Source: Micromonospora sp. WMMD882 (lineage in GTDB: Bacteria; Actinomycetota; Actinomycetes; Mycobacteriales; Micromonosporaceae). From it: a stretch of DNA of 64,000 nt. The notes below the pieces were generated by a model. The model saw only the letters and a list, made by a program, of their open reading frames with translations. It ran no database searches and was not told the origin of the DNA. The position numbers and the translations under genes are program-made. Shown here one piece after another: positions 1 through 64,000 of the stretch (position 1 is its first letter; each line of letters opens with the position of its first letter). The stretch covers positions 5,394,001 to 5,458,000 of the forward strand of contig NZ_CP114903.1 of the NCBI RefSeq assembly GCF_027497255.1. The letters are read 5' to 3'.

Positions 1-1190
1 CCCTTGCAGAGGTAGTTGCCGGCGGCCAGGGCGGCGTCGTCGAGGTCGTGCGGGTTCTCCACGCCGTCGTTGTCGGCGTCCGCGCCGATCTCCTGCCAGG
101 TGGTCGGGATGAACTGCATCGGGCCGACGGCCCGGTCGTAGGTGGTGTCCCGGTCGAGCTGCCCCCGGTCGGTGTCCATGATCCGCATCCGGCCGCCGTT
201 GCCGTCCAGCGCGTCGCCGCGGATCTCCGGCAGCGCCCGCCCGTCCGGCAGGAGCGTCGCGCCGTTGGCCTGGCCGTGCCGGGACTCCACGTACCCGATC
301 GCGGCGAGCGTCGTCCAGCTCAGCGCGCAGCCCGGGGTGCTCTGGGCGAGCACCAGCTCGGCGTAGCCGTACGCCTGCATGGCGGTCGGGGCGATGCCGA
401 GTTTCGCCCCGGTGCGCTGGGCCCAGTCGGCGAGCGCGTCCGCGGGGCGGCCGGTGGGCGCCGGGGCGGCCAGACCGCCGGCACCGCTCTGGCCGGGCAG
501 CGGTGTGCCGCCCGGCGGCAGACCGACGCCGCCCGGCGGCAGGAGCGTGCCGCCCGGCACGGCGACGCCGGCGGTGGGCCCGGCGGACGGGTCGACGCTG
601 GTGTCCCGGGCGACCGGGCGGGGGTCGCGTCCGGCCGCCGGCACCAGCAGCACGCCGGCCGCCGCGGTGACGGAGACCAGCAGCAGCAGGAAGATCCCGG
701 GTAGGACGAACCGGCCGCTGGGTCGCTTCGACCAGGCCCGGGTGGCCCGGACAGCGCCGGCCGCGGCCTGGCGCGGCGGTACCCGGACGGCGTGCGCGAA
801 CGGCACCCGGTACCGGCGCGACCGTCCTCGCCCCCGCTCCGCCGCCGACCCGGCTTCCGTCTCCGGCCCGGCTTCCGTCTCCGGCGGGGTCGCGGTCTCC
901 GTTTCCGTCTTCGGGCCGGCTTCCGTCTCCGGCGGGGTCGCGGTCCCCGCTTCCGGCGGTGGCGCGGCGTCCTTCGTGGGCGCGGCGTCCGCCGCCGGGG
1001 GTGGCGGGGCGGTCGGGGGTGGCGGGGCGGTCGGGGCGGGCCCCTGACCGGCGGAGTCGGCGGGCTCGGGCGCGCCGCCCACCGGCGCGGGCGGCTTCCC
1101 TGGGGCGTCGTCGGGCGGCGGCACGGCCGGACGCAGCGGCCGAGCTCGCGGGCTGTCTCCTGCGTCCACCACCTGTCGAGTATTACCCAT
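1..1190 (-). CDS. Membrane-anchored lytic murein transglycosylase (3' end outside window)
   Basis: This gene is cut by the window edge, so only the first 396 codons are seen. The ATG at 1190-1188 opens a Pro/Ala/Thr/Glu-rich cytoplasmic stretch of about 160 residues. One membrane helix follows at roughly residues 163-187 (FVLPGIFLLLLVSV...), then a Pro/Gly linker and a soluble transglycosylase domain. The domain shows AAIGYVESRHG near residue 300, whose Glu is the expected catalytic residue, followed by GPMQFIPTTW and DADNDGVENPHDLDDAALAA, typical of the SLT/MltB-like actinobacterial family. Such enzymes cleave peptidoglycan glycan strands outside the membrane. The gene is divergent from the FmdB-like gene with only 38 bp between starts. 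The long disordered N-terminus is unusual for a murein hydrolase. Family assignment is confident; the substrate preference is inferred. Confidence 0.88.
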   Translation of the reverse strand, partial: MGNTRQVVDAGDSPRARPLRPAVPPPDDAPGKPPAPVGGAPEPADSAGQGPAPTAPPPPTAPPPPAADAAPTKDAAPPPEAGTATPPETEAGPKTETETATPPETEAGPETEAGSAAERGRGRSRRYRVPFAHAVRVPPRQAAAGAVRATRAWSKRPSGRFVLPGIFLLLLVSVTAAAGVLLVPAAGRDPRPVARDTSVDPSAGPTAGVAVPGGTLLPPGGVGLPPGGTPLPGQSGAGGLAAPAPTGRPADALADWAQRTGAKLGIAPTAMQAYGYAELVLAQSTPGCALSWTTLAAIGYVESRHGQANGATLLPDGRALPEIRGDALDGNGGRMRIMDTDRGQLDRDTTYDRAVGPMQFIPTTWQEIGADADNDGVENPHDLDDAALAAGNYLCK

Positions 1191-1216
1191 GTCCGCGCGG
1201 TCGTCAGGTCCGGTCG

Positions 1217-1222
1217 TACCCT
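1217..1222 (+). promoter_or_regulatory. Candidate -10 box for a leaderless FmdB-like transcript
   Basis: TACCCT lies six bases before the ATG at 1229, and no Shine-Dalgarno sequence fits between. This spacing is what leaderless actinobacterial transcripts show, with the transcript beginning at or next to the start codon. The call rests on spacing and the TANNNT pattern only. Confidence 0.35.
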
Positions 1223-1228
1223 GGTGGC

Positions 1229-1450
1229 ATGCCCCGGTACGAGTTCCGCTGCCGCGCCTGCGGCGCCACCTTCGAGGTCGACCGGCCGATGGCGCGGGCC
1301 GCCGAGCCGGCTTCCTGCCCTCAGGGCCACCACGACACGGTCAAACTGCTGTCCACTGTCGCGCTGACCGGCCGGGGCGGCTCCGGCCCGGCCGGCGGCG
1401 GTGGCGCGCCCGCCGGAGGTGGTTGCTGCGGCGGTGGTTGCGGCTGCTGA
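1229..1450 (+). CDS. FmdB-family zinc ribbon protein
   Basis: This 73-residue protein begins MPRYEFRCRACGATFEV, the standard FmdB/putative regulatory zinc ribbon start. The first CxxC pair is at residues 8-11 and the second is replaced by SCPQGHH, giving Cys and His ligands. The tail is Gly/Ala-rich and ends in a Cys/Gly cluster (GGCCGGGCGC). Family members are small, of uncertain role, and often proposed to be regulatory or RNA/protein-binding. The start is fixed by conservation of MPxYE/FRC and by the short divergent spacer. The Cys-rich tail could hold a second metal site. Function beyond metal binding is not established. Confidence 0.85.
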   Translation: MPRYEFRCRACGATFEVDRPMARAAEPASCPQGHHDTVKLLSTVALTGRGGSGPAGGGGAPAGGGCCGGGCGC

Positions 1451-1574
1451 CCGCGCGCCCTTGTCGGGCTGTTGCGGTACCTTGCGGTCGATCCGGTCCG
1501 ACCGTTCTCACGATGCGTGACGGCTCCGACATAGGGAAGCATGGCCGGCGACGTCAGGGGCGGAGGTTCCACGC

Positions 1575-4316
1575 ATGTCGCCACGGATCCGCCTCCCGAG
1601 CGGGTGGGTGACCTTCTTGTTCACCGACATCGAGGGCTCCACGCGACTGGCCCGGATGCTCGGCGCCGGCTACCGTGCCGTGCTGCACGAGCACCGTCGG
1701 CTGCTGCGGCACACCCTGACCGCGGCCGACGGCGCGGAGTTGCTCACCGAGGGTGACTCGTTCTTCATCGCGTTCCCCGACGCCGCCGCCGCGGTTACCG
1801 CCTGTCTGGCCGCGCAGCGGGCGCTGGCCGGGCACGAGTGGCCCACCCCGGAGGCGACCCCCCGGGTCCGGATGGGCCTGCACACCGGGTACGCGGAGCC
1901 GCGCGACGGCGAGTACGCCAGCCCGGAGGTGCACCGGGCCGCCCGGATCGCCGCGGCGGCGCACGGCGGTCAGGTGCTCTGCTCGGCGGCGACGGTCCGG
2001 CACGCCGAGCCGCTGCCGGCCGGGGCGTCCCTGCTCGACCTCGGGCTGCACCGGTTGCGCGGGTTCGACGACCGGGAGCGGCTCTACCAGGTGCTCGCGC
2101 CGGGCCTGGAGCGGGAGTTCCCCCGGCCCCGCACGGCCGACGTGGCCCCGCACAACCTGCCCACCCAGGTCACCTCGTTCGTCGGGCGGCACGCCGAGCG
2201 GGTGGAGCTGCGGGAGCTGATGGCGGAGCACCGGCTGGTCACCGTGATCGGCGCGGGCGGGTCGGGCAAGACCCGGCTGGCCGTGGAGCTGTGCGCCGGT
2301 CTGGTGGCGGCGTACCCGGACGGGGTGTGGTTCGTCGACATCGCCACGGTCACCGACCCGGGGCTGGTGCCGTTCGCGGTGGCCGCCGTGTTCGGTCTCC
2401 GTCCGGAGCCGGGCCGGCCGATCCTGGACACCCTGGTCGAGTACGCGGCGACCCGCCGCATGCTGGTCGTGCTGGACACCTGCGACGCCCAGCCGGCCGC
2501 CACCGGCGAGGTGATCGCGCGTCTGCTCACCGGGGCGCGCGCGGTGCGGGTGCTGGCCACCAGCCGGGAGTCGTTCGGGATGCCCGGTGAGGTGGTGTGG
2601 CGGATCCCGCCGCTGTCGGTCGACCCGTCGCCGGGCGGCGGGGAGAGCGACGCGGTGGCCCTGCTGCTGGACCGGACGACGGCCGCCCGGGGTGGCCGGC
2701 GTCCCGGCCCGGCCGAGTCCGCCGACCTGTGCCGGGTGGTGCACCGGCTGGACGGGCTGCCGCTCGCCATCGAGCTGGCCGCCGCCCGGCTGCGGGTGCT
2801 CTCGGCCGGGCAGCTCGCCGAACGCCTGGCCGACGTGCTCGGCGCGTTGGACGCGGGGCGGGACGAGCCGCCGCCGGTGCGCGGCTGGTCGGGCGGGCAG
2901 GAGGAGACCGTCGAGTTGCGCGCCGACCCGGGGCTGGCGGGCGCGGTGACCCGGTCGACGGTGGAGCGGCACGCCACCATGCAGGCCACGGTCACCTGGT
3001 CGTACCGGACGCTGGGCCCCCGCTCGGCCCGGCTGCTGCGGCTGCTGGCGGTCTTCGCCGGCCCGGTGGACCTGCCGGCGGTGGAGTGGCTGCTCGGCGA
3101 GGACCCGTTCGGGTCGCTGTCGGTGCTGGTGGACAAGTCGATGATCCTGGCCGAGCCGAGCGCCTCGGGCAGCACGTACCGGATGCTCGACCCGATCCGC
3201 GCGTACGCGGCCCGCCGGCTGGCCGCGGCCGGCGAGGAGCAGGCCGCCCGGGACCGGCACGTGGCCTGGTGCCGGCACGTGCTGGAGCGGGCGTGCCTGG
3301 GCCCGGACGGGCAGCCGGTGACCCGGTCGTTGTACTCGATCGACCCGCTGGCCGGTGAGTTGCGGGCGGCGCTGCGCTGGTGCGCGACCGGGGGCAGCGC
3401 ACGGGCCGGGCTGCGGCTGGCCGGCGGGCTGGACCTGTGGTGGCGGGAGCGGGGGCTGGCCCGGGAGGGGCGGCTCTGGCTGTTCCGGCTCTACGGGCGG
3501 CTGGCCGAGACCGGGGAGCGGATCCCGGAGGCGGAGCTGGCGGCGGTCTACCACATGCACTCGCTGCACGCCGGCGCGGACGGCGAGTTCGCCGAGGAGT
3601 TGCGGTTCGCGCAGCGGGCCGAGGCGGCGGCCCGGCAGGCCGGGGACGCCGGGCTGCTGGCCCGGGTGCTCGCCGGCCGGGCCGCGCCGCTTGTCGACAT
3701 GGGGCAGTTCGCCGAGGCGGAGCGGGTCTGCCGGGAGGTGATCGACTGGGCCCGGGAGCGGAACGTGGCCGGGGAGGCGCTGCTGGCCGTCTACAGCCTC
3801 GCCGAGCTGCTGTGGCGGCGGCGGGCGTTGGACGAGGCGGCGGACCTGCTCGGCCGGGCCCGGTCGGTGGAGGCGACCCGGCCGGTGGAGCGCGGCCAGC
3901 GTTCGGTGGACATGCTGCTGGGCATGGTGGCGCTGGCCCGGGGGGACCTGGTCGCGGCGCACGAGCATCTCCAGGTGGCGTTGCGGTCCCGGATGCGGCA
4001 CGGCTACCACGGGCGGGCCTGCGACACGGTGCACGCGCTGGCCGTCCGGTGCGCGACCGGCGGTGACCCGTCGACCGCCGCCCGGCTGTTCGGCGCGGCC
4101 CAGGTGACCCGGGCGCGGATGCGGGCCACCCCGGGGTTGTTCGGCGCGTACTGGCTGCGCTGGCAGGCGGAGGTGCGCGGGGCGTTGGGCGACGCGGCCT
4201 TCGACGCGGCGTACGGTGCCGGCGCGGAGCTGGGGTTGGAGGAGGCGGCGGCGTTGGCCATGGCGGTGGAGCACCCGGATCTGTCCCCCGCCTCCTCACG
4301 CTTCACGTCGGGCTGA
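1575..4316 (+). CDS. Class III nucleotide cyclase domain - STAND ATPase - TPR signalling protein
   Basis: This 913-residue multidomain protein starts with a class III cyclase homology domain (residues about 9-175): VTFLFTDIEGST carries the first metal Asp, EGDSFFIAF the second, and VRMGLHTG follows. The usual transition-state Asn-Arg motif reads VHRAARIAAAAHGGQ, so Asn is His, a variant that is common in this cyclase-ATPase family and may lower or alter activity. An NTPase module follows with a P-loop GAGGSGKTR near residue 226, a Walker B-like MLVVLDTCDAQ near 296, and the LPLAIELAAARLR motif typical of NB-ARC/AfsR-type STAND ATPases. Helical TPR-like repeats fill residues about 600-900. There is no LuxR DNA-binding domain. 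The likely role is a signal-gated scaffold that may make a cyclic nucleotide; the ligand is unknown. The ATG at 1575 is favoured because the cyclase domain begins within ten residues. Confidence 0.88.
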   Translation: MSPRIRLPSGWVTFLFTDIEGSTRLARMLGAGYRAVLHEHRRLLRHTLTAADGAELLTEGDSFFIAFPDAAAAVTACLAAQRALAGHEWPTPEATPRVRMGLHTGYAEPRDGEYASPEVHRAARIAAAAHGGQVLCSAATVRHAEPLPAGASLLDLGLHRLRGFDDRERLYQVLAPGLEREFPRPRTADVAPHNLPTQVTSFVGRHAERVELRELMAEHRLVTVIGAGGSGKTRLAVELCAGLVAAYPDGVWFVDIATVTDPGLVPFAVAAVFGLRPEPGRPILDTLVEYAATRRMLVVLDTCDAQPAATGEVIARLLTGARAVRVLATSRESFGMPGEVVWRIPPLSVDPSPGGGESDAVALLLDRTTAARGGRRPGPAESADLCRVVHRLDGLPLAIELAAARLRVLSAGQLAERLADVLGALDAGRDEPPPVRGWSGGQEETVELRADPGLAGAVTRSTVERHATMQATVTWSYRTLGPRSARLLRLLAVFAGPVDLPAVEWLLGEDPFGSLSVLVDKSMILAEPSASGSTYRMLDPIRAYAARRLAAAGEEQAARDRHVAWCRHVLERACLGPDGQPVTRSLYSIDPLAGELRAALRWCATGGSARAGLRLAGGLDLWWRERGLAREGRLWLFRLYGRLAETGERIPEAELAAVYHMHSLHAGADGEFAEELRFAQRAEAAARQAGDAGLLARVLAGRAAPLVDMGQFAEAERVCREVIDWARERNVAGEALLAVYSLAELLWRRRALDEAADLLGRARSVEATRPVERGQRSVDMLLGMVALARGDLVAAHEHLQVALRSRMRHGYHGRACDTVHALAVRCATGGDPSTAARLFGAAQVTRARMRATPGLFGAYWLRWQAEVRGALGDAAFDAAYGAGAELGLEEAAALAMAVEHPDLSPASSRFTSG

Positions 4317-4355
4317 GCCGTCGCGGGCTGAGCCGTCGCGGCCGGGGCGGCGGCG

Positions 4356-4892
4356 TCAGCGCAGGCCGGCCCGCCGCTCGGCGTCGGACTTCAGCTTCGC
4401 GGCCCGGTCCAGGTCGGCCTGGCTGACCGCGGCGACCGTGCCGAACACCTTCACCGCCTGGTAGTACGTCCAGGCCAGGCTGTAGCAGGCCGGGTTGACG
4501 ACGCTGTTGTACGTGGCGCAGACCCGCTTCAGGTCGGCGTAGAAGGCGCTGTCCACCCGGTCCTTGTTGGCGCTGGTGAAGATGCCCATCGCCTTGTGGT
4601 TGCGGTACCCGAAGTCGTGCCGGTGGCAGGACAGGTTGAACGTGAACCCGAGCGGGTTGTCGGGGCTGGACGAGCAGTAGTCGGTGGACCAGTCGAAGCC
4701 GTAGGCCGACCAGGCGCTCTTGTTCAGGCGGGCCGAGTTCCAGGAGTTGTAGCTGCTGGCGCTGGTCTGCGTCCAGGAGGACAGCACGGAGAGTTTCTGG
4801 TCGCGGGTGACCGCGGCGGCGGGTGAGGCCACCCCGAGGAGGGTGAGCAGCGCGAACGTGCTGGCGGCGAGCAGGGTGGTGAGGCGACGCAT
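4356..4892 (-). CDS. Secreted prokaryotic phospholipase A2
   Basis: This 178-residue protein has a signal peptide of about 27 residues (MRRLTTLLAASTFALLTLL...AAAV). The mature part contains SCHRHDFGYRN at residues 88-98, the hallmark of prokaryotic/fungal PLA2 (Pfam Phospholip_A2_3), where His92-Asp93 form the catalytic pair. Cys73, Cys89, Cys126 and Cys137 region residues are spaced for disulfides, as expected for an exported enzyme. It should hydrolyse the sn-2 ester of phospholipids with calcium. A GGAGGAA ribosome binding site precedes the ATG. It converges on the cyclase gene with a 39-bp spacer containing a 16-bp direct duplication (about 4309-4340). No partner gene suggests a specific substrate. 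Confidence 0.92.
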   Translation of the reverse strand: MRRLTTLLAASTFALLTLLGVASPAAAVTRDQKLSVLSSWTQTSASSYNSWNSARLNKSAWSAYGFDWSTDYCSSSPDNPLGFTFNLSCHRHDFGYRNHKAMGIFTSANKDRVDSAFYADLKRVCATYNSVVNPACYSLAWTYYQAVKVFGTVAAVSQADLDRAAKLKSDAERRAGLR

Positions 4893-5024
4893 CGGGGGGT
4901 TCCTCCGGGGGGCGGGAGCGGCTGGTTACCGGCGGGTACCGGTGAGGAACAGTTTTCATCGATCTTGATGAATCGCAGGTGGAGGTGTGGTCAAGTTTCG
5001 ATGTATGCGTCCAAACAGACGAAT

Positions 5025-5054
5025 GCCCCGGAACGGCGGGCGCCGTTCCGGGGC
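5025..5054. terminator. Strong hairpin after the GH10-like gene
   Basis: A perfect 13-bp stem (GCCCCGGAACGGC and its complement) with a 4-base loop ends 18 bp beyond the stop codon of the minus-strand glycosidase gene. It has no T-run, as is usual in actinomycetes. It probably separates this gene from the phospholipase gene downstream. Confidence 0.7.
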
Positions 5055-5072
5055 GTTCCGTGTCGACGCAGG

Positions 5073-6731
5073 TCAGCGCAGCACGCGCGGCGGCCCGGCC
5101 GGGCTCTCGTTGTGCAGCCGGTCCAGGGCGGTCACCACGTAGGTGTAGGCGCGCCCCGGCTCCGCGGTGGTGTCCACCCAGGACTGAGCCCCGCCCGGGG
5201 TGGCCCGGACCGTGCCGACCAGGTGCCTCGCGTCGGCCAGCGCGCAGCCGTCCGGGCGTCCGGCGCCGTCGAGCCGGTAGATCGCGTACGCGGTGGCGGC
5301 GCCGAACGGGCCCACGCCGTCGGCCGGCTGCCGCCAGCTCAGCCGCGCCCCGTCGGCGGTCCGGGTGACCTGGGTGAGCACCGGGAACAGCAGCGGCTTG
5401 GCCGGCAGGTGCGGCATCGCCGGCACCAGCGCCGGCTTCGAGTAGTGCGCGGCGGCGTAGACGTCGGTCGCGCCGAGCCGGTTCGCCCGTACCTGGACGG
5501 CCGAGAAGTGCACGTTGCCGAGCACCTCCGGGTACGACCGGTTCAGCGTCAGGTGGTCGGAGAGCTCGTTCGGGTCCATCCAGTCCGCCCCGTACGCCGG
5601 GTCACCGCTCTTGTAGTCGGCCTGGCCGATGTAGAGCTGCACCCGGGTGCCGCGTACCGTCTCGGCCCACCACGGCGCCAGCCGGGCGTAGTCGGCGGCC
5701 GGGTACTGGCCGATGTACCAGTAGAGCTGCGGCACCACGTAGTCGATCCACTCCTCCTTGACCCATTTCCTGGTGTCGGCGGAGATGATGTCGTACGACT
5801 GGCTGCCGGTGGTGTCCGAGCCGAGCGGGTCGACGGACTTGTTGCGCCAGATGCCGAACGGGCTGACCCCGAACTTCACCCACGGCTTGACCGCCTTGAT
5901 CTTCTCGCCCATCTCCCTGACCAGCAGGTCGATGTTGTCCCGCCGCCAGTCCGCCTTGTCGGTGAAGCCCCGGTTGTGCTGCGCGAAGGTGGCGTCGTCG
6001 GGCACCTGGTGGGTCCCGCTCGGGTACGGGTAGAAGTAGTCGTCGAAGTGCACGCCGTCGATGTTGTACCGCTTGACCGCGTCGAGCATCGCGGTCTGGA
6101 CGAACGCGCGGACCTCGGGCACGCCCGGGTCGTAGTAGAGCCGGCTGCCGGCGACGCCGGCCGGCGGGTACGCGAAGGTCCACCCGGGGTGCTGGCGGGC
6201 CGGGTGGCCCGGGGCCAACTGGGTGAGGTCCGCGCCCGCGCCGCCCGGGGCCGGCATCGACACCCGGTACGGGTTGAACCAGGCGTGGAATTCCAGGTTC
6301 CGCTTGTGCGACTCGGCGACCAGGAAGGCCAGCGGGTTCCAGCCCGGGTCCTGCCCGCGCGTCCCGGTCAGGTACTCCGACCAAGGCTCGTACGGCGACG
6401 GCCAGAACGCGTCGGCGGTCGGCCGGACCTGGACGACCACCGCGTTGTGGTTCAGCCGCTCGGCCAGGTCCAGCCAGCCGCGGTACTCGGCCTGCTGGGC
6501 GGCGATCCGGTCCGGGGCGGTCTGGGACGCCTTGGTCGGCCAGTCGATGTTCACCACCGACGAGATCCACATGGCCCGGAACTGCCGTTTGGGGGTGGCC
6601 GGGTCGGTGGCGCAGGTGGTGGGGTCGGCGGCGGCGGTCGGGTCGGCGGCGGCGGTCGCGGGCGTCGCGGCGACGAGCGCGCCGAGCAGCGCGACGGCCA
6701 GCCCGGCGGCTCTGAGCCGAGGTGCCTTCAT
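5073..6731 (-). CDS. Secreted GH10-like (GHL10) glycosidase with C-terminal FnIII-like domain
   Basis: This 552-residue exported protein has a Sec signal peptide of about 28 residues. Residues about 48-400 match the GHL10/DUF187 glycosyl-hydrolase-like family: KRQFRAMWISSVVNIDWPT, then NAVVVQVRPTADAF, FHAWFNPYRV, DGVHFDDYFYPYP and FGVSPFGIWRN, which are the beta-strand ends of a TIM barrel with acidic residues. Residues about 440-550 (LSWRQPADGVG..., AYTYVVTALDRLHNESPAG) look like a fibronectin type III module. Members are lipoprotein or secreted enzymes thought to act on cell-wall or extracellular glycans; the substrate here is unknown. The gene appears monocistronic, with a strong hairpin downstream. 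Confidence 0.88.
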   Translation of the reverse strand: MKAPRLRAAGLAVALLGALVAATPATAAADPTAAADPTTCATDPATPKRQFRAMWISSVVNIDWPTKASQTAPDRIAAQQAEYRGWLDLAERLNHNAVVVQVRPTADAFWPSPYEPWSEYLTGTRGQDPGWNPLAFLVAESHKRNLEFHAWFNPYRVSMPAPGGAGADLTQLAPGHPARQHPGWTFAYPPAGVAGSRLYYDPGVPEVRAFVQTAMLDAVKRYNIDGVHFDDYFYPYPSGTHQVPDDATFAQHNRGFTDKADWRRDNIDLLVREMGEKIKAVKPWVKFGVSPFGIWRNKSVDPLGSDTTGSQSYDIISADTRKWVKEEWIDYVVPQLYWYIGQYPAADYARLAPWWAETVRGTRVQLYIGQADYKSGDPAYGADWMDPNELSDHLTLNRSYPEVLGNVHFSAVQVRANRLGATDVYAAAHYSKPALVPAMPHLPAKPLLFPVLTQVTRTADGARLSWRQPADGVGPFGAATAYAIYRLDGAGRPDGCALADARHLVGTVRATPGGAQSWVDTTAEPGRAYTYVVTALDRLHNESPAGPPRVLR

Positions 6732-7005
6732 GAGGTGCGTCCCTTCGTGGGGCTCGGCTGGCAGGGGCGTACGGCGGCCGTCGGCAAGATTCGTCGCCAG
6801 CGATACGCCGCCAGAAGGAAATTTTCACACCCGGCCGCCCCGGCGCAAGACCCCGCCGCCGACCGTCGCCCCCGCCCCGCCCTTCCCTGGCGCGCTGTTA
6901 CCGGGCCGATACCCGGAGTGTGGATTGGCGGTCCGACCCGCTGGGTAGCAGCAGCGGTCACCGGCCGCCACGGTGGTGGTCGGCACGGTGGGAGGGGTGA
7001 ACGCG

Positions 7006-8463
7006 GTGTCCGTGCTGCGTACCAAACCGATCAAGGACGTGATAGCCCAGAGCGAGGCGGACGGGACGGACGGCGGTCCCGGTCTGAAGCGCCGCCTCGG
7101 CGCCCGTGACCTCACCGGGTTCGGTATCGGCATCGTCATCGGCACCGGCATCTTCACCCTCACCGGACTGGAGGCCCGGGAACACGCCGGCCCCGGGGTG
7201 GTGCTCTCCTTCGCCATCGCCGGCCTGGTCGCGCTGCTCGCCGCGCTCTGCTACGCCGAGCTGGCCTCCAGCGTCCCGGCCGCCGGCAGCGCCTACACCT
7301 ACGCGTACGCCACCATGGGCGAGATCGTCGCCTGGATCATCGGCTGGGACCTGCTGCTGGAGTTCGCCCTCGGCGCGGCGGTGGTCGCCCGCGGCTGGTC
7401 CGGCTACCTCGCCGAGCTGTTCGACCTGCCCGCCGCCTGGTTCGGCGAGGAGGGCGGCGTGGTCAACCTCGGGGCGATCGGCATCGTGCTGCTGCTCGGC
7501 GTGGTGGCCATCGTCGGGGTGCGCGAGTCGGCCCGGCTGACCAACGTGCTCGTCCTGGTCAAGGTCGCCATCTGCGTCTTCGTGGTGATCGCCGGGGCGT
7601 TCTTCGTGAAGGCCGCCAACCTCACCCCGTTCGTCCCGCCGTCGGAGGAGGCCGGCAGCGGCGAGGGCGGCATCCGGCAACCGGTCACCCAGTTGATCTT
7701 CGGGATGGAGCCTTCGGTGTTCGGTTTCGCCGGGGTGCTCACCGCCGCCGCGGTGGTCTTCTTCGCGTACACCGGCTTCGAGGCGGTGGCGAACCTCGGC
7801 GAGGAGACGAAGAACCCGCGCCGGGACCTGCCGCTCGGCCTGCTCGGCACGCTGGTGATCGCCAGCGTGCTCTACATCGGCGTCTCGCTGGTGCTGGTCG
7901 GCATGGTCCCGTACACCGAGATCGACCGGGGCGCCCCGATCGCCTCGGCGTTCGAGTCGGTCGGCGCGGGGTGGGCGGCGATCCTCGTCTCCATCGCCGC
8001 GGTCGCCGGCCTGACCAGCGTGATCCTGGTCGACCTGGTGGCCATGGGCCGGGTCGGCTTCGCGATCGCCCGGGACGGGCTGATCCCGCCGGCGGTGGCG
8101 AAGGTGCACCCGCGCTGGGGCACCCCGTACCGGATCAGCGCGGTGATGACCGTGGTGGTGGCGCTGCTCGCCGGCTTCCTGCCGCTGACCGCCCTGGCCG
8201 ACCTGGTCAGCATCGGCGCGCTCTGCGCGTTCGTGCTGGTCTCGCTGGCGGTGCCGATCCTGCGTCGGACCCGCCCCGAGCTGGAGCGACCGTTCCGGGT
8301 GCCGTTCTCGCCGGTGCTGCCGGTCGTCTCCGCGCTGGCCTGCCTCTACCTGATGCTCAACCTGTCGGTGGAGACCTGGCTGCGTTTCCTGGCGTGGATG
8401 CTGCTCGGCGCGCTCATCTACTTCGGCTACGGCCACCGTCGCAACCGGCTCGCCCAGCGCTGA
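7006..8463 (+). CDS. APC-superfamily amino acid permease
   Basis: This 485-residue integral membrane protein has about twelve hydrophobic spans. The first helix carries GFGIGIVIGTGIFTLTG, the consensus of cationic amino acid transporter-type permeases, and the region around LCYAELASSVPAAGSAYTY is also diagnostic. The GTG at 7006 is chosen because GGAGGGG sits 8 bases upstream; a GTG 33 bases earlier lacks such a site. The N-terminus (SVLRTKPIKDVIAQSEADG) resembles the cytoplasmic lead of CAT-like permeases, which use a proton or exchange mechanism. The substrate is not predictable from the sequence; cationic amino acids are plausible. It converges on the arabinofuranosidase gene with a shared terminator. 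Confidence 0.9.
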   Translation: MSVLRTKPIKDVIAQSEADGTDGGPGLKRRLGARDLTGFGIGIVIGTGIFTLTGLEAREHAGPGVVLSFAIAGLVALLAALCYAELASSVPAAGSAYTYAYATMGEIVAWIIGWDLLLEFALGAAVVARGWSGYLAELFDLPAAWFGEEGGVVNLGAIGIVLLLGVVAIVGVRESARLTNVLVLVKVAICVFVVIAGAFFVKAANLTPFVPPSEEAGSGEGGIRQPVTQLIFGMEPSVFGFAGVLTAAAVVFFAYTGFEAVANLGEETKNPRRDLPLGLLGTLVIASVLYIGVSLVLVGMVPYTEIDRGAPIASAFESVGAGWAAILVSIAAVAGLTSVILVDLVAMGRVGFAIARDGLIPPAVAKVHPRWGTPYRISAVMTVVVALLAGFLPLTALADLVSIGALCAFVLVSLAVPILRRTRPELERPFRVPFSPVLPVVSALACLYLMLNLSVETWLRFLAWMLLGALIYFGYGHRRNRLAQR

Positions 8464-8473
8464 GGCGGCCCCC

Positions 8474-8511
8474 GGAAGGGTTCCTCTCCCCGACCGGAGA
8501 GGAACCCTTCC
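8474..8511. terminator. Bidirectional terminator, 16-bp perfect stem
   Basis: GGAAGGGTTCCTCTCC and its exact complement flank a six-base loop (CCGACC). The hairpin lies in the 79-bp gap between convergent genes, so it can serve both the permease and the arabinofuranosidase transcripts. The GGAAGGG core recurs near 20953 and 48615. Confidence 0.8.
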
Positions 8512-8542
8512 GAGCGCCCACCGGCGGGCCGTGCGCCAGGGG

Positions 8543-10054
8543 TCAGGGGCGGGTGGTGAAGCGCAGCACGTTCCAGGAAATGGCGGGCAGCCGTACGGTG
8601 CACCGGCCGCCGTCGACGGTGGGAGGGGTGATGGTCCGGGGCGTCACCCGGTCGGGCTCGGCCTCGGTGTTGGTCGCCGACGGGTCGTCCCCGGCGGCCA
8701 GGGTCAGGTGGGATCCGGCGGAGAGCCCCGGCAGACCGCGCAGGTCGAGCCGCAGCTCCAGGTCCGTGCTGTCCCGGTTGACGGCGAAGACGGTCAGCTC
8801 GCCCCGCTCCTCGTCGTGCACGGCGACGCTGTCCAGCACCGGCACCTCGCCGTGCCGCTTCGTCTCGTACGTCGGGCCGACCGGCTCGGTGCGCAGCACC
8901 GAGCCCCGGGCGTACCGGGCGGTGAGCGCGAACGGGTGGAAGATGCTCTGCCGCCAGGCCGGGCCGCCGGTGCGGGTCCGGATCGGGGCGATCACGTTGG
9001 CGAGCTGCGCCTGGCAGGCCACCCCGACCCGGTCGGCGTGCCGGAGCAGGGTGAGCAGCAGGTCGCCGACCACCACCGCGTCGACCGCGGTGTAGGTGTC
9101 CTCGATCAGCGCCGGGGCCTCGACCCAGCCCCGCTGGTCCAGGTCCGCCTGGAGGCGGGACTGGTACCAGACGTTCCACTCGTCGAAGGAGATCTTCAGC
9201 TTGCGGCGCTGGCGGAGCTTCGCCGCGACGTGGTCGGCGGTGGCCACCACCTCGTTGATGAAGTGGTCCATGTCGACCGCCGAAGCCAGCATGCTGGCCC
9301 GGTCGCCGTCGGACGGGTCGTAGTAGGTGTGCGCGGAGACGTAGTCGACGTGCTCGTAGGTGTGCTCCAGCACGGTCGCCTCCCAGGAGGCGAAGGTGGG
9401 CATGCCCCGACCGGAGCTGCCGCAGGCCACCAGGCTGACCGAGGGGTCGATCAGCTTCATCGCCCGCGCGGTCTCGGCGGCCAGTCGGCCGTACTCGTCG
9501 GCGGTCTTGTGGCCGACCTGCCAGGGGCCGTCCAGCTCGTTGCCGAGACACCAGAGCCGCACCCCGTACGGCCGCTCCGCGCCGTGCTTGCGGCGCAGGT
9601 CGGACAGCGCCGTCCCGCCCGGGTGGTTGGCGTACTCCAGCAGGTCGCAGGCTTCCTGCACGCCCCGGGTGCCGAGGTTGACCGCCATCATCGGCTCGAC
9701 CCGGGCCTGCTCGGCCCAGGTCATGAACTCGTGCAGGCCGAAGGCGTTCGTCTCGATCGTCTTCCAGGCCAGGTCGAGTCGGCGGGGCCGGTCGGCGACC
9801 GGGCCGACGCCGTCCTCCCAGCGGTAGCCGGAGACGAAGTTGCCGCCCGGGTACCGGACGACGGAGACGCCCAGCTCGCGGGTCATGTCCAGCACGTCGG
9901 CGCGGAAGCCGTGGTCGTCGGCGGTGGGGTGGCCGGGCTCGAAGACGCCGCCGTACACGCAGCGCCCCAGGTGCTCCACGAACGAGCCGAAGAGCCGACG
10001 GTCGGCCGGGCCGATCGCGAAGGCGGGGTCGATCGTCAGCTGAGCGGTTCGCAA
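8543..10054 (-). CDS. abfA: Alpha-L-arabinofuranosidase, GH51
   Basis: This is a 503-residue intracellular glycoside hydrolase of family 51. The TTG at 10054-10052 is the preferred start: it gives the conserved opening RTAQLTIDPAF and is preceded by GAGAGGTGGG, whereas the longer frame to 10153 adds 33 residues with no family match and overlaps the LacI remnant. Conserved segments include LFGSFVEHLGRCVYGG, VVRYPGGNFVSGY, WCLGNELDGPW with acid/base Glu173, and ISFDEWNVWY with nucleophile Glu292. It releases terminal arabinose from arabinoxylan or arabinan oligosaccharides. No signal peptide is present. The gene is divergent from a broken LacI-family regulator, so its former control is probably lost. 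Confidence 0.93.
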   Translation of the reverse strand: MRTAQLTIDPAFAIGPADRRLFGSFVEHLGRCVYGGVFEPGHPTADDHGFRADVLDMTRELGVSVVRYPGGNFVSGYRWEDGVGPVADRPRRLDLAWKTIETNAFGLHEFMTWAEQARVEPMMAVNLGTRGVQEACDLLEYANHPGGTALSDLRRKHGAERPYGVRLWCLGNELDGPWQVGHKTADEYGRLAAETARAMKLIDPSVSLVACGSSGRGMPTFASWEATVLEHTYEHVDYVSAHTYYDPSDGDRASMLASAVDMDHFINEVVATADHVAAKLRQRRKLKISFDEWNVWYQSRLQADLDQRGWVEAPALIEDTYTAVDAVVVGDLLLTLLRHADRVGVACQAQLANVIAPIRTRTGGPAWRQSIFHPFALTARYARGSVLRTEPVGPTYETKRHGEVPVLDSVAVHDEERGELTVFAVNRDSTDLELRLDLRGLPGLSAGSHLTLAAGDDPSATNTEAEPDRVTPRTITPPTVDGGRCTVRLPAISWNVLRFTTRP

Positions 10055-10073
10055 GGGTGCCCACCTCTCTGTC

Positions 10074-10428
10074 GTGTGGCCGGGCCACCCGGGTGTCCCG
10101 GACGTGGCCGAGAAGGCCGGTGTCTCGGTCAAGACGGTGTCCAACGTCGTCAACGGCTACCAGCATGTCCGACCGACCACCCCGGGGGCGAGTCGAGCAG
10201 GCCATCGCCGAGCTGAACCACCTGCCCAACCTCTCCGCCCGCAATCTTCGCAAGGGGCGCGCCGGACCGCGGCCCATGAGATCACCACCCACCTGATCGG
10301 CCTCGGCCGCCGCCGGATCGCCGCGATCGGCTCACCACGCGACCCGGAGGGGGCAGCGCGCGGCTGCGGCTCGCCGGCTACCGCGCCGCCCTCGCCGCCG
10401 CCGGCATCGGGTAGACGAACGCCTGGTC
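10074..10428 (+). pseudogene. LacI-family regulator remnant (internally deleted, frameshifted)
   Basis: The DNA encodes scattered LacI pieces in three frames. First comes the helix-turn-helix DVAEKAGVSVKTVSNVVNGY (about 10100-10170); a frameshift near 10183-10190 then gives RVEQAIAELNHLPNLSARNL (to about 10255). The next piece, AHEITTHLIGLGRRRIAAIG (about 10273-10332), normally lies roughly a hundred residues further on, so much of the ligand-binding domain is missing. A second shift near 10345-10352 gives SARLRLAGYRAALAAAGIG, ended by a stop at about 10423. The rest of the effector domain is absent. The order and orientation match one ancestral gene next to a sugar hydrolase, which suggests a local arabinose-type repressor that decayed. 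Confidence 0.85.
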
Positions 10429-10626
10429 GCGCCCCCACCACCCCGTACCGCCTCGGACTCCGGGAGAGCGCCCTCGGCCGCTGACGTCCACCCGCCCGGG
10501 CGGATGTTGCGTCCAGATGCGACAGTCCTGATGTCCGTACGGGAACACCGATCGGGGGATGGGCGCGGTGCCGGCGGATCACGATGATGGCCGCGACACG
10601 CGGACCACCGCACACCTGGGGGCGAG

Positions 10627-11220
10627 ATGAGCACCGATTCGAGCTGGGGCGACTACCTGTCCACCGACACCGCCACGACGGACGTGGGCGCCTTCGACAC
10701 GTACGCCGCCGCGCCGGACCCGATCCTGCCCGACCCGATCCTGCCCGAGGCCGTTCTGTCGGACCCGGTCCTGCCGGAGGCTGTGCTGCCCGAGCCGGTG
10801 CTGCCCGAGCCGGTGGTCGACGCGGTGGAGACCGAGCTGACCGGCGCGGCGGCCGACCAGGACTGGTCCTCCTGGCACGCGGACAGCGGTGACCAGTGGG
10901 CCGACTCGGCGCAGGACTGGGTCGACTACGCCAACGACAACCTCGCCGCCGGCAACCTCGAGGTCGCCGAGAGCGCCTACGCGCACGCCGCCACCCACGC
11001 CGACATCGCCGAGAGCAACTACGACGTCTCGGTCGACTACTCCGCCCAGGCCGGCGCCCACGTCGACGCCGCCGCCGCCGAGGTCGCCCCGTACGACACC
11101 ATGTCCTCCTCGTACGACGCGGGCTCGACGTACGACGCGGGGTTGTCCTACGACGCCGCCTCGTCCTACGACGCGGGCACCGGCTTCGACGCCGGCACGA
11201 GCTTCGACCTCGCGGAATGA
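10627..11220 (+). CDS. Acidic repeat protein of unknown function
   Basis: I do not recognise this 197-residue protein. It is very acidic and almost free of basic residues. Residues about 29-62 form a pentad array of the type xPxLP (PDPILPDPILPEAVLSDPVL...). A helical middle (about 85-125) is rich in Asp, Glu and Ala with regular Tyr/Trp. The last 40 residues repeat SSYDAG/TYDAG/GFDAG about six times. No signal peptide or membrane span is present. The start ATG follows GGGGGCGAG. Its stop overlaps the next gene's ATG by four bases, so both are translated together. The 198 bp before it, after the LacI remnant, hold no other visible feature. A partner or scaffold for the downstream zinc-ribbon protein is an inference. 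Confidence 0.75.
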   Translation: MSTDSSWGDYLSTDTATTDVGAFDTYAAAPDPILPDPILPEAVLSDPVLPEAVLPEPVLPEPVVDAVETELTGAAADQDWSSWHADSGDQWADSAQDWVDYANDNLAAGNLEVAESAYAHAATHADIAESNYDVSVDYSAQAGAHVDAAAAEVAPYDTMSSSYDAGSTYDAGLSYDAASSYDAGTGFDAGTSFDLAE

Positions 11221-12722
11221 GCTGGGCCGACACCCCGGACGCCGGGGGCCAGCCGGACCCGGCCGTCCTCGCCGCCGAGGCGGGACGGCTGAGCGCGGGC
11301 GCGCAACGCCGGATCGCCGCGCCGCCCAGCGTGGTCCGCCAGCACCTGCTCCGCGCCATCCGGGATCTCCACTTCGAGCTGCGGACCGAACAGCTCAGCC
11401 TCCTGGAGGCGGTCCGGGGCTCCAAACTGGGCGGGGTCACGCTCTCTGCCGCCCGGGTGCCGGTCGCCCTGCGGGTCGGGCTGGACACCGACGGCCCCGG
11501 CACCCGGATAAGCGTCCTGCTGGCCGACCGCTGGGCCGGCAAGGTCGGCCGCAACTGGGGCCTGACCTCGGTCTACGTCGAGCTCTTCGAGACCGTCCTC
11601 GGCGCGGTCGACGGCACCCTCGGCCGCCTCGACCCGAGCGCCGCCGCCACGTTCCCCGGCTGGTGGCGGCAGACCGGACCAGGCGACGTGGCGATCATGC
11701 AGAACGCGGCCAGCCTGGCCAACCGGGCCGGAACCGTGCTCTCCCGGCACGCCTCCCGCCTCCTCGACGGGGACACCGGGGCCCAGCGCCGGGCGGTGGT
11801 CAGCCGGGCCGGCGCCCGTACCGTCACCTTCGAGACGCCGCAGGCGGTCGCCGAGGTGCCGGCCGAGGTGGCGGACGGCATGCTGATGGTCGGCGCGCTG
11901 GTCGCGAGCCGCCCCGGTGACATGCCGCCCAGACTGGTGGCCCAGGTGCAGTCGCTGGTCTTCCGGATCGAGGAGCACCTCACCGCGCCCACCAGCGGCA
12001 CCGGCGGCACCGGCGGCACCGGCGGCACCGGCGGCACCGGCGGCACCAACGGCACCGGCGGCACCAACGGCACCGGCGGCACCGGCGGCGCCGGCCCGAC
12101 CCCGGACGCCCGGTTCGCCGTCGAGCCGGCGGACGTGCCGGTGGTGACCTTCCTGCACCAGCAGGCCCGACTCCGGGGCCTGCTGCCGGCGCGAACCCTG
12201 CGCACCTGCACCACCTGCCGGCTGGAGAAGGTCACCAACCCGGATCTGGAACGGTTGCAGGAGCGCACCCGGCGTACCCGAGACCTGGCCAGCAGCCTCA
12301 GCGCCGTGGTCACCCCGTACGTGCTGGCCGGCCGGCTGGTGCAGCTCAACGGCAGGGGGCCGAGCTTCGCCTGCCCGCGCTGCCAGGGCATGGACGCCGA
12401 CGAGACAGTGGTGACGTACTGCCAGCGGTGCGGCGACCGGCGGGCCGAGACCGCCCTGCGGACCTGCTCGAAGTGCCAGTTCGACTTCCGCAGCCTGATC
12501 AGCGGCGACCGCCTCTGGCAACCCCGCGCCTCGTCCCCGCCCTCACCCGTCCCGCCCTCACCCGTCCCGCCCTCACCCGTCCCGCCGTCATCCACCCCGT
12601 CCTCATCCGTCCCGCCCTCATCCGTCCCGCCCTCACCCGTCCCGTCCTCACCCGTCCCGCCCTCAGCGGTGGACCCTGAGGCGGAACAGTGGCCGCGGCC
12701 CCCCGGGTATCGGCCGAACTGA
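11217..12722 (+). CDS. Unrecognised protein with C-terminal zinc-ribbon-like Cys clusters
   Basis: This 501-residue protein is translationally coupled to the acidic protein (ATGA overlap). Residues about 1-260 form a helical or mixed domain without a family match that I know (HLLRAIRDLHFELRTEQLSL..., VALRVGLDTDGPGTRISVLL). A Gly-Thr-Asn linker coded by a 9-bp repeat spans about residues 261-292. Residues about 325-435 carry four Cys pairs: CTTC, CPRC, CQRC and CSKC, which suggests two zinc ribbons. The tail is a Ser/Pro-rich repeat (PPSPV) and ends EQWPRPPGYRPN. No export signal is seen. The Cys pairs imply metal binding and perhaps nucleic-acid or protein contact. Function is unknown. Confidence 0.78.
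   Translation: MSWADTPDAGGQPDPAVLAAEAGRLSAGAQRRIAAPPSVVRQHLLRAIRDLHFELRTEQLSLLEAVRGSKLGGVTLSAARVPVALRVGLDTDGPGTRISVLLADRWAGKVGRNWGLTSVYVELFETVLGAVDGTLGRLDPSAAATFPGWWRQTGPGDVAIMQNAASLANRAGTVLSRHASRLLDGDTGAQRRAVVSRAGARTVTFETPQAVAEVPAEVADGMLMVGALVASRPGDMPPRLVAQVQSLVFRIEEHLTAPTSGTGGTGGTGGTGGTGGTNGTGGTNGTGGTGGAGPTPDARFAVEPADVPVVTFLHQQARLRGLLPARTLRTCTTCRLEKVTNPDLERLQERTRRTRDLASSLSAVVTPYVLAGRLVQLNGRGPSFACPRCQGMDADETVVTYCQRCGDRRAETALRTCSKCQFDFRSLISGDRLWQPRASSPPSPVPPSPVPPSPVPPSSTPSSSVPPSSVPPSPVPSSPVPPSAVDPEAEQWPRPPGYRPN
11997..12094 (+). repeat. 9-bp tandem repeat coding Gly-Thr-Gly linker
   Basis: About ten units of GGCACCGGC, with two units altered to GGCACCAAC, run in frame inside the zinc-ribbon gene. 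They encode a flexible GTGGTGG/GTN linker and are prone to copy-number change without frame loss. Confidence 0.9.
12541..12665 (+). repeat. 15-bp tandem repeat coding Pro/Ser/Val tail
   Basis: About eight imperfect units of CCTCACCCGTCCCGC encode PPSPV or SSSV pentads at the end of the zinc-ribbon protein. The period is a multiple of three, so length variation would keep the reading frame. Confidence 0.88.
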
Positions 12723-12740
12723 TCAACTCCCGCTCCTGAT

Positions 12741-12786
12741 CCTTGATATGGGGGCATCGGCCAGCTCTGATGCCCTCATATCAAGG
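12741..12786. terminator. Bidirectional terminator, 18-bp stem
   Basis: CCTTGATATGGGGGCATC pairs with the 12769-12786 arm over 18 bp with one G-T wobble, around a 10-base loop. It is unusually AT-rich for this genome and sits between the convergent zinc-ribbon and methyltransferase genes. Confidence 0.75.
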
Positions 12787-12844
12787 AAACGAAGTGGATC
12801 ATGGGGGATCCGGGGCGGCGAGGGCGCCCCGGGGTCTGGGGGAG

Positions 12845-13570
12845 TCAGTCGAAGAAGCGGGCCAGGTGGGTTTTGTCTGGGCCGGGGGCGTCTCGGGTGA
12901 GTGGGGTCAGGTCGGCGAAGATCGAGGCCCCGTCGCAACCCACGTGCAACGGGTACCAGCGCGGCGTTCCCGGGGGGCGCTGCCCGCACACCCCCTTGAT
13001 CGTCTGGACGTCGAGGAGCCGGACGTGGGTGGGGTCGGCGACCGCGTTGACGTGCCGCCACCACGGGCTCATCACGTGCAGGACGCCGCCCGGCCGGAGC
13101 ACCCGGTGGCACTCGTCCAGCAGCGGCAGGAAGTCGATCAGGTGCTCCAGGATGTGCACCGCGAACAGCACGTCCACCGAGTCGTCGGCCAGCGGCAGCG
13201 CCCCGGACAGGTCCGCCACCGCGTCCACCCCGGGCGCGGGATAGATGTCCAGCCCGAGGTTGCCCGGGTACTGCTTGGTGCCGCCGCAGCCCAGATCCAC
13301 CACGACCGGCGCCCGCCCGGCCACCGCGACCCGGCCCCAGACCCCGAACACCCCGGCCAGCCGCCCCACCCGGTCCCGGAGCAGGCGCAACTCGGCCGGT
13401 GCGGCCACCGCCCCGGTCAGGTGGGCCACGCCCCGGTCGAAGGCCACCTCCACCGAGAGGCCCCGCAGCCGGTCGTCGTGCCGGGCCTGGTCCGCCCACG
13501 CGTCGGTGAGAAACACGTCGATCGCCCGCAGCCGTTCGGCCGAGGGCGGGGCCTGCGCCAACGCGACCAT
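12845..13570 (-). CDS. BON-like domain fused to class I SAM-dependent methyltransferase
   Basis: This 241-residue protein starts at the ATG at 13570, five bases after GGGAGGTGG. Residues about 15-85 read LRGLSVEVAFDRGVAHLTG...LRDRVGRLAGVFGV, the alternating pattern of a BON (OsmY/nodulation) domain. A Rossmann methyltransferase follows: VVVDLGCGG near residue 92 is SAM motif I, then LGLDIYP, DSVDVLFAVHILEHL and CHRVLRPGGVLHVMSPWW, typical of Methyltransf_11. The substrate is unknown. BON domains usually bind membranes or hydrophobic ligands, so this may be a methyltransferase directed to a membrane or wall component. It lies downstream of, and may be co-transcribed with, the ABC-F gene on the same strand (86-bp gap). 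Confidence 0.78.
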   Translation of the reverse strand: MVALAQAPPSAERLRAIDVFLTDAWADQARHDDRLRGLSVEVAFDRGVAHLTGAVAAPAELRLLRDRVGRLAGVFGVWGRVAVAGRAPVVVDLGCGGTKQYPGNLGLDIYPAPGVDAVADLSGALPLADDSVDVLFAVHILEHLIDFLPLLDECHRVLRPGGVLHVMSPWWRHVNAVADPTHVRLLDVQTIKGVCGQRPPGTPRWYPLHVGCDGASIFADLTPLTRDAPGPDKTHLARFFD

Positions 13571-13656
13571 CCGAGCCACCTCCCGCCGCCCGTTACCCGC
13601 ATCCGCGCCCGGTATGCCCGATGCCTGCCGGCCGTGTCGACCCGGCTCGGTCGGGC

Positions 13657-15294
13657 TCAGTCCTCGGTGACCTGGCCGGCGGTGACGTGCAGGCGGCGGT
13701 TGGTGTGGACCGCGTCGAGCATCCGGCGGTCGTGGGTGACCAGCAGCAACGTGCCCGGGTAACCCGCCAGCGCCGTCTCCAACTGCTCGATCGCCGGCAG
13801 GTCCAGGTGGTTGGTCGGCTCGTCCAGCACCAGCAGGTTCACCCCGCGCCCCTGGAGCAGGGCCAACGCGGCCCGGGTGCGTTCGCCGGGGGAGAGGGTC
13901 GCCGCCGTCCGCAGCACGTGGTCGGCGCGCAGGCCGAACTTGGCCAGCAGGGTCCGCGCGTCCGCCGGTGACAGCTCGGGTACGGCCAGCCGGAACGCGT
14001 CGATCAGCGGCTGGTCGCCGAGGAACAGCCCGCGGGCCTGGTCGACCTCGCCGACCACCACCCCGGGGCCGAGCGTGGCGTGCCCGGCGTCCAGCGGCAG
14101 CCGCCCGAGCAGCGCCGCCAGCAGGGTGGACTTGCCGGACCCGTTCGCCCCGGTCACCGCCACCCGGTCGGCCCAGTCGACCTGGAGGCGTACCGGGCCG
14201 AGGGTGAACTCTCCCCGGCGTACCACGGCGTCGCGGAGCGCGGCCACGACGGCGCCGGCGCGGGGCGCGGCGGCGATCTCCATCCGCAGCTCCCACTCTT
14301 TGCGGGGCTCCTCGACGACGTCCAGCCGCTCGATCAGCCGTTCGGTCTGCCGGGCCTTCGCCGCCTGCTTCTCCGAGGTCTGCCCCCGGAAGTGCTTGAC
14401 GTGCTTGTCCGGGTCGCTGGCCTTGCGGCGGGCGTTACGGACGCCCTTCTCCATCCAGGCGCGCTGGGTACGGGCCCGCTCCTCCAACCCGGCTTTCGTC
14501 TCGGCGTACTCCTCGAACTCGGCCCGCGCCTGGCGGCGCGCCACCTCGCGTTCCTCCAGGTACGCCGCGTACCCGCCGCCGTAGTGCCGCACCTGCTGCT
14601 GGTGCAGGTCCAGCTCCAGCACCCGGGTCACCGTCCGGGTCAGGAACTCGCGGTCGTGGCTGACCAGCACCGTGCCGGCGCGCAGCCCGGTGACGAACTC
14701 CTCCAGCTTCGCCAGCCCGGCCAGGTCGAGGTCGTTCGTCGGCTCGTCGAGCAGGAACACGTCGTACCGGCTGAGCAGCAGCGACGCCAGCCCGGCGCGG
14801 GCGGCCTGGCCGCCGGAAAGCGCGACCATCGGATGGTCCAGGTCGACGGTCAGACCCAGCTCGGCGGCCACCTGCTCGGCACGTTCCGGCAGGTCGGCGC
14901 CGCCGAGGGCGAGCCAGCGCTCCAACGCGTCGGCGTACGCGTCGTCGGCCCCGGGCGCGCCCGCGGTGAGCGCCCCGGTGGCGGCGTCCAGCGCGGCCTG
15001 CGCCGCCGTGACCCCGGTCCGGCGGGCCAGGAAGTCGCGGACCGTCTCGCCGGGGCGGCGCTCCGCCTCCTGCGGCAGGTGCCCGACGTTCGCGGTGGGC
15101 GGGCTCAGCGTGACGCCGCCGGCCTCCACCGGCAGCAACCCGGCGAGGGTACGCAGCAGCGTCGACTTGCCGGCCCCGTTCACCCCGACCAGGCCGATCA
15201 CGTCCCCGGGGGCGACCACCAGGTCGAGCCCGGCGAAGAGGAGCCGGTCGCCGTGCCCGGCGGAGAGACCCTTGACGATCATCGTGGCGCTCAT
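13657..15294 (-). CDS. ABC-F family ATPase
   Basis: This 545-residue protein has two ABC ATPase domains and no membrane span. The first has GLVGVNGAGKSTLLRTL, LSGGQAARAGLASLL and LLDEPTNDLDL. The second has AVTGANGSGKSTLLAALLG, LSPGERTRAALALL and LVLDEPTNHLDL. The charged linker between them (about residues 235-320, rich in Arg/Glu/Lys) is the P-site tRNA interaction motif region of ABC-F proteins. Such proteins act on ribosomes in translation control or antibiotic resistance rather than transport. The subgroup cannot be fixed by eye. The ATG at 15294 gives MSATMIVKGLSAGHG; an internal ATG 12 bases later is an alternative. It is divergent from the ROK kinase gene by 63 bp. Confidence 0.9.
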   Translation of the reverse strand: MSATMIVKGLSAGHGDRLLFAGLDLVVAPGDVIGLVGVNGAGKSTLLRTLAGLLPVEAGGVTLSPPTANVGHLPQEAERRPGETVRDFLARRTGVTAAQAALDAATGALTAGAPGADDAYADALERWLALGGADLPERAEQVAAELGLTVDLDHPMVALSGGQAARAGLASLLLSRYDVFLLDEPTNDLDLAGLAKLEEFVTGLRAGTVLVSHDREFLTRTVTRVLELDLHQQQVRHYGGGYAAYLEEREVARRQARAEFEEYAETKAGLEERARTQRAWMEKGVRNARRKASDPDKHVKHFRGQTSEKQAAKARQTERLIERLDVVEEPRKEWELRMEIAAAPRAGAVVAALRDAVVRRGEFTLGPVRLQVDWADRVAVTGANGSGKSTLLAALLGRLPLDAGHATLGPGVVVGEVDQARGLFLGDQPLIDAFRLAVPELSPADARTLLAKFGLRADHVLRTAATLSPGERTRAALALLQGRGVNLLVLDEPTNHLDLPAIEQLETALAGYPGTLLLVTHDRRMLDAVHTNRRLHVTAGQVTED

Positions 15295-15357
15295 CAGGAG
15301 GCGAATGCTATCCAACCGACCGCCCGTCGGCCGAGCGGATTAGGCAGACTGACGGGG

Positions 15358-16107
15358 GTGACGACCACTTTGGCGATCGACTGCGGTGGCGGCGGGATCA
15401 AGGGGACGGTGCTAGACGAGGCGGGCACGATGCGCGCCCGGCCGTTGCGGGTGCCCACGCCGTACCCGCTGCCTCCGGCCCTGTTCGTCAAGACGCTGCT
15501 GGAGCTGGCCGGTCAGCTCCCGCCCGCCGACCGGCTGACCGTCGGCCTGCCCGGCATGATCCGGCACGGGGTGGTGGTGGCCACCCCGCACTACGTGACC
15601 CGGGCCGGGCCCCGCACCAGGGTCGACCCGGAGCTGCTGGCCCAGTGGTCCGGCTACGACGCGCGTACCGCCCTGGCCGACGCGTTCGGCGTGCCGACGC
15701 TGGTGCTCAACGACGCCGAGGTGCACGGCGCCGGGGTGGTCGCCGGCAGCGGCTGCGAGCTGGTGCTGACCCTCGGCACCGGGCTGGGCAGCGCCCTCTA
15801 CGACGGCGGGACGCTCGCCCCGCATTTGGAGCTGTCGCACGCCCCGGTGCGCTGGGGCACCACCTACGACACGTACGTCGGCGAGCCGGAACGCCGGCGG
15901 CTCGGCGACGGCTTCTGGTCCCGCCGGGTCCGGCAGGTGGTGGACGGGCTGCGCCCGGTCTTCCGTTGGGACCGGCTCTACCTCGGCGGGGGCAACTCCC
16001 GGCTGATCCGCCCCGAGCAGCTCGCCCGGATGGGTGACGACGTGGTGGTCGTACCGAACACCGCCGCCCTGGTCGGCGGCGTCCGCGCCTGGCAGCTCCG
16101 GGTGTGA
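15358..16107 (+). CDS. ROK-family sugar kinase, polyphosphate glucokinase-like
   Basis: This 249-residue protein begins at GTG 15358 with TTTLAIDCGGGGIKGTVLD, an actin-fold phosphate-binding loop of the ROK/PPGK type. TVGLPGMIRHGVV, LVLNDAEVHGAGVV (catalytic Asp in LND) and LVLTLGTGLGSALYDGG follow. The length and the segment YLGGGNSRLI match polyphosphate glucokinases better than classical ROK repressors. The ROK Cys-rich zinc motif CxCGxxGC is absent, as in PPGK. It is expected to phosphorylate glucose or a related sugar with ATP or polyphosphate. No ribosome binding site of note is seen before GTG. The assignment to kinase is confident; the phosphoryl donor is inferred. Confidence 0.82.
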   Translation: MTTTLAIDCGGGGIKGTVLDEAGTMRARPLRVPTPYPLPPALFVKTLLELAGQLPPADRLTVGLPGMIRHGVVVATPHYVTRAGPRTRVDPELLAQWSGYDARTALADAFGVPTLVLNDAEVHGAGVVAGSGCELVLTLGTGLGSALYDGGTLAPHLELSHAPVRWGTTYDTYVGEPERRRLGDGFWSRRVRQVVDGLRPVFRWDRLYLGGGNSRLIRPEQLARMGDDVVVVPNTAALVGGVRAWQLRV

Positions 16108-16488
16108 CCCGGGCCGGGCCCCGCCCGTCCGGCCGCCGCCCGGGTCGGTCGTCGTCTGGCCGCCGCCCACGGGTGGCCTCCCGCGCCGGTCGCCGTACGG
16201 GCCGTCGCTCACGGGCGTCGGCGGGGTCGGGTGGACGCGGTGGGGTGGTGCCGGGCGGAGGCTGTCGAGCTGCCCCAGATATGGGGCAGCCCCACCGGGG
16301 TCCCGCCGCCCTTCCCACCGGGCCCCGCCGGCATCCCACGTGCTTCCCTGGTGTCCCGCAGTGACCCGCCCGGGACCTGTCCGGAGCCGCCCGGACTGCG
16401 GAAACCGTCGCGGGGAACAGTCGTGACCGGGGGAGCGTTGTGCCAGCGTCGGCGCAGGACGGTGGTGCGACACGAGGAGGTGGGTCGA
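16108..16488. other. Gene-free gap with a palindromic repeat
   Basis: I see no gene in these 381 bases. They are GC-rich and contain the palindromic element at 16261-16290. GAGGAGG at 16474-16480 is the ribosome binding site of the TPR gene that follows. Confidence 0.6.
16261..16290. repeat. Dispersed palindromic element, copy 1
   Basis: GCTGTCGAGCTGCCCC is followed by GATA and a complementary arm, giving a 9-bp stem (GCTGCCCCA, 16269-16277, with 16282-16290). The same core occurs at 17318-17332 (reverse strand) and 35389-35404, each in intergenic DNA with G-rich and CCCACCGGG-like flanks. Confidence 0.7.
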
Positions 16489-16857
16489 ATGGATCTTCTG
16501 GCGGACTACCGGCGGGCGACCATGTTCTTCGAGGCCGGTGACCCGACCGGGGCGGCCCGGCTGCTGGAGCCGATCGTCGAGGCCGAGCCCGGCAACACGG
16601 CGGTACGGCAGCTCCTGGCCCGGGCGTACTTCCAGTCCGCCCAGCTCGGGCGGGCCGAGACGCACCTGCGGGAGCTGGTCGACCGGGACCCGAGCGACCA
16701 CTACGCGCACCACGTGCTGGGCCGGACGCTGGAGCGGCTGAACCGCCCGGCCGACGCGCTGCGGCACCTGCGGATCGCCGCCGCCATGTACGCGACGAAC
16801 GACGCGTACCGGACGGCCCTGCGACGGGTCGAGACCCGGGTCGGCGGCGGACGCTGA
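16489..16857 (+). CDS. Small TPR-repeat protein
   Basis: This 122-residue protein consists of tetratricopeptide-like helical pairs: DYRRATMFFEAGDPTGAARL, VRQLLARAYFQSAQLGRAE and HHVLGRTLERLNRPADALRH show the W/L-G-Y-A-P spacing of three TPRs. The ATG at 16489 is preceded by GAGGAGGTGGG. It has no signal peptide. TPR proteins bind partner peptides; the partner is unknown. A longer frame exists upstream but has no similar coding character and would bypass the strong ribosome binding site. Confidence 0.82.
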   Translation: MDLLADYRRATMFFEAGDPTGAARLLEPIVEAEPGNTAVRQLLARAYFQSAQLGRAETHLRELVDRDPSDHYAHHVLGRTLERLNRPADALRHLRIAAAMYATNDAYRTALRRVETRVGGGR

Positions 16858-16985
16858 CCCCGGGGTGACAGTCGCCGGCCTACCATTGGCCGGCATGGAG
16901 CCGATCCGCCCGGTCGGTCGGCCCGACGCGGTGACGCGCGGGCCGACCGACCGGCGGGCGGCACGACACTCGACCGGGGCGTGCG

Positions 16986-17240
16986 ATGAAACTCAAGCTG
17001 GACCTGCACGACATCTTCAACAAGGGCCAGGACATCGACCGGGCGCTGCGCGGAATCATGGACGAGGCGGTGGCGAAGAAGGCCACCCTGGTCGAGATCA
17101 TCCCCGGTAAGGGCTCCGGCCAGCTCAAGAAGCGGGTGCTGCGCTTCCTCGACCAGAAGGACGTCAAACAGCTCTACCACCGGGTCGAGAAGGACTCGAA
17201 GAACTTCGGCCGCCTCTTCGTCCACTTCCGCTGGAAGTAG
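16986..17240 (+). CDS. Small Smr-like domain protein
   Basis: This 84-residue protein is essentially one Smr-type domain: LKLDLHDIF carries the DLH motif near residues 6-8, and TLVEIIPGKGSGQLKKRVLRFL corresponds to the HGKGTG-LR motif of MutS2 C-terminal/Smr nucleases, with Pro replacing His before GKG. A basic C-terminus ends FVHFRWK. Smr domains bind nucleic acid and can have nuclease activity. The altered motif makes nuclease activity uncertain. It is 128 bp after the TPR gene on the same strand. A convergent terminator lies downstream. Confidence 0.75.
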   Translation: MKLKLDLHDIFNKGQDIDRALRGIMDEAVAKKATLVEIIPGKGSGQLKKRVLRFLDQKDVKQLYHRVEKDSKNFGRLFVHFRWK

Positions 17241-17303
17241 CGGGTAGCGGCGTCAGGGTGGCCTGCTTCTGCGCCAGCGGAGATCGAATCCGCGCCGCCG
17301 CCC

Positions 17304-17332
17304 GCTGTCCCAGATTCGGGGCAGCTCGACAG
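17304..17332. repeat. Dispersed palindromic element, copy 2 (inverted)
   Basis: GGGGCAGCTCGACAG at 17318-17332 is the reverse complement of the copy 1 core, and the left arm GCTGTCCCAGAT matches the palindrome with small changes. It lies in the gap between the Smr-like gene and the convergent secreted-protein gene. Confidence 0.6.
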
Positions 17333-17431
17333 GCTCAACCCACCACACCGTCACCCCCGGGTGGGACGCTTCGAGGGCTCCCCGGAGCGGACGGTCGACA
17401 CCGGCCAGCCGAGAATCCTCGTCCGGATTCG

Positions 17432-17465
17432 GCAGAGCCCCGGGCCGACTGACCCGGGGCTCTGC
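17432..17465. terminator. Bidirectional terminator, 13-bp perfect stem
   Basis: GCAGAGCCCCGGG and its complement surround an 8-base loop between convergent genes (stop codons at 17240 and 17498). A GCGAAGC triplet repeat follows at 17466-17485. Confidence 0.75.
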
Positions 17466-17497
17466 GCGAAGCGCGAAGCGCGAACTGAGCGGACGGC

Positions 17498-18433
17498 TCA
17501 GGGCGCCTCGACGGCGCGGACGGAGAAGGTGGCGACGTTGTCGCTCGGGTCGGCCTCCGGAGCCGGGTTCATCTGCCAGGCGCGGACCTCCAGGCCGCCC
17601 GTGCCCAGGTCACCGAGGGTGATGTCGGAGGCGGCGCCGAAGACCAGGTCGAAGGTGCGTTCCTCGCCCTCCATCATCGGGCCGCCGGGCACGCAGAAGT
17701 GGCTGCACTCGGTCCACGGGTCCCAGAAGCCGGCCGGCATGCCCACCGGGCGCACTTCGAGGCTGGTGTGCGGGGCGTCGCCGGCGTAGCGCACCGTCAC
17801 CGGCAGCCGGCCCTCGAAGTAGCCTTCCGGCTGGCGGACGACGGTCAGGTCGCCGGTGACGCTGATCGCGGCGTCCGGCCGGGTGTCCCGTACGTACGGC
17901 TGGGGGTCGGCGAGCGAGCCGGTGGGCGAGCGGAACCGGGTCCGGAAGCTCTCCTGGGTGACCAGCGTGCCGCCGACCTTGACCGCGAGGGTCCCCTTGC
18001 CGGCTTTCATGGCGTACGGCTGGACGGTGGTGAGCACCTGGAAGGGCACGGTGAACTCCCGCCGCTCGCCCGGCGCGAGCATGCTGCCCGGCACGATGCA
18101 CTCGACCTGGACCCGTCCGTCCGCCAGCCAGTCGCCGGGGCTGTAGCAGTCGGCCGCCCAACTGTCGTTCCGGTAGGAGCCGGGGACCGGCTCGGTGATC
18201 ACGTAGCTGGCCCACACGGTCTCGGCGCTCTGGTTGGTCACCTCGGCCGTCAGGGCGCCCCGGTAGCCGCGTTCGGTGGGCTCCAGGACGAGCCGGTCAG
18301 CGACGCTGGCGGTGCCGGCGTCGGCCGTGGCGGGCGCGGCCTGCGCGCCCGGGGCCCCGGCGAGCGTGACCGCCAGCGCCGTCGCGGCCACTCCGGCCAC
18401 TCCGGCCACCATTCTGGACATTCTGGTACGCAT
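17498..18433 (-). CDS. Secreted protein of unknown function
   Basis: This 311-residue exported protein has a signal peptide of about 35 residues (MRTRMSRMVAGVAGVAATAL...AQAAP). The ATG at 18433 is preferred over the one at 18454 because GGGGGAG precedes it at proper distance. The mature part is beta-rich and resembles repeated DUF11/CARDB-like extracellular beta-sandwiches (GALTAEVTNQSAETVWASYV, FEGRLPVTVRYAGDAPHTSLEV, DPSDNVATFSVRA). Cys residues occur in pairs (DCYSPGDW, ECIVPGS, ECSHFCVPGG), consistent with disulfides. No catalytic motif is evident. A surface or matrix role is only inference. Confidence 0.8.
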   Translation of the reverse strand: MRTRMSRMVAGVAGVAATALAVTLAGAPGAQAAPATADAGTASVADRLVLEPTERGYRGALTAEVTNQSAETVWASYVITEPVPGSYRNDSWAADCYSPGDWLADGRVQVECIVPGSMLAPGERREFTVPFQVLTTVQPYAMKAGKGTLAVKVGGTLVTQESFRTRFRSPTGSLADPQPYVRDTRPDAAISVTGDLTVVRQPEGYFEGRLPVTVRYAGDAPHTSLEVRPVGMPAGFWDPWTECSHFCVPGGPMMEGEERTFDLVFGAASDITLGDLGTGGLEVRAWQMNPAPEADPSDNVATFSVRAVEAP

Positions 18434-18527
18434 TTGACTCCCCCGTTGGGTCAACTGCTCGACGAGCGTCCATGATGGCAGCTCGCCCCGTCTCTCGCCG
18501 CCCCATTTCCGATCATCAGGCCCGGGA

Positions 18528-20915
18528 TCAGAGGGAGTGCGTGCGGGCCACCGCCAGCATCTCGGAGGAGTGCGAGCCGACCACGCCGACGTCCGGTGGG
18601 CGGGGACGGAAGCCGGGCAGCGCGGCCAGGCCGTCGCTGGCGTCCATCACCCGCAGGTCCACCTTCTCCGTCTTCGGGGTCAGGGTCAGGGTCACCTCGA
18701 CGCCCTCCGGCGGCGGGGCGTGGAAGACGATTCCGAAGTCCCACCGCTGCTCGCCGGTGATCCGGTCGAAGAACACCGGCCGCCCGGCCACCACCGCGTT
18801 CTGCACCATCGCGGTGGTCGTGTCGACGTGCAGGGTCAGCAGCCGGGCCTGCCGCTGCGGCACGATCCGCAGCCGCAGCTCACGGCCGACGGTGGTGCGG
18901 GTGTCGGCGAGCACCCGGACCTGTGCCGCCGGCAGGTCGGCCCGGGGCGCGGGGCCGGTACGCAGCTCGGTGTCGCCGAGCCCGGGGAACTCGTCGCCGA
19001 CCTGTTCGACGCCGTCGACGTACCCGTCGGTCCAGGGTTGCGGGTCGGTCTCGTGGCTGAGCCAGCGGGCCTGGCCGGAGCCGGCGTCCAGCGCGTACAT
19101 CAGGTGGGTGGGGATCGGGTGGGCGGCGTCGAACCGGTCCACCGACAGCCCGACCCCGGCGCACACCGCCGCCGCGAGCGTCGCGACCAGCGCGGGCAGC
19201 GCGCCCCGGCGGCGGGCCCGCGCGGCGGCCATGCCGCGCGCCCCACCGGCCTGTGGGTGCAGCAGGTCCACCACGGGCAGCGCGGCCAGGCCGAGCAGCG
19301 CCGCGAAGAGCGCGGCCACCGCCCCCATGCCCATCCCCAGCGCCGGGAACAGCAGCACCACGGTGGGCAGCAGCACCAGCACGCCGACGGCCGCCGCGGC
19401 GGTCACCGCGACCACCGGGCCGGGGCCGTCGATCCGCAGGGCCAGCGCGACCAGGCCGCCCAGCGCGCCGGCCAGGGCCGGCAGGGTCGTCAGGTACGAC
19501 CCGCCGGGCGCGACCGCCGCCAGGGCCGCCCCGAACACGACCAGCCAGCCGAGGCCGCCGACGGCCAGCGCGGCCGGGCCGACCAGGCGGCGGGTCGACG
19601 CGTACCAGCCGAACAGGACGGCCGCGGCCAGCGCCAGCACGGCCAGCCGGTACCAGCCCGGCCGGTACGGGTCGAGCAGCTCGGCGTGCCCGGGGCGGAG
19701 CGCGCGCACCCCCGCCCAGAGCAGCCACGCGGTCAGCGGGGCGACGACCACCGGCACCACGGCCAGCGCGAAGCCGGCGGCCAGCCGGGGCAGGCTGGTC
19801 CGGCCGCGCCGCCGGGCCGCCCAGCCGAGCGCGCCGACGGCGAGCAGGGCGGCCAGCACCAGCGGCCAGGTCGCCCAGCCCGGGTAGCGGACCAGTCCGC
19901 CCGGCACCGGGAAGTACGTGGCGTCGTGCGCCGCGTACAGGTCGCCCAGGTCGGTCCGGCCGAACTCGCGGGCCAGGGCCAACGCGTTGTCCCCGTGGTG
20001 CTGGAGGCTGCGCCGGTCCATCGACTCCGGGGTGTCCAACGGGGTGTGGTAGATCGCCCCGCCGTCCAGGTACGCGGAGTTCAGCCCGACGAACCCCTCG
20101 GCCAGGAACGCGGTGAAGTCGGTGTCGTTCGGCAGCAGCCGGTACACCTCCACGGCGAACGAGGTGCCCACCGGGTGCGGGGCGGCCCGGCCGAACGCGT
20201 CCACCAGGGCGGCGTTGCGCCGGGACGTCTCGAACATGATCACCGGGCCGGTCGAGCCGCGTGCCTCCAGGTTCAGCACCACCCCGCCGTCGGCGGCCAG
20301 CGGATGCCCGGCGGCGAAGGCGGCGGCCCCGCACAGGCACGCCTCCTCGGCGTCGGTCAGCACGAACACGACGTCGTTGCGGGGGCGCGGGCCGCTGGTC
20401 AGCGCGCGGGCCACCTCCAGGATGGCCGAGGTGCCGGCCGCGTCGTCGTTGCCGCCCGGCCCGGACTGCACCGAGTCGTAGTGCGCCACCAGGAACACCC
20501 GTCCGGTCGGATCCGTGCCGGGCAGCCGGGCCACCACGTTGCGGACCCGGGCCAGCGTCGTGCCGCCGGCCGCCCCGCTGAGCTGCCCGGCCTCCGGGGC
20601 GACAGTGTCCTGCACTGAGGTTTCCAGGCCGAGGCCGCGCAGGGTGGTCTCCAGGTGGGCGCGGACCCGGTCGTTGGCCGGGCTGCCGGCCGGGTGGGTC
20701 TCGGCGGCCACCACCCGCACGTGCTCGTACGCCCGGGTGGCGCTGAAGCCGGCGGCGGGCGCGTCGGCCGGGGCCACCGCCGGCGTACGCAGGTCGAACA
20801 GGACGCCGGCGGCGACGGCGGCGAGCGCGGCGAGCGCGACCACGGCGGCGACCGGTCGGCGGCGGGGCCGGGCGAACGCCCGGTCGGCGGCCGACCTCGG
20901 AGGTGGTGCGTCCAC
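18528..20915 (-). CDS. M28-family zinc metallopeptidase with C-terminal membrane domain
   Basis: This 795-residue protein starts with one membrane helix (about residues 21-40), then an M28 aminopeptidase domain facing outside: VFLVAHYDSVQSGPGGNDDAAG holds His145, Asp147 and the bridging Asp157, TDAEEACLCG holds catalytic Glu190/Glu191, and IYHTPLDTPESMD gives the last His. Residues about 345-620 contain some eight hydrophobic helices, and a beta-rich soluble tail follows. This architecture matches ER metallopeptidase 1/Fxna-like bacterial relatives. Substrates are unknown. A GGAAGGG-type inverted repeat and the divergent signalling operon lie upstream. Confidence 0.88.
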   Translation of the reverse strand: MDAPPPRSAADRAFARPRRRPVAAVVALAALAAVAAGVLFDLRTPAVAPADAPAAGFSATRAYEHVRVVAAETHPAGSPANDRVRAHLETTLRGLGLETSVQDTVAPEAGQLSGAAGGTTLARVRNVVARLPGTDPTGRVFLVAHYDSVQSGPGGNDDAAGTSAILEVARALTSGPRPRNDVVFVLTDAEEACLCGAAAFAAGHPLAADGGVVLNLEARGSTGPVIMFETSRRNAALVDAFGRAAPHPVGTSFAVEVYRLLPNDTDFTAFLAEGFVGLNSAYLDGGAIYHTPLDTPESMDRRSLQHHGDNALALAREFGRTDLGDLYAAHDATYFPVPGGLVRYPGWATWPLVLAALLAVGALGWAARRRGRTSLPRLAAGFALAVVPVVVAPLTAWLLWAGVRALRPGHAELLDPYRPGWYRLAVLALAAAVLFGWYASTRRLVGPAALAVGGLGWLVVFGAALAAVAPGGSYLTTLPALAGALGGLVALALRIDGPGPVVAVTAAAAVGVLVLLPTVVLLFPALGMGMGAVAALFAALLGLAALPVVDLLHPQAGGARGMAAARARRRGALPALVATLAAAVCAGVGLSVDRFDAAHPIPTHLMYALDAGSGQARWLSHETDPQPWTDGYVDGVEQVGDEFPGLGDTELRTGPAPRADLPAAQVRVLADTRTTVGRELRLRIVPQRQARLLTLHVDTTTAMVQNAVVAGRPVFFDRITGEQRWDFGIVFHAPPPEGVEVTLTLTPKTEKVDLRVMDASDGLAALPGFRPRPPDVGVVGSHSSEMLAVARTHSL

Positions 20916-20952
20916 GGCGTTCTCCTCGGCAGGGGGGTGAGGTGAGATGTTA

Positions 20953-20997
20953 GGAAGGGTCCCTCCGCCGCGCCAGGTGGCGGGAAGGATCCCTTCC
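20953..20997. repeat. Imperfect inverted repeat, GGAAGGG family
   Basis: GGAAGGGTCCCTCCGCC pairs imperfectly with GGCGGGAAGGATCCCTTCC. It lies between the start of the M28 gene and the divergent signalling operon. The sequence resembles the 8474-8511 terminator and a fragment at 48613-48626. Confidence 0.55.
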
Positions 20998-21085
20998 GCT
21001 GCCTGTCCGGAATGTCAAGCGATGCGCAGTGACGGACCCCATTCCCGTCCGTGCCGTGGCCGTCGTGTTGTGTGCGACCGTTGTC

Positions 21086-21091
21086 TAATAC
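21086..21091 (+). promoter_or_regulatory. Candidate -10 box of the signalling operon
   Basis: TAATAC lies 38 bases before the putative ATC codon at 21124 and 68 before the GTG at 21154. No good -35 match is present. If real, transcription begins near 21098, which excludes the upstream start codons in the long frame. Confidence 0.35.
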
Positions 21092-21153
21092 AGGATCAGC
21101 AGGGCACTCGGAAGGAGCCCGACATCAGTAGTGATCTTCCGCGCCTCGCGGCG

Positions 21154-22404
21154 GTGACCCGGCCCGTGCCGGGAGCCGGGTCGACCGGTTCCACCGTCGC
21201 GCCGCTGGCGTACCCGCACGGCGGTCTCGGGCGGCACCCGACCCTGCCCCCGGGGGAACGGCTGCGGGTCCTGCTGGTCGAGGACGACGAGGGCGACGCG
21301 TTCCTCGTCGGCGAGCTGCTCGCCGAGACGAACTCGATGATCGACCTGCTGGTCGCGACAAGCCTCAGCGAGGCGCGGCAGCGGGTGGCCGGCGTCGACT
21401 GCGTACTGCTGGATCTCGGTCTGCCCGACGCGCAGGGCCTGGACGGTCTGCGGCAGGTGCTCGACATGGCCAGCGGGGCCGCGGTCTGCGTGCTCACCGG
21501 CCGCTCCGACGAGCACCTGGGCATCGTCGCGGTCGCCGAGGGCGCCCAGGACTACCTGGTCAAGGGGCAGGTCGACGGCATCCTGCTGACCCGGGCCCTG
21601 CGCTACGCGGTGGAACGGAAACGGGCCGACGAGAACGCCCGCCGGCTGCGCGAGGTGGAGCTGCGCCAGGCCGAGTCGGCCCGCCTCGAACGCGGTCTGC
21701 TGCCGCAGCCGCTGATGGAGACCGACGAGGTCGCCGTGCACACGTTCTACCGGCCGGGCCGGCACGCCGCGCTGATCGGCGGGGACTTCTACGACGTGGT
21801 GCAGACCCGGCCCGACCGGGTCGACCTGATCGTCGGGGACGTCTGCGGGCACGGGGTGGACGAGGCGGCGCTCGGCGTGGAGCTGCGGGTGGCCTGGCGG
21901 GCGCTGATCCTCGCCGGGGTGCCCGACGACGAGGTGTTGCCCGCCCTGGAGCAGGTGCTGATGAGCGAACGCCGGCTCCAGGAGATCTTCGCGACGGTGG
22001 CCACCACCCGGCTCGACCTGGCCGCCAACCGGGCCACCGTACGTCTGGCGGGTCATCCGCCACCGCTGCTGATCGCCGGGGGTAAGGTCGCGCCGGTGCC
22101 CGCGCCCGGTGGGCTGCTCCTCGGCGTACGACCCCGTCGGCCCATCGCCTACGACCTGGAGTTCTCCACCGATGACTGGTCCCTGCTGATGTACACCGAC
22201 GGGCTGATCGAGGGGCGCGTCGGGGGCAGCGAGGAGCGACTCGACGTGCCGGGGCTCAGCGAGCTGGTCGCCGAGCCGGCCGCGCGGGCGGTGCCGCTGG
22301 CCGAGCTGCCCGCCTGGCTGGTCGGCCGGGCCGAGCAGATCAACGGCGGCCCGCTCGCCGACGACGTGGCGATGCTCCTGGTCACCCGGGGCGGTGGCCG
22401 GTGA
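21154..22404 (+). CDS. Receiver - SpoIIE/PP2C phosphatase response regulator (RsbU-like)
   Basis: This protein of about 416 residues joins a receiver domain (RVLLVEDDEGDAFLVGELL; phosphoacceptor Asp87 in VLLDLGLP; signalling Lys in DYLVKGQ) to a coiled linker and a SpoIIE/PP2C-type phosphatase domain: HAALIGGDFYDVVQ, LIVGDVCGHGVDEAALGVEL, VRLAGHPPPLL, LLMYTDGLIEGR and LADDVAMLLV. Such proteins dephosphorylate anti-anti-sigma factors when activated. The start is ambiguous. GTG 21154 is the first usual codon downstream of the likely promoter but lacks a ribosome binding site, while AAGGAG at 21112-21117 is ideally placed for the in-frame ATC at 21124. The gene overlaps the histidine kinase by four bases, which is its likely partner. 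Confidence 0.9.
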   Translation: MTRPVPGAGSTGSTVAPLAYPHGGLGRHPTLPPGERLRVLLVEDDEGDAFLVGELLAETNSMIDLLVATSLSEARQRVAGVDCVLLDLGLPDAQGLDGLRQVLDMASGAAVCVLTGRSDEHLGIVAVAEGAQDYLVKGQVDGILLTRALRYAVERKRADENARRLREVELRQAESARLERGLLPQPLMETDEVAVHTFYRPGRHAALIGGDFYDVVQTRPDRVDLIVGDVCGHGVDEAALGVELRVAWRALILAGVPDDEVLPALEQVLMSERRLQEIFATVATTRLDLAANRATVRLAGHPPPLLIAGGKVAPVPAPGGLLLGVRPRRPIAYDLEFSTDDWSLLMYTDGLIEGRVGGSEERLDVPGLSELVAEPAARAVPLAELPAWLVGRAEQINGGPLADDVAMLLVTRGGGR

Positions 22405-24215
22405 CGCCCACCGCGCGGGGTTGGACGTTGCGGCAGCGGGTGGTGGGCCTGCTGGCCGTGGTCGGGTTGCTGCTGGTGGCGCTGGCCGCCGCCGAGGCGG
22501 TCGTGGCGACGCAGAACCGTTCCCACACCAACGCCCTGCTGTCCAAGGCCGGCCCGTTGCGGGTGCAGAGCCAGGAGCTGCTCAACGCGCTGCTCGACCA
22601 GGAGACCGCCGTCCGGGGGTACGCGGTCAGCGCCGACCGGGCCGACCTGGCCCCGTACGACGGCGGGGTGCGGCAGGAGCAGGAGCGGCTGGCGTCGATG
22701 CGTCGACTCGCCGCCGGCTACGTGGGGATCGACGACGACCTGGACCGGGTCCAGGCACAGGCGGAGCAGTGGCGACGGTCGGTCGCGGCGCCGGTGATCG
22801 CCGCTGTCGAACAGAACGGCACGGCCGCCGGTCAGGCGCTGATCACCGACCAGACCCGGGCCCAGTTCGACCAGATCCGGGCCACCATGGCGCAGGTCGA
22901 GGCCGAGATCCTCACCGTCCGGCAGGCCACCGTGCGGCACGTGGAACGGACCGGCGACCTGCTGGTCATCCTGCTGATCGTGGCGGCGGCGGTGGTGACG
23001 GTCGCCGGTCTGCTGCTGCTGGTCTCGCTGGAGCGGATGGTGATCCGGCCGGTGACCGGCCTGGCCGGTCAGGTCCGCCAGGTCGCCGGGGGCGACTACC
23101 AGCACGGCATCGAGGGTTCCGGGCCGCCGGAGTTCCGCCAGCTCGCCGACGACGTGGACGCGATGCGCCGCAAGATCGCGAAGGACCTGGACGAGGTACG
23201 GCAGGCCCGCGAACGCATCGAGTGGGTCAACAGTCAGCTCCAGAAGCAGGCCGAGGAGCTGGTCCGCTCCAACCGTGACCTGGAGCAGTTCGCCTACGTG
23301 GCCTCACACGACCTCCAGGAGCCGCTGCGCAAGGTGGCGAGCTTCTGTCAGCTCCTGCAACGGCGTTACGCCGGGCAGCTCGACGAGCGCGCCGACCAGT
23401 ACATCGCCTTCGCGGTGGACGGCGCGCAGCGGATGCAGCGCCTGATCAACGACCTGCTGGCGTTCTCCCGGATCGGCCGGCTCACCACCGGCTTCACCGA
23501 GGTGGACCTGGGCCGGGTGATGGGCGAGGTGGCCGGCCAGACCGAGGCCGCCCGGCAGTACGCCGACGCCGAGCTGACCTGGTCGTCGCTGCCGACCATC
23601 CGGGGCGAGGAGCCCCTGCTGACCAACCTGCTGGTCAACCTGGTCAGCAACTCGGTGAAGTTCCGTCGCCCGGACGTGCCGCCGAAGGTGCACGTCTCCG
23701 CCCGGCTGGTCGACGGCGAGTGGGAGATCACCTGCCAGGACAACGGCATCGGCATCGAGCCCGAGTTCGCCGACAAGATCTTCGTCATCTTCCAGCGGCT
23801 GCACTCCAAGGACGCCTACCCGGGCACCGGCATCGGCCTGGCGATCGTCAAGAAGATCGTCGAGTACCACGGCGGGCGGGTCTGGGTGGACACCGACCTG
23901 CCGGAGGGCACCGCGATCCGGTTCACCCTGCCGGCCCTCCCGGCGGACGTCGAGGCCGCCCGCGCCGACGCCGACGGGGCGGACGCCGCCCGCGCCGGGG
24001 AGGCCGGCGCTGAGGCCGACCAGTCGGCGCCGCCGGTCGAGGCGGAAGGCGGCGGGACCGCCGCCGACCGGCGGGAGAACGGGACGGTGGCCGCGGGCGC
24101 CGACGACAACGACAAAACCGGACCGGACGCGTCGACCGTCCCGGACGCTGACGGTCAGCGCCCGGGCCCGCCGGAGCCCCGACGACCGGGTGGCACGAAG
24201 GAGACAGTTACATGA
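22401..24215 (+). CDS. CHASE3-HAMP sensor histidine kinase
   Basis: This 604-residue membrane kinase starts at the GTG overlapping the previous stop (GTGA). A first helix (about 14-34), an extracytoplasmic CHASE3 domain (about 38-180; [18 protein letters not shown] is diagnostic), a second helix (about 190-212) and HAMP ([18 protein letters not shown]) come first. The HisKA box is [19 protein letters not shown] with His303, the phytochrome-like/BaeS form. HATPase_c motifs are [25 protein letters not shown] and [21 protein letters not shown] long Ala/Asp/Glu-rich disordered tail follows. It probably phosphorylates the flanking receivers; the stimulus is unknown. Confidence 0.93.
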
Positions 24216-24664
24216 CCGCTCCGGCGGACGGCAAGAGCCCGATCGAGGTCCTCCTGGTCGAGGACGATCCGGGTGACGTGTTGATGACCCAGGAGGCGTT
24301 CGAGGAGCACAAGCTCCGCAACCGGCTGACCGTGGTCAGCGACGGGACCGAGGCGCTCGCCTACCTGCGGCACGAGGGCCAGTACGCCGACTCGGTGACC
24401 CCGGACCTGATCCTGCTCGACCTCAACCTGCCCCGACGGGACGGCCGGGAGGTGCTGGAGGAGATCAAGAAGGACGAGCGGCTCTGCCGGATCCCGGTGG
24501 TCGTGCTCACCACGTCCCAGGCCGACGAGGACATCCTCCGCAGCTACCAGTTGCACGCCAACGCGTACGTGACGAAACCTGTCGACTTCGAGCGGTTCAT
24601 CTCGGTGGTCCGGCAGATCGACGAGTTCTTCGTCAGCGTGGTCAAGTTGCCGCCGCGTGGCTGA
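24212..24664 (+). CDS. Single-domain response regulator (Rcp1/CheY-like)
   Basis: This 150-residue protein is one receiver domain: [20 protein letters not shown], phosphoacceptor Asp70 in [26 protein letters not shown] and [12 protein letters not shown] with Lys. This subtype usually pairs with kinases bearing the [14 protein letters not shown] box, as upstream. It has no output domain and may act as a phosphate sink or a protein-interaction signal. ATGA overlap with the kinase stop supports coupling. Confidence 0.92.
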
Positions 24665-25481
24665 CGACACCCTCTCCGACGAGGTCGGCGCCCTGCTCCG
24701 CAGCGTCGCCGACGAGATCGTCGTGCCGATGTTCTGTCGGCTGGAGGAGCACGAGGTCACCGAGAAGGCCCCGGGCGAGGTGGTCACCGTCGCCGACCAG
24801 CGCGCCGAGGAGATGATCACCGAGGGGCTGCTGCGGCTGCGTCCCGGCTCGGTGGTGGTCGGCGAGGAGGCGGTCGCCGCCGACCCCGACCTGCTCGACC
24901 ACGTACGGGCCGGCGACGGGGACGTCTGGGTGGTCGACCCGATCGACGGCACCGCCAACTTCGCCGCCGGGCAGCGGCCGTTCGCCCTGATGGTGGCCCT
25001 GCTGACCGACGGCCGGCAGGCCGGGGGCTGGATCCTCGACCCGCTGGCCGGCGACCTCGCGGTGGCCCGGGCCGGCGTCGGCGCCTGCCTGGGCGGTCGG
25101 CCGGTCGGGTTGGCCGACGTCGTCCGGCCCCTGGCTGACCTGCGCGGCGCGGCGATGAGCCACTACCTGCCGCCGGACGCCCGGGACCGGGTGACCGACG
25201 GGGGCCGGCGGATCGGCGAGCTGCTTCCCGGGCAGCACTGCGCCGGCCGGGAGTACCTCGACGTGCTCTCCGGCGCGCAGCAGTTCGTCCTGTTCTGGCG
25301 CACCCTGCCCTGGGACCACCTCCCGGGGGCGTTGCTGGTCCGGGAGGCCGGCGGGGTGGCGCGCCGGTTCGACGGCGGCGAGTACGACCCGGCGGACGAC
25401 GAGCGGGGCCTGCTGGTCGCCGCCAACGAGCGGATCTGGACGCAGGTGCACGCCGCGTTGCTCGACGGTCACGCCGGGTAG
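24657..25481 (+). CDS. Inositol monophosphatase-family phosphatase
   Basis: This 274-residue enzyme starts at GTG 24657 and overlaps the receiver gene by eight bases. FIG-superfamily metal motifs are present: [33 protein letters not shown] with Asp94 and Asp97, and [17 protein letters not shown]. It should remove a phosphate from inositol phosphate, histidinol phosphate or a similar ester with magnesium. Family members are often confused functionally, so no symbol is given. Its place as last gene of a signalling operon is unusual and may be only transcriptional convenience. Confidence 0.87.
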
Positions 25482-25638
25482 AGCTTTTCCGACCCGGGCG
25501 CTCGGCGGCTCCGTCCCGGCCCCGCGGTCCGGTATTGTGACCGGCGGTCCACGCCGGAGCGTGTCGTCGCCCCGTGCGGACGGGCCACGGCTGTCGTCGA
25601 TCCGCGAGGACCGCGGCTGACGAGAGGAATCGGCTTTC

Positions 25639-26763
25639 GTGCGCAGGACGGCTGTTCCCCGGTGTCGCGTCCCCCGGCGGCCGGTCGCGTCGCGCGTCAC
25701 CGCGTCCGCCCGCCGCTGGCTGGGCGCGGCACGGGCCGTCGCCCCCCGCCGGCCGGTCGCGGCGGGCGGCGTGGCCCGGGTGTCCCGGCGGTTGGTGGCG
25801 GCGCTGGCCGTGGCGGCGCTGCTGGTCGTCGCGCCCGCTCCGGCCCACGCCGAGCCCGACGAGGGCGGCACCAAGGCGCTGCGGGACGCCCTGGAGGCCA
25901 GCGCCAAGGGGCACATCGAAGCCAAGGCCAAGCTGGACAACTCCAAGAAGCGGCAGGCCGCGCTGACCGCCGAGCTGAAGCGCATCGAGTCCCGGCTGGT
26001 CGGGCTGAGCGCCCAGGTCGGCGAGGTGGCCGTCCAGTCGTACAAGCTGGGTCGACTCAACGCGACCGGGTTGCTGTTGCAGAGCACCGGCCCGGAGCAG
26101 CTCCTCCAGCGGGCCGCCGAGCTGGACGTGCTGGCCCAGCGGGACGGCAAGCGGCTGCGCACCCTCGCCGAGGAGCGGGACCGCGCCAACCTGGCGAAGC
26201 TCGCCATCGACGCCGAGGTCCGCGAGCAGCTCAAGCAGGTCAACCAGATGGCCAAGAAGAAGCGGGACGCGGAGAAGGCGCTCGCCGCGGTCAGCTCCGG
26301 CCCGAGCGGCGGCTTCGGCAGCGGTGGCTCCGCCTCGGCGCGGCCCGCGCCGCGCAACCCGGACGGCTCCTGGCCGAAGGAGTCCTGCTCGGTGAACGAC
26401 CCGACCACCTCGGGCTGCATCACCCCGCGCACGTTGAACGCCCTCAAGCAGGCCCAGGCGGCCGGCTACCAGCGGCACGTCTCCTGTTTCCGCAGCGGCG
26501 GCTCCGGCGAGCACCCGAAGGGCCGGGCCTGTGACTTCTCCGCCGCCACCGGCGGCTTCGAGGACAGGACGGCCACCGGCGGCGACAAGAGCTACGGCGA
26601 CCGGCTGGCCGCCTGGTGCGTCCGCAACGCCAGCCGGTTGGGCGTGCTCTACGTGATCTGGTACCGGCAGATCTGGCATCCCGGCACCGGGTGGCAGGCG
26701 TACGGCGGCAGCGGCAGCCCCGCCGCCGACCACACGAACCACGTTCATCTCTCCATGTACTGA
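25639..26763 (+). CDS. Secreted coiled-coil protein with C-terminal peptidase-like (ARB_07466/M15-like) domain
   Basis: This 374-residue protein starts at GTG 25639. A long positively charged N-region of about 50 residues precedes a hydrophobic signal segment (LVAALAVAALLVVAPAPAHAE). Residues about 78-210 are a charged coiled coil, and after a Gly/Ser linker a Zn-peptidase-like domain follows. That domain shows CFRSGGSGEHPKGRACDF, with His and Asp ligands, and TNHVHLSMY with His ligands at the end, as in M15-like and ARB_07466 domains. It resembles NlpC-associated or RipA-like wall enzymes in layout. Likely function is peptidoglycan peptide cleavage at division or growth sites; this is inferred. 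The signal start is far inside, so a later start could be used. Confidence 0.82.
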   Translation: MRRTAVPRCRVPRRPVASRVTASARRWLGAARAVAPRRPVAAGGVARVSRRLVAALAVAALLVVAPAPAHAEPDEGGTKALRDALEASAKGHIEAKAKLDNSKKRQAALTAELKRIESRLVGLSAQVGEVAVQSYKLGRLNATGLLLQSTGPEQLLQRAAELDVLAQRDGKRLRTLAEERDRANLAKLAIDAEVREQLKQVNQMAKKKRDAEKALAAVSSGPSGGFGSGGSASARPAPRNPDGSWPKESCSVNDPTTSGCITPRTLNALKQAQAAGYQRHVSCFRSGGSGEHPKGRACDFSAATGGFEDRTATGGDKSYGDRLAAWCVRNASRLGVLYVIWYRQIWHPGTGWQAYGGSGSPAADHTNHVHLSMY

Positions 26764-26799
26764 CCACGGCTACCAGGAACGCTGCGTACCATCGCAGCG

Positions 26800-28359
26800 G
26801 TGAGCTCCCCAGAGTCCCCCGTCGAGGTCGACGCCGCCGCCCCGGCGACGCCGGTCGCCCCGGTCCGGGCGCTGTCCAACGGTCTGGCCGCGTTCCTGGT
26901 CTTCTTCTCCAGCGGCGCGGTGCTGGTGCTGGAGACGGTCGCCCTGCGCCTGGTCGGCCCGTACGTGGGTGTGACGCTCCAGGTGACCAGTTCGGTGATC
27001 GGCATCGCGTTGGCCGCCATCGCGTACGGCACGTGGACCGGCGGCTGGCTGGCCGACCGCCGGGACCCGCGACCGATGCTCGCCCCGGCGCTGGTGCTGG
27101 CCGGCATCGCCACCGCGATCACCCTGCCGGTGGTCCGGTACGCCGGTGAGGTGCTGCGCGGCGACGCGGCCAGCGGGATCATCCTGTTGGTCGCGGCGGC
27201 AGTGTTCGTGCCGGCGGCGCTGCTGTCGGCGATCAGCCCGCTGGTGGTGAAGCTCCAGTTGGCCGACCTGCGGCGCACCGGTCAGGTGGTCGGGAAGCTC
27301 TCCAGCGTCGGCACCCTCGGCGGCATCACCGCGACCCTGGCCACCGGTTTCGTGCTGGTGGCGACCCTGCCCAGCTCGGTGATCATGGTCGGGTTGGCGG
27401 TGGCGCTCGGGTTGACCGGGCTCGCGCTCGGCCTGCACCTGCGGTGGCAGGACCGGACCGGGGTGCCCGGCCCGGCCCGGGTCAAGGCCGCCGTGGCGGT
27501 GCTCGGGCTGGCCGGGGCGAGCCTCGCCGCCGTCGCCCCCGACCCGTGCGACGTGGAGACCGCGTACCACTGCGCGTCGGTGCGGGTGGACGCCGACCGG
27601 CCGACCGGTCGGATGCTGCTGCTCAACTCCGCCCAGCACTCGTACGTCGACCTGGCCGACCCGACGTACCTGGAGTTCGCGTACACCCAGTGGATCGGGG
27701 CGGCGGCCGACGTGGTGGCCCCGGCGGGGCAGCGGCTGGACGCCCTGCACCTGGGTGGGGGCGGTTTCACCATGCCCCGGTACCTGGCGGCCACCCGCCC
27801 GGACACCGACAACCTGGTCTTCGAGATCGACGGCGGGCTGGTCGACCTGGGCCGCGCGGAGCTGGGCCTGCGTACCGGGCCGGAGCTGCGCGCCGAGGTG
27901 GGGGACGCCCGGATGCTGGTCGCGGAGGAACCGGCCGCCAGTCGGGACCTGGTGGTGGGAGACGCCTTCGGACATCTGGTGGTGCCCTGGCACCTGGCCA
28001 CCCGGGAGATGGCCGCCGAGATCCACCGGGTGCTCCGACCGGGCGGCGTCTACGTGCAGAACGTCATCGACTACCCGCCGCTGCGGTTCGTCCGGGCCGA
28101 GGTGGCGACCGTCGCCGCCGAGTTCCGGCATGTCGCGCTGGTCGCTCCGCCGGCCGCGCTCGCCGGCGAGTACGGCGCGAACTTCCTGATCATGGCCTCG
28201 GACGCGCCGCTGCCGCTGACCGCGATCGCCCCCCGGCTGGGCGCGCTGGCCGAGCCGACCCGGGTGCTCTCCGGCGCCGACCTGACCGCGTTCGTCGGTG
28301 ACGCCCTGGTGCTGACCGACGACTACGCCCCGGTCGACCAACTCCTCGCCACCGCCTGA
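26800..28359 (+). CDS. Membrane-fused spermidine synthase-like protein
   Basis: This 519-residue protein starts at GTG 26800 and has about seven membrane helices over residues 25-235 (FLVFFSSGAVLVLETVALRL is the typical fused-MFS/spermidine synthase start). A cytosolic Rossmann domain covers about 260-515 (LHLGGGGFTMPRYLAA, NLVFEIDGGLVDLGR, DLVVGDAFG and VLRPGGVYVQNVID). The aminopropyltransferase fold is retained, but the usual polyamine-binding residues are not obvious. The reaction is unknown; a membrane-linked methyl- or aminopropyl-transfer is inferred. The gene starts 36 bp after the wall hydrolase stop and may share its transcript. Confidence 0.85.
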   Translation: MSSPESPVEVDAAAPATPVAPVRALSNGLAAFLVFFSSGAVLVLETVALRLVGPYVGVTLQVTSSVIGIALAAIAYGTWTGGWLADRRDPRPMLAPALVLAGIATAITLPVVRYAGEVLRGDAASGIILLVAAAVFVPAALLSAISPLVVKLQLADLRRTGQVVGKLSSVGTLGGITATLATGFVLVATLPSSVIMVGLAVALGLTGLALGLHLRWQDRTGVPGPARVKAAVAVLGLAGASLAAVAPDPCDVETAYHCASVRVDADRPTGRMLLLNSAQHSYVDLADPTYLEFAYTQWIGAAADVVAPAGQRLDALHLGGGGFTMPRYLAATRPDTDNLVFEIDGGLVDLGRAELGLRTGPELRAEVGDARMLVAEEPAASRDLVVGDAFGHLVVPWHLATREMAAEIHRVLRPGGVYVQNVIDYPPLRFVRAEVATVAAEFRHVALVAPPAALAGEYGANFLIMASDAPLPLTAIAPRLGALAEPTRVLSGADLTAFVGDALVLTDDYAPVDQLLATA

Positions 28360-28541
28360 ACCGCCCGGCCTCCGCCGGCCCGGCTCCCGCCTCCGGGGCG
28401 AGCCGGCCACCCCAGATCGGTGATGCGGCGGTGTCCCCGTTCGAGGGCTCCGCCACATCCTGGAAACGGGGCGGCGCGCAGAGGTCGGGATGACCGATTC
28501 CGACGGTCCGGGTGTAGGTTCCCTGCCGCTGGGCAAGAAAG

Positions 28542-30281
<1,740 letters not shown>

Positions 30282-30310
30282 CGGGGTGGCGGCGCTCGGC
30301 TGACCTGGCC

Positions 30311-30976
30311 TCAGGTGAGCGCGGCGAAGCGCTGCACCTGGTCGATGGCGCCCTCCACGATGAGCAGGCAACCCTCGGCGAGCACGGTGTCCGGCCCCGC
30401 GTAGCGGAACCGCTCCCCGGGCTCCTTCGCGCCGACGACCATCACCCCGTACCGCTCGGTGAGCGCCGCCTCCCGCAGGGTCCGGCCGACCAGGGGCGGC
30501 GGCACCCGCACCTTCGCGATGGCGAAGTCCACGTCGATCTCGATGTAGTCGAGCATCTTGCTGACGATCAGGTGCGCGACCCGCTCCCCGGTCTCCGCCT
30601 CCGGGAAGACCACGTGCCGGGCCCCGACCGAGGAGAGGATCCGGGCGTGCTTGCCGGAGGTGGCCCGGGCCCAGATCTCCGGCCCGCCGATCTCGGCCAA
30701 CGCGAGGACGGTCAGCACGCTCGCCTCGACCGACGCGCCGATGCACACCACCGCCCGCCGGTAGTCGCCCACCGCGAGCTGGCGCAGCGCTTCCTCCTCG
30801 GTGGAGTCCGCCTGCACCACCCGGTCCAGGTGGGCGGACCACTTCTGCACGACGGCCGGATCGCGGTCGACGGCCAGCACCTCGTGACCCAGCCTGCCCA
30901 GCGTGGCGGCCAGGTAGGTGCCGAACCGGCCCAGTCCGATCACCACCACTCCGGTGGGCCGCAGCTCAGCCGACAA
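30311..30976 (-). CDS. TrkA/KtrA-type potassium channel regulatory subunit (RCK)
   Basis: This 221-residue cytosolic protein has an RCK_N Rossmann domain, GVVVIGLGRFGTYLAATLGRLGHEVLAVD, and a C-terminal RCK_C domain (VRVPPPLVGRTLREAAL). It binds nucleotides and gates the TrkH-type subunit encoded just upstream. The likely start is TTG 30976, which follows GGAGGAG lying inside the end of the TrkH gene; the two coding regions overlap by 11 bases. The overlap supports a fixed stoichiometric pair. Confidence 0.9.
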   Translation of the reverse strand: MSAELRPTGVVVIGLGRFGTYLAATLGRLGHEVLAVDRDPAVVQKWSAHLDRVVQADSTEEEALRQLAVGDYRRAVVCIGASVEASVLTVLALAEIGGPEIWARATSGKHARILSSVGARHVVFPEAETGERVAHLIVSKMLDYIEIDVDFAIAKVRVPPPLVGRTLREAALTERYGVMVVGAKEPGERFRYAGPDTVLAEGCLLIVEGAIDQVQRFAALT

Positions 30977-32384
30977 CGGGTTGCTCCTCCGGGTAGCGGT
31001 ACAGCCGGCGTCGGGTGTTCAACGCGATCGCCGACCCGAGGGTGAGGGTGCCGACGCGGCCGACGTACATCAGGACGGCCAGGGCGAGCTGACCGGCGGC
31101 GGGCAACCGTGGGGCGACCCCGACCGACAGCCCGGCGGTGCTGAACGCGGAGGTCACCTCGAACAGCGCCTGGTAGTAGCGGACGCCCTCGGTCAGCAGG
31201 ATCAACCCGACCGTCCCGGCGACGACCACAGCCAGGCTCAGCAGGGCCACGGTGAGCGCCTGCCGCTGGCTCGCCCCGGCCACCCGACGCCGGCCCACCG
31301 TGACGTCCGGCTCGCCCCGCACCTCGGCCCAGATGACGAAGGCGAGCAGGAAGAACGTGGCGACCTTGATGCCGCCGGCCGTACTGGCGCTGCCCCCACC
31401 GATGAACATCAGCGCGATGATCAGCAGGTAGCTCTCCTCCGCCAGCCGGGTCACGTCGAGCGTGCCGAACCCGCCGGTACGCAGGAACGCGTCCTGGGTG
31501 GACGCGACCAGCGCCTTCTGCGCCCAGCCCGCGGGGCCGAGCGTCAGCGGGTTGGTCCACTCGGCGGCCAGCAGCCCGACGAAGCCGACCAGCAGCAGGA
31601 CGATGCTGCCCCACACGGTGAGCTTCGTGCTGACCGACCAACCGCTCGGCCGTCGCCACTCCCGGCCGGCCTCGAACAGCGCGGGGAAACCGAGCCCGCC
31701 GACGATCGCGCCGAGGGCCAGCGGCACGGTGACCCAGGCGTCGTACGCGAACCGGACCAGGCTGTCCGGGTAGAGCGCGAAACCGCTGTTGTTGAACGCC
31801 TGGACGGCGTGGAACAGCGCGTACCAGAGCGCCCGGCCGGGCGGATAGGCGTACGCGAGATGCAGCCGCGCCGCCACGACCACCGTGATCGCGGTCTCGC
31901 AGACCAGCACGGTCAGCCCGATCCGCAGCAGCAGCCGGCGGACGTCGCCGATGCCGAACTCGGCGGTCTCCGCCTGCACCAGCAACCGGTTGTGCAGCCC
32001 CAGCCGCCGGGACACCGTCAGCACGACCAGGGTGGCGCCGGTGAGGATGCCCAGCCCGCCGAGCTGGGTCAACACCGTGATCATCACCAGGCCGGGGGCA
32101 GCCCAGTAGTCCGACGTGTCGACCACGCTCATCCCCGTCACCGACACCGCCGAGGTGGCCGTGAACAGGGCGGTCATGAACGGGGTGAACCGGTGCCCGG
32201 CGTTGGCCTGGGGCAGCATCAGCAGGCCGGTGCCGAGCAGGATCGCCGTCAGGAACCCCAGGGGCACGAGCCGTACCGGATGACGAAGGAACCGGCGCAC
32301 CAGCCCATCCTCGTGGCCGGATCGGATCAGGGGAGGCAAAACCGGCATCCCGCCCGCGGTCGGTCCGTCCTGCCGGACGTTCAC
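30966..32384 (-). CDS. TrkH/KtrB-family potassium uptake channel subunit
   Basis: This protein of up to 472 residues has eight or more membrane segments with the P-loop filter motifs of Trk/Ktr proteins: TATSAVSVTGMSVVDT, FHAVQAFNNSGFAL, RTGGFGTLDV and TSAFSTAGLSVGVAP, which give the four pore repeats. It takes up potassium with the adjacent RCK subunit. GTG 32384 is the longest start; an ATG at 32348 (MPVLPPLIRSG) is equally plausible because neither has a strong ribosome binding site. Confidence 0.92.
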   Translation of the reverse strand: MNVRQDGPTAGGMPVLPPLIRSGHEDGLVRRFLRHPVRLVPLGFLTAILLGTGLLMLPQANAGHRFTPFMTALFTATSAVSVTGMSVVDTSDYWAAPGLVMITVLTQLGGLGILTGATLVVLTVSRRLGLHNRLLVQAETAEFGIGDVRRLLLRIGLTVLVCETAITVVVAARLHLAYAYPPGRALWYALFHAVQAFNNSGFALYPDSLVRFAYDAWVTVPLALGAIVGGLGFPALFEAGREWRRPSGWSVSTKLTVWGSIVLLLVGFVGLLAAEWTNPLTLGPAGWAQKALVASTQDAFLRTGGFGTLDVTRLAEESYLLIIALMFIGGGSASTAGGIKVATFFLLAFVIWAEVRGEPDVTVGRRRVAGASQRQALTVALLSLAVVVAGTVGLILLTEGVRYYQALFEVTSAFSTAGLSVGVAPRLPAAGQLALAVLMYVGRVGTLTLGSAIALNTRRRLYRYPEEQPVVG

Positions 32385-32481
32385 CTTCCGGTCAGCCCGA
32401 GATCAGTCCCCGGTCGCCGATCGACGCTTGGCTGTGGGTGCTCCCCCTCGACGGGGCACTCTTCCACGACAGGAGACGGCG

Positions 32482-33627
32482 TTGCGACGTACCCTTTCCG
32501 CCCTCGGCGTGGCCGGCGCGCTGCTCACGGTCGCGGTGGCCGTGCCCACCGCCACGGCCGTCGGCGCCGCGCCCGAGGCCCGGGCGGACCGGTCCCGGGC
32601 CGGCGACCGGGCCGGCGACCGGGCCGGCGACCGGCCCATCGTGATCGCCCACCGGGGGGCCAGCGGCTACCGGCCCGAGCACACCCTGGAGGCGTACCGG
32701 CTGGCGATCCGGATGGGGGCCGACTACATCGAGCCGGACCTGGTCTCGACGAAGGACGGCGTGCTGGTCGCCCGGCACGAGAACGAGATCTCCGGCACCA
32801 CCGACGTGGCGGCCCGCCCCGAGTTCGCCGCCCGCCAGGCGACCAGGACCATCGACGGGGTGCGGGTGACCGGCTGGTTCACCGAGGACTTCACGCTCGC
32901 CGAGCTGCGTACCCTGCGGGCCAAGGAGCGGCTGCCGCAGGTCCGGGTGACGAACACCGCGTACGACGGGCAGTTCCTGGTGCCCACCTTCCAGGAGGTC
33001 GTCGACCTGGCCCGCGAAGAGGGCCGCAAGCGGGGCCGGACGATCGGCGTCTACCCGGAGACCAAGCACCCCACCTACTTCCAGTCGATCGGGTTGCCGC
33101 TGGAGGAGCCGCTGGTCGCGGTGCTCCGCGCCAACAAGCTGACCAGGCGGAACTCGCCGGTGATCATCCAGTCCTTCGAGACGGCAAACCTCCGCAAGCT
33201 CGACCGCATGATCGACGTGCCGCTGGCCCAGCTCCTCGACGCCTCCGGCCGCCCGTACGACTTCACCGCCGCCGGTGACCCGCGCACCTACGCCGACCTG
33301 GCCACGCCGGCCGGGCTGCGGTGGATCGCCGGGTACGCCGACGGCATCGGCGCGAACAAGAATCTGATCGTGCCCCGGGACGCCGCCGGGAAGCTGCTCG
33401 CCCCGACCACCCTGGTCCGGGACGCGCACCGGGAGAAACTGATCGTGCACGCCTGGACGTTCCGCGCGGAGAACCAGTTCCTCCCCGCCGACTTCCGTGC
33501 CGGCGCCGACCCGAACGCCCGCGGCGACATCACCGCCGAGTACGAGCTGTTCTACCAGCTCGGCCTGGACGGCGTCTTCGCCGACCACCCGGACACCGCC
33601 GTCGCCGCCCGCGCCGGCCTCGCCTGA
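32482..33627 (+). CDS. glpQ: Secreted glycerophosphodiester phosphodiesterase
   Basis: This 381-residue exported enzyme starts at TTG 32482, seven bases after AGGAGA; the longer frame to 32428 would spoil the signal peptide (MRRTLSALGVAGALLTVAVAVP). GDPD motifs are IVIAHRGASGYRPEHTLEAY (catalytic His and acid residues), YIEPDLVSTKDGVLVARHEN (metal ligands and second His) and GVYPETKHP. It hydrolyses glycerophosphodiesters to glycerol 3-phosphate and an alcohol outside the cell. A short RAGD repeat (three copies) follows the signal region. The symbol reflects the GlpQ-like secreted branch. Confidence 0.9.
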   Translation: MRRTLSALGVAGALLTVAVAVPTATAVGAAPEARADRSRAGDRAGDRAGDRPIVIAHRGASGYRPEHTLEAYRLAIRMGADYIEPDLVSTKDGVLVARHENEISGTTDVAARPEFAARQATRTIDGVRVTGWFTEDFTLAELRTLRAKERLPQVRVTNTAYDGQFLVPTFQEVVDLAREEGRKRGRTIGVYPETKHPTYFQSIGLPLEEPLVAVLRANKLTRRNSPVIIQSFETANLRKLDRMIDVPLAQLLDASGRPYDFTAAGDPRTYADLATPAGLRWIAGYADGIGANKNLIVPRDAAGKLLAPTTLVRDAHREKLIVHAWTFRAENQFLPADFRAGADPNARGDITAEYELFYQLGLDGVFADHPDTAVAARAGLA

Positions 33628-33697
33628 GCGGCCGTTTCTGCCTGAGCTGCCGTTCCTCCCCTGAGCTGCCGTTCCTGCCCGAGCTGCCGTTCCTCCC
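33623..33697 (+). repeat. 18-19 bp tandem repeat after glpQ
   Basis: Four imperfect units of CTGAGCTGCCGTTCCTCCC run from the stop codon of the phosphodiesterase gene into the intergenic region. The first unit contains the end of the gene. Confidence 0.75.
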
Positions 33698-33731
33698 CGG
33701 GCCGCTCGCGCTGACCGGGCTTTCCTCTCCG

Positions 33732-33766
33732 CTGGCCCGCCACCCGCCGCCCGGGTGGCGGGCCAG
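33732..33766. terminator. Bidirectional terminator, 15-bp perfect stem
   Basis: CTGGCCCGCCACCCG and its complement surround a five-base loop between the convergent phosphodiesterase gene and the gene ending at 33779. Confidence 0.8.
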
Positions 33767-33778
33767 CCCCGCCTCGGC

Positions 33779-34339
33779 TCAGTGGGCGGGGGGAAGCTCC
33801 TCGGGCCAACGCTGGTCGGCGACGTTGCGCCGCCACTCGGCGACCGGACGGGAGGCGCCAGCCGTCACCGCCGTCTCGTCCACCACCGGGAAGTCGGCGC
33901 CGCCCACCAGTTGGTGGGTGCCGCGTCCGCGTTCGGTGCGGGCGGCCAGCACGTACGTCGTGCCGGTCTCCAGCAGCGGCTCACCCGCCACCCGCCAGGT
34001 CTCGTCGCCGAGCGTGCCGCCGAGCTGGGTGACCCGCAGCGTGCGTACGGGCCGGCCCTTGAGGGTCTGCCGGACCCGCACGTCGAAGACGGTGTACGGG
34101 GTGCCGCCGTGCCGTTCCTGCACCTCGGCGACGCGCTCGACGGTGCCCACCACGACGTAGTCGGCGAACCCGGCGACCTTGGCGTCGTCGTGCACGTCGA
34201 AGGCGTACGAGGAGTGCACGACGTGGATCCCACCGGCCCCGGCGGACCGCCACGTCCCGCCCAGCGTGGCCCACCCCCCGACCGCCAGCGCGCCGGCGAC
34301 GAGACCCACGACCAGCGCCTTGACCAGGCGACGAGGCAT
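33779..34339 (-). CDS. Membrane-anchored or exported protein, partner of metzincin protease gene
   Basis: I do not recognise a family for this 186-residue protein. An N-terminal hydrophobic helix (MPRRLVKALVVGLVAGALAV) could be a signal anchor. The rest is beta-rich with YVVVGTVERVAEVQERHGGT, VFDVRVRQTLKGRPVRTLRV and TGTTYVLAARTE, similar in style to beta-barrel/OB-like exported domains. ATG 34339 is only two bases after the stop of the upstream metalloprotease gene, so both belong to one transcript. A role as inhibitor, chaperone or co-secreted partner of the protease is possible but unproven. Confidence 0.75.
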   Translation of the reverse strand: MPRRLVKALVVGLVAGALAVGGWATLGGTWRSAGAGGIHVVHSSYAFDVHDDAKVAGFADYVVVGTVERVAEVQERHGGTPYTVFDVRVRQTLKGRPVRTLRVTQLGGTLGDETWRVAGEPLLETGTTYVLAARTERGRGTHQLVGGADFPVVDETAVTAGASRPVAEWRRNVADQRWPEELPPAH

Positions 34340-34341
34340 GT

Positions 34342-34878
34342 TCAGTACCCCCACACGGCGTGGTACGAGGTGACGTCCCAGGGCTGGAGGTTGTTGCTCA
34401 TGTTCGGGTTGTAGCAGGCCGGGCAGGGGTCCATGACGGCGGCCTCCGGCCCGTGGCCGAGCTTCAGCGCGTGCCCGAGCTCGTGGGTGACGACGGCGTG
34501 CCGCTGCGAGGTGTTGTAGTCGTCCATCCAGTGCGTGTTCAGCTTCAGCTCGTCGGCCCCGCTGCTGCAGTCGAACCACCCGGCCCGGCTGTCGCTTGTC
34601 GACGTGTAGTCGGAGACGTCGACGTCGGCGTACGTGAAGGCGTCGTCGGGTCGGACGGTGATCGGGCTCAGCGCGTTCCACTGGTTGACCGCGTGCGACA
34701 GGGAGGCGTCGTACCTGGTGAAGTCGTCGTAGACGAGCTCGCCGCCGTCCACCGACGTGCAGTGGTCCAGTGGTGTCACCTCGGCCGACGCCGAGCGGCA
34801 GAGCCCACCGGTCACCACCAGCGACGCGACCGCGACCAGCGCCACCCACCCCATCCTCGGGAGCCTGTCACCCGACAT
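34342..34878 (-). CDS. Secreted metzincin-type zinc metalloprotease
   Basis: This 178-residue protein has a signal peptide of about 32 residues (MSGDRLPRMGWVALVAVASL...SASAE). The mature enzyme contains THELGHALKLGH: zinc ligands His132, His136 and His142 and catalytic Glu133, the HExxHxxGxxH motif. AAVMDP supplies a Met-turn (Met149), as in matrixins and other metzincins. Cys40, Cys104, Cys153 and Cys156 may form disulfides. A GGGAGGG site precedes ATG 34878. A sigma-70-like promoter lies at 34911-34939. It appears to be a minimal catalytic domain without a propeptide of matrixin size, so activation may differ. Confidence 0.88.
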   Translation of the reverse strand: MSGDRLPRMGWVALVAVASLVVTGGLCRSASAEVTPLDHCTSVDGGELVYDDFTRYDASLSHAVNQWNALSPITVRPDDAFTYADVDVSDYTSTSDSRAGWFDCSSGADELKLNTHWMDDYNTSQRHAVVTHELGHALKLGHGPEAAVMDPCPACYNPNMSNNLQPWDVTSYHAVWGY

Positions 34879-34910
34879 CCGCCCTCCCTTTAATTGATAA
34901 ATCTCGATAT

Positions 34911-34939
34911 AACGTAGCGGGGTCCGCGCATGATCACAA
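34911..34939 (-). promoter_or_regulatory. Sigma-70-like promoter of the metalloprotease operon
   Basis: On the minus strand TTGTGA (34939-34934) and TACGTT (34916-34911) are separated by 17 bases. The region is strikingly AT-rich against the local background, and the start codon is 33 bases downstream. This is one of the clearest promoter matches in the window. Confidence 0.6.
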
Positions 34940-35033
34940 GAAGTGTCGGGACGGATGCGATGGGTGACGCCAGACTGTCTTCCACCGGTCCGGGTGACCA
35001 CGCCATGCGTCCACTGTCGACGACGGGAGCCAC

Positions 35034-35147
35034 CTGGACCTGTTCGCCATCGGCACTGCCGAAAGCGCCATCCCGGCGCCGCTGCTCGGCGCGTTCATCG
35101 TCATTGCCCTGGTGGGGCTGCTCATCTTCCTCGTCGTCCGCCGTTGA
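35034..35147 (+). CDS. Possible 37-residue single-span membrane protein (CTG start)
   Basis: A short frame encodes LDLFAIGTAESAIPAPLLGA followed by FIVIALVGLLIFLVVRR, one clear transmembrane helix with a positive end. No ATG, GTG or TTG is available between the upstream stop at 34995 and the helix, so translation would need CTG at 35034 or 35040; GGGAG at 35025-35029 is nearby. The amino-acid pattern is more protein-like than the other frames. A pseudogene fragment is the main alternative. Confidence 0.35.
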   Translation: MDLFAIGTAESAIPAPLLGAFIVIALVGLLIFLVVRR

Positions 35148-35239
35148 CGCGGATCAGCGCGCTCTTCCGGCCTTTCCCGGCGGACTTCCGGCAACCGTCG
35201 TGGCTTCCCTGACCGTCGCGGCGTTCCCGCCACCGTCAC

Positions 35240-35388
35240 GCCCGAACCGAACGAACCGGGCCGGGCCGGGGTGGGCCGGGTCGGTGTGGGCCGGGTCGGG
35301 GCGGTGTGGGCCGGGATGGTGGGTGGGCCGGGTCGGGCCGTGATGGTGGCCGGGCCGGGTCGGGCCGGGATGGTGTGGGTGGGCGGAC
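35240..35388 (+). repeat. G-rich low-complexity tract
   Basis: Repeated GGGCCGGGTCGG and GGTGTGGGCCGGG units fill about 150 bases with many runs of three or more G on the plus strand, so it can form G-quadruplex structures. Apart from the small frame before it, the 34940-35462 interval has no other convincing gene. Confidence 0.75.
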
Positions 35389-35404
35389 GCTGTCGAGCTG
35401 CCCC
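35389..35404 (+). repeat. Dispersed element core, copy 3
   Basis: GCTGTCGAGCTGCCCC is identical to the core at 16261-16276 and is followed by CCCCCACCGGGT, resembling the flank of copy 1. The complementary arm is degenerate here. Confidence 0.7.
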
Positions 35405-35462
35405 GTCCATGCGCCCCCACCGGGTCCGCGGGTAACTGCACTGGGCCGGTGCCCGGCTGATC

Positions 35463-35876
35463 GTGCTGAACGGACCGCCCGCATGCGGCAAGTCGACGCT
35501 GGCCCGCAGGTACGTCGAGGATCATCCGCTCGCGCTCGACCTGGACGTCGACCGGATCCGGGACCTGATCGGCGGTTGGCGTGACCACGCCGGCCCCGCC
35601 GGACTGCTGGCCCGCGCGGTCGCGCTGGCCGCCGCCCGGGCCGACCTGCCGAACGGGCACGACGTGATCGTCCCGCAACTGCTGACCCGCCCCGGGTTCA
35701 TCGAGCAGGCGGAACGAGTCGCGTACGAGGTGGGCGCCGATTTCCACGAGATCGTACTGATGGACAGCCGGGGAGAACGCCCTGCGCCGCTTCCTCGACA
35801 GGTCCCGTACCAGCGACGACCTCACCCACCGCGACGCCGCGCGGATGCCCGACCGCCAGGGCGGCCCCGACGAGCT
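35463..35876 (+). pseudogene. P-loop (AAA/zeta-like) small kinase, frameshifted and truncated
   Basis: From GTG 35463 the frame reads VLNGPPACGKSTLARRYVED, a Walker A of small P-loop kinases, then LALDLDVDRIRDLIGGW and DFHEIVLMDSR. At 35768-35774 a CCGGGGAG run has one G too many: removing it restores ENALRRFLDRSRTSDDLTHR, the normal continuation of this family (LID region). The gene then stops matching near 35876, where it meets a reversed GntR fragment. Family members usually have about 170-180 residues, so both a frameshift and 3' loss are evident. A sequencing error in the G run could explain the shift but not the truncation. Confidence 0.78.
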
Positions 35877-36000
35877 CGACGCGTTGGCCAGCTCGCGGGT
35901 GGTCGGGAGCTTGTCGCCCGGCCGCAACTCGCCGCTCTCGATCTTCGCGGTGATCTCGTGATCTGGTGATCTGGCGGTACGGGGCCTCTGCGGTGGGCAT
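35877..36000 (-). pseudogene. Truncated GntR-family regulator
   Basis: The minus strand from ATG 36000 encodes MPTAEAPYRQIT, then after a small GATCAC duplication shifts frame to EITAKIESGELRPGDKLP and TTRELANA. This equals the first 33 residues or so of the intact GntR gene at 36121-36351 (MPTAEPPYRLIANELTARIK...). It ends at the junction with the kinase remnant. It is a paralogous copy that lost its recognition helix. Confidence 0.8.
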
Positions 36001-36058
36001 GTCGGACGACTCCAGCCGCCCTGTTCCCGGTCGCCTCCCGGGTGGACCGATCGACATG

Positions 36059-36111
36059 CTGGATCTTGGACACTTGCCGTCGCATATCGACGGCAAGTGT
36101 CCAAGATCCAG
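36059..36111. terminator. Very strong hairpin, 24-bp perfect stem
   Basis: A perfect 24-bp inverted repeat (left arm starts CTGGATCTTGGACACTTGCC) has a five-base loop CATAT. It lies just past the stop of the intact GntR gene and so may be its terminator. It is the longest perfect palindrome I found in the window. Confidence 0.8.
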
Positions 36112-36120
36112 GTGAGCTGA

Positions 36121-36351
36121 CTACTGCCCAGGGTGTTGAGCGACGAAGGTGCCGCGCCCCGACTGGCCAGTGATCAAATCCCGGTCGTGCAGCAGGGAGA
36201 GTGCGCGCGAGGCCGTGTTCATGTGGACCTGGTACGCCTCGGCCAGCTCCCGCGTGGACGGGAGCTTGTCGCCGGGCTTCAGCCCGCCGCTCTTGATTCT
36301 CGCGGTGAGCTCGTTGGCGATCAGGCGGTATGGGGGTTCTGCTGTGGGCAT
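36121..36351 (-). CDS. Short GntR-family (YtrA-like) DNA-binding protein
   Basis: This 76-residue protein is nearly only a winged helix: PYRLIANELTARIKSGGLKP, GDKLPSTRELAEAYQVHMNT, ASRALSLLHDRDLITGQSGR and GTFVAQHPGQ. The ATG at 36351 follows GGAG at an eight-base distance; an ATG at 36387 would add 12 non-conserved residues. No effector domain follows, in contrast with normal GntR proteins of over 120 residues. It may bind DNA as a dimer without a ligand, or be the DNA-binding remnant of a longer gene, but its frame and ends are clean. Confidence 0.8.
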   Translation of the reverse strand: MPTAEPPYRLIANELTARIKSGGLKPGDKLPSTRELAEAYQVHMNTASRALSLLHDRDLITGQSGRGTFVAQHPGQ

Positions 36352-36685
36352 GGTGAAGGCTCCGGTTGGTCCGGCATCCTCGATCATGCCGGACTTACGC
36401 CAGTAACTGCAATAAGCGGTGGTGTCGCTACTTTCCGGGTTGGCCTACACAAGCATTTTGGGTGGGTCGTGGGTGTCCGGCTCCGGTTGGTTCGGCAAAG
36501 CCCTGGAGGCTGGACAACCCCAGTGGGCTCCGTGGACGTACCGCCGTCGAAGGTTGCGATCACGGAAGCCGGCGGCCCGGCCCGCATCCCCTTTCTGCTG
36601 GCCGGGCCGCCTTCCACTGCGCACGCGCCAGGGACGCGCCGTGACCCGTCGACGACGGTTACCACGGCGAAGAGACGGAGGGCGA
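36352..36685. other. Gene-free gap
   Basis: About 330 bases hold no convincing coding region. A frame running in from 36419 has nonsense-like composition until the real start at 36686. CTTACGCCAGTAACTGCAAT at 36394-36413 may belong to the GntR gene's promoter region; GTAACTGCA also occurs at 35432-35440, before the kinase remnant. Confidence 0.5.
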
Positions 36686-37105
36686 ATGAACATCCTGGGC
36701 AGACTGTTCCGGCCACGAGACGATCACCGCTCCGCGCGGCCACCCGACCACCGGCACGCGCCGCCCCCCGACCGCCGGCCGATGCCGCCTCCCGACCACC
36801 GGCACGTACCACCATCCGAGCGCCGGCCCACGGCGCGACCCGGCCGACGGCGGTCGCCGAACGAGGGGTGGTACCGCTCGGGGGCGGACCGGCCGTTGAC
36901 CGCCGGCCAGGTACGCGAGCGGCAGTTCCGCAGCGTACGACGTGACGGGCTGGACCCCTCGGAGGTGTACGCGTTCCTGCGCCGGGTGGCCGGTGAGCTG
37001 GCCGCCGCCCGGCGCGAGCCGGCGTACACGGTCGAGGAGAACGTCCGGATCAAGCGGGCGCTGCGGAGTTGGCAGTCCCGCTTCGCGCCGAGGCTGCACC
37101 GATGA
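36686..37105 (+). CDS. DivIVA-domain-like protein
   Basis: This 139-residue protein starts at ATG 36686 after GGAGGGCGA. The first 75 residues are basic and Pro/His/Arg-rich (PPDHRHAPPPDRRPMPPPDH). The C-terminal part, VRERQFRSVRRDGLDPSEVY followed by AFLRRVAGELAAARREPAYT, matches the short DivIVA/Wag31-type membrane-curvature motif (FRxVRRGxDPxEVDxFL). The end (RALRSWQSRFAP) is typical of small actinobacterial members. It may localise to the pole or septum. It overlaps the next gene by four bases. Confidence 0.75.
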   Translation: MNILGRLFRPRDDHRSARPPDHRHAPPPDRRPMPPPDHRHVPPSERRPTARPGRRRSPNEGWYRSGADRPLTAGQVRERQFRSVRRDGLDPSEVYAFLRRVAGELAAARREPAYTVEENVRIKRALRSWQSRFAPRLHR

Positions 37106-37494
37106 GCGCGGAAGCGTCCGTGACCGCGGGAGCTTCCGTGACCGGGGGAGCGTCCGTGACCGGGGGAGCGTCCGTGACCGGGGGAGCGTCCGTGACCGGG
37201 GGAGCGTCCGTGAGCGGGGAACGGCAACGGTTCGTGGCGCATCTGCCGGTGGTCGCCGCCGATCTGGCTGCCGCCCTGCGATTCGCCCGCTCGGTCGCTC
37301 AGGCGGTGAGCTTCCTCGCCGACGTGGATCGGGCCGAGGCCACCGTGTCGTACGAGGACGAGCAGGGCGTACGGCACCGGGTCTACTGCGACCGTCCGCT
37401 CGACGGCGGCCGACGCTGCCCACGACCCGCCCGCCACCTGGGCGCCTGCGCGCCCCACCCATCCGATCCCGCCATCCAGCGTCCGTCCCGCTGA
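37102..37494 (+). CDS. Small protein with variable repeat start region, partner of DivIVA-like gene
   Basis: The frame from ATG 37102 (ATGA overlap) encodes 130 residues. The first 36 are a six-residue repeat (SVTGGA) made by an 18-bp DNA repeat. The rest contains VAHLPVVAADLAAALRFARS and RVYCDRPLDGGRRCPRPARH, a Cys-containing tail. Every repeat unit holds GGGGGAG six to seven bases before a GTG, so translation could begin at any of six GTG codons (37120, 37138, 37156, 37174, 37192, 37210). The conserved protein may start at 37210. I do not recognise a family. Confidence 0.7.
   Translation: MSAEASVTAGASVTGGASVTGGASVTGGASVTGGASVSGERQRFVAHLPVVAADLAAALRFARSVAQAVSFLADVDRAEATVSYEDEQGVRHRVYCDRPLDGGRRCPRPARHLGACAPHPSDPAIQRPSR
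37120..37209 (+). repeat. 18-bp tandem repeat with RBS and GTG in each unit
   Basis: Five units of GTGACCGGGGGAGCGTCC (the first one degenerate) lie at the beginning of the small gene. Each contains a Shine-Dalgarno-like GGGGGAG and is followed by GTG. Confidence 0.85.
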
Positions 37495-37696
37495 GCGCGT
37501 CCGCTCCCGCCCGAAGCGTGTACGCCAGGCGTTGACAGGGTGCCGCCCCCTGCCTGCACGCCGTGGGGGAAGTCGACACCGTCATGAGCGGGCGGGTGGG
37601 GACGACGGCCATCGAAAGGAAACATCGGGGAGCACGGTTGTCCCCGGCGGCCATCCCGAGGGTGCCACTTGTGTGTGGTGACCACATGGCCCGTGG

Positions 37697-37706
37697 GTGA
37701 CGTCAC
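37697..37706. promoter_or_regulatory. Perfect 10-bp palindrome upstream of the Liv-type operon
   Basis: GTGACGTCAC lies 55 bases before the start codon of the binding-protein gene, and a near-palindrome TGGTGACCA sits at 37676-37684. A TAGCGT -10-like box is at 37710-37715. These positions suit an operator, but no regulator is assigned. Confidence 0.35.
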
Positions 37707-37761
37707 TCCTAGCGTGAGCCGACAACGAATTCTCTTCCCCGAAGCATCACGTGGAGTCGCC

Positions 37762-38967
37762 ATGACGGTCCGGACGACGCGGCGCGCGGTCCTCGCCGCC
37801 GCCACCATGATGGCCGCGGCGGTCGCCGCGACCGCCTGCGGCAGCCCGCAGGAGACCGCCGGTGGTGGCGGTGACGACGCCGCCCCGGTCAAGGTCGGGC
37901 TGGTGTACTCCCAGTCGGGAGCGCTGGCCAGCTACGGCAAGCAGTACATCGAAGGGTTCCGGGCGGGGCTGGACTTCGCCACCGACGGAACCGGCAAGGT
38001 CGACGGCCGGACCATCGAGGTCGTCGAGGTGGACGACGCGGGCGACCCGGCCAAGGCCGTGTCGGCGGCGAAGGACCTGATCGGCAAGGGGCACAAGATC
38101 CTCGCCGGGTCCACCGCCTCCGGGGTGGCGTTGCAGGTCGCCCCGATCGCCGCGCAGAACAAGGTCCTGTTCATCTCCGGCCCGGCCGCCACCGACGGCA
38201 TCACCGGGGCCAACCGGTACACGTTCCGGTCCGGCCGGCAGTCGTACCAGGACGTGGTGACCGCCCGGTCGTTCATCGGCGACCCGACCGGCAAGAAGGT
38301 CGTCGTGTTCGCCCAGGACGGCGCGTTCGGTGACGCCAACGAGGCTGCCGTCAAGGCGGTCATCGGCGGCGCCGGCGCGACGGTGAGCAGCGTCCGGGCC
38401 CCGGCCAGTGCCACCGACTTCACCCCGTTCGCCAGCCAGATCACCGCCGCCAAGCCGGATCTGCTCTTCGTCGCCTGGGCCGGCACGACCGCCCCGGCCA
38501 TGTGGCAGACCCTCGACCAGCAGGGCGTGCTGACCTCCACCACGGTCGTCACCGGCCTGGACATCCGCGCCTCCTGGCCGACCTTCGGCGCGGCCGGCAG
38601 CAAGATCTCGTTCCTGTCGCACTACTTCGACGGGGCCAGCGACACGGAGGCCGCCAAGGCCGCCAAGGCGAAGGTCGCCGGCGGGACGCTCGACCTGTTC
38701 CACCCGGACGGGTTCGCCGCCGCGCAGATGGTGGTCCGCGCGGTGACCGAGGGCGGCGACGACGTGGAGAAGATGGTCACCGCCCTGGAAGGCTGGACGT
38801 TCGACGGGGTCAAGGGCCCGATGACCATCCGTAAGGAGGACCACGCCCTGCTCCAGCCGATGTACCAGGCCAGCCTGACCGGCAGCGGCACCGCGTTCAC
38901 CGCGACCGCGCAGAAGGCCCTCACCGGTGACGAGACCGCCCCGCCGGTCGCCGCGATGAAGGGCTGA
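37762..38967 (+). CDS. livK: Branched-chain amino acid-type ABC transporter substrate-binding lipoprotein
   Basis: This 401-residue protein has an N-terminal signal with a lipobox-like VAATACGSP (Cys26 region), so it is a probable lipoprotein. The mature part is a Peripla_BP_6 fold: VKVGLVYSQSGALASYGKQY, VVEVDDAGDPAKAVSAAKDL and LAGSTASGVALQVAPIAAQN. The ATG at 37762 is preceded by GGAG. It delivers the ligand to the LivH-LivM permease encoded downstream. Amino acids, amides or aromatic compounds are possible ligands; the binding residues cannot be decoded by eye. It heads a five-gene operon. Confidence 0.88.
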   Translation: MTVRTTRRAVLAAATMMAAAVAATACGSPQETAGGGGDDAAPVKVGLVYSQSGALASYGKQYIEGFRAGLDFATDGTGKVDGRTIEVVEVDDAGDPAKAVSAAKDLIGKGHKILAGSTASGVALQVAPIAAQNKVLFISGPAATDGITGANRYTFRSGRQSYQDVVTARSFIGDPTGKKVVVFAQDGAFGDANEAAVKAVIGGAGATVSSVRAPASATDFTPFASQITAAKPDLLFVAWAGTTAPAMWQTLDQQGVLTSTTVVTGLDIRASWPTFGAAGSKISFLSHYFDGASDTEAAKAAKAKVAGGTLDLFHPDGFAAAQMVVRAVTEGGDDVEKMVTALEGWTFDGVKGPMTIRKEDHALLQPMYQASLTGSGTAFTATAQKALTGDETAPPVAAMKG

Positions 38968-38975
38968 GGCGGAGC

Positions 38976-39719
38976 ATGCTCGCCACCCGCGGTCTGACCT
39001 GGCGGATCGGTGAGGTCGCCATCGTCGACGACGTGGCATTCGACCTGTCGCCGGGGGAGTTCCTCGGCGTGATCGGGCCGAACGGCGCCGGCAAGACCTC
39101 GCTGTTCAACCTGATCACCGGCCTGCGTCGGCCCACCGCCGGCACGGTCCTGCTGGACGGCCGGGACGTCAGCGCCCTGCCGCCGCACCGGCGGGCCCGC
39201 CTCGGGCTGGGCCGTACCTTCCAGGCGTCGTCGGTCTTCGGCTCGCTCAGCGTGCGGGAGAACGTGCGGCTCGCCGTCCAGGCGTACCGCGGGGGTTCGA
39301 TGAGGCTGTGGCGGCGGGCGGCGGCCGACCGGGAGGTGGTCGCCGCCGCCGACGCGGCGCTCGACCGGGTCGGCCTCGCCCACCGGGGTACGGCGCTCGC
39401 CGGCACCCTCGCGCACGGCGAGAAACGCAAGCTGGAGATCGCCCTGCTGCTGGCCGGGGAACCCCGGGTGATGCTGCTGGACGAGCCGATGGCCGGGGTC
39501 AGCGCCGAGGACGTGCCCGAGCTGGTCGGGGTGATCAGGTCGTTGACCGGGGACAGCGGTCGGGCGGTGCTGATGGTGGAACACCACATGGACGTGATCC
39601 TGGAGCTGGCCGACCGGATCGCCGTGATGCACCACGGCGCGCTGCTGGCCTGCGACACCCCGGAGACGGTGATGGCCAACCCGACCGTGCAAGAGGCCTA
39701 CCTGGGAGAGCAACTGTGA
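38976..39719 (+). CDS. livG: LivG-type ABC transporter ATP-binding protein
   Basis: This 247-residue ATPase has Walker A GVIGPNGAGKTSLFNLITGL, a signature region LAHGEKRKLEIALLLAGEP (LSGGQ replaced by LAHGE, typical of LivG) and Walker B VMLLDEPMAGV. It starts eight bases after the binding-protein stop behind GGCGGAGC. It energises the LivH-LivM permease along with LivF. Its stop codon TGA overlaps the first GTG of the 61-bp repeat array. Confidence 0.92.
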   Translation: MLATRGLTWRIGEVAIVDDVAFDLSPGEFLGVIGPNGAGKTSLFNLITGLRRPTAGTVLLDGRDVSALPPHRRARLGLGRTFQASSVFGSLSVRENVRLAVQAYRGGSMRLWRRAAADREVVAAADAALDRVGLAHRGTALAGTLAHGEKRKLEIALLLAGEPRVMLLDEPMAGVSAEDVPELVGVIRSLTGDSGRAVLMVEHHMDVILELADRIAVMHHGALLACDTPETVMANPTVQEAYLGEQL

Positions 39720-40006
39720 GCGCGAGGAGTGAGCCGGGTTTGCGAGCCCCGCAGTCGCGAGCGAGAGGTGGGGCTTGTGAGCGCGAGGAGTGAGCCGGGT
39801 TTGCGAGCCCCGCAGTCGCGAGCGAGAGGTGGGGCTTGTGAGCGCGAGGAGTGAGCCGGGTTTGCGAGCCCCGCAGTCGCGAGCGAGAGGTGGGGCTTGT
39901 GAGCGCGAGGAGTGAGCCGGGTTTGCGAGCCCCGCAGTCGCGAGCGAGAGGTGGGGCTTGTGAGCGCGAGGAGTGAGCCGGGTTTGCGAGCCCCGCAGTC
40001 GCGAAC
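39716..40006 (+). repeat. 61-bp tandem repeat at livG-livF junction (about 4.8 copies)
   Basis: Units begin at 39716, 39777, 39838, 39899 and 39960. The first four are essentially identical over 61 bases; the fifth matches for about 45 bases and then enters livF. Each unit starts GTGAGCGCGAGGAGTGAGCC and ends GAGAGGTGGGGCTT, so each carries a ribosome binding site just before the next GTG. As 61 is not divisible by three, the frame changes each unit. A GTG in one of the first four units opens a 25-codon frame that stops at a TGA in the following unit (the fourth copy's frame continues into the diverged fifth copy). Only the last GTG is in frame with livF. Confidence 0.95.
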
Positions 40007-40838
40007 GGAAGGTGACGCTCCGACAGCCGTCCTCACCGTCGAGGATCTGTCGGTGCGGATCGCCGGGCTGCACATCCTCCAGGGGGTGTCGTTCGAGGTC
40101 GCGCCGACCGGGGTGACCGTGCTGCTGGGCCGCAACGGGGTCGGCAAGACCACCACGTTGCGCGCGGTCGTCGGCCTCACCCCGGCCGGCGGGGAGGTGA
40201 CCGGTCGGGTCCGGATGGGCGGGCGGAGCCTGCTCGACCGGCCCACCCACCGGCTGATCCGGGACGGGCTCGGCTACGTGCCGGAGGACCGCTGCGTGTT
40301 CGCCGGGCTCACCGTCGCGGAGAACCTTCGGCTCGCCGAACGGCGCGGCGCCTCTCCCGCGTACGAGCGGGTGTTCTCGCTCTTTCCGGAGCTGGAGCGG
40401 CGGGGACGCCAGCGGGCCGGCTCGCTCTCCGGCGGTCAGCAGCAGATGCTGGCGATCGGCCGGGTGCTGCTCAACGACAACCGGCTGCTCCTGGTGGACG
40501 AGCCGACGAAGGGGCTCGCCCCGAAGGTGGTGACCGAGGTGGCCGAGGTGCTGGAACGGGTCGCCGAGACGGTGCCGGTGCTGCTCGTCGAGCAGAACCT
40601 CGCCGTGGTACGCCGGCTGGCCGACTCGGCGGTGGTGCTCGCCGCCGGTCGGGTCGCCTGGACCGGCGACGCCCGGGACCTGCTCGCCGAGGCGGAGCTG
40701 ACCCGCTCCCTGCTCGGCGTCGGCTCGGCGGAGGCCCCCCACGGCGACGGCCATGGCCACGGCCACGGCCACGGCCACGGCCACGGTACGCGGACGGCGG
40801 CGCACGCTCCGGCCGCGCGGAAGGACGGGCAACCATGA
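39960..40838 (+). CDS. livF: LivF-type ABC transporter ATP-binding protein with His-Gly tail
   Basis: This protein of about 292 residues begins at GTG 39960, the last start of the 61-bp array, behind GAGAGGTGGGG. The first 25 residues come from the repeat (VSARSEPGLRAPQSRTEGD) and are not part of the ATPase. LTVEDLSVRIAGLHILQGVS, LLGRNGVGKTTTLRAVVG (Walker A), SLSGGQQQMLAIGRVLL (signature) and LLLVDEPTKGLAPK (Walker B) follow. The C-terminus has GHGHGHGHGHGHG coded by GGCCAC hexamers, unusual for LivF. The next gene overlaps by four bases. It is the second ATPase of the transporter. Confidence 0.9.
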   Translation: MSARSEPGLRAPQSRTEGDAPTAVLTVEDLSVRIAGLHILQGVSFEVAPTGVTVLLGRNGVGKTTTLRAVVGLTPAGGEVTGRVRMGGRSLLDRPTHRLIRDGLGYVPEDRCVFAGLTVAENLRLAERRGASPAYERVFSLFPELERRGRQRAGSLSGGQQQMLAIGRVLLNDNRLLLVDEPTKGLAPKVVTEVAEVLERVAETVPVLLVEQNLAVVRRLADSAVVLAAGRVAWTGDARDLLAEAELTRSLLGVGSAEAPHGDGHGHGHGHGHGHGTRTAAHAPAARKDGQP

Positions 40839-41725
40839 ACACCGTCGTGCTGCTCACGTTGACCGGGCTGGGGTTGGCCGCGCTGTACTTCCTGGTCGCG
40901 TCCGGGCTGTCCCTGGTGTTCGGCTTGGCCGACGTGCTCAACTTCGCGCACGGGCTGTTCCTCGGCGTCGGCGCGTACGCGACCTGGTGGGCGGCGGGGA
41001 ACCTGCCCGGCGCCGGCCCGGACGGCCTCGGGTTCGTGGTGGCCGCCGCGTTCGGGGTGCTCACCGGCGCGCTGGTCGCGGTGCTGGTGGAGCTGGTGCT
41101 GATCCGCCCGCTGTACTCCCGCACCATCGCGCAGGTGCTGGTCACCGTCGGTCTGTCGCTGGCCGGGGTGGCGCTGCTCCAGGCGGTGTGGGGGGCCGAC
41201 CCGCGCCCGTTCCCGAGGCCGGAGTGGACCCGGGAGGTGACGTCGGTGCTCGGGGCGCGGGTGCCCAACGCCGGGCTGCTGCTGATCGTCGCGGCGGCGC
41301 TGGTGCTGGCCGCGCTGCTGGCGTTCCTCCGGTTCACCCGGTACGGCCTGGTGATCCGGGCCGGGGTGGAGAACCGGGAGATGGTCACCGCGCTCGGCAT
41401 CGACGTGCGGAAGGCGTTCACCCTGGTCTTCGCGATCGGCGGGGCGGCTGCCGCGCTGGCCGGCGCGCTCGGCGGCGTCTACTTCGGGTCGGTCTCGCCG
41501 GGGCAGGGCGGCTCGCTGCTGATCTTCGCGTTCATCGTGGTGGTGATCGGCGGGATGGGCTCGGTGGTCGGTTCCGCTTACGCGGCGGTCGCGGTCGGGT
41601 TGCTGCAACAGTTCGTCAACTACTACGGCACCTCCGGCCTCGGTGACGTCTGCGTCGTCGCGTTGCTGGCCGTGGTGCTGCTGCTCCGCCCGCAGGGCAT
41701 CGCCGGGAAGGTGGCCACCGCATGA
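40835..41725 (+). CDS. livH: LivH-type ABC transporter permease
   Basis: This 296-residue membrane protein has about eight helices. Typical LivH motifs are YFLVASGLSLVFGLADVLNF with AHG, and LGIDVRKAFTLVFAIGGAAA with ALAGALGG near the end. ATG 40835 overlaps the livF stop (ATGA). With LivM it forms the membrane channel of the importer. Confidence 0.92.
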   Translation: MNTVVLLTLTGLGLAALYFLVASGLSLVFGLADVLNFAHGLFLGVGAYATWWAAGNLPGAGPDGLGFVVAAAFGVLTGALVAVLVELVLIRPLYSRTIAQVLVTVGLSLAGVALLQAVWGADPRPFPRPEWTREVTSVLGARVPNAGLLLIVAAALVLAALLAFLRFTRYGLVIRAGVENREMVTALGIDVRKAFTLVFAIGGAAAALAGALGGVYFGSVSPGQGGSLLIFAFIVVVIGGMGSVVGSAYAAVAVGLLQQFVNYYGTSGLGDVCVVALLAVVLLLRPQGIAGKVATA

Positions 41726-42858
41726 CGAACTCCGTGGTCGACGCGGTCACCGGTACGCCGGTCGCCGCCCCGCCCGCCGGGCCGCAGCGCCCGTCACGCT
41801 GGCAGCGGGTACGCCCGTTCCTGCCGTTGGCGGCGCTGGCGGTGGCGGCGGTCCTGCCGTACTCGACGGCGCGCCTGCCGGGGATCTTCGAGGGGCCGCT
41901 GAACTCGCCCGGCACCCTGCAACTGCTCGCCATCTGCCTGGTCTTCGGCGGGCTCGCCGCCGGCTACGACCTGCTGTTCGGGCGGACCGGGATGCTCTCC
42001 TTCGGGCACGCGCTCTACTTCGCCGCCGGCGTGTACGGCACCGACATCCTGGTCACCCGGGCCGGGCTGCCGCTGTGGCAGGCGGCGCTGCTCACCGTGA
42101 CCGGCGGGACGATCCTCGCCGCGCTGCTCGGCGCGGTCGCGTTGCGGACGGTGGGTATCGCGTTCGCCATGGTGACGTTGGCGTTCGCCCAGGTCGGGGC
42201 GATCCTGGTGGCCCGGGACTTCGGCGGGCTGACCGGCGGCGAGGAGGGGCTGCCGCTGGACGTGTCCGGGCTGCCCGCCGCCCTGGTCGGGGTGACGAAC
42301 ACGGTGAACCTGTACTGGTTGGCGCTGGCGTACCTGGCGGTGGTGGTGCTGGTGGTGCACCGGGTGGCCGCCTCGCCGACCGGGCGGGTGCTCGCCGGGC
42401 TGCGCGACGACGAACGGCGGATCGGGGTGCTCGGGCTGGACCCGTACCGCTTCAAGCTTGTCGCGTTCACCCTGGCCGGCGGCCTGGCGGCGGGCGGCGG
42501 GGTGGTGTACTGCCTGATCGTCGGCGGCGCGTCTCCGCACATCACCTCCAGCGAGCTGACGCTGTCCCTGCTGGTCATGGTGGTGCTGGGTGGCCCCGGC
42601 ACCCGTTGGGGGCCGGTGCTGGGCGGTGTCCTCTACATGTACCTGGACCACCGGCTGACCGCGTTCGGGGCGAGCGAGGCGGTCGACGCCCTGCCCGGGT
42701 GGCTCAGCGCCCCGCTCTCGCAACCGCTGTTCGTCCTCGGCACGGTCTTCATCCTGGCCGTCTACTTCTTCCCCGGTGGCCTGGCCACCCTCACCACCCG
42801 CCTCGCCCCCCTCACCCGCGCCCTCCGCACCCCCCGCTCGACCCCATCAGGCCGTTGA
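41722..42858 (+). CDS. livM: LivM-type ABC transporter permease
   Basis: This 378-residue membrane protein starts in an ATGA overlap with livH. It has a cytosolic lead of about 30 residues and ten or so hydrophobic helices; YDLLFGRTGMLSFGHALYFA, GLRDDERRIGVLGLDPYRFK and VVLGGPGTRWGPVLGG are LivM signatures. It is the last gene of the operon. The 80 bases after it show no clear terminator. Confidence 0.92.
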   Translation: MTNSVVDAVTGTPVAAPPAGPQRPSRWQRVRPFLPLAALAVAAVLPYSTARLPGIFEGPLNSPGTLQLLAICLVFGGLAAGYDLLFGRTGMLSFGHALYFAAGVYGTDILVTRAGLPLWQAALLTVTGGTILAALLGAVALRTVGIAFAMVTLAFAQVGAILVARDFGGLTGGEEGLPLDVSGLPAALVGVTNTVNLYWLALAYLAVVVLVVHRVAASPTGRVLAGLRDDERRIGVLGLDPYRFKLVAFTLAGGLAAGGGVVYCLIVGGASPHITSSELTLSLLVMVVLGGPGTRWGPVLGGVLYMYLDHRLTAFGASEAVDALPGWLSAPLSQPLFVLGTVFILAVYFFPGGLATLTTRLAPLTRALRTPRSTPSGR

Positions 42859-42937
42859 TCATGAGGTTTTCGCGCCCCGGCGGCGCACGAAGCTCTTGAT
42901 CGACAGGGTGGGCGGGGGTGGGTGGTAGGAAGGTGGG

Positions 42938-45250
42938 ATGCGGGAGAGCGTGCGGGAGCGGGCGGAGGAGGTGCTGCGGCGGCTGGCGGGCGAGCACGCC
43001 CGCCTGCGGGAGGACCAGTGGCGGGCCATCGAGGCGCTGGTGGTCGACCGGCGGCGGGTGCTCTGCGTGCAACGCACCGGATGGGGCAAGTCGGCGGTGT
43101 ACTTCGTCGCCACCGCCCTGCTGCGCGAGCGCGGTGAACCCGCCGGCCCGCCGACGGCGGGGGAACACAACGGGCCGGGGGAGCACGGCGGGCACGGGCC
43201 GACGGTGATCGTCTCGCCGCTGCTGGCGCTGATGCGTAACCAGGTGGAGGCGGCCGGGCGGGCCGGCATCCGGGCCCGCACCATCAACTCGGCGAACCTC
43301 GACGAGTGGGACGGGATCACCGCCGAGATCCACGCCGGCGCCGTCGACGTGCTGCTGATCAGCCCGGAACGCCTCAACAACCCCGACTTCCGGGACACTG
43401 TCCTGCCGAAGCTGGCCGCGACGACCGGGCTGCTCGTGGTCGACGAGGCGCACTGCGTCTCCGACTGGGGGCACGACTTCCGACCCGACTACCGCCGCCT
43501 GCGGACGTTCCTGGCGAACCTGCCGACCCGTACGCCGGTGCTCGCCACCACCGCCACCGCCAACGCCCGGGTCACCACCGACGTCGCCGAGCAGCTCGGC
43601 ACCACCTCCCACGACCCGGACGACGTGCTGGTGCTGCGCGGCAGCCTGGACCGGGAGTCGCTGCGGCTGGGCGTGGTCGACCTGCCCAGCCCGGCGCACC
43701 GGCTCGGCTGGCTCGCCGACCACCTGGACCGGCTGCCCGGCTCGGGCATCGTCTACACGCTCACCGTCGCGGCGGCGGGGGAGACCGCCGACTTCCTCCG
43801 CTCGCGCGGCTACCCGGTGGCCGCGTACACCGGGCAGGCCGAGGACGCCGACCGGCGGGCCGCCGAACAGGACCTCCTCGACAACAAGATCAAGGCGCTG
43901 GTCGCCACGTCGGCGCTCGGCATGGGCTTCGACAAGCCGGATCTCGGCTTCGTCGTGCACCTCGGCGCGCCACCCTCGCCGATCGCCTACTACCAGCAGG
44001 TCGGCCGCGCCGGCCGGGCCGTCGCGCACGCCGAGGTGCTGCTGCTGCCCGGCGTCGAGGACGCGGCCATCTGGCGGTACTTCGCCTCGCTGGCCTTCCC
44101 GCCCGAGGACCGGGTCCGTACCGTGCTGGCCGCCCTGCGCGCCGACCGGCCGACCTCCACCCAGGCCCTCGAACCCGTCGTCGACCTGCGCCGGGCCCGC
44201 CTGGAGATGATGCTCAAGGTCCTCGACGTGGACGGCGCGGTCCGCCGGGTCCGCGGCGGCTGGCTCGCCACCGGCGAGCCGTGGGCCTACGACGAGGCCC
44301 GGCTGCGCCGCGTCGCCCAGGCCCGCGCCGTCGAGCAACAGGCCATGCGCGAGTACGCGACCACGCCCGGCTGCCGCCTGCGGTATCTACGGGAACGCCT
44401 GGACGACGACACGGCCACCGACTGCGGCCGGTGCGACAGGTGCGCCGGCCCCCTGTTCGACGACGCCGTGTCCGATCCGGCGCTCGCCGCCGCGCAGGCG
44501 TTCCTCGGCCGCCCCGGCGCGGTGGTGCCGCCCAAGAAGCTCTGGCCGACCGGGCTGGACGCGGTGGGCGTACCGCTGAAGGGGCGTATCCCGGCGGGCG
44601 AGCAGGCGCTGGCCGGGCGGGCCGTGGGGCGGCTCTCCGACCTGGGCTGGGGTGGCCGGCTGCGGGCGCTGCTCGACCCGGCGACGCTCGACGCGCCGGT
44701 GCCGGACGACGTGGCCGCGGCCGTCGTCGAGGTGCTCCGGGACTGGGCGCACGGCGACGACCCGTGGCCGCGCCGGCCGGTCGGCGTGGTGGCGGTCGGC
44801 TCCCGGCGTCGGCCCCGGCTGGTCGGCTCACTGGCCGAGCGGATCGCCGCCGTCGGCCGGCTGCCGCTGCTCGGCCAGGTCCACCCGACCGACCCGGCCG
44901 CCCCTGCTGCCGATCCGACGGCGGTCCAGGCTGGTCCGGCTGCCGGTCCGGCTGGTCCGGCTGCCGGTCCGGCTGGTCCGGCTGCCGGCCCGGCTGGTCC
45001 GGCTGCCGGTCCGGCGGGCGCAGGGGCCGGGGACGGGCCGCGCGGCAACAGCGCCCAGCGGGTACGCGCGCTGCACGACGCCTTCACCGTGCCAGCCGAC
45101 CTGGCCGACGCCCTCGCCGGGCTCGCCGGGCCGGTGCTGCTCGTCGACGACCTGGTCGACTCGGGCTGGACGATGGCCATCGTGGCCCGGCTGCTCCGCC
45201 GGCACGGCGCGCCGGACGTCCTGCCCCTGGCCCTGGCGATCGCCGGCTGA
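42938..45250 (+). CDS. recQ: RecQ-family DNA helicase with C-terminal phosphoribosyltransferase-like motif
   Basis: This 770-residue protein has an SF2 helicase core: LREDQWRAIEALVVDRRRVL, Walker A RTGWGKSAVYF with Lys51, VVDEAHCVSDWGHDFRPDYR (DEAH near 169-171), ATTATANARV and YYQQVGRAGRA. A RecQ zinc-binding region with CRLRYLRERLDDDTATDCGR followed by CDRC lies at about 482-507. After a linker with a GPAAGPA repeat (about 665-695), the end reads VLLVDDLVDSGWTMAIVARL near residue 733, close to the PRPP-binding loop of phosphoribosyltransferases (VDDxxxTG). The linker is coded by a GC-rich tandem repeat at 44936-45018. Helicase activity is well supported; the extra domain's role is unknown. 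Confidence 0.9.
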   Translation: MRESVRERAEEVLRRLAGEHARLREDQWRAIEALVVDRRRVLCVQRTGWGKSAVYFVATALLRERGEPAGPPTAGEHNGPGEHGGHGPTVIVSPLLALMRNQVEAAGRAGIRARTINSANLDEWDGITAEIHAGAVDVLLISPERLNNPDFRDTVLPKLAATTGLLVVDEAHCVSDWGHDFRPDYRRLRTFLANLPTRTPVLATTATANARVTTDVAEQLGTTSHDPDDVLVLRGSLDRESLRLGVVDLPSPAHRLGWLADHLDRLPGSGIVYTLTVAAAGETADFLRSRGYPVAAYTGQAEDADRRAAEQDLLDNKIKALVATSALGMGFDKPDLGFVVHLGAPPSPIAYYQQVGRAGRAVAHAEVLLLPGVEDAAIWRYFASLAFPPEDRVRTVLAALRADRPTSTQALEPVVDLRRARLEMMLKVLDVDGAVRRVRGGWLATGEPWAYDEARLRRVAQARAVEQQAMREYATTPGCRLRYLRERLDDDTATDCGRCDRCAGPLFDDAVSDPALAAAQAFLGRPGAVVPPKKLWPTGLDAVGVPLKGRIPAGEQALAGRAVGRLSDLGWGGRLRALLDPATLDAPVPDDVAAAVVEVLRDWAHGDDPWPRRPVGVVAVGSRRRPRLVGSLAERIAAVGRLPLLGQVHPTDPAAPAADPTAVQAGPAAGPAGPAAGPAGPAAGPAGPAAGPAGAGAGDGPRGNSAQRVRALHDAFTVPADLADALAGLAGPVLLVDDLVDSGWTMAIVARLLRRHGAPDVLPLALAIAG

Positions 45251-45452
45251 CCCGACTGATCCGGCCGGGCGGTCGCGGGCCGGCGGCTCCCGGGCCGGCC
45301 CCGACCACGGCCGGTCGCCGGCCGGGCGGGACGCTCAGGCGGTCGCGGGCCGGCCGGGGTGGAAAAGTTCCCCGGGCGGGCGGATTGCGACGGTCGCCAC
45401 GCCCTGCCGATGTCGCCCGGACGCCGTCGACCCCGACGGTACCGTGGGCCCC

Positions 45453-46331
45453 ATGACCGACCAGCTTCCCGCCAGCACGCTCCGGCTTGCGCTGGTGGTG
45501 GGCGGTCTGGTCCTCTCGCTGCTGCTCGGCTTCGGGGTGGGGCGGCTCAACTCCGGCCCGTCTTCGGCGGCCGGGTCGGCCCTGGCGGCCGGCGGCGACC
45601 ACACCCACCCGCCGGGCGCGGGCGAGCCGGGCGTCGGCGGTCTGGCGGTCACCTCAGCCGGCTATACGCTGACCCCGCTGGGCGGGGAGTTCGCCGCCGG
45701 TCGGGCCGGCGAGTTCCGGTTCCAGATCCGCGACGCGGGACAGCGGCCGGTCACCCGGTTCGCGATCGTGCACGACCGGCCGCTGCACCTGATCGTGGTA
45801 CGCCGGGACCTGAGCGGTTTCCAGCACCTGCACCCGGGCATGGCGGCCGACGGCACCTGGTCGGTGCCGTTGACCCTGCCGCAGCCGGGCGTCTGGCGGG
45901 CGTACGCGGACTTCACCGCGGTGACCGCCGACGGCACGCAGGTCCCGGTGACCCTGGGGGTGGACCTGGTCGCCCCCGGCGGGTACGTTCCCCGGCCGCT
46001 GCCGGCGGCGGACCGGCAGGCCACTGTCGACGGGTTCACCGTCGGCTACGAGGGCAGCCCCGCGATCGGGGTGGACGTCCCGGTGCGGTTCCGGGTACGG
46101 GCCGGCGCGACCACGCCGACGCTGGAGCCCTACCTGGGCGCGTACGGGCACCTGGTCGTGCTGCGCGAAGGCGACCTCGGCTACCTGCACGTGCACCCCG
46201 ACACCGAGCTGGCCGGGGACGCGGTGGCGTTCCAGCTCACCGTGCCCGGCCCCGGCCGCTACCGGCTCTACTTCGACTTCCAGGTCGCCGGCCAGGTACG
46301 CACCGCCGAGTTCACACTGAGCGTCCCCTGA
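45453..46331 (+). CDS. Membrane-anchored extracytoplasmic protein with two His-motif domains
   Basis: This 292-residue protein has an N-terminal signal anchor (LRLALVVGGLVLSLLLGFGV) and a Gly/His-containing linker (GGDHTHPPG). Two similar beta-sandwich halves follow: PLHLIVVRRDLSGFQHLHPG and HLVVLREGDLGYLHVHPDTE each carry a HxHP motif after a hydrophobic strand. This resembles copper or other metal-binding exported domains of unknown class. ATG 45453 is selected because the signal starts there; a long frame to 44652 is antisense-like overlap with recQ. The 202 bases before it hold no further gene. Confidence 0.78.
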   Translation: MTDQLPASTLRLALVVGGLVLSLLLGFGVGRLNSGPSSAAGSALAAGGDHTHPPGAGEPGVGGLAVTSAGYTLTPLGGEFAAGRAGEFRFQIRDAGQRPVTRFAIVHDRPLHLIVVRRDLSGFQHLHPGMAADGTWSVPLTLPQPGVWRAYADFTAVTADGTQVPVTLGVDLVAPGGYVPRPLPAADRQATVDGFTVGYEGSPAIGVDVPVRFRVRAGATTPTLEPYLGAYGHLVVLREGDLGYLHVHPDTELAGDAVAFQLTVPGPGRYRLYFDFQVAGQVRTAEFTLSVP

Positions 46332-46375
46332 TCCTGTGCCGTGCCGTGCCGTGCCGCGACGGGCCGTGCCGGCGG

Positions 46376-46795
46376 TCAGCCGGCCTGCCGGGCGGGGCGG
46401 CGGGCGAGGTAGCGCAGCAGGTCCCGGATCTGGTGTTTCTCGTCGGCCGGCACGGTCGGGTCGGCCAGCCGGGCCAGGATCATCTGCACGTCCGCCTCGA
46501 CCGGGGCGTCGTCGACGGCACGCCGGGCCGTCGGTGGACCGTCGGGCAGCCCGAGCGCCCGGAAGGCCGCCGCGACCGGCACGTCCAGGGCGGCGCAGAA
46601 GCCACGCACCTTGGCCAGCTCCGGGTAGTCGTGCCAGTCGCCGGCCAGCCAGCGGAAGACCGTGGAACGGCCGACGCCGGTGTGGGCGGCCAGCTCGGTG
46701 ACCGTCCAGCCCCGCTGCTCGCGGGCGTCGTCGATGACCCGCCGTACGAAGCGGGCGAAGGCCATCTGCGGCGTAGCCTCTGCGGAGGAACCCAT
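46376..46795 (-). CDS. XRE-family helix-turn-helix regulator
   Basis: This 139-residue protein has a central HTH: RGWTVTELAAHTGVGRSTVF and RWLAGDWHDYPELAKVRGFC. The C-terminal half is helical (ADVQMILARLADPTVPADEK). ATG 46795 follows a weak AAAGGGA; ATG 46765 is an alternative. It is divergent from a small membrane protein gene, and the 155-bp spacer contains the inverted repeat GCACCGGACGGTGC, a possible operator. Confidence 0.85.
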   Translation of the reverse strand: MGSSAEATPQMAFARFVRRVIDDAREQRGWTVTELAAHTGVGRSTVFRWLAGDWHDYPELAKVRGFCAALDVPVAAAFRALGLPDGPPTARRAVDDAPVEADVQMILARLADPTVPADEKHQIRDLLRYLARRPARQAG

Positions 46796-46821
46796 CTGCG
46801 GATGTCCCTTTCCGGCCGGAT

Positions 46822-46835
46822 GCACCGGACGGTGC
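46822..46835. promoter_or_regulatory. Candidate operator inverted repeat
   Basis: GCACCG-GA-CGGTGC is a perfect 6-bp inverted repeat 27 bases before the XRE gene start. Position and symmetry fit autoregulation; there is no direct proof. Confidence 0.35.
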
Positions 46836-46950
46836 CCTTCGAGGGTAATCCCACCTGCCGGATATGCGATTGCCCGAACGCCGGCGGATCGCCGACCGGA
46901 TCCGTCCGTCAGTTCCTCCGCAGGGCCCGCCACCAGCGTCGAGGAGCAGC

Positions 46951-47322
46951 ATGGCCGACTCCAGCCGTCCCCTGTCACACCGCCCGGGTGCGGTCAGCGT
47001 CTTCTTCGTGGCCAAAGCGGCAGTCTTCGCCGCCGGTTTCTGGGGCTGGCTGGTCGTCCTGGCGCTTCGGGGCGGGACGCTCGGCGTGCCGCACCTGCTG
47101 GCCGCGACCGGCGCGCTGGCGACCACCGCGGCGGGCCTGGCGCTCGGCGTCCGGCTGGCGTTGCAGCACAACGCCGCCGTCCGGCACGCCGAGTTGAAGC
47201 GGGTGCTGGTGGACATCTCCTGGAACGCCTTCGCCGCCGTGGGCAATTCGGAGAGCCCGGCCAAGGTCGTCCCCTTCCCGATGTCCCCGCCGGAGCCCGG
47301 CCGCCCGGGCCGGCGGCCGTGA
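46951..47322 (+). CDS. Small two-span membrane protein
   Basis: This 123-residue protein starts at ATG 46951, four bases after GAGGAGC. Two hydrophobic helices (VFFVAKAAVFAAGFWGWLVV and HLLAATGALATTAAGLALGV) are followed by a charged helix and a Pro-rich tail. No family is recognised. Being divergent from the XRE gene, it may be its target. Imperfect repeats of CGTGCCGACCCCGGCC occupy the space after its stop (about 47340-47390). Confidence 0.72.
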   Translation: MADSSRPLSHRPGAVSVFFVAKAAVFAAGFWGWLVVLALRGGTLGVPHLLAATGALATTAAGLALGVRLALQHNAAVRHAELKRVLVDISWNAFAAVGNSESPAKVVPFPMSPPEPGRPGRRP

Positions 47323-47452
47323 CGACCCCGACCGTCCAAGGCCGTGCCGACCCCGGCCTCCTGACCGTGCCGACCCCGGCCGTCTGACCGTCGGCCGTGA
47401 CGGCTTCTGGCCGCCCCGGGTCGGCGGCGGTGGCGGGCGCCCGGCCGCCCGG

Positions 47453-48598
47453 TCAGCGGGCCGGGTCGAGCAGCGTCTCCAGACGTGGCGTGACCTGCCA
47501 CTGGTCGACCAGGGTCCGGTAGTCGGAGCGCTGCTCGTCGCCCCCGACGCCGGTCCGGCGGGCGCGGATCAGCAGGTTCCGCGGCGTGTGCCGGGAGTCG
47601 ACGAACTCCACCACCTCGGCCCGGTACCCGTGTGAGCGCAGCAGACCGGCCCGCAGGGCGTCGGTGAGCACGTCGGCGAACCGCTCCCGCAGGATGCCCT
47701 GCCGGGTGAGCAGCTCGTACGGGGCCGGCGCGGGCCGGGAGCGGAGCTGCGCGGCGATGTCGTGGTGGCAGCACGGGGCGGCCAGCACCCAGCGGGCCCC
47801 CCACCGCACCGCCCGGGCCAGCGCCTCGTCGGTGGCGGTGTCGCAGGCGTGCAACGCGAGCACCAGGTCGGGGGCCGGGTCCACCTCGGCGTCGAGGATG
47901 GCGCCGGCGACGAACCGGACCCGGTCGGCCCAGCCGAGCCGCTCGGCGATGGCGGTGTTGCGCTGCCGCTGGTCCTCCCGGACGTCCACGCCGACCAGCT
48001 CCACGGCCAGCCCACGCTGGTCGAGGTAGCGGTACGCGGCGAAGGTCAGGTAGGCGTTTCCGCAGCCCAGGTCGACCACGCGCAGCGGCCCGGTCAGGTC
48101 GTCGGGCAGCGTGGCGGCGAGCGCCCGCAGGAACGCGTCCACCTGGCGTCGCTTCGCCGCCGACCCGCCGATCTCGGCGAAGATCGGGTCACCCGGGTCG
48201 AGCAGGTACTCCTTCTCCCGGTCGTGCCCGTCGTGCGCGGCGGCCGCCCGGACGGCCGCCGACCGGTGCACCTGGGCCTCGCCGGACTTGGTCACCCGGA
48301 GTTGGACGGTGGCGTCCGTGGTCTCCACGTGCCAGTTGCCGAACGGCTCGGCGAGCAGGGCGTCGACGGCCGCGTCCGCCTCCGGTCCGGGGGCCACGTT
48401 GCGGGTGTGCGGGCGGTTGCCGTCGGAGGTGGAGATCTGGATCCGGGGCCCGGCCTTCAGGGTGACCGGGCGCAGCTCCGCGCGGACCACCGACGGTCGC
48501 CGCCCGCGTCGTCGTCCTGCCGCGACCGCCCTGGTGAGGGCCGGGTCGAGCAGCAGGGCACGGATGTCGGTGAGCGCGGTGTCGAGCGGTACGGCCAT
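47453..48598 (-). CDS. Class I SAM-dependent methyltransferase (METTL25/Methyltransf_32-like)
   Basis: This 381-residue protein has a variable N-terminal half and a Rossmann methyltransferase: LRVVDLGCGNAYLTFAAYRY (SAM motif I), LVGVDVREDQ, LVLALHACDTATDEALARAV and WVLAAPCCHHDIAAQL. The HACDTATDEA and CCHH segments are characteristic of the Methyltransf_32 family to which eukaryotic METTL25 belongs. The N-terminus (VVRAELRPVTLKAGPRIQIS) might bind RNA. Ribosomal RNA or protein could be the substrate; this is inference. Confidence 0.86.
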   Translation of the reverse strand: MAVPLDTALTDIRALLLDPALTRAVAAGRRRGRRPSVVRAELRPVTLKAGPRIQISTSDGNRPHTRNVAPGPEADAAVDALLAEPFGNWHVETTDATVQLRVTKSGEAQVHRSAAVRAAAAHDGHDREKEYLLDPGDPIFAEIGGSAAKRRQVDAFLRALAATLPDDLTGPLRVVDLGCGNAYLTFAAYRYLDQRGLAVELVGVDVREDQRQRNTAIAERLGWADRVRFVAGAILDAEVDPAPDLVLALHACDTATDEALARAVRWGARWVLAAPCCHHDIAAQLRSRPAPAPYELLTRQGILRERFADVLTDALRAGLLRSHGYRAEVVEFVDSRHTPRNLLIRARRTGVGGDEQRSDYRTLVDQWQVTPRLETLLDPAR

Positions 48599-48687
48599 CC
48601 CCCCATCATCCCCGCCCCCTGCCGTACGCGAGGAAGGGCACCCTGTCCCGGCGTCGGGGGAGGCGTCCGGTCGTACCCGGAAAAGGG

Positions 48688-48723
48688 CGTGTCCCCCGGG
48701 CCGGGGTCGGCGCGGGGGACACG
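48688..48723. terminator. Terminator of the DEAD-box helicase gene
   Basis: CGTGTCCCCCG pairs perfectly with CGGGGGACACG (11 bp) around a GC-rich loop, 14 bases beyond the minus-strand helicase stop codon. Confidence 0.7.
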
Positions 48724-48736
48724 GGAGGCACGGACG

Positions 48737-50413
48737 TCAGTCGGCGATCGCCTCGGTCGGCACGCCGGCGCCCGTGGAGCGGCGACGACGACGGCGGCGG
48801 GGCCTGGTGGCGTCGCCCTCGGTGGAGCGGACGGCGTCCCCGTCGCCCGGGGTCGCGGCGGGCCGGTCGCCCGCCGTGGCCGGTCCGTCGGCCGACGTGT
48901 CGGTCCCCGCGGTGACGCCGTTGTCGGCGACGACCTCACCGGCCCGGCGGCGCCGCCGACGGCGCGGCGTGCGGGTCGTCTCCTCGTCGGCCGCCCCCGG
49001 GGCCGACGGGGCGGCGGGGGCGTTGTCGGTGGAGTCGGATCGCCGGGCGGGGCGGCGGGAACGCTCGTTCCGGCGGCCCCCCTCGCCCCGGCGGCGGCCA
49101 CCGCCGAGGTCCTCCTCGACCTCTGCGGCCAGCCCGGCCCGGGTCCGCTCCGCGGTCGGCAGGGTGCCGGTGATCTCGGTGGGGATGCCCAGGTCGGTGT
49201 AGAGGTGCGGAGAGGTGTGGTACGTCTCCGGCGGCTCGGGGAGATCCAACCCGAGGGTCTTGTCGATGATCCGCCAGCGGGGCATGTCGTCCCAGTCGAC
49301 GAAGGTCACCGCGACGCCGGTGGCCCCGGCCCGGCCGGTGCGGCCGATCCGGTGGGTGTAGGTGTCCTGGTCTTCCGGACAGTCGTAGTTGATCACGTGG
49401 GTGACGCCGCTGACGTCGATGCCCCGGGCGGCGACGTCGGTGGCGACCAGCGTGTCGATCTTGCCGGCCCGGAAGGCCCGCAGCGCCCGTTCCCGCGCGC
49501 CCTGCCCCAGGTCGCCGTGGACCGCGGCGACCGCGAAACCGCGGAAGTCGAGATCCTCGGCCAGCCGGTCGGCGGCCCGCTTGGTCCGGGTGAAGATCAT
49601 GGTCAGGGCACGGCCCTCCGCCTGGAGGATGCGGGCCACGATCTCCATCTTGTTCAGCGAGTGGGTCCGGTACGCGAGCTGCTGGGTCTGCGGCGACGGG
49701 CCGGTCTCGGCGGTGTGCCCGGCGTGGATCGTCACCGGCCGACGCAGGAAGCGCCGGGACAGCGTGACGATCGGGTCCGGCATGGTGGCCGAGAAGAGCA
49801 TGGTCTGCCGGTCCTCCGGCAGCATCGACAGGATCTTCTCGACGTCGTCGAGGAAGCCCAGGTCGAGCATGCGGTCGGCCTCGTCCAGCACCAGCGCGTG
49901 CACCCGGTCCAGCCGCAGGTGCTTCTGCTTGGCCAGGTCGAGCAGCCGGCCCGGGGTGCCGACCAGGATCTCGACGCCCTTGCGCAGCGTGTCGATCTGC
50001 GGCTCGTACGCGACGCCGCCGTAGATCGGCAGCACCCGCACGCCCCGTGTGCGACCGGCGGCGGCCAGATCCTTGGCGACCTGGATGCCCAGCTCGCGGG
50101 TGGGTACGACGACCAGGGCCTGCGGCACGCCGTCGCTGCCCTCGTCGGGCGCGAAGACCCGCTCCAGCAGCGGCACGCCGAAGCCGAGGGTCTTGCCGGT
50201 GCCCGTCGGGGCCTGCCCGATCAGGTCGGTGCCGCGCAGCGCGATCGGGAGCGCGTACTCCTGGATGGCGAAGGCGCGGGTGATGCCGGCGGCGGCGAGC
50301 GCCTCGACCGTCTCCTGTCGCGCGCCCAGCTCGGCGAAGGTCGGGGCCTCCGGACGTACCGGGGCTGTCGGGGCCAGCTCCTGGCCCTCCGGGATGAGAT
50401 TCTGTTCGCTCAT
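48737..50413 (-). CDS. rhlE: DEAD-box RNA helicase, RhlE-like
   Basis: This 558-residue protein has all superfamily 2 motifs: FAELGARQETVEALAAAG with AIQEYALPIAL (Q motif), GQAPTGTGKT (I), VVVPTRELGIQ (Ia), VLDEADRMLD (II), LFSATMP (III) and YTHRIGRTGRAG (VI). The last 130 residues are disordered with basic clusters ([27 protein letters not shown]) that probably bind RNA. It unwinds RNA duplexes in ribosome assembly or RNA decay. ATG 50413 begins MSEQNLIPEGQEL; a frame extending to 50569 has no conserved sequence. Confidence 0.93.
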   Translation of the reverse strand: MSEQNLIPEGQELAPTAPVRPEAPTFAELGARQETVEALAAAGITRAFAIQEYALPIALRGTDLIGQAPTGTGKTLGFGVPLLERVFAPDEGSDGVPQALVVVPTRELGIQVAKDLAAAGRTRGVRVLPIYGGVAYEPQIDTLRKGVEILVGTPGRLLDLAKQKHLRLDRVHALVLDEADRMLDLGFLDDVEKILSMLPEDRQTMLFSATMPDPIVTLSRRFLRRPVTIHAGHTAETGPSPQTQQLAYRTHSLNKMEIVARILQAEGRALTMIFTRTKRAADRLAEDLDFRGFAVAAVHGDLGQGARERALRAFRAGKIDTLVATDVAARGIDVSGVTHVINYDCPEDQDTYTHRIGRTGRAGATGVAVTFVDWDDMPRWRIIDKTLGLDLPEPPETYHTSPHLYTDLGIPTEITGTLPTAERTRAGLAAEVEEDLGGGRRRGEGGRRNERSRRPARRSDSTDNAPAAPSAPGAADEETTRTPRRRRRRRAGEVVADNGVTAGTDTSADGPATAGDRPAATPGDGDAVRSTEGDATRPRRRRRRRSTGAGVPTEAIAD

Positions 50414-50626
50414 GTGGTGTTGGGGGTGCCCTCTCGTGGTGCGCCCCGTCATGTCATCAGGGCGCGGTCGGTAGTGGCGCGGGCCACACGGTCGGCGGCG
50501 GAGTCGCCGTGCCGGACCGGGCCGCACGCGCGCCGTGGGCAGGACGTCAGGCCGGATCGACGGCCGCACCTGCGGCAGGTGACCTCGCCGACGGCACCCA
50601 CGGCAACTGCCCCATACTAGCTGGTG

Positions 50627-50665
50627 GAGCCGGCCGTCGTCCCGGTTCGATTCCGGGGCGGCTCA
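50627..50665 (+). other. tRNA-like T-arm/acceptor fragment
   Basis: CCCGGTTCGATTCCGGG is an ideal tRNA T-arm (5-bp stem, TTCGATT loop). It is followed by GCGGCTCA, which looks like a 3' acceptor half and discriminator, and GAGCCGG at 50627 could pair with it (six of seven). TAGCTGGTGGAGC just before (50619-50631) resembles a D-arm. No anticodon arm can be built, so this is not a functional tRNA. It may be a decayed tRNA or a leftover attachment site. Confidence 0.45.
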
Positions 50666-50680
50666 GCGGGGGGTGAAGGT

Positions 50681-50696
50681 TGTGACTCGGGTCACA
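50681..50696. promoter_or_regulatory. Perfect CRP/Crp-type operator TGTGA-N6-TCACA
   Basis: TGTGACTCGGGTCACA is an exact match to the consensus of cAMP receptor-family proteins. The symmetry extends one further base on each side (T...A). It lies 268 bases before the rhlE-like start and about 200 beyond the DUF3107 stop, so the regulated gene is not obvious. Confidence 0.5.
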
Positions 50697-50852
50697 AGGT
50701 GGCGGGCTGCGGACGTCTGCCCCGCTGGGCGACGACCTGCCCGGACGACCTACGCGCCCACCCGGGCGGACGACCGCCACCGGGCCGGACAACCGGGAGA
50801 TTCGTGACACGACCGTGAAGAGCCGGAGCGCGTCGCGCCTCCGGTGGTCCGT

Positions 50853-50886
50853 CCGCGGCAGGTGAGGTGCTGGTCACCTGCCGCGG
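50853..50886. terminator. Terminator after the DUF3107 gene
   Basis: CCGCGGCAGGTGA and its exact complement (13 bp) with an 8-base loop lie 14 bases beyond the stop of the minus-strand DUF3107 gene. Confidence 0.78.
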
Positions 50887-50899
50887 CGACCCGATGGGA

Positions 50900-51127
50900 T
50901 CAGCGGACGGTGAACCCGACCGCCCGGGGCGACGCCTCGGCGATCTCCACGTAGGCGACCTTGCCGACCGGCACGATGACCCGCCGACCCTTCTCGTCGG
51001 TCAGCGAGAGCGTGCCCTCGCTCTTGGCGAAGGCGTCGGTCACGATCTGCTCGATCTCGGCCGGCGACTGGGCGCTCTCCAGAACCAGCTCGCGCGGCGC
51101 GTACTGCACGCCGATCTTGACCTCCAC
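50900..51127 (-). CDS. DUF3107 family protein (TB9.4-like)
   Basis: This 75-residue protein starts at GTG 51127 after GAGGAGGCACC. VEVKIGVQYAPRELVLESAQ, IVTDAFAKSEGTLSLTDEKG and RRVIVPVGKVAYVEI are the typical DUF3107 pattern; the mycobacterial relative is known as TB9.4. The fold is a small alpha/beta domain and the function is unknown. Conservation of its place between RhlE and TetR genes suggests a housekeeping role. Confidence 0.9.
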   Translation of the reverse strand: MEVKIGVQYAPRELVLESAQSPAEIEQIVTDAFAKSEGTLSLTDEKGRRVIVPVGKVAYVEIAEASPRAVGFTVR

Positions 51128-51191
51128 GGTGCCTCCTCATCCGGGCGAAATAGCCGCCCTGGGAAGGCTAGCCGATCCCGGGACGCAATGG

Positions 51192-51857
51192 TCACGCCGA
51201 CTCGGTCTGGGCGCTCCCGGCCGGCGGCTCACCCTGGAGGGGGAAACTGGCGATCCCCCGCCAGGAGAGCGCGGCGAGCAGCGCCTCGGCCTCCGCCTTG
51301 GGCACCCGACGGCCACCGGCCAACCAGAACTGTGCGGCCGTCTCCGCCGCCCCCACCAGGCCGGACGCGAGCAGCTCGGCGTGCGCCCGGCTGACGCCGG
51401 TGTCGGAGATGATCGTGTCGGTGATCGCCGCGATGCAGCCCTGCTCGACCCGCTCCACCCGCTGCCGGACGGCCGGCTCGTTGCGCAGGTCCGACTCGAA
51501 GACCAGCCGGAACGCCTCGCTCTCGTGGTCGACGAAGTCGAAGTACGCCCGGACCGCCCCGCCGACCCGCTCCTTGTTGTCGCTGGTCTCCCGCATCGCC
51601 TCGTGCACCTTGGCCACTATCGCGTCACAGTGCGTGTCCAACAGCGCGAGATAGAGCTCCAGCTTGCCGGGGAAGTGCTGGTACAGGACGGGCTTGGAGA
51701 CCCCGGCCCGCTCGGCGATGTCGTCCATCGCCGCCGCGTGGTAGCCCTGCGCGACGAACACCTCCTGCGCCGCCGCGAGCAGCTGCTTGCGCCGCGCCGA
51801 CCGGGGCAGACGCGTGGGACGGCCGGCGGTCTGGGCGCCGTTCCCCACAGCCGTCAT
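51192..51857 (-). CDS. TetR-family transcriptional regulator
   Basis: This 221-residue protein has a TetR HTH at residues about 20-65: RKQLLAAAQEVFVAQGYHAA, AMDDIAERAGVSKPVLYQHF and PGKLELYLALLD. The C-terminal ligand domain is all-helical (FVDHESEAFRLVFESDLRNE). It is divergent from the large disordered protein gene with a 148-bp spacer. The relative in mycobacteria (Rv3208) lies in the same neighbourhood. The ligand is unknown. Confidence 0.9.
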   Translation of the reverse strand: MTAVGNGAQTAGRPTRLPRSARRKQLLAAAQEVFVAQGYHAAAMDDIAERAGVSKPVLYQHFPGKLELYLALLDTHCDAIVAKVHEAMRETSDNKERVGGAVRAYFDFVDHESEAFRLVFESDLRNEPAVRQRVERVEQGCIAAITDTIISDTGVSRAHAELLASGLVGAAETAAQFWLAGGRRVPKAEAEALLAALSWRGIASFPLQGEPPAGSAQTESA

Positions 51858-52005
51858 GGCAACCTCCGAGTTTCTCCGTACGGGCCGGCTCGCGCCGCCC
51901 GAGCCGGTCGGGTCACTCGTTCCGTCGCCGAATTGGCCCGCCGCTGTAACTTATCGCCACTGTCACCACACGGTAGCCTCAGCGGGGGCGACCAAGGAGC
52001 GCGCG

Positions 52006-55000
52006 GTGGATGAAACAGGGCAACCCGGTGCCGCCACCCCGGGAGAGCACGACGACGGGACGGGTCGACACGACGACCTGGCCCACTCGGCCAGTGCCTG
52101 GGCGCCGTCGGGCGCCGGCTGGTCGCGTGCCGCCGACGGCGGGTCCCGGTCCGAGCCGGCCCTGGGCGGGTGGCGTTCGTCCGAGCGTTCCCCGGACGCG
52201 GGTGGCGGTTGGGCCGCCTCGTCCACCCGGCACGGCGATCTGCCCGCGCCCCTGGTCGGGGCGACCGGTTCGCCGGTCGGCCCGAGTGAGCTGCCGACCC
52301 GGGTCAACGGCCGGCAGCGCGTCAACGGCCACCCGCGCCCCGACGGCCCCCCGTACCCCGACGGCTCTCCGCGCTCCGACGAGTCGGTGCGGGGCCGGCT
52401 GACCCCGGTCAGCGCGCCCCCCGGCCGGGCCGACGACACCCGTGATCCCGACCACGGCCGGTTGGCCGTGCCCGCCCAACGGCCCGCCCCCCCGACCGAG
52501 CAGCTCGGCGAGCCGGGGCCGGAGGCCGACGGAGCGCTGCGGCAGCCGACCGGCGGGCACCCCGTCGTCGCCCCGGAGCAGGCTCCGCTGCGCCACCCCA
52601 CCGGCCCGCAACCCCTGGTCGACGCGGGCGGGGCGGTCCGGCAGCCGACCGGCGCGCACCCCGTCGTGACGCCCGGGGCGACCCGCTACCCGACCGGCGC
52701 CCACCCGGTGCTGCCGGCGGACACCGGGTCGGCGCGGCACGCTTCCGACGAGCCGCCGACCGCCCGTCCGGACCGCTGGCCGGGGGCGGGTCGACCGTCC
52801 TCCGCCCCACCGGCGCCGCACTCCGTCACCGGCCCGGGCGACAACGTGCCACCGGCCGGCCCGGGTGGCCCGGCCACCGACGATCCGTCGCCGGCCGCGC
52901 AGCCCGCCCCGCCGAGCTGGGCCCCCACTGCCGGCCCCGGCCCGGCCGACGCCGCCGACGCCGCCGACCCCGACCGGCCGGGCCGGGGTACGGCTGACTC
53001 CGGGCCTCCCCGGGGGTGGGGTGGCGACGATCCGGAGCGGCCCGCCCGGGCCGACGACGCCCCGCAACGACCCGCCTGGGCGGGTGGCGGCTGGGCCTCC
53101 CCCCGGTCCGGCGAGCCGGCCTCGCCCCTGCCCCGGGAGGACGACAGCCCCCGGTTCCGGGAGGACGACGGATCCCGGTCCCGGGAAGACGACAGCCCCC
53201 GCTCCCGGGAGGATGCCAGTCGCCGGTTCCGGGAGGACGGCGGATCCTGGTCCCGGGAGGGCGACAGCCCACGGCCCGGGGAAGACGACGACCCCTGGCC
53301 CCGGGGGTCGGGCGGCCCCTGGCCCCGGGAGGACGGCGCTCCCGGCCGACGCTCCCGGTCGGACCGCTTCCGGGACGACTTCCGGGGCGACGAGCCGGTC
53401 GGCCGCCGTTCCCGGGAGAGCCGCGCCCGCGAGGACGTTCCGGCCGGCTGGGCCCCGCCGCCGGACGCGGGCGCTCCCGGGTCGCGTGGCTTCGGTGACG
53501 CCGAGTCCGGTCGGCCTGTCGACCCCGGGTCGCGTGGCTTCGCCGACGCCGGGCCGCGCCGGCCCGTCGACACCGGGCCGAGTGGTTTCGGTGCCGCCGG
53601 GTCGGCGGGGTCGACCGAGGGTCGGGCCGCCGGCTACCCGTCCGCCGGACGCCGCGCCTACCAGCCGGAGGCGGAACCGCGTCCGCCGTACCCGGTGGAC
53701 GAGACCAGCCGGGCGGCGGCCGGTCGTCCGGCGTTCGCGTCCTCGGCGGCCGGGCCCGCTGCGATGCCCGCCGACCAGCCGACGTCCCTGGCCGACGTCC
53801 GCGCCACCCGACCGTTCCGGCTCCGGCCGGAAGCCGCCGAAGCCGACCAGCCCCCACCGGTGGAGGTGCCCCCCGGTCACCATCCGGATCTCACCGGAAC
53901 CGGTCCGGTTCCGTCGTCCGCCACGAGCGGCGCCGACCGCGCCGAACTTCCCCCGCCCGCGCCCGCCCCGGCGAGCGCATCCCCGTACACGGCCCGCCGA
54001 TCCGCGCCCGACCCGGCTCCCCCGGCCGAGCCCACCGTCGCCGACCGTCGGCCGGACGGCAGGCCGGCGGTGCTGCCCCAGCGCGTACCCGCCGAGCCGG
54101 ATGTGCCCGTCGTGCCGGAGCCGCCTGCCGTGGAGCCCCCCGCCCACACTCCCGAACTCGCCCGCATCGCCACCCACCTGCGTCGGGAGGACGAGCCGGC
54201 CCCGCCACAGGAGCGCCCGGAGGGGTTCGACGTCGACGCGATCCTCGACGCCGTCCGAGGGGTGGACGGGGTCCGTGACGCGTCGCTGCGACGTACCCCG
54301 GCCGGCGCGCACAGCCTCCGGCTGGACCTCGCCGACGGGGCGGACGCGGCGGAGGTGAGCCGGCACGTGGCCCGCCTGCTCCAGGAGCGGATGGGACTGG
54401 CCGCCGCGCCGCAGCACGTCCCGGACCCGTCCGCCGCGCCGCTGCGGCGACGCGGTGGGCCGCCGTTCGAGAGCCGCGTGCCGGACGCCCGCACGTCCGA
54501 CGCGCGGACGTCGGCCGGCCAACCGCCGGAGACCCGGGCGTCGGCCGGTCGGATCCCGGAGGGACGCGCCGAGGTGCCGTCCGACGTGCGGCGGCGACGC
54601 CGCCCGCCGGGGCCGGCGCCGCGGGGCCGGGCCACGGTGGAGGAACAGCCGGCCGCGCCGGGCACGCCGTGTCCGCCCCCGGGCGGCGCGGCCACCGGCA
54701 GCCCGGTGACGCTCGGCACGTCGTACTCGGGTGGGCAGCGGACCACGACGGAGACCGCGCCGTCCCGGCCGCTGGACACCGGCGGCGTGCCCGGCCCCCG
54801 CGTGGTGATCGACCACGTCCAGGTGAGCACGTTCGGACTGGACGCGGACGTCGAGGTCCGGCTGATGGCCGGCGGGCGGGACGCCGCCGGGCAGGCCGTC
54901 GGTCCGGCCGTCGACGGGTACGTCCTGCGGCTGTGCGCGGTCGCCGCGGCGGCGGCCGTGGACGAGCTGCTGCGGGTCGCCGGCGCCGGTCGGGGGCGGT

Positions 55001-55194
55001 GTTTCGTCGAGCACGCGGCCGTGGTGCCCTTCGGCACCTGCGAGGTCGCCACGGTGGTCGTCCTGCTGGTCTGCGACGGCTGGGTCGAGCAGCTCGCCGG
55101 GTCGGCGCTGGTCTCCGGCGGCGACCCCCGACAGGCGGTGGTCCGGGCCACCCTGGCGGCGGTCAACCGCCGGTTGGAAGCGCTGCTGCGCTGA
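52006..55194 (+). CDS. Long disordered repeat protein with small conserved C-terminal domains
   Basis: This 1062-residue protein starts at GTG 52006 behind AAGGAGC. Residues 1 to about 735 are low-complexity and rich in Pro, Gly, Asp, Arg and Ser. Within them RQPTGxHPVV-like units occur four times (about 180-235), SREDDSPR/FREDDG-like units about eight times (about 370-455) and PGSRGFGDAE-like units three times (about 488-540). Two folded parts follow: residues about 740-800 (GFDVDAILDAVRGVDGVRDA) and about 930-1060 (VVIDHVQVSTFGLDADVEVR and LAGSALVSGGDPRQAVVRAT). No signal peptide is seen. I do not know its function. It lies between TetR and an alpha/beta hydrolase, 24 bp before the latter. 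Confidence 0.8.
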   Translation: MDETGQPGAATPGEHDDGTGRHDDLAHSASAWAPSGAGWSRAADGGSRSEPALGGWRSSERSPDAGGGWAASSTRHGDLPAPLVGATGSPVGPSELPTRVNGRQRVNGHPRPDGPPYPDGSPRSDESVRGRLTPVSAPPGRADDTRDPDHGRLAVPAQRPAPPTEQLGEPGPEADGALRQPTGGHPVVAPEQAPLRHPTGPQPLVDAGGAVRQPTGAHPVVTPGATRYPTGAHPVLPADTGSARHASDEPPTARPDRWPGAGRPSSAPPAPHSVTGPGDNVPPAGPGGPATDDPSPAAQPAPPSWAPTAGPGPADAADAADPDRPGRGTADSGPPRGWGGDDPERPARADDAPQRPAWAGGGWASPRSGEPASPLPREDDSPRFREDDGSRSREDDSPRSREDASRRFREDGGSWSREGDSPRPGEDDDPWPRGSGGPWPREDGAPGRRSRSDRFRDDFRGDEPVGRRSRESRAREDVPAGWAPPPDAGAPGSRGFGDAESGRPVDPGSRGFADAGPRRPVDTGPSGFGAAGSAGSTEGRAAGYPSAGRRAYQPEAEPRPPYPVDETSRAAAGRPAFASSAAGPAAMPADQPTSLADVRATRPFRLRPEAAEADQPPPVEVPPGHHPDLTGTGPVPSSATSGADRAELPPPAPAPASASPYTARRSAPDPAPPAEPTVADRRPDGRPAVLPQRVPAEPDVPVVPEPPAVEPPAHTPELARIATHLRREDEPAPPQERPEGFDVDAILDAVRGVDGVRDASLRRTPAGAHSLRLDLADGADAAEVSRHVARLLQERMGLAAAPQHVPDPSAAPLRRRGGPPFESRVPDARTSDARTSAGQPPETRASAGRIPEGRAEVPSDVRRRRRPPGPAPRGRATVEEQPAAPGTPCPPPGGAATGSPVTLGTSYSGGQRTTTETAPSRPLDTGGVPGPRVVIDHVQVSTFGLDADVEVRLMAGGRDAAGQAVGPAVDGYVLRLCAVAAAAAVDELLRVAGAGRGRCFVEHAAVVPFGTCEVATVVVLLVCDGWVEQLAGSALVSGGDPRQAVVRATLAAVNRRLEALLR

Positions 55195-55217
55195 CCGCCC
55201 CGGGGCAGACTGGAGGC

Positions 55218-56294
55218 ATGAAGCACGCGAGCCTCTGGCCGGACGACCGACTGCCGGCCGGTCACCTGCCGCCCCCGTGGCCCGGCCGGTCGGTACGTCT
55301 CGACGGCACGCTGATCCACGTCCGGGACACCCCGGCGACCACCGGGGGCGCGGAGCCGGCCCTGTACGTGCACGGCCTGGGCGGCTCGGCGCAGAACTGG
55401 ACCGACCTGGCCGGCCTGCTCGCCGACCGCCTCGACGGGCAGGCCATCGACCTGCCCGGGTTCGGGCTCAGCGAGCCGGCCGACCGGTACACCGTCGCGT
55501 CCCTCGCCGACCGGGTGGTCCGCTGGATCGAACACTCCGACCGGGGCCCGGTGCACCTGTTCGGCAACTCGCTGGGCGGCACGGTCGCGGTGCGGGTGGC
55601 GGCGTTGCGGCCCGAGCTGGTCCGGACGCTCACCCTGATCTCGCCGGCCCTGCCGTTCCTCGACGCCCGACGCTCCTTGCAGGGGCGCATGCTGCCCGTG
55701 CTGGCGATCCCCCGGGGCGAACGCCTGTTCGCCTGGCGGCTGGCCCGGCTGTCACCGGAGGTGATGGCGCAGCAGGTGATGGAGGCGTGCGTGGCCGACC
55801 TGAGCCGGATCGGCGAGCAGCGCCGCCGGGAGGCGCTCGAGGAGATCCGGCTGCGTCACGAGGCCAGCCATCACGCCGCCGCCTACCTGGGCACCTTCCG
55901 GGGGATCGTGTCCAGTTTCCTGCGGTCGTACCTGCGGGGGCCGGACTCGCTGTGGCGGCTGGCCGCCACGGTGCGCGCCCCCACGTTGGTGGTGGGTGGG
56001 CAGCGGGACCGGCTGGTCGACGTGCGGGTGGCCCCGCAGACCGCCCGGGTCGTCCCGGACAGCCGGCTGTTGATGCTGGACGCCGGGCATGTGGCGCAGA
56101 TGGAGCTGCCCCGGACGGTGGCGCGGGCCGTGCTGGCTCTGCTCGACGAGGCGGCGGCCACCCGCCCGGCGTCGCCCGCCCCGCGCTCCGTCTCTCCCGC
56201 CCCGTGCGCCGGAGATCACGTCCCGCGATCCGGGGATTCCGGTCCGCGCCCCGGAGGTTCGGACGACCTTCCCGAGGTGGACGTGGCACGCTGA
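55218..56294 (+). CDS. Alpha/beta hydrolase
   Basis: This 358-residue protein starts at ATG 55218 behind TGGAGG. The fold is clear: LYVHGLGGSAQNW (oxyanion), DLPGFGLSEPAD, LFGNSLGGTVAVRVAALRPE with nucleophile Ser, LVVGGQRDRLVD with the acid residue and DAGHVAQMELP with the His. It probably hydrolyses an ester or lipid; the substrate is unknown. The last 50 residues are Pro/Ser-rich and disordered. The next gene begins five bases after its stop. Confidence 0.9.
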   Translation: MKHASLWPDDRLPAGHLPPPWPGRSVRLDGTLIHVRDTPATTGGAEPALYVHGLGGSAQNWTDLAGLLADRLDGQAIDLPGFGLSEPADRYTVASLADRVVRWIEHSDRGPVHLFGNSLGGTVAVRVAALRPELVRTLTLISPALPFLDARRSLQGRMLPVLAIPRGERLFAWRLARLSPEVMAQQVMEACVADLSRIGEQRRREALEEIRLRHEASHHAAAYLGTFRGIVSSFLRSYLRGPDSLWRLAATVRAPTLVVGGQRDRLVDVRVAPQTARVVPDSRLLMLDAGHVAQMELPRTVARAVLALLDEAAATRPASPAPRSVSPAPCAGDHVPRSGDSGPRPGGSDDLPEVDVAR

Positions 56295-56299
56295 GCGGG

Positions 56300-57160
56300 A
56301 TGTCCCCGTCGACTTCGTTCCCGTCCCGTCGCCCCCGGGCCCGTCGTCCGTTCCGGCGGCTCCGACCGTACGCGCTGGCCACCCTGGCCGTCGGCGTCGT
56401 GGTCGCCGCGGTGGCGCTGTCGGCCCGTTCCGCGACCGGGCCGACCGGCGCCGCGCCGGCCGCCGCCGGGTCGTTCGCCGCGCCGACAGCCTCGGCGGTC
56501 CCGCCGACCACGCCTGCCCCGTCGCAGTCGCCGTCGCCCATCCCGTCGCCGGTGCTGGCGCTGCCCGGTCCGGTGCCGTCCGCCGGGCAGGGCGCCTTCC
56601 GGTACGACGACGAGCCCGGCGAGCCGGCCGGGCGTGCGGGCGCCCTGCGGCGCTACCGGGTGGCGGTGGAGACCGGCTCCGGGGAGGATCCCCGCGTGGT
56701 CGGCGCCGAGGTGGCGCAGGTCCTCTCCGCGCCGGGAAGCTGGATCGGCAGCGGCCGGCTGCGCCTGCAACGGGTGCCGGCCAACGCCCCGCACGACTTC
56801 ACCGTCTACCTGGTCACCGCCCGTACGGCGGGGCGGATGTGCGCGGCGGGCGGGGTGGACATCCGGGTCGACGGTCGGCCGTACACGTCCTGCCGGGCGC
56901 CGGGGAAGGTGATCCTCAACCTCGACCGGTGGCGGACGTCCGTGCCGCACTTCGTCGCCGCCGGGGTGCCGCTGTCGGTGTACCGGACGTATGTGGTGAA
57001 CCACGAGGTGGGCCATGAGCTGGGTCACCGGCACGTGCGTTGCCCCGGCCGGGGACGACCGGCGCCGGTGATGATGCAGCAGACCCTCTTCCTCAACGGC
57101 TGCGTCGCGAACCCGTGGCCGTACCTGGACGGCCGCGAGCACACCGGCCCCCGCCTCTGA
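56300..57160 (+). CDS. DUF3152 secreted zincin-like protein
   Basis: This 286-residue protein has a basic lead and a signal anchor helix (YALATLAVGVVVAAVALSA), then a Ser/Pro linker and a DUF3152 domain (RRYRVAVETGSGEDPRVVGA and onward). It contains NHEVGHELGHRHVRC with His235, Glu236, His239 and more His, an HExxHxxGHxH zinc protease motif. Conserved Cys (MCAAGGV, SCRAPGKVILN, RCPGRG, NGC) may form disulfides. It probably acts as an extracytoplasmic peptidase; this has not been shown for the family as far as I know. Confidence 0.88.
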   Translation: MSPSTSFPSRRPRARRPFRRLRPYALATLAVGVVVAAVALSARSATGPTGAAPAAAGSFAAPTASAVPPTTPAPSQSPSPIPSPVLALPGPVPSAGQGAFRYDDEPGEPAGRAGALRRYRVAVETGSGEDPRVVGAEVAQVLSAPGSWIGSGRLRLQRVPANAPHDFTVYLVTARTAGRMCAAGGVDIRVDGRPYTSCRAPGKVILNLDRWRTSVPHFVAAGVPLSVYRTYVVNHEVGHELGHRHVRCPGRGRPAPVMMQQTLFLNGCVANPWPYLDGREHTGPRL

Positions 57161-57413
57161 CCCCGTGCCGCCCGTGGCTGATCCCCGTCCCGCCCGGGGG
57201 TGATCGACTCCGTCTCGCGGAGATTGGGGTGTCGCCCGCGGACGATGCTCCTGTTTTCGTGAAGTGGTGGTCCGGCCCCGCGCCGTGTCGGGTGGGGTGG
57301 TTGGGGTTATTCCCGGTCCCGCATGGCGGGCCAGGTGTCCCTCCTCATGGCCGGGAGGCGCTGTGGCGAGCAACAATGGCGCGGCAACCACCGCCGATCC
57401 CGGGGAGTCCACC

Positions 57414-58595
57414 GTGTCGTTGCCCCCACTCGTCGAGCCCGCCGCCGAGCTGACCGTCGACGAGATCCGCCGTTACTCGCGTCACCTGATCATCCCGGAC
57501 GTCGGGGTGGAGGGGCAGAAGCGGCTGAAGAACGCCCGGGTGCTCTGTGTGGGCGCCGGCGGCCTCGGCTCGCCCGCGCTGATGTACCTGGCCGCCGCCG
57601 GGGTGGGGACGCTCGGCATCATCGACTTCGACACCGTCGACGAGTCGAACCTCCAGCGCCAGATCATCCACGGTCAGTCCGACGTCGGCCGGTCCAAGGC
57701 CGAGTCCGCGGCGAACACCGTACGGGAGATCAACCCGCTGGTCACCGTCGAGATCCACAACACCGCGCTGGACCGGGACAACGTCCGGGACATCTTCGCC
57801 CGGTACGACCTGATCGTCGACGGGACGGACAACTTCGCCACCCGGTACATGGTCAACGACGCGGCGGTGCTGCTCGGCAAGCCGTACGTCTGGGGGTCGA
57901 TCTACCGGTTCGACGGCCAGGCGTCGGTGTTCTGGGCCGAGCACGGCCCCTGCTACCGCTGCCTCTACCCGGAGCCCCCGCCGCCCGGCATGGTGCCGTC
58001 CTGCGCCGAGGGTGGCGTGCTCGGCGTGCTCTGCGCGTCGATCGGCTCGATCCAGGTCAACGAGGCGATCAAGCTGCTCGCCGGGTTCGGTGAGCCGCTG
58101 GTCGGCCGGCTGATGGTCTACGACGCCCTGGAGATGACCTACCGCAAGATCAAGGTGCGGAAGGACCCGGCCTGCGTCCTGTGCGGGGAGAACCCGACCG
58201 TCACCGACCTGCTGGAGGACTACGAGGACTTCTGCGGCGCGGTGTCGGTCGAGGCGCAGGAGGCGACGCTCGACGCCACCATCACCGCCGCCGAGCTGAA
58301 GGAGTGGCAGGACGCCGGCAAGGACGTCTTCCTGGTCGACGTCCGTGAGCCGGCCGAGTACGAGATCGTCCGGATCCCCGGGTCGACCCTGATCCCCAAG
58401 GGCGAGATCCTCTCCGGCGCGGCGCTGTCGACGTTGCCGCAGGACAAGCAGATCGTGCTGCACTGCAAGTCCGGTGTGCGGTCGGCCGAGGCGCTCGCCG
58501 CGCTCAAGGCGGCCGGTTTCCGGGACGCGGTGCACGTCCAGGGCGGGGTGCTCTCCTGGATCAAGCAGATCGACCCGTCGCTGCCCACGTACTGA
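57414..58595 (+). CDS. moeZ: Adenylyltransferase/sulfurtransferase MoeZ (ThiF-rhodanese)
   Basis: This 393-residue enzyme starts at GTG 57414 (SLPPLVEPAAELTVDEIRRY) behind GGGGAG; an in-frame GTG at 57363 is less likely. The E1-like domain has VLCVGAGGLGSPALMYLAAA, DFDTVDESNLQRQ and two CxxC zinc sites (CYRC, CVLC). The rhodanese domain ends with LHCKSGVRSAEAL, Cys351 being the sulfur carrier. It adenylates and thiolates small sulfur carrier proteins such as CysO, MoaD and ThiS homologues. A G-C-rich hairpin follows. Confidence 0.94.
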   Translation: MSLPPLVEPAAELTVDEIRRYSRHLIIPDVGVEGQKRLKNARVLCVGAGGLGSPALMYLAAAGVGTLGIIDFDTVDESNLQRQIIHGQSDVGRSKAESAANTVREINPLVTVEIHNTALDRDNVRDIFARYDLIVDGTDNFATRYMVNDAAVLLGKPYVWGSIYRFDGQASVFWAEHGPCYRCLYPEPPPPGMVPSCAEGGVLGVLCASIGSIQVNEAIKLLAGFGEPLVGRLMVYDALEMTYRKIKVRKDPACVLCGENPTVTDLLEDYEDFCGAVSVEAQEATLDATITAAELKEWQDAGKDVFLVDVREPAEYEIVRIPGSTLIPKGEILSGAALSTLPQDKQIVLHCKSGVRSAEALAALKAAGFRDAVHVQGGVLSWIKQIDPSLPTY

Positions 58596-58609
58596 TCCGC
58601 CGACCGACC

Positions 58610-58638
58610 GGGGTCTCCGCCGTCACGGCGGGGGCCCC
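58610..58638. terminator. Terminator of moeZ
   Basis: GGGGTCTCCGCCG pairs with CGGCGGGGGCCCC over 13 bp with two G-T wobbles and a three-base loop, 14 bases after the moeZ stop. Confidence 0.7.
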
Positions 58639-58719
58639 GCGTGCGTCTCCCGGTACGGCGGCGGCCGGTGTGATCTTGTCCGAGCTGCCGGGACGTGCGC
58701 CGCCGCCGTCGGTAACGTG

Positions 58720-59553
58720 ATGACCGTGGTCGATATCAATGCCGCCATCGGATTCGTCGTGGCGCACGGTGACGAGGTGGAACGCGCCAGGCTCTCCTGG
58801 CTGTGCGCCGGCGCCCCACCGTCGGCGGGGGCGCTCGCCGCGGCCGAGGTCGGGCCGACGCCGGACGGCGGCTGGCCGGCGGTCCGGGCCGGCGAGGTGG
58901 CCTCGGTCGACGCGACCTGTTTCCGGCTCGCCGAGCTGGACGACCTGGGCGCGCTGGGCCGTCCGGCGGCCCGCGCCGCGTTGGACTGGCTGGCCGCCCG
59001 GCAGTTGCCCGACGGAAGCTGGGAGGAGGACGCGGCGCTGGCCGACAGCGCCCCGGCCTGGGCCCGGCCGGGCGACCCGGAGGCCCGGCTGTACCTCACC
59101 GCCAACGCCGCCTTCTGGCTCAGCGTCGCCGGTCTGGACGCCCGGGCGGCCGGCCCGCTCGACCACCGGGTGGGCGGGGCGTACGCCGGGGTGGCGCACG
59201 CCGCCGCCCGGGCGCTGACCGACGCGCTCGCGCCGGACGGCACCTGGCCGTCGTACCTGGCGGTGGGGTGGCTCAGCGCCGCCGTCCTGCACCTGCGGCG
59301 GGCGTACGACGAGGCGGCGCGGATCCGGGCGGTCCTCGACGACCGGATCGGTGACATGTCCCCGGCCGACGTGGCCTGGTTGGCGTCGACGCTGTGCCGG
59401 GTGGGCGTGCCGGCGGCGGAGTGGACGCTGGTGGCCGCCCGCCGCCGGCTCGCCGCCACCCAGCGCAGTGACGGCGGCTGGGACAGCGACGACGGCCACC
59501 GCTTCGACGTGCACACCACCCTCGCCGTCGTCCGCGCCTTCCGGACGGGGTGA
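58720..59553 (+). CDS. Prenyltransferase/squalene-cyclase repeat protein
   Basis: This 277-residue protein consists of alpha/alpha-barrel repeats of the prenyltransferase-squalene oxidase type: LPDGSWEEDAALADSAPAWA and TQRSDGGWDSDDGHRFDVHT are QW-like motifs with Gly-Trp. The DDxD-type catalytic motif of true cyclases is not evident. TAACGT lies seven bases before an in-frame GTG at 58726, so a leaderless start there is possible. Function is unknown; it could bind isoprenoids or be a non-catalytic barrel. It converges on the O-methyltransferase gene. Confidence 0.78.
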   Translation: MTVVDINAAIGFVVAHGDEVERARLSWLCAGAPPSAGALAAAEVGPTPDGGWPAVRAGEVASVDATCFRLAELDDLGALGRPAARAALDWLAARQLPDGSWEEDAALADSAPAWARPGDPEARLYLTANAAFWLSVAGLDARAAGPLDHRVGGAYAGVAHAAARALTDALAPDGTWPSYLAVGWLSAAVLHLRRAYDEAARIRAVLDDRIGDMSPADVAWLASTLCRVGVPAAEWTLVAARRRLAATQRSDGGWDSDDGHRFDVHTTLAVVRAFRTG

Positions 59554-59583
59554 GCACGCCCCTCGCGGCGGGTGGCGGCACGC

Positions 59584-60600
59584 CTACGGGCGGCGGGCGA
59601 TCACCGCGCCGTTGGCCCCGGGCGCGTCGAACGCGACGACGCGGACGTCGGTGAAGCCGGCGTCGACGAGCCAGTCGGCGTACTCGGCGCCGGAGTAGTT
59701 CCGGCCGCCCTCGGTCTCGACCAGCATGGTCATCCCCATCAGGGCGGCCGACCGGGGGCCGGTCCGGTCGTCGTCGAGCAGCAGCTCGCAGACGACGATC
59801 GCGCCGCCGGGGGGCAGGGCGGCGTGGCAGCGGGCGAGGATGGCCCGGTTCTGCGTCTCGTTCCAGTCGTGCAGGATCATGCTGAGCAGGATCACGTCGT
59901 GGCCGGTGGGCAGGGCCGGGTCGGTGAGGAAGTTCCCGCTGGCCGTGCCGATCCGGTCGGCCAGTCCGGCCGCCGTGATCTTCTCCTCCGCCTTGGCCCG
60001 GACGTGCGGCAGGTCGAACACGGTGGCCCGCAGCTGCGGGTAGCGGCGGCACAGCTCGACCGGGAAGGCCCCGGCCCCGCCGCCGACGTCGAGCAGCCGG
60101 CGGTGCGCGCCGAAGTCGTACGCCTCGCCCAGCGACCGGGCGGTGAAGCTGGACGTCGAGTACATCGCCTCCCAGAACATCGCCAGCATGCCCGGGTCGG
60201 CGGTGGTGAACAGCGATTCCTGGGTCTGCGGGTCCCAGGTCAGCGGTCTGTCGGCGCGCAGCGCCTCACCGAGCCGGTGGTACGGCAGGTAGGTGCGCTC
60301 GTCGCAGTAGCGCACCTGCCCGCCGAAGTAGTGCGGCCGGCCCGGCACGAGGAACTGCTCGGCCAGCTCGGTGTTGCGGTAGCCGGTGCCGGAGCGTTCC
60401 AGCAGGCCGAGTGAGGCGCAGGCGGCGAGCAGCAGGTCCGCCGGCCGTTCGGGCAGGTCGAGCTCCTGCTGGACCTCCTGCTGTGTGACCACCCGCCCTC
60501 CGGAGAGCCGCCCGAACAGGTCGAGTTCGACGGCGGCGGCGAGCGTCTTGAATGCCCAGTAACCGGTGGTGATCTCCATCAACGGAGTGGGGGTGATCAT
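59584..60600 (-). CDS. O-methyltransferase (plant-type dimerisation domain)
   Basis: This 338-residue protein has an N-terminal dimerisation winged helix (GYWAFKTLAAAVELDLFGRL) and a Methyltransf_2 domain: RRLLDVGGGAGAFPVELCRR, ATVFDLPHVRAKAEEKI and LLSMILHDWNETQNRAILAR with the catalytic-type His. Such enzymes methylate hydroxyl groups of polyketides, carotenoids or aromatic metabolites. No biosynthetic cluster surrounds it. The upstream 60 bases are AT-rich with TGATCATATG and a CTGAC-T-GTCAG palindrome. Confidence 0.9.
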   Translation of the reverse strand: MITPTPLMEITTGYWAFKTLAAAVELDLFGRLSGGRVVTQQEVQQELDLPERPADLLLAACASLGLLERSGTGYRNTELAEQFLVPGRPHYFGGQVRYCDERTYLPYHRLGEALRADRPLTWDPQTQESLFTTADPGMLAMFWEAMYSTSSFTARSLGEAYDFGAHRRLLDVGGGAGAFPVELCRRYPQLRATVFDLPHVRAKAEEKITAAGLADRIGTASGNFLTDPALPTGHDVILLSMILHDWNETQNRAILARCHAALPPGGAIVVCELLLDDDRTGPRSAALMGMTMLVETEGGRNYSGAEYADWLVDAGFTDVRVVAFDAPGANGAVIARRP

Positions 60601-60629
60601 GGGCTACATATGATCATTTTTCTCCGTCA

Positions 60630-60640
60630 CTGACTGTCAG
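60630..60640. promoter_or_regulatory. Candidate operator palindrome upstream of O-methyltransferase
   Basis: CTGACTGTCAG is a perfect 11-base palindrome 30 bases before the start codon. The AT-rich segment between it and the gene may hold the promoter. Confidence 0.35.
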
Positions 60641-60667
60641 GAATACGATACGCTGAGCCAGCGTGTC

Positions 60668-60689
60668 GGGCTGGCTTTTCGGCCAGCCC
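60668..60689. terminator. Terminator downstream of proBA
   Basis: GGGCTGGC-TTTTCG-GCCAGCCC forms an 8-bp perfect stem. It lies 97 bases beyond the proA stop codon and also just upstream of the O-methyltransferase gene start, on the side of its promoter. Confidence 0.5.
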
Positions 60690-60785
60690 ATGATCCACGG
60701 TACGGCCGACCACCCTCCACCGAACGGCGCGCCCGGCAGCCCGGCCGCGCCTCGACCCGGCCGCCCGCGACCCCGGCGGAGGCGG

Positions 60786-62030
60786 TCAGCCGCGCAGGTG
60801 GCCGTCGCCGGTGACCACGTACTTCGTGCTGGTCAGCTCGGGCAGCCCCATCGGGCCCCGGGCGTGCAGCTTCTGGGTGGAGATGCCGATCTCCGCGCCG
60901 AACCCGAACTCGCCGCCGTCGGTGAACCGGGTCGACGCGTTCACCATCACCGCCGCCGCGTCCACCCGGGCCACGAACTCCCGGGCCGCCGCCTGCGAGT
61001 CGGTGACGATCGCCTCGGTGTGGCCGCTGCCGTACCGGCGGATGTGCGCGACCGCCGCGTCCAGCGAGTCGACCACGGCGACCGAGATGTCCGCCGACAG
61101 GTACTCGGTGGCGAAGTCCTCGTCGGTCGCCGGCACCACCGCCGCCGAGTGCCGGGCGACCTCCGGGGAGCCGTGCACGGTCACCCCGGCCTCGGCGAAC
61201 GCGGCCAGCACCGCCGGCAGGAACGCGTCGGCGACCCCGGCGTGCACCAGCAGCGACTCGGCGGTGTTGCAGGTCGACAGGCGCTGCGTCTTGGCGTTCA
61301 GGGTGATCGCCACGGCCTTCGCCAGGTCGGCTGCCGCGTCCACGTACACGTGGCAGTTGCCCACCCCGGTCTCGATCACCGGCACCGTCGACTCCTCGAC
61401 CACCGTCCGGATCAGCGACGCCCCGCCGCGCGGGATCAGCACGTCCACCAGGCCCCGGGCCCGCATCAGCTCCTTGACCGAGTCGCGGGAGGACGCGTCC
61501 AGCAGTTGCACCGCGTCCGCCGGCAGGCCGGTGTCGGCGACCGCGTCGCGCAGCACCGCGACCAGCGCCGCGTTGGAGTTCGCCGCCGACGACGAGCCGC
61601 GCAGCAGCGCCGCGTTGCCGGACTTCAGGCAGATCCCGGCCGCGTCCACCGTGACGTTCGGCCGGGCCTCGTAGATGATCCCGACCACCCCGAACGGCAC
61701 CCGGATCTGCCGTAGCTCCAGCCCGTTCGGCAGGGTCGACCCGCGCACCACCTCACCCACCGGGTCGGGCAGCGCGGCCATCTGCCGCAACGCGTCGGCG
61801 ATGTCGGCCACCCGGCCCGCGTCCAACGCCAACCGGTCCAGCACGGCCGCGCTCAACCCGGCCGCGCGCCCGGCCGCCAGGTCCGCCCCGTTCGCGGTCA
61901 GGATCTCCGGGGTACGCGCCACCAGCGCGTCGGCCATCGCGGTCAGCGCGGCGTCCTTGGCGGTACGCGTCGCCACGGCCAGCTCGCCGGCCGCCTCCCG
62001 CGCCCGACGGGCCTGCTCCGAAACGCTCAT
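60786..62030 (-). CDS. proA: Gamma-glutamyl phosphate reductase
   Basis: This 414-residue enzyme reduces glutamyl-5-phosphate to the semialdehyde with NADPH in proline synthesis. [40 protein letters not shown] and [14 protein letters not shown] with catalytic Cys254 are family hallmarks. It follows proB with a 41-bp gap and starts at ATG 62030 behind GAGTGAG. Cytosolic. Confidence 0.96.
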
Positions 62031-62071
62031 CTCACTCCTCAGGTGGGTGGCGCCCCCGGGTCGGGGTCCGC

Positions 62072-63181
62072 CTACAGCAGCACCAGGTCGTCGCGGTGGA
62101 CGACCTCACGTTCGTAGCCGGGGCCGAGCGCCGCGGCCAGCTCGGAGGTGGACCGTCCGAGCAGGCCGGGCAGCTCCACCGCGTCGTAGTTGACCAGCCC
62201 CCGGGCCACCGGCGCGCCCCGCACGTCGACCAGGTCCACCGGGTCGCCGGCGGTGAACGCCCCGTCCACGGCGGTGATCCCGGCGGGCAGCAGCGACTTG
62301 CGTCGGCCCACCACCGCCTGCACCGCCCCCGGGTCCAGGTGCAGCCGCCCCCGGGGCGAGGTGGCGTGCGCCAGCCAGAACAGGCGGGCGGTCGGCCGTC
62401 GGCGTACCGGATGGAAGAGCGTGCCCACCGGCGCGCCGGCCAGGGCGGCGGCGGCCAGCGGCGCGGCGGTGAGCACCACCGGGATGCCGAAGCCGGTGGC
62501 GATCCGGGCCGCCTCGACCTTGGTGACCATGCCGCCGGTGCCCACCCCGGCCCGGCCCGCGCCGCCGATCTCCACGCCGGCCAGGTCCTCCTCGCCGCGT
62601 ACCTCGGGGATCCGGGTGGCGGACGGGCTGGCCGGGTTTCCGGTCCAGAGCGCGTCCACGTCGGAGAGGAGCACCAGCAGGTCGGCGTGGACCAGGGCGG
62701 CGACCAGGGCGGCCAGCCGGTCGTTGTCGCCGAACCGGATCTCCTCGGTGGCGACCGTGTCGTTCTCGTTGACGATCGGCACCGCCCGCAGGTCGAGCAG
62801 CCGGCGCAGGGTCCGGTACGCGTTGCGGTAGTGCGCCCGCCGGGTCACGTCGTCGACGGTGAGCAGCACCTGCCCGACGGTGAGGCCGTGCCGGGCGAAG
62901 CTGGCCGCGTACCGGCCGATCAGCAGGCCCTGCCCGACGCTGGCCGCGGCCTGCTGGGTGGCCAGGTCGCGCGGGCGTCGCGGCAGGCCGAGCGGGGCCA
63001 GGCCGGCGGCGATCGCGCCGGAGGAGACCAGCACCACCTCACGACCCGAGCCGGTACGCGCGGCGAGCGCGTCGACCAGCGCGGTCACCCGGTCGTCGGC
63101 CAGGCCGCCGGCCGGTGTGGTCAGCGAGGAGGAGCCGATCTTCACTACGATCCGTCGGGCTGCCGTGACTTCTTCGCGCAC
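62072..63181 (-). CDS. proB: Glutamate 5-kinase
   Basis: This 369-residue enzyme starts at GTG 63181 ([20 protein letters not shown]). Its amino acid kinase domain shows [40 protein letters not shown] and [15 protein letters not shown], and a PUA domain covers the last 95 residues ([16 protein letters not shown]). It makes glutamyl-5-phosphate, the first step of proline synthesis, and is inhibited by proline in most species. The 61-bp space to the divergent ATL gene holds both starts. Confidence 0.95.
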
Positions 63182-63242
63182 CCGCCCATTCTGCGCGGTC
63201 GGCTCCGCCCCGCCCGCCGCCGTTCCCATATCGTGGCTGGTC

Positions 63243-63554
63243 GTGACTCCTGACGAGTACGTGGAGGCGGTGCTCGACCTGGTCGAGCGGATTCCGCCGG
63301 GCCGGGTGATGTCGTACGGGGCGGTCGCGGACGCGTTGGCCGAGCGTTCCGGTCGGGCGTCGGCGCGGCTGGTCGGGTCGATCATGGCGCGGCACGGCGG
63401 CGGGGTGCCCTGGCACCGGGTGGTGAACGCGGCGGGTCGGCTGCCACCCGGCCACGAGCGGGAGGCCCTGGCCCGACTGCGCGCCGAGGGCGCCCCGCTG
63501 CGCGGGAACGGCGTGGACATCTCCGCCGCCGCCTGGTCACCGCAGCAGGGGTGA
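63243..63554 (+). CDS. Alkyltransferase-like (ATL) DNA repair protein
   Basis: This 103-residue protein is the MGMT DNA-binding domain: VLDLVERIPPGRVMSYGAVA, ARLVGSIMARHGGGVPWHRV and VNAAGRLPPGH. The methyl-acceptor Cys of PCHR is replaced by Trp57 (PWHR), which defines ATL proteins. These bind O6-alkylguanine and recruit nucleotide excision repair without removing the alkyl group. GTG 63243 may be leaderless (TATCGT eight bases before). Confidence 0.92.
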   Translation: MTPDEYVEAVLDLVERIPPGRVMSYGAVADALAERSGRASARLVGSIMARHGGGVPWHRVVNAAGRLPPGHEREALARLRAEGAPLRGNGVDISAAAWSPQQG

Positions 63555-63574
63555 CGTGAGTAGCATTCGGCTTC

Positions 63575-64000
63575 ATGAGCGCGCCGCCGGCCGAGCTGCC
63601 CCGTCGGGTGCACCTCGGCTACGCCCTGGGCTCCCTGGTGACCGGGGCGTTCGGCACCGTGCCCGGGTTGCTGCTGCTGCCGTACCTGACCGACACGCTG
63701 GGCGTCGCCGCCGGGGTGGCTGCCCTGCTGGTGCTCCTGCCGAAGGCGTGGGACGTGCTGGTCAACCCGGTCGCCGGGCGGATCTCGGACCGGACCCGCT
63801 CCCGCTGGGGCGCCCGCCGGCCGTACCTGCTCCTCGGGGGTCTGGCCCTGGCCGTGCTGTTCGCCGCGATCTTCGCCGCGCCGTTCGGGACGGGGCCGGC
63901 GGACGGGGCGGGGCCGGGCGTCGCCGGGGCGTACGTGGCGGTGGCCTTCCTGGCGACCGCCACCGCGTTCGCGTTCTTCCAGGTGCCGTACGTGGCGATG
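63575..64000 (+). CDS. MFS/GPH-type sugar-cation symporter (3' end outside window)
   Basis: Only the first 142 codons are visible. ATG 63575 opens HLGYALGSLVTGAFGTVPGL and then LLLPYLTDTLGVAAG; VNPVAGRISDRTRSRWGARR follows, with PYLLLGG. These are first-helix and loop 2-3 motifs of MelB-like glycoside/pentoside/hexuronide symporters (MFS_2). The DRTRSRWGRRRP motif is diagnostic. The substrate is not known. Confidence 0.85.
   Translation, partial: MSAPPAELPRRVHLGYALGSLVTGAFGTVPGLLLLPYLTDTLGVAAGVAALLVLLPKAWDVLVNPVAGRISDRTRSRWGARRPYLLLGGLALAVLFAAIFAAPFGTGPADGAGPGVAGAYVAVAFLATATAFAFFQVPYVAM

Follow-up and report, generated by a model that had tools for sequence, protein, structure and literature searches.

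A miniature mobile repeat at stop/start codon overlaps in Micromonosporaceae, with a five-copy array at a livG-livF junction

The window analysed here, a stretch of 64,000 nucleotides from Micromonospora sp. WMMD882 (GCF_027497255.1, contig NZ_CP114903.1, positions 5,394,001 to 5,458,000), holds the parts of a branched-chain amino-acid transporter, with Pfam matches for a binding protein, two ABC ATPases and two permeases. At the livG-livF junction of this cluster lies a tandem array, which TRF places at 39715-40004 with a period of 61, 4.8 copies and 100% matches. A preceding sequence-only reading had described such a 61-bp array, and mapping of the unit starts confirms it: five copies follow each other at 61-bp spacing, four of them identical and the fifth continuing into livF, and each begins with GTGA (39716, 39777, 39838, 39899 and 39960). 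The first GTGA contains the livG stop codon, TGA 39717-39719, just as that reading had stated. The features of the junction are as follows.

38976..39719, plus strand: livG, branched-chain amino-acid ABC ATPase, the upstream gene (open reading frame; Pfam ABC_tran and BCA_ABC_TP_C)
39716..39776, plus strand: element copy 1 (48-nt core 39716-39763, 13-nt spacer 39764-39776)
39777..39837, plus strand: element copy 2 (TRF and family model)
39838..39898, plus strand: element copy 3 (TRF and family model)
39899..39959, plus strand: element copy 4 (TRF and family model)
39960..40019, plus strand: element copy 5, terminal (core 39960-40007, a different spacer; GTG 39960 in the livF frame)
39716..39793, plus strand: putative bridging small ORF 1, 25 codons (GTG overlaps the livG stop, TGA overlaps GTG 39790; presumed translated)
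39790..39915, plus strand: putative bridging small ORF 2, 41 codons (TGA overlaps GTG 39912; presumed translated)
39912..40838, plus strand: livF as reached via the overlap relay, 308 codons (open reading frame; Pfam ABC_tran; 292 codons from GTG 39960)
40020..40022, plus strand: CCG in the livF frame, presumed from comparison to be the relict of an ancestral start (place of the start codon in relatives)
39716..39763 in copy 1 and correspondingly in every copy, plus strand: core hairpin, pairs 1-47, 2-46, 5-43, 6-42, 7-41, 8-39, 11-35, 12-34, 14-32 and 15-31 (covariation)

A 19-mer and a 22-mer of the unit each occur five times in the window with up to 3 mismatches and are absent outside the array, against shuffled-sequence means of 0.09 and 0.04, respectively. 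Three details of the sequence-only reading need amendment. The terminal copy does differ from the others, yet it is not a partial unit, as its 48-nt core is complete with one substitution and only its 3' spacer is different. The GTG of the last unit, 39960, is indeed the sole one continuous with livF, but the GTG of copy 2, 183 nt upstream, has the same phase, with a TGA intervening. The proposed 25-codon peptide does end just past the next GTG, at TGA 39791, but the overlapping GTG 39790, part of a second GTGA that offers a re-start point inside the 61-bp units, had gone unmentioned. The spacer of copy 1 (39764-39776) contains a purine-rich stretch that may serve as a Shine-Dalgarno sequence. 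Two further repeats lie nearby. A six-base repeat at 40739-40786 encodes a histidine-glycine tail (HGHGHG...) near the LivF C-terminus, which is different or missing in relatives among the matches listed, and an 18-bp tandem repeat (37113-37219, 5.9 copies, 95% matches by TRF) lies upstream of the binding-protein gene and contains no match to the element patterns.

Is the unit confined to this junction? The suggestion that it belongs to a genome-wide repeat family proved right: a whole-genome search with R1, a sequence-only model of the element, yields 29 units at 14 sites at E<=1e-4, eight of these sites being tandem with different units, where the best 150 of 8737 first-look candidates were scored and weak copies were possibly missed. 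Searching the genome with an exact pattern whose middle is left free gives 13 copies, against none for the reversed control. In the nuo (NADH dehydrogenase) region (G000:C1:4059016-4064109), four units are seen at three sites, after the NuoD, NuoF and NuoG matches. Element matches are present in 121/121 Micromonospora genomes, the source genome included, and in 70 of 150 sampled Micromonosporaceae genomes, representing 23 of 44 genera. An order-level sample of 298 genomes gave 45 with matches, all of them Micromonosporaceae; R1 matched none of the 244 sampled genomes of the order's other families (strict filters, 17 candidates scored per genome), a figure that assumes that the 233 genomes beyond the listing follow its kinship order. 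Among the open-licence papers listed, covered by titles and the beginnings of abstracts, none describes the repeat, which is weak evidence of novelty.

As for possible vehicles, a search for the Y1 transposase (PF01797) gave 0 matches in the source genome and matches in 5 of 14 control genomes, and the candidate of a resident RAYT/Y1 transposase was rejected. Phage carriers were found neither in IMG/VR with the exact 19-nt pattern nor among 50,697 phage records. One of 72,556 plasmid records matches, at two places, namely the Micromonospora terminaliae plasmid pLB1 (NZ_CP045310.1), a possible vehicle for spread between strains. The pLB1 copy that was read (L302:1501-1559) lies between acyltransferase and glycerol-3-phosphate dehydrogenase genes, with an L of 59, L being the distance that separates the first GTG of the last unit from the start of the downstream gene.

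The placement of the element was analysed at 153 distinct sites in 146 loci, drawn from 301 loci (nhmmer, E<=1e-4; matches less than 360 nt from a locus end dropped and identical ones merged); sites were found by consensus similarity among the best-listed matches only, and the sample leans to consensus-like copies. Gene frames were called by composition. The downstream gene lies on the element's strand at 150/153 sites and the upstream gene at 148/153, as judged by the second of two frame callers, which puts 5/153 upstream and 3/153 downstream genes on the opposite strand, several with small score margins; the first had put 3/67 upstream genes there. In 112 of 148 cases the upstream gene stops at the TGA of element positions 2-4; in 17 of the other 36 it reads through frame 1 and stops at the distal end of the element (offset 54-66), and in 10 the stop lies 2-8 bases before it. 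The first unit opens with NTGA at 139/153 sites, and at 113/132 a stop codon overlaps the start of the downstream gene. With NTGA usually present at both ends, the upstream gene therefore keeps a stop and the downstream gene a start. The Micromonospora unit is a miniature mobile repeat of Micromonosporaceae, inserted in sense orientation at NTGA stop/start overlaps.

Frame 1 of the element is free of stops in 256 of 257 cores, whereas stops interrupt frame 2 in 17 cores and frame 3 in 22. L equals 59 at 32 sites, 60 at 28 and 62 at 34, with 61 at none. Where a start lies within 46-72 (132 sites), L mod 3 is 2 in 84, 0 in 46 and 1 in 2, and the frame of the downstream gene gives the same classes (2/0/1) as 92/57/4 over all 153 sites. 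Sites of related species are non-independent, which grouping into 77 downstream-gene clusters corrects in part; by cluster the classes are 46/27/4 (binomial p=2.6e-9). The class 1 exceptions are L288, L018 (where a further degenerate copy went uncounted), L015 (degenerate) and L012, in which the bridge is intact once its 8-nt overlap is allowed. Insert length is thereby shown to be phased: frame 1 terminates at the start codon of the following gene, the arrangement that termination-reinitiation requires, or else continues without a shift into that gene. A 13-nt spacer is found at 0/113 sites with a 48-nt core versus 13/14 with cores of 43, 44 or 46 nt (5 sites skipped and 21 without a start; the 13 fall in few gene clusters). 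Because core and spacer lengths compensate in this way, it is the frame, rather than the spacer, that appears to be conserved.

A strict walk, which begins in the upstream gene and restarts only at starts overlapping the last stop (NTGA or TGATG-like), ends in the downstream frame at 140/153 sites, breaks at 9 and reaches a wrong frame at 4; it succeeds for most members in 66/77 clusters. Thirteen of the 14 sites of the source genome were walked: 11 pass, L012 holds when its 8-nt overlap is counted, and L024 is broken. Spacing of class 1 is avoided within tandem arrays as well, in 63/68, and the five arrays at the disfavoured 61 bp include that at livG-livF. The livG-livF walk nevertheless succeeds (GTG 39716 to TGA 39791, GTG 39790 to TGA 39913, GTG 39912 into livF), thanks to a second GTGA at core positions 14-17, which is present in 234 of 257 cores. 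The earlier idea that ribosomes could step through the array gains indirect support from the phase-selected insert length, and it is from this selection that we infer translation of the element. In silico, arrays of 1, 3, 5 or 7 copies lead the relay to a start no later than the GTG of the last copy and thus to full-length LivF; in arrays of 2, 4, 6 or 8 the final start is a GTG that lies within livF, 153 nt beyond the point where the last unit begins, and all eight of these arrays score the livF frame, the even-numbered ones by starting inside the gene. Parity was rejected as a general rule, since L202 and L237, two of the five 61-bp arrays, fail the walk, with L001, L159 and L284 passing it. 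It is doubtful that the five-copy array is itself a parity-dependent ribosome relay, in which gaining or losing one 61-bp copy would break the coupling of LivF to LivG and alter the ATPase stoichiometry; if it were, the mobile repeat would act as a slippage-prone switch for a gene without its own start codon.

Comparison with relatives adds what the sequence-only reading did not contain, namely that the element comes and goes at stop/start overlaps and that the livF start has apparently been lost to it. Of 52 livG-livF loci compared, 18 are filled and 34 are empty; the empty ones include two other genera, and the filled loci L150 and L171 entered via the element search. Removal of identical rows leaves 47, of which 17 are filled, with at least 12 state changes on a quick tree in which 11 of 44 inner branches are strongly supported and on which gain, loss and recombination between strains are indistinguishable. 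Filled loci are about 57-60 bp longer than their empty orthologues and have NTGA repeated at both ends, and sister loci with and without the element occur (e.g. L039 and L137). In the 17 distinct filled loci the start lies at 59 or 60 in 13 and at 66 in one, with none nearby in three, and never at 61. Copy number at this junction, which the sequence-only reading had suggested might vary between strains, is 0, 1, 2 or 5 depending on the species (one genome each): one in most filled relatives, two in L150 and five in WMMD882. Overall, 68/153 sites are tandem, and among arrays with at least three units, roughly half have pre-terminal units that are identical to one another, which suggests local duplication after insertion.

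Two side observations concern neighbouring junctions and fusions. At livG-livF of L171, livF is preceded by a shortened second copy joined to it in frame, apparently via a shared GAGCCGGT-like stretch, and about seven element codons now begin LivF. The livF-livH junction is also filled in L031, L033, L037, L038, L118, L121, L124, L125, L127, L129, L137 and L150; there, livF reads through frame 1 of the element and ends at the terminal TGA, so LivF gains a C-terminal extension.

What has become of the livF start itself? At the place where WMMD882 has CCG (40020), a start codon is present in almost all of the relatives compared, so that the ancestral start is apparently gone, to judge from sequence comparison. 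Since the gene's own start would have decayed, LivF should start inside the array, either at GTG 39960 or, if the relay operates, at GTG 39912. Starts within 46-72 are missing at 21 sites, 11 of which (9 clusters) have the downstream gene in element frame 1, two of them with broken walks; the remaining 10 are of frame class 2 (8) or 1 (2), several of these frame calls being uncertain. Three of the 11 are livG-livF junctions (L001, L150 and L120), and in L120 the element carries several substitutions and is still open as an N-terminal extension.

The core hairpin is shown to be conserved by compensatory changes in aligned cores. Ten pairs were tested in 65 distinct cores from 257 units: 96.2% of cells are paired, a figure favoured by the derivation of the structure from part of the tested sequences, and changes on both sides with pairing kept number 25 versus a shuffled mean of 3.8, many of those at pairs 1-47 and 2-46 coming from one group of orthologous sites. 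Covariation is 0.203 versus 0.125 in shuffled and at most 0.071 in slid alignments, and RNAalifold returns the same structure.

What allows such a repeat to persist between genes? The best reading is that two conserved properties, an open frame of phase-selected length and a covarying hairpin, explain it, and the element is very probably a selfish repeat of MIRU-like build that is tolerated in operons through ribosome traversal. Ribosomes finishing the upstream gene would re-initiate in the element, traverse it and pass to the downstream gene, and because this hand-on would make insertion nearly harmless, the repeat could accumulate. At livG-livF, one copy may have inserted, after which a second variant would have arrived or arisen and been amplified to four identical units; the start of livF could then have decayed to CCG, leaving the array to supply the start of LivF. 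The hairpin could instead be the functional part, acting in mRNA stability or processing between livG and livF or as a REP-like protein-binding site, with the open frame incidental. REP elements have such roles in other bacteria, and 6 of the 10 hairpin pairs show compensatory changes; however, this explanation leaves the avoidance of lengths of class 1 unaccounted for, the folding of the window's own unit is only moderately better than that of shuffles (z -2.2) and that of the terminal copy no better (z +0.24), and Rfam gives zero matches over 39500-40200 at E<=0.1. We therefore regard it as not very probable.

That the avoided length class stems from the chemistry of insertion, instead of selection on translation, is improbable. 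In its favour, subfamilies and orthologous sites share some inherited lengths, yet lengths range from 53 to 72 in two phases at 130/132 sites with core and spacer compensating, none of the 17 distinct filled livG-livF loci is at 61, and a different-looking repeat of Dactylosporangium avoids the same class at 12 of 12 sites. An array acting as a regulator, its copy number setting the LivF:LivG ratio as the sequence-only reading had envisaged, through relay efficiency or parity, is unlikely, even though odd numbers, such as the five copies of the window, relay to full-length LivF in silico, copy number varies between species, and in M. tuberculosis the fpg mRNA level went with the length of the upstream repeat (PMC2734929). 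The repeat also occurs at unrelated operons, so a livF-specific role is unneeded; moreover, other 61-bp arrays ignore parity, with L202 (2 copies) and L237 (4 copies; upstream frame call doubtful) failing and L159 (4 copies) succeeding, and the terminal copy comes with a start and a Shine-Dalgarno-like stretch of its own. The identity of four copies across 61 bp might raise the thought of an assembly artefact, which is scarcely credible in a genome that is a single 6.37-Mb contig and in a family with tandem copies at 8/14 sites of that genome, with different units, and at 68/153 overall.

The Dactylosporangium repeat was seen at the livF-livH junction of Dactylosporangium sp. AC04546 (L044:2711-2800), where about 86 bp lie between two ATGA. 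That genome has 27 matches (best 40 of 58 candidates scored), 12 of which were read (loci L303-L314), two after hand correction of a start one base late; the repeat was told apart from the first by look. Like the first, it is placed at stop/start overlaps. Both neighbours lie on its strand in 12/12, and L takes the value 83 or 86 at 10 sites and 84 at the other 2, class 1 never occurring. Its outer hairpin arm seems to change along with the bases after NTGA.

Together, these observations indicate that the MIRU lifestyle, that of an operon-tolerated mobile repeat read through by translation, extends beyond mycobacteria. Phase selection on insert length may serve as a genomic test for translation of a repeat without ribosome profiling, and livF would be an example of a mobile repeat taking over the start codon of a gene, which matters for how gene starts are annotated in Micromonospora, a genus known for its antibiotics, and the tandem sites offer candidate VNTR markers.

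How does the element compare with known repeats? REP/BIME sequences are short imperfect palindromes, extragenic, present in many copies and often in tandem, and associated with RAYT proteins, which are Y1 transposases. The covarying hairpin is likewise an imperfect palindrome; in contrast, the source genome is without a Y1 transposase, and the element overlaps stop and start codons and keeps one frame open. MITEs are small, code for no transposase and leave a short target duplication, and the element is similarly small and non-transposase-coding, with an NTGA target duplication seen between filled and empty orthologues, but it is strict in both orientation and target, the NTGA at the stop/start overlap. 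Mycobacterial interspersed repetitive units (MIRUs) are the repeats of Supply et al. (1997). MIRUs are 40-100 bp long and occupy 41 locations, of which 12 are polymorphic (PMC2734929); their insertion sites are start codons, and an ORF inside the repeat is coupled at -4 nt to the gene that follows (PMC12548453). Our element is alike in size and dispersal (units of about 60 bp, 29 of them spread over 14 sites), in the architecture of start-codon insertion with an internal ORF (upstream TGA at positions 2-4 in 112/148, L mod 3 = 2 in 84/132) and in variable copy number at some sites, which in Micromonospora is a variation between species. Besides the -4 coupling class, however, it has an in-frame class with L mod 3 = 0 (46/132), and it belongs to another lineage, R1 matching 0/244 genomes of the order's other families. 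Because the likeness is one of architecture and the range differs, we do not file the element as a MIRU. Further properties observed in the Micromonospora element are a hairpin that covaries, a length under phase selection and the apparent takeover of a downstream start.
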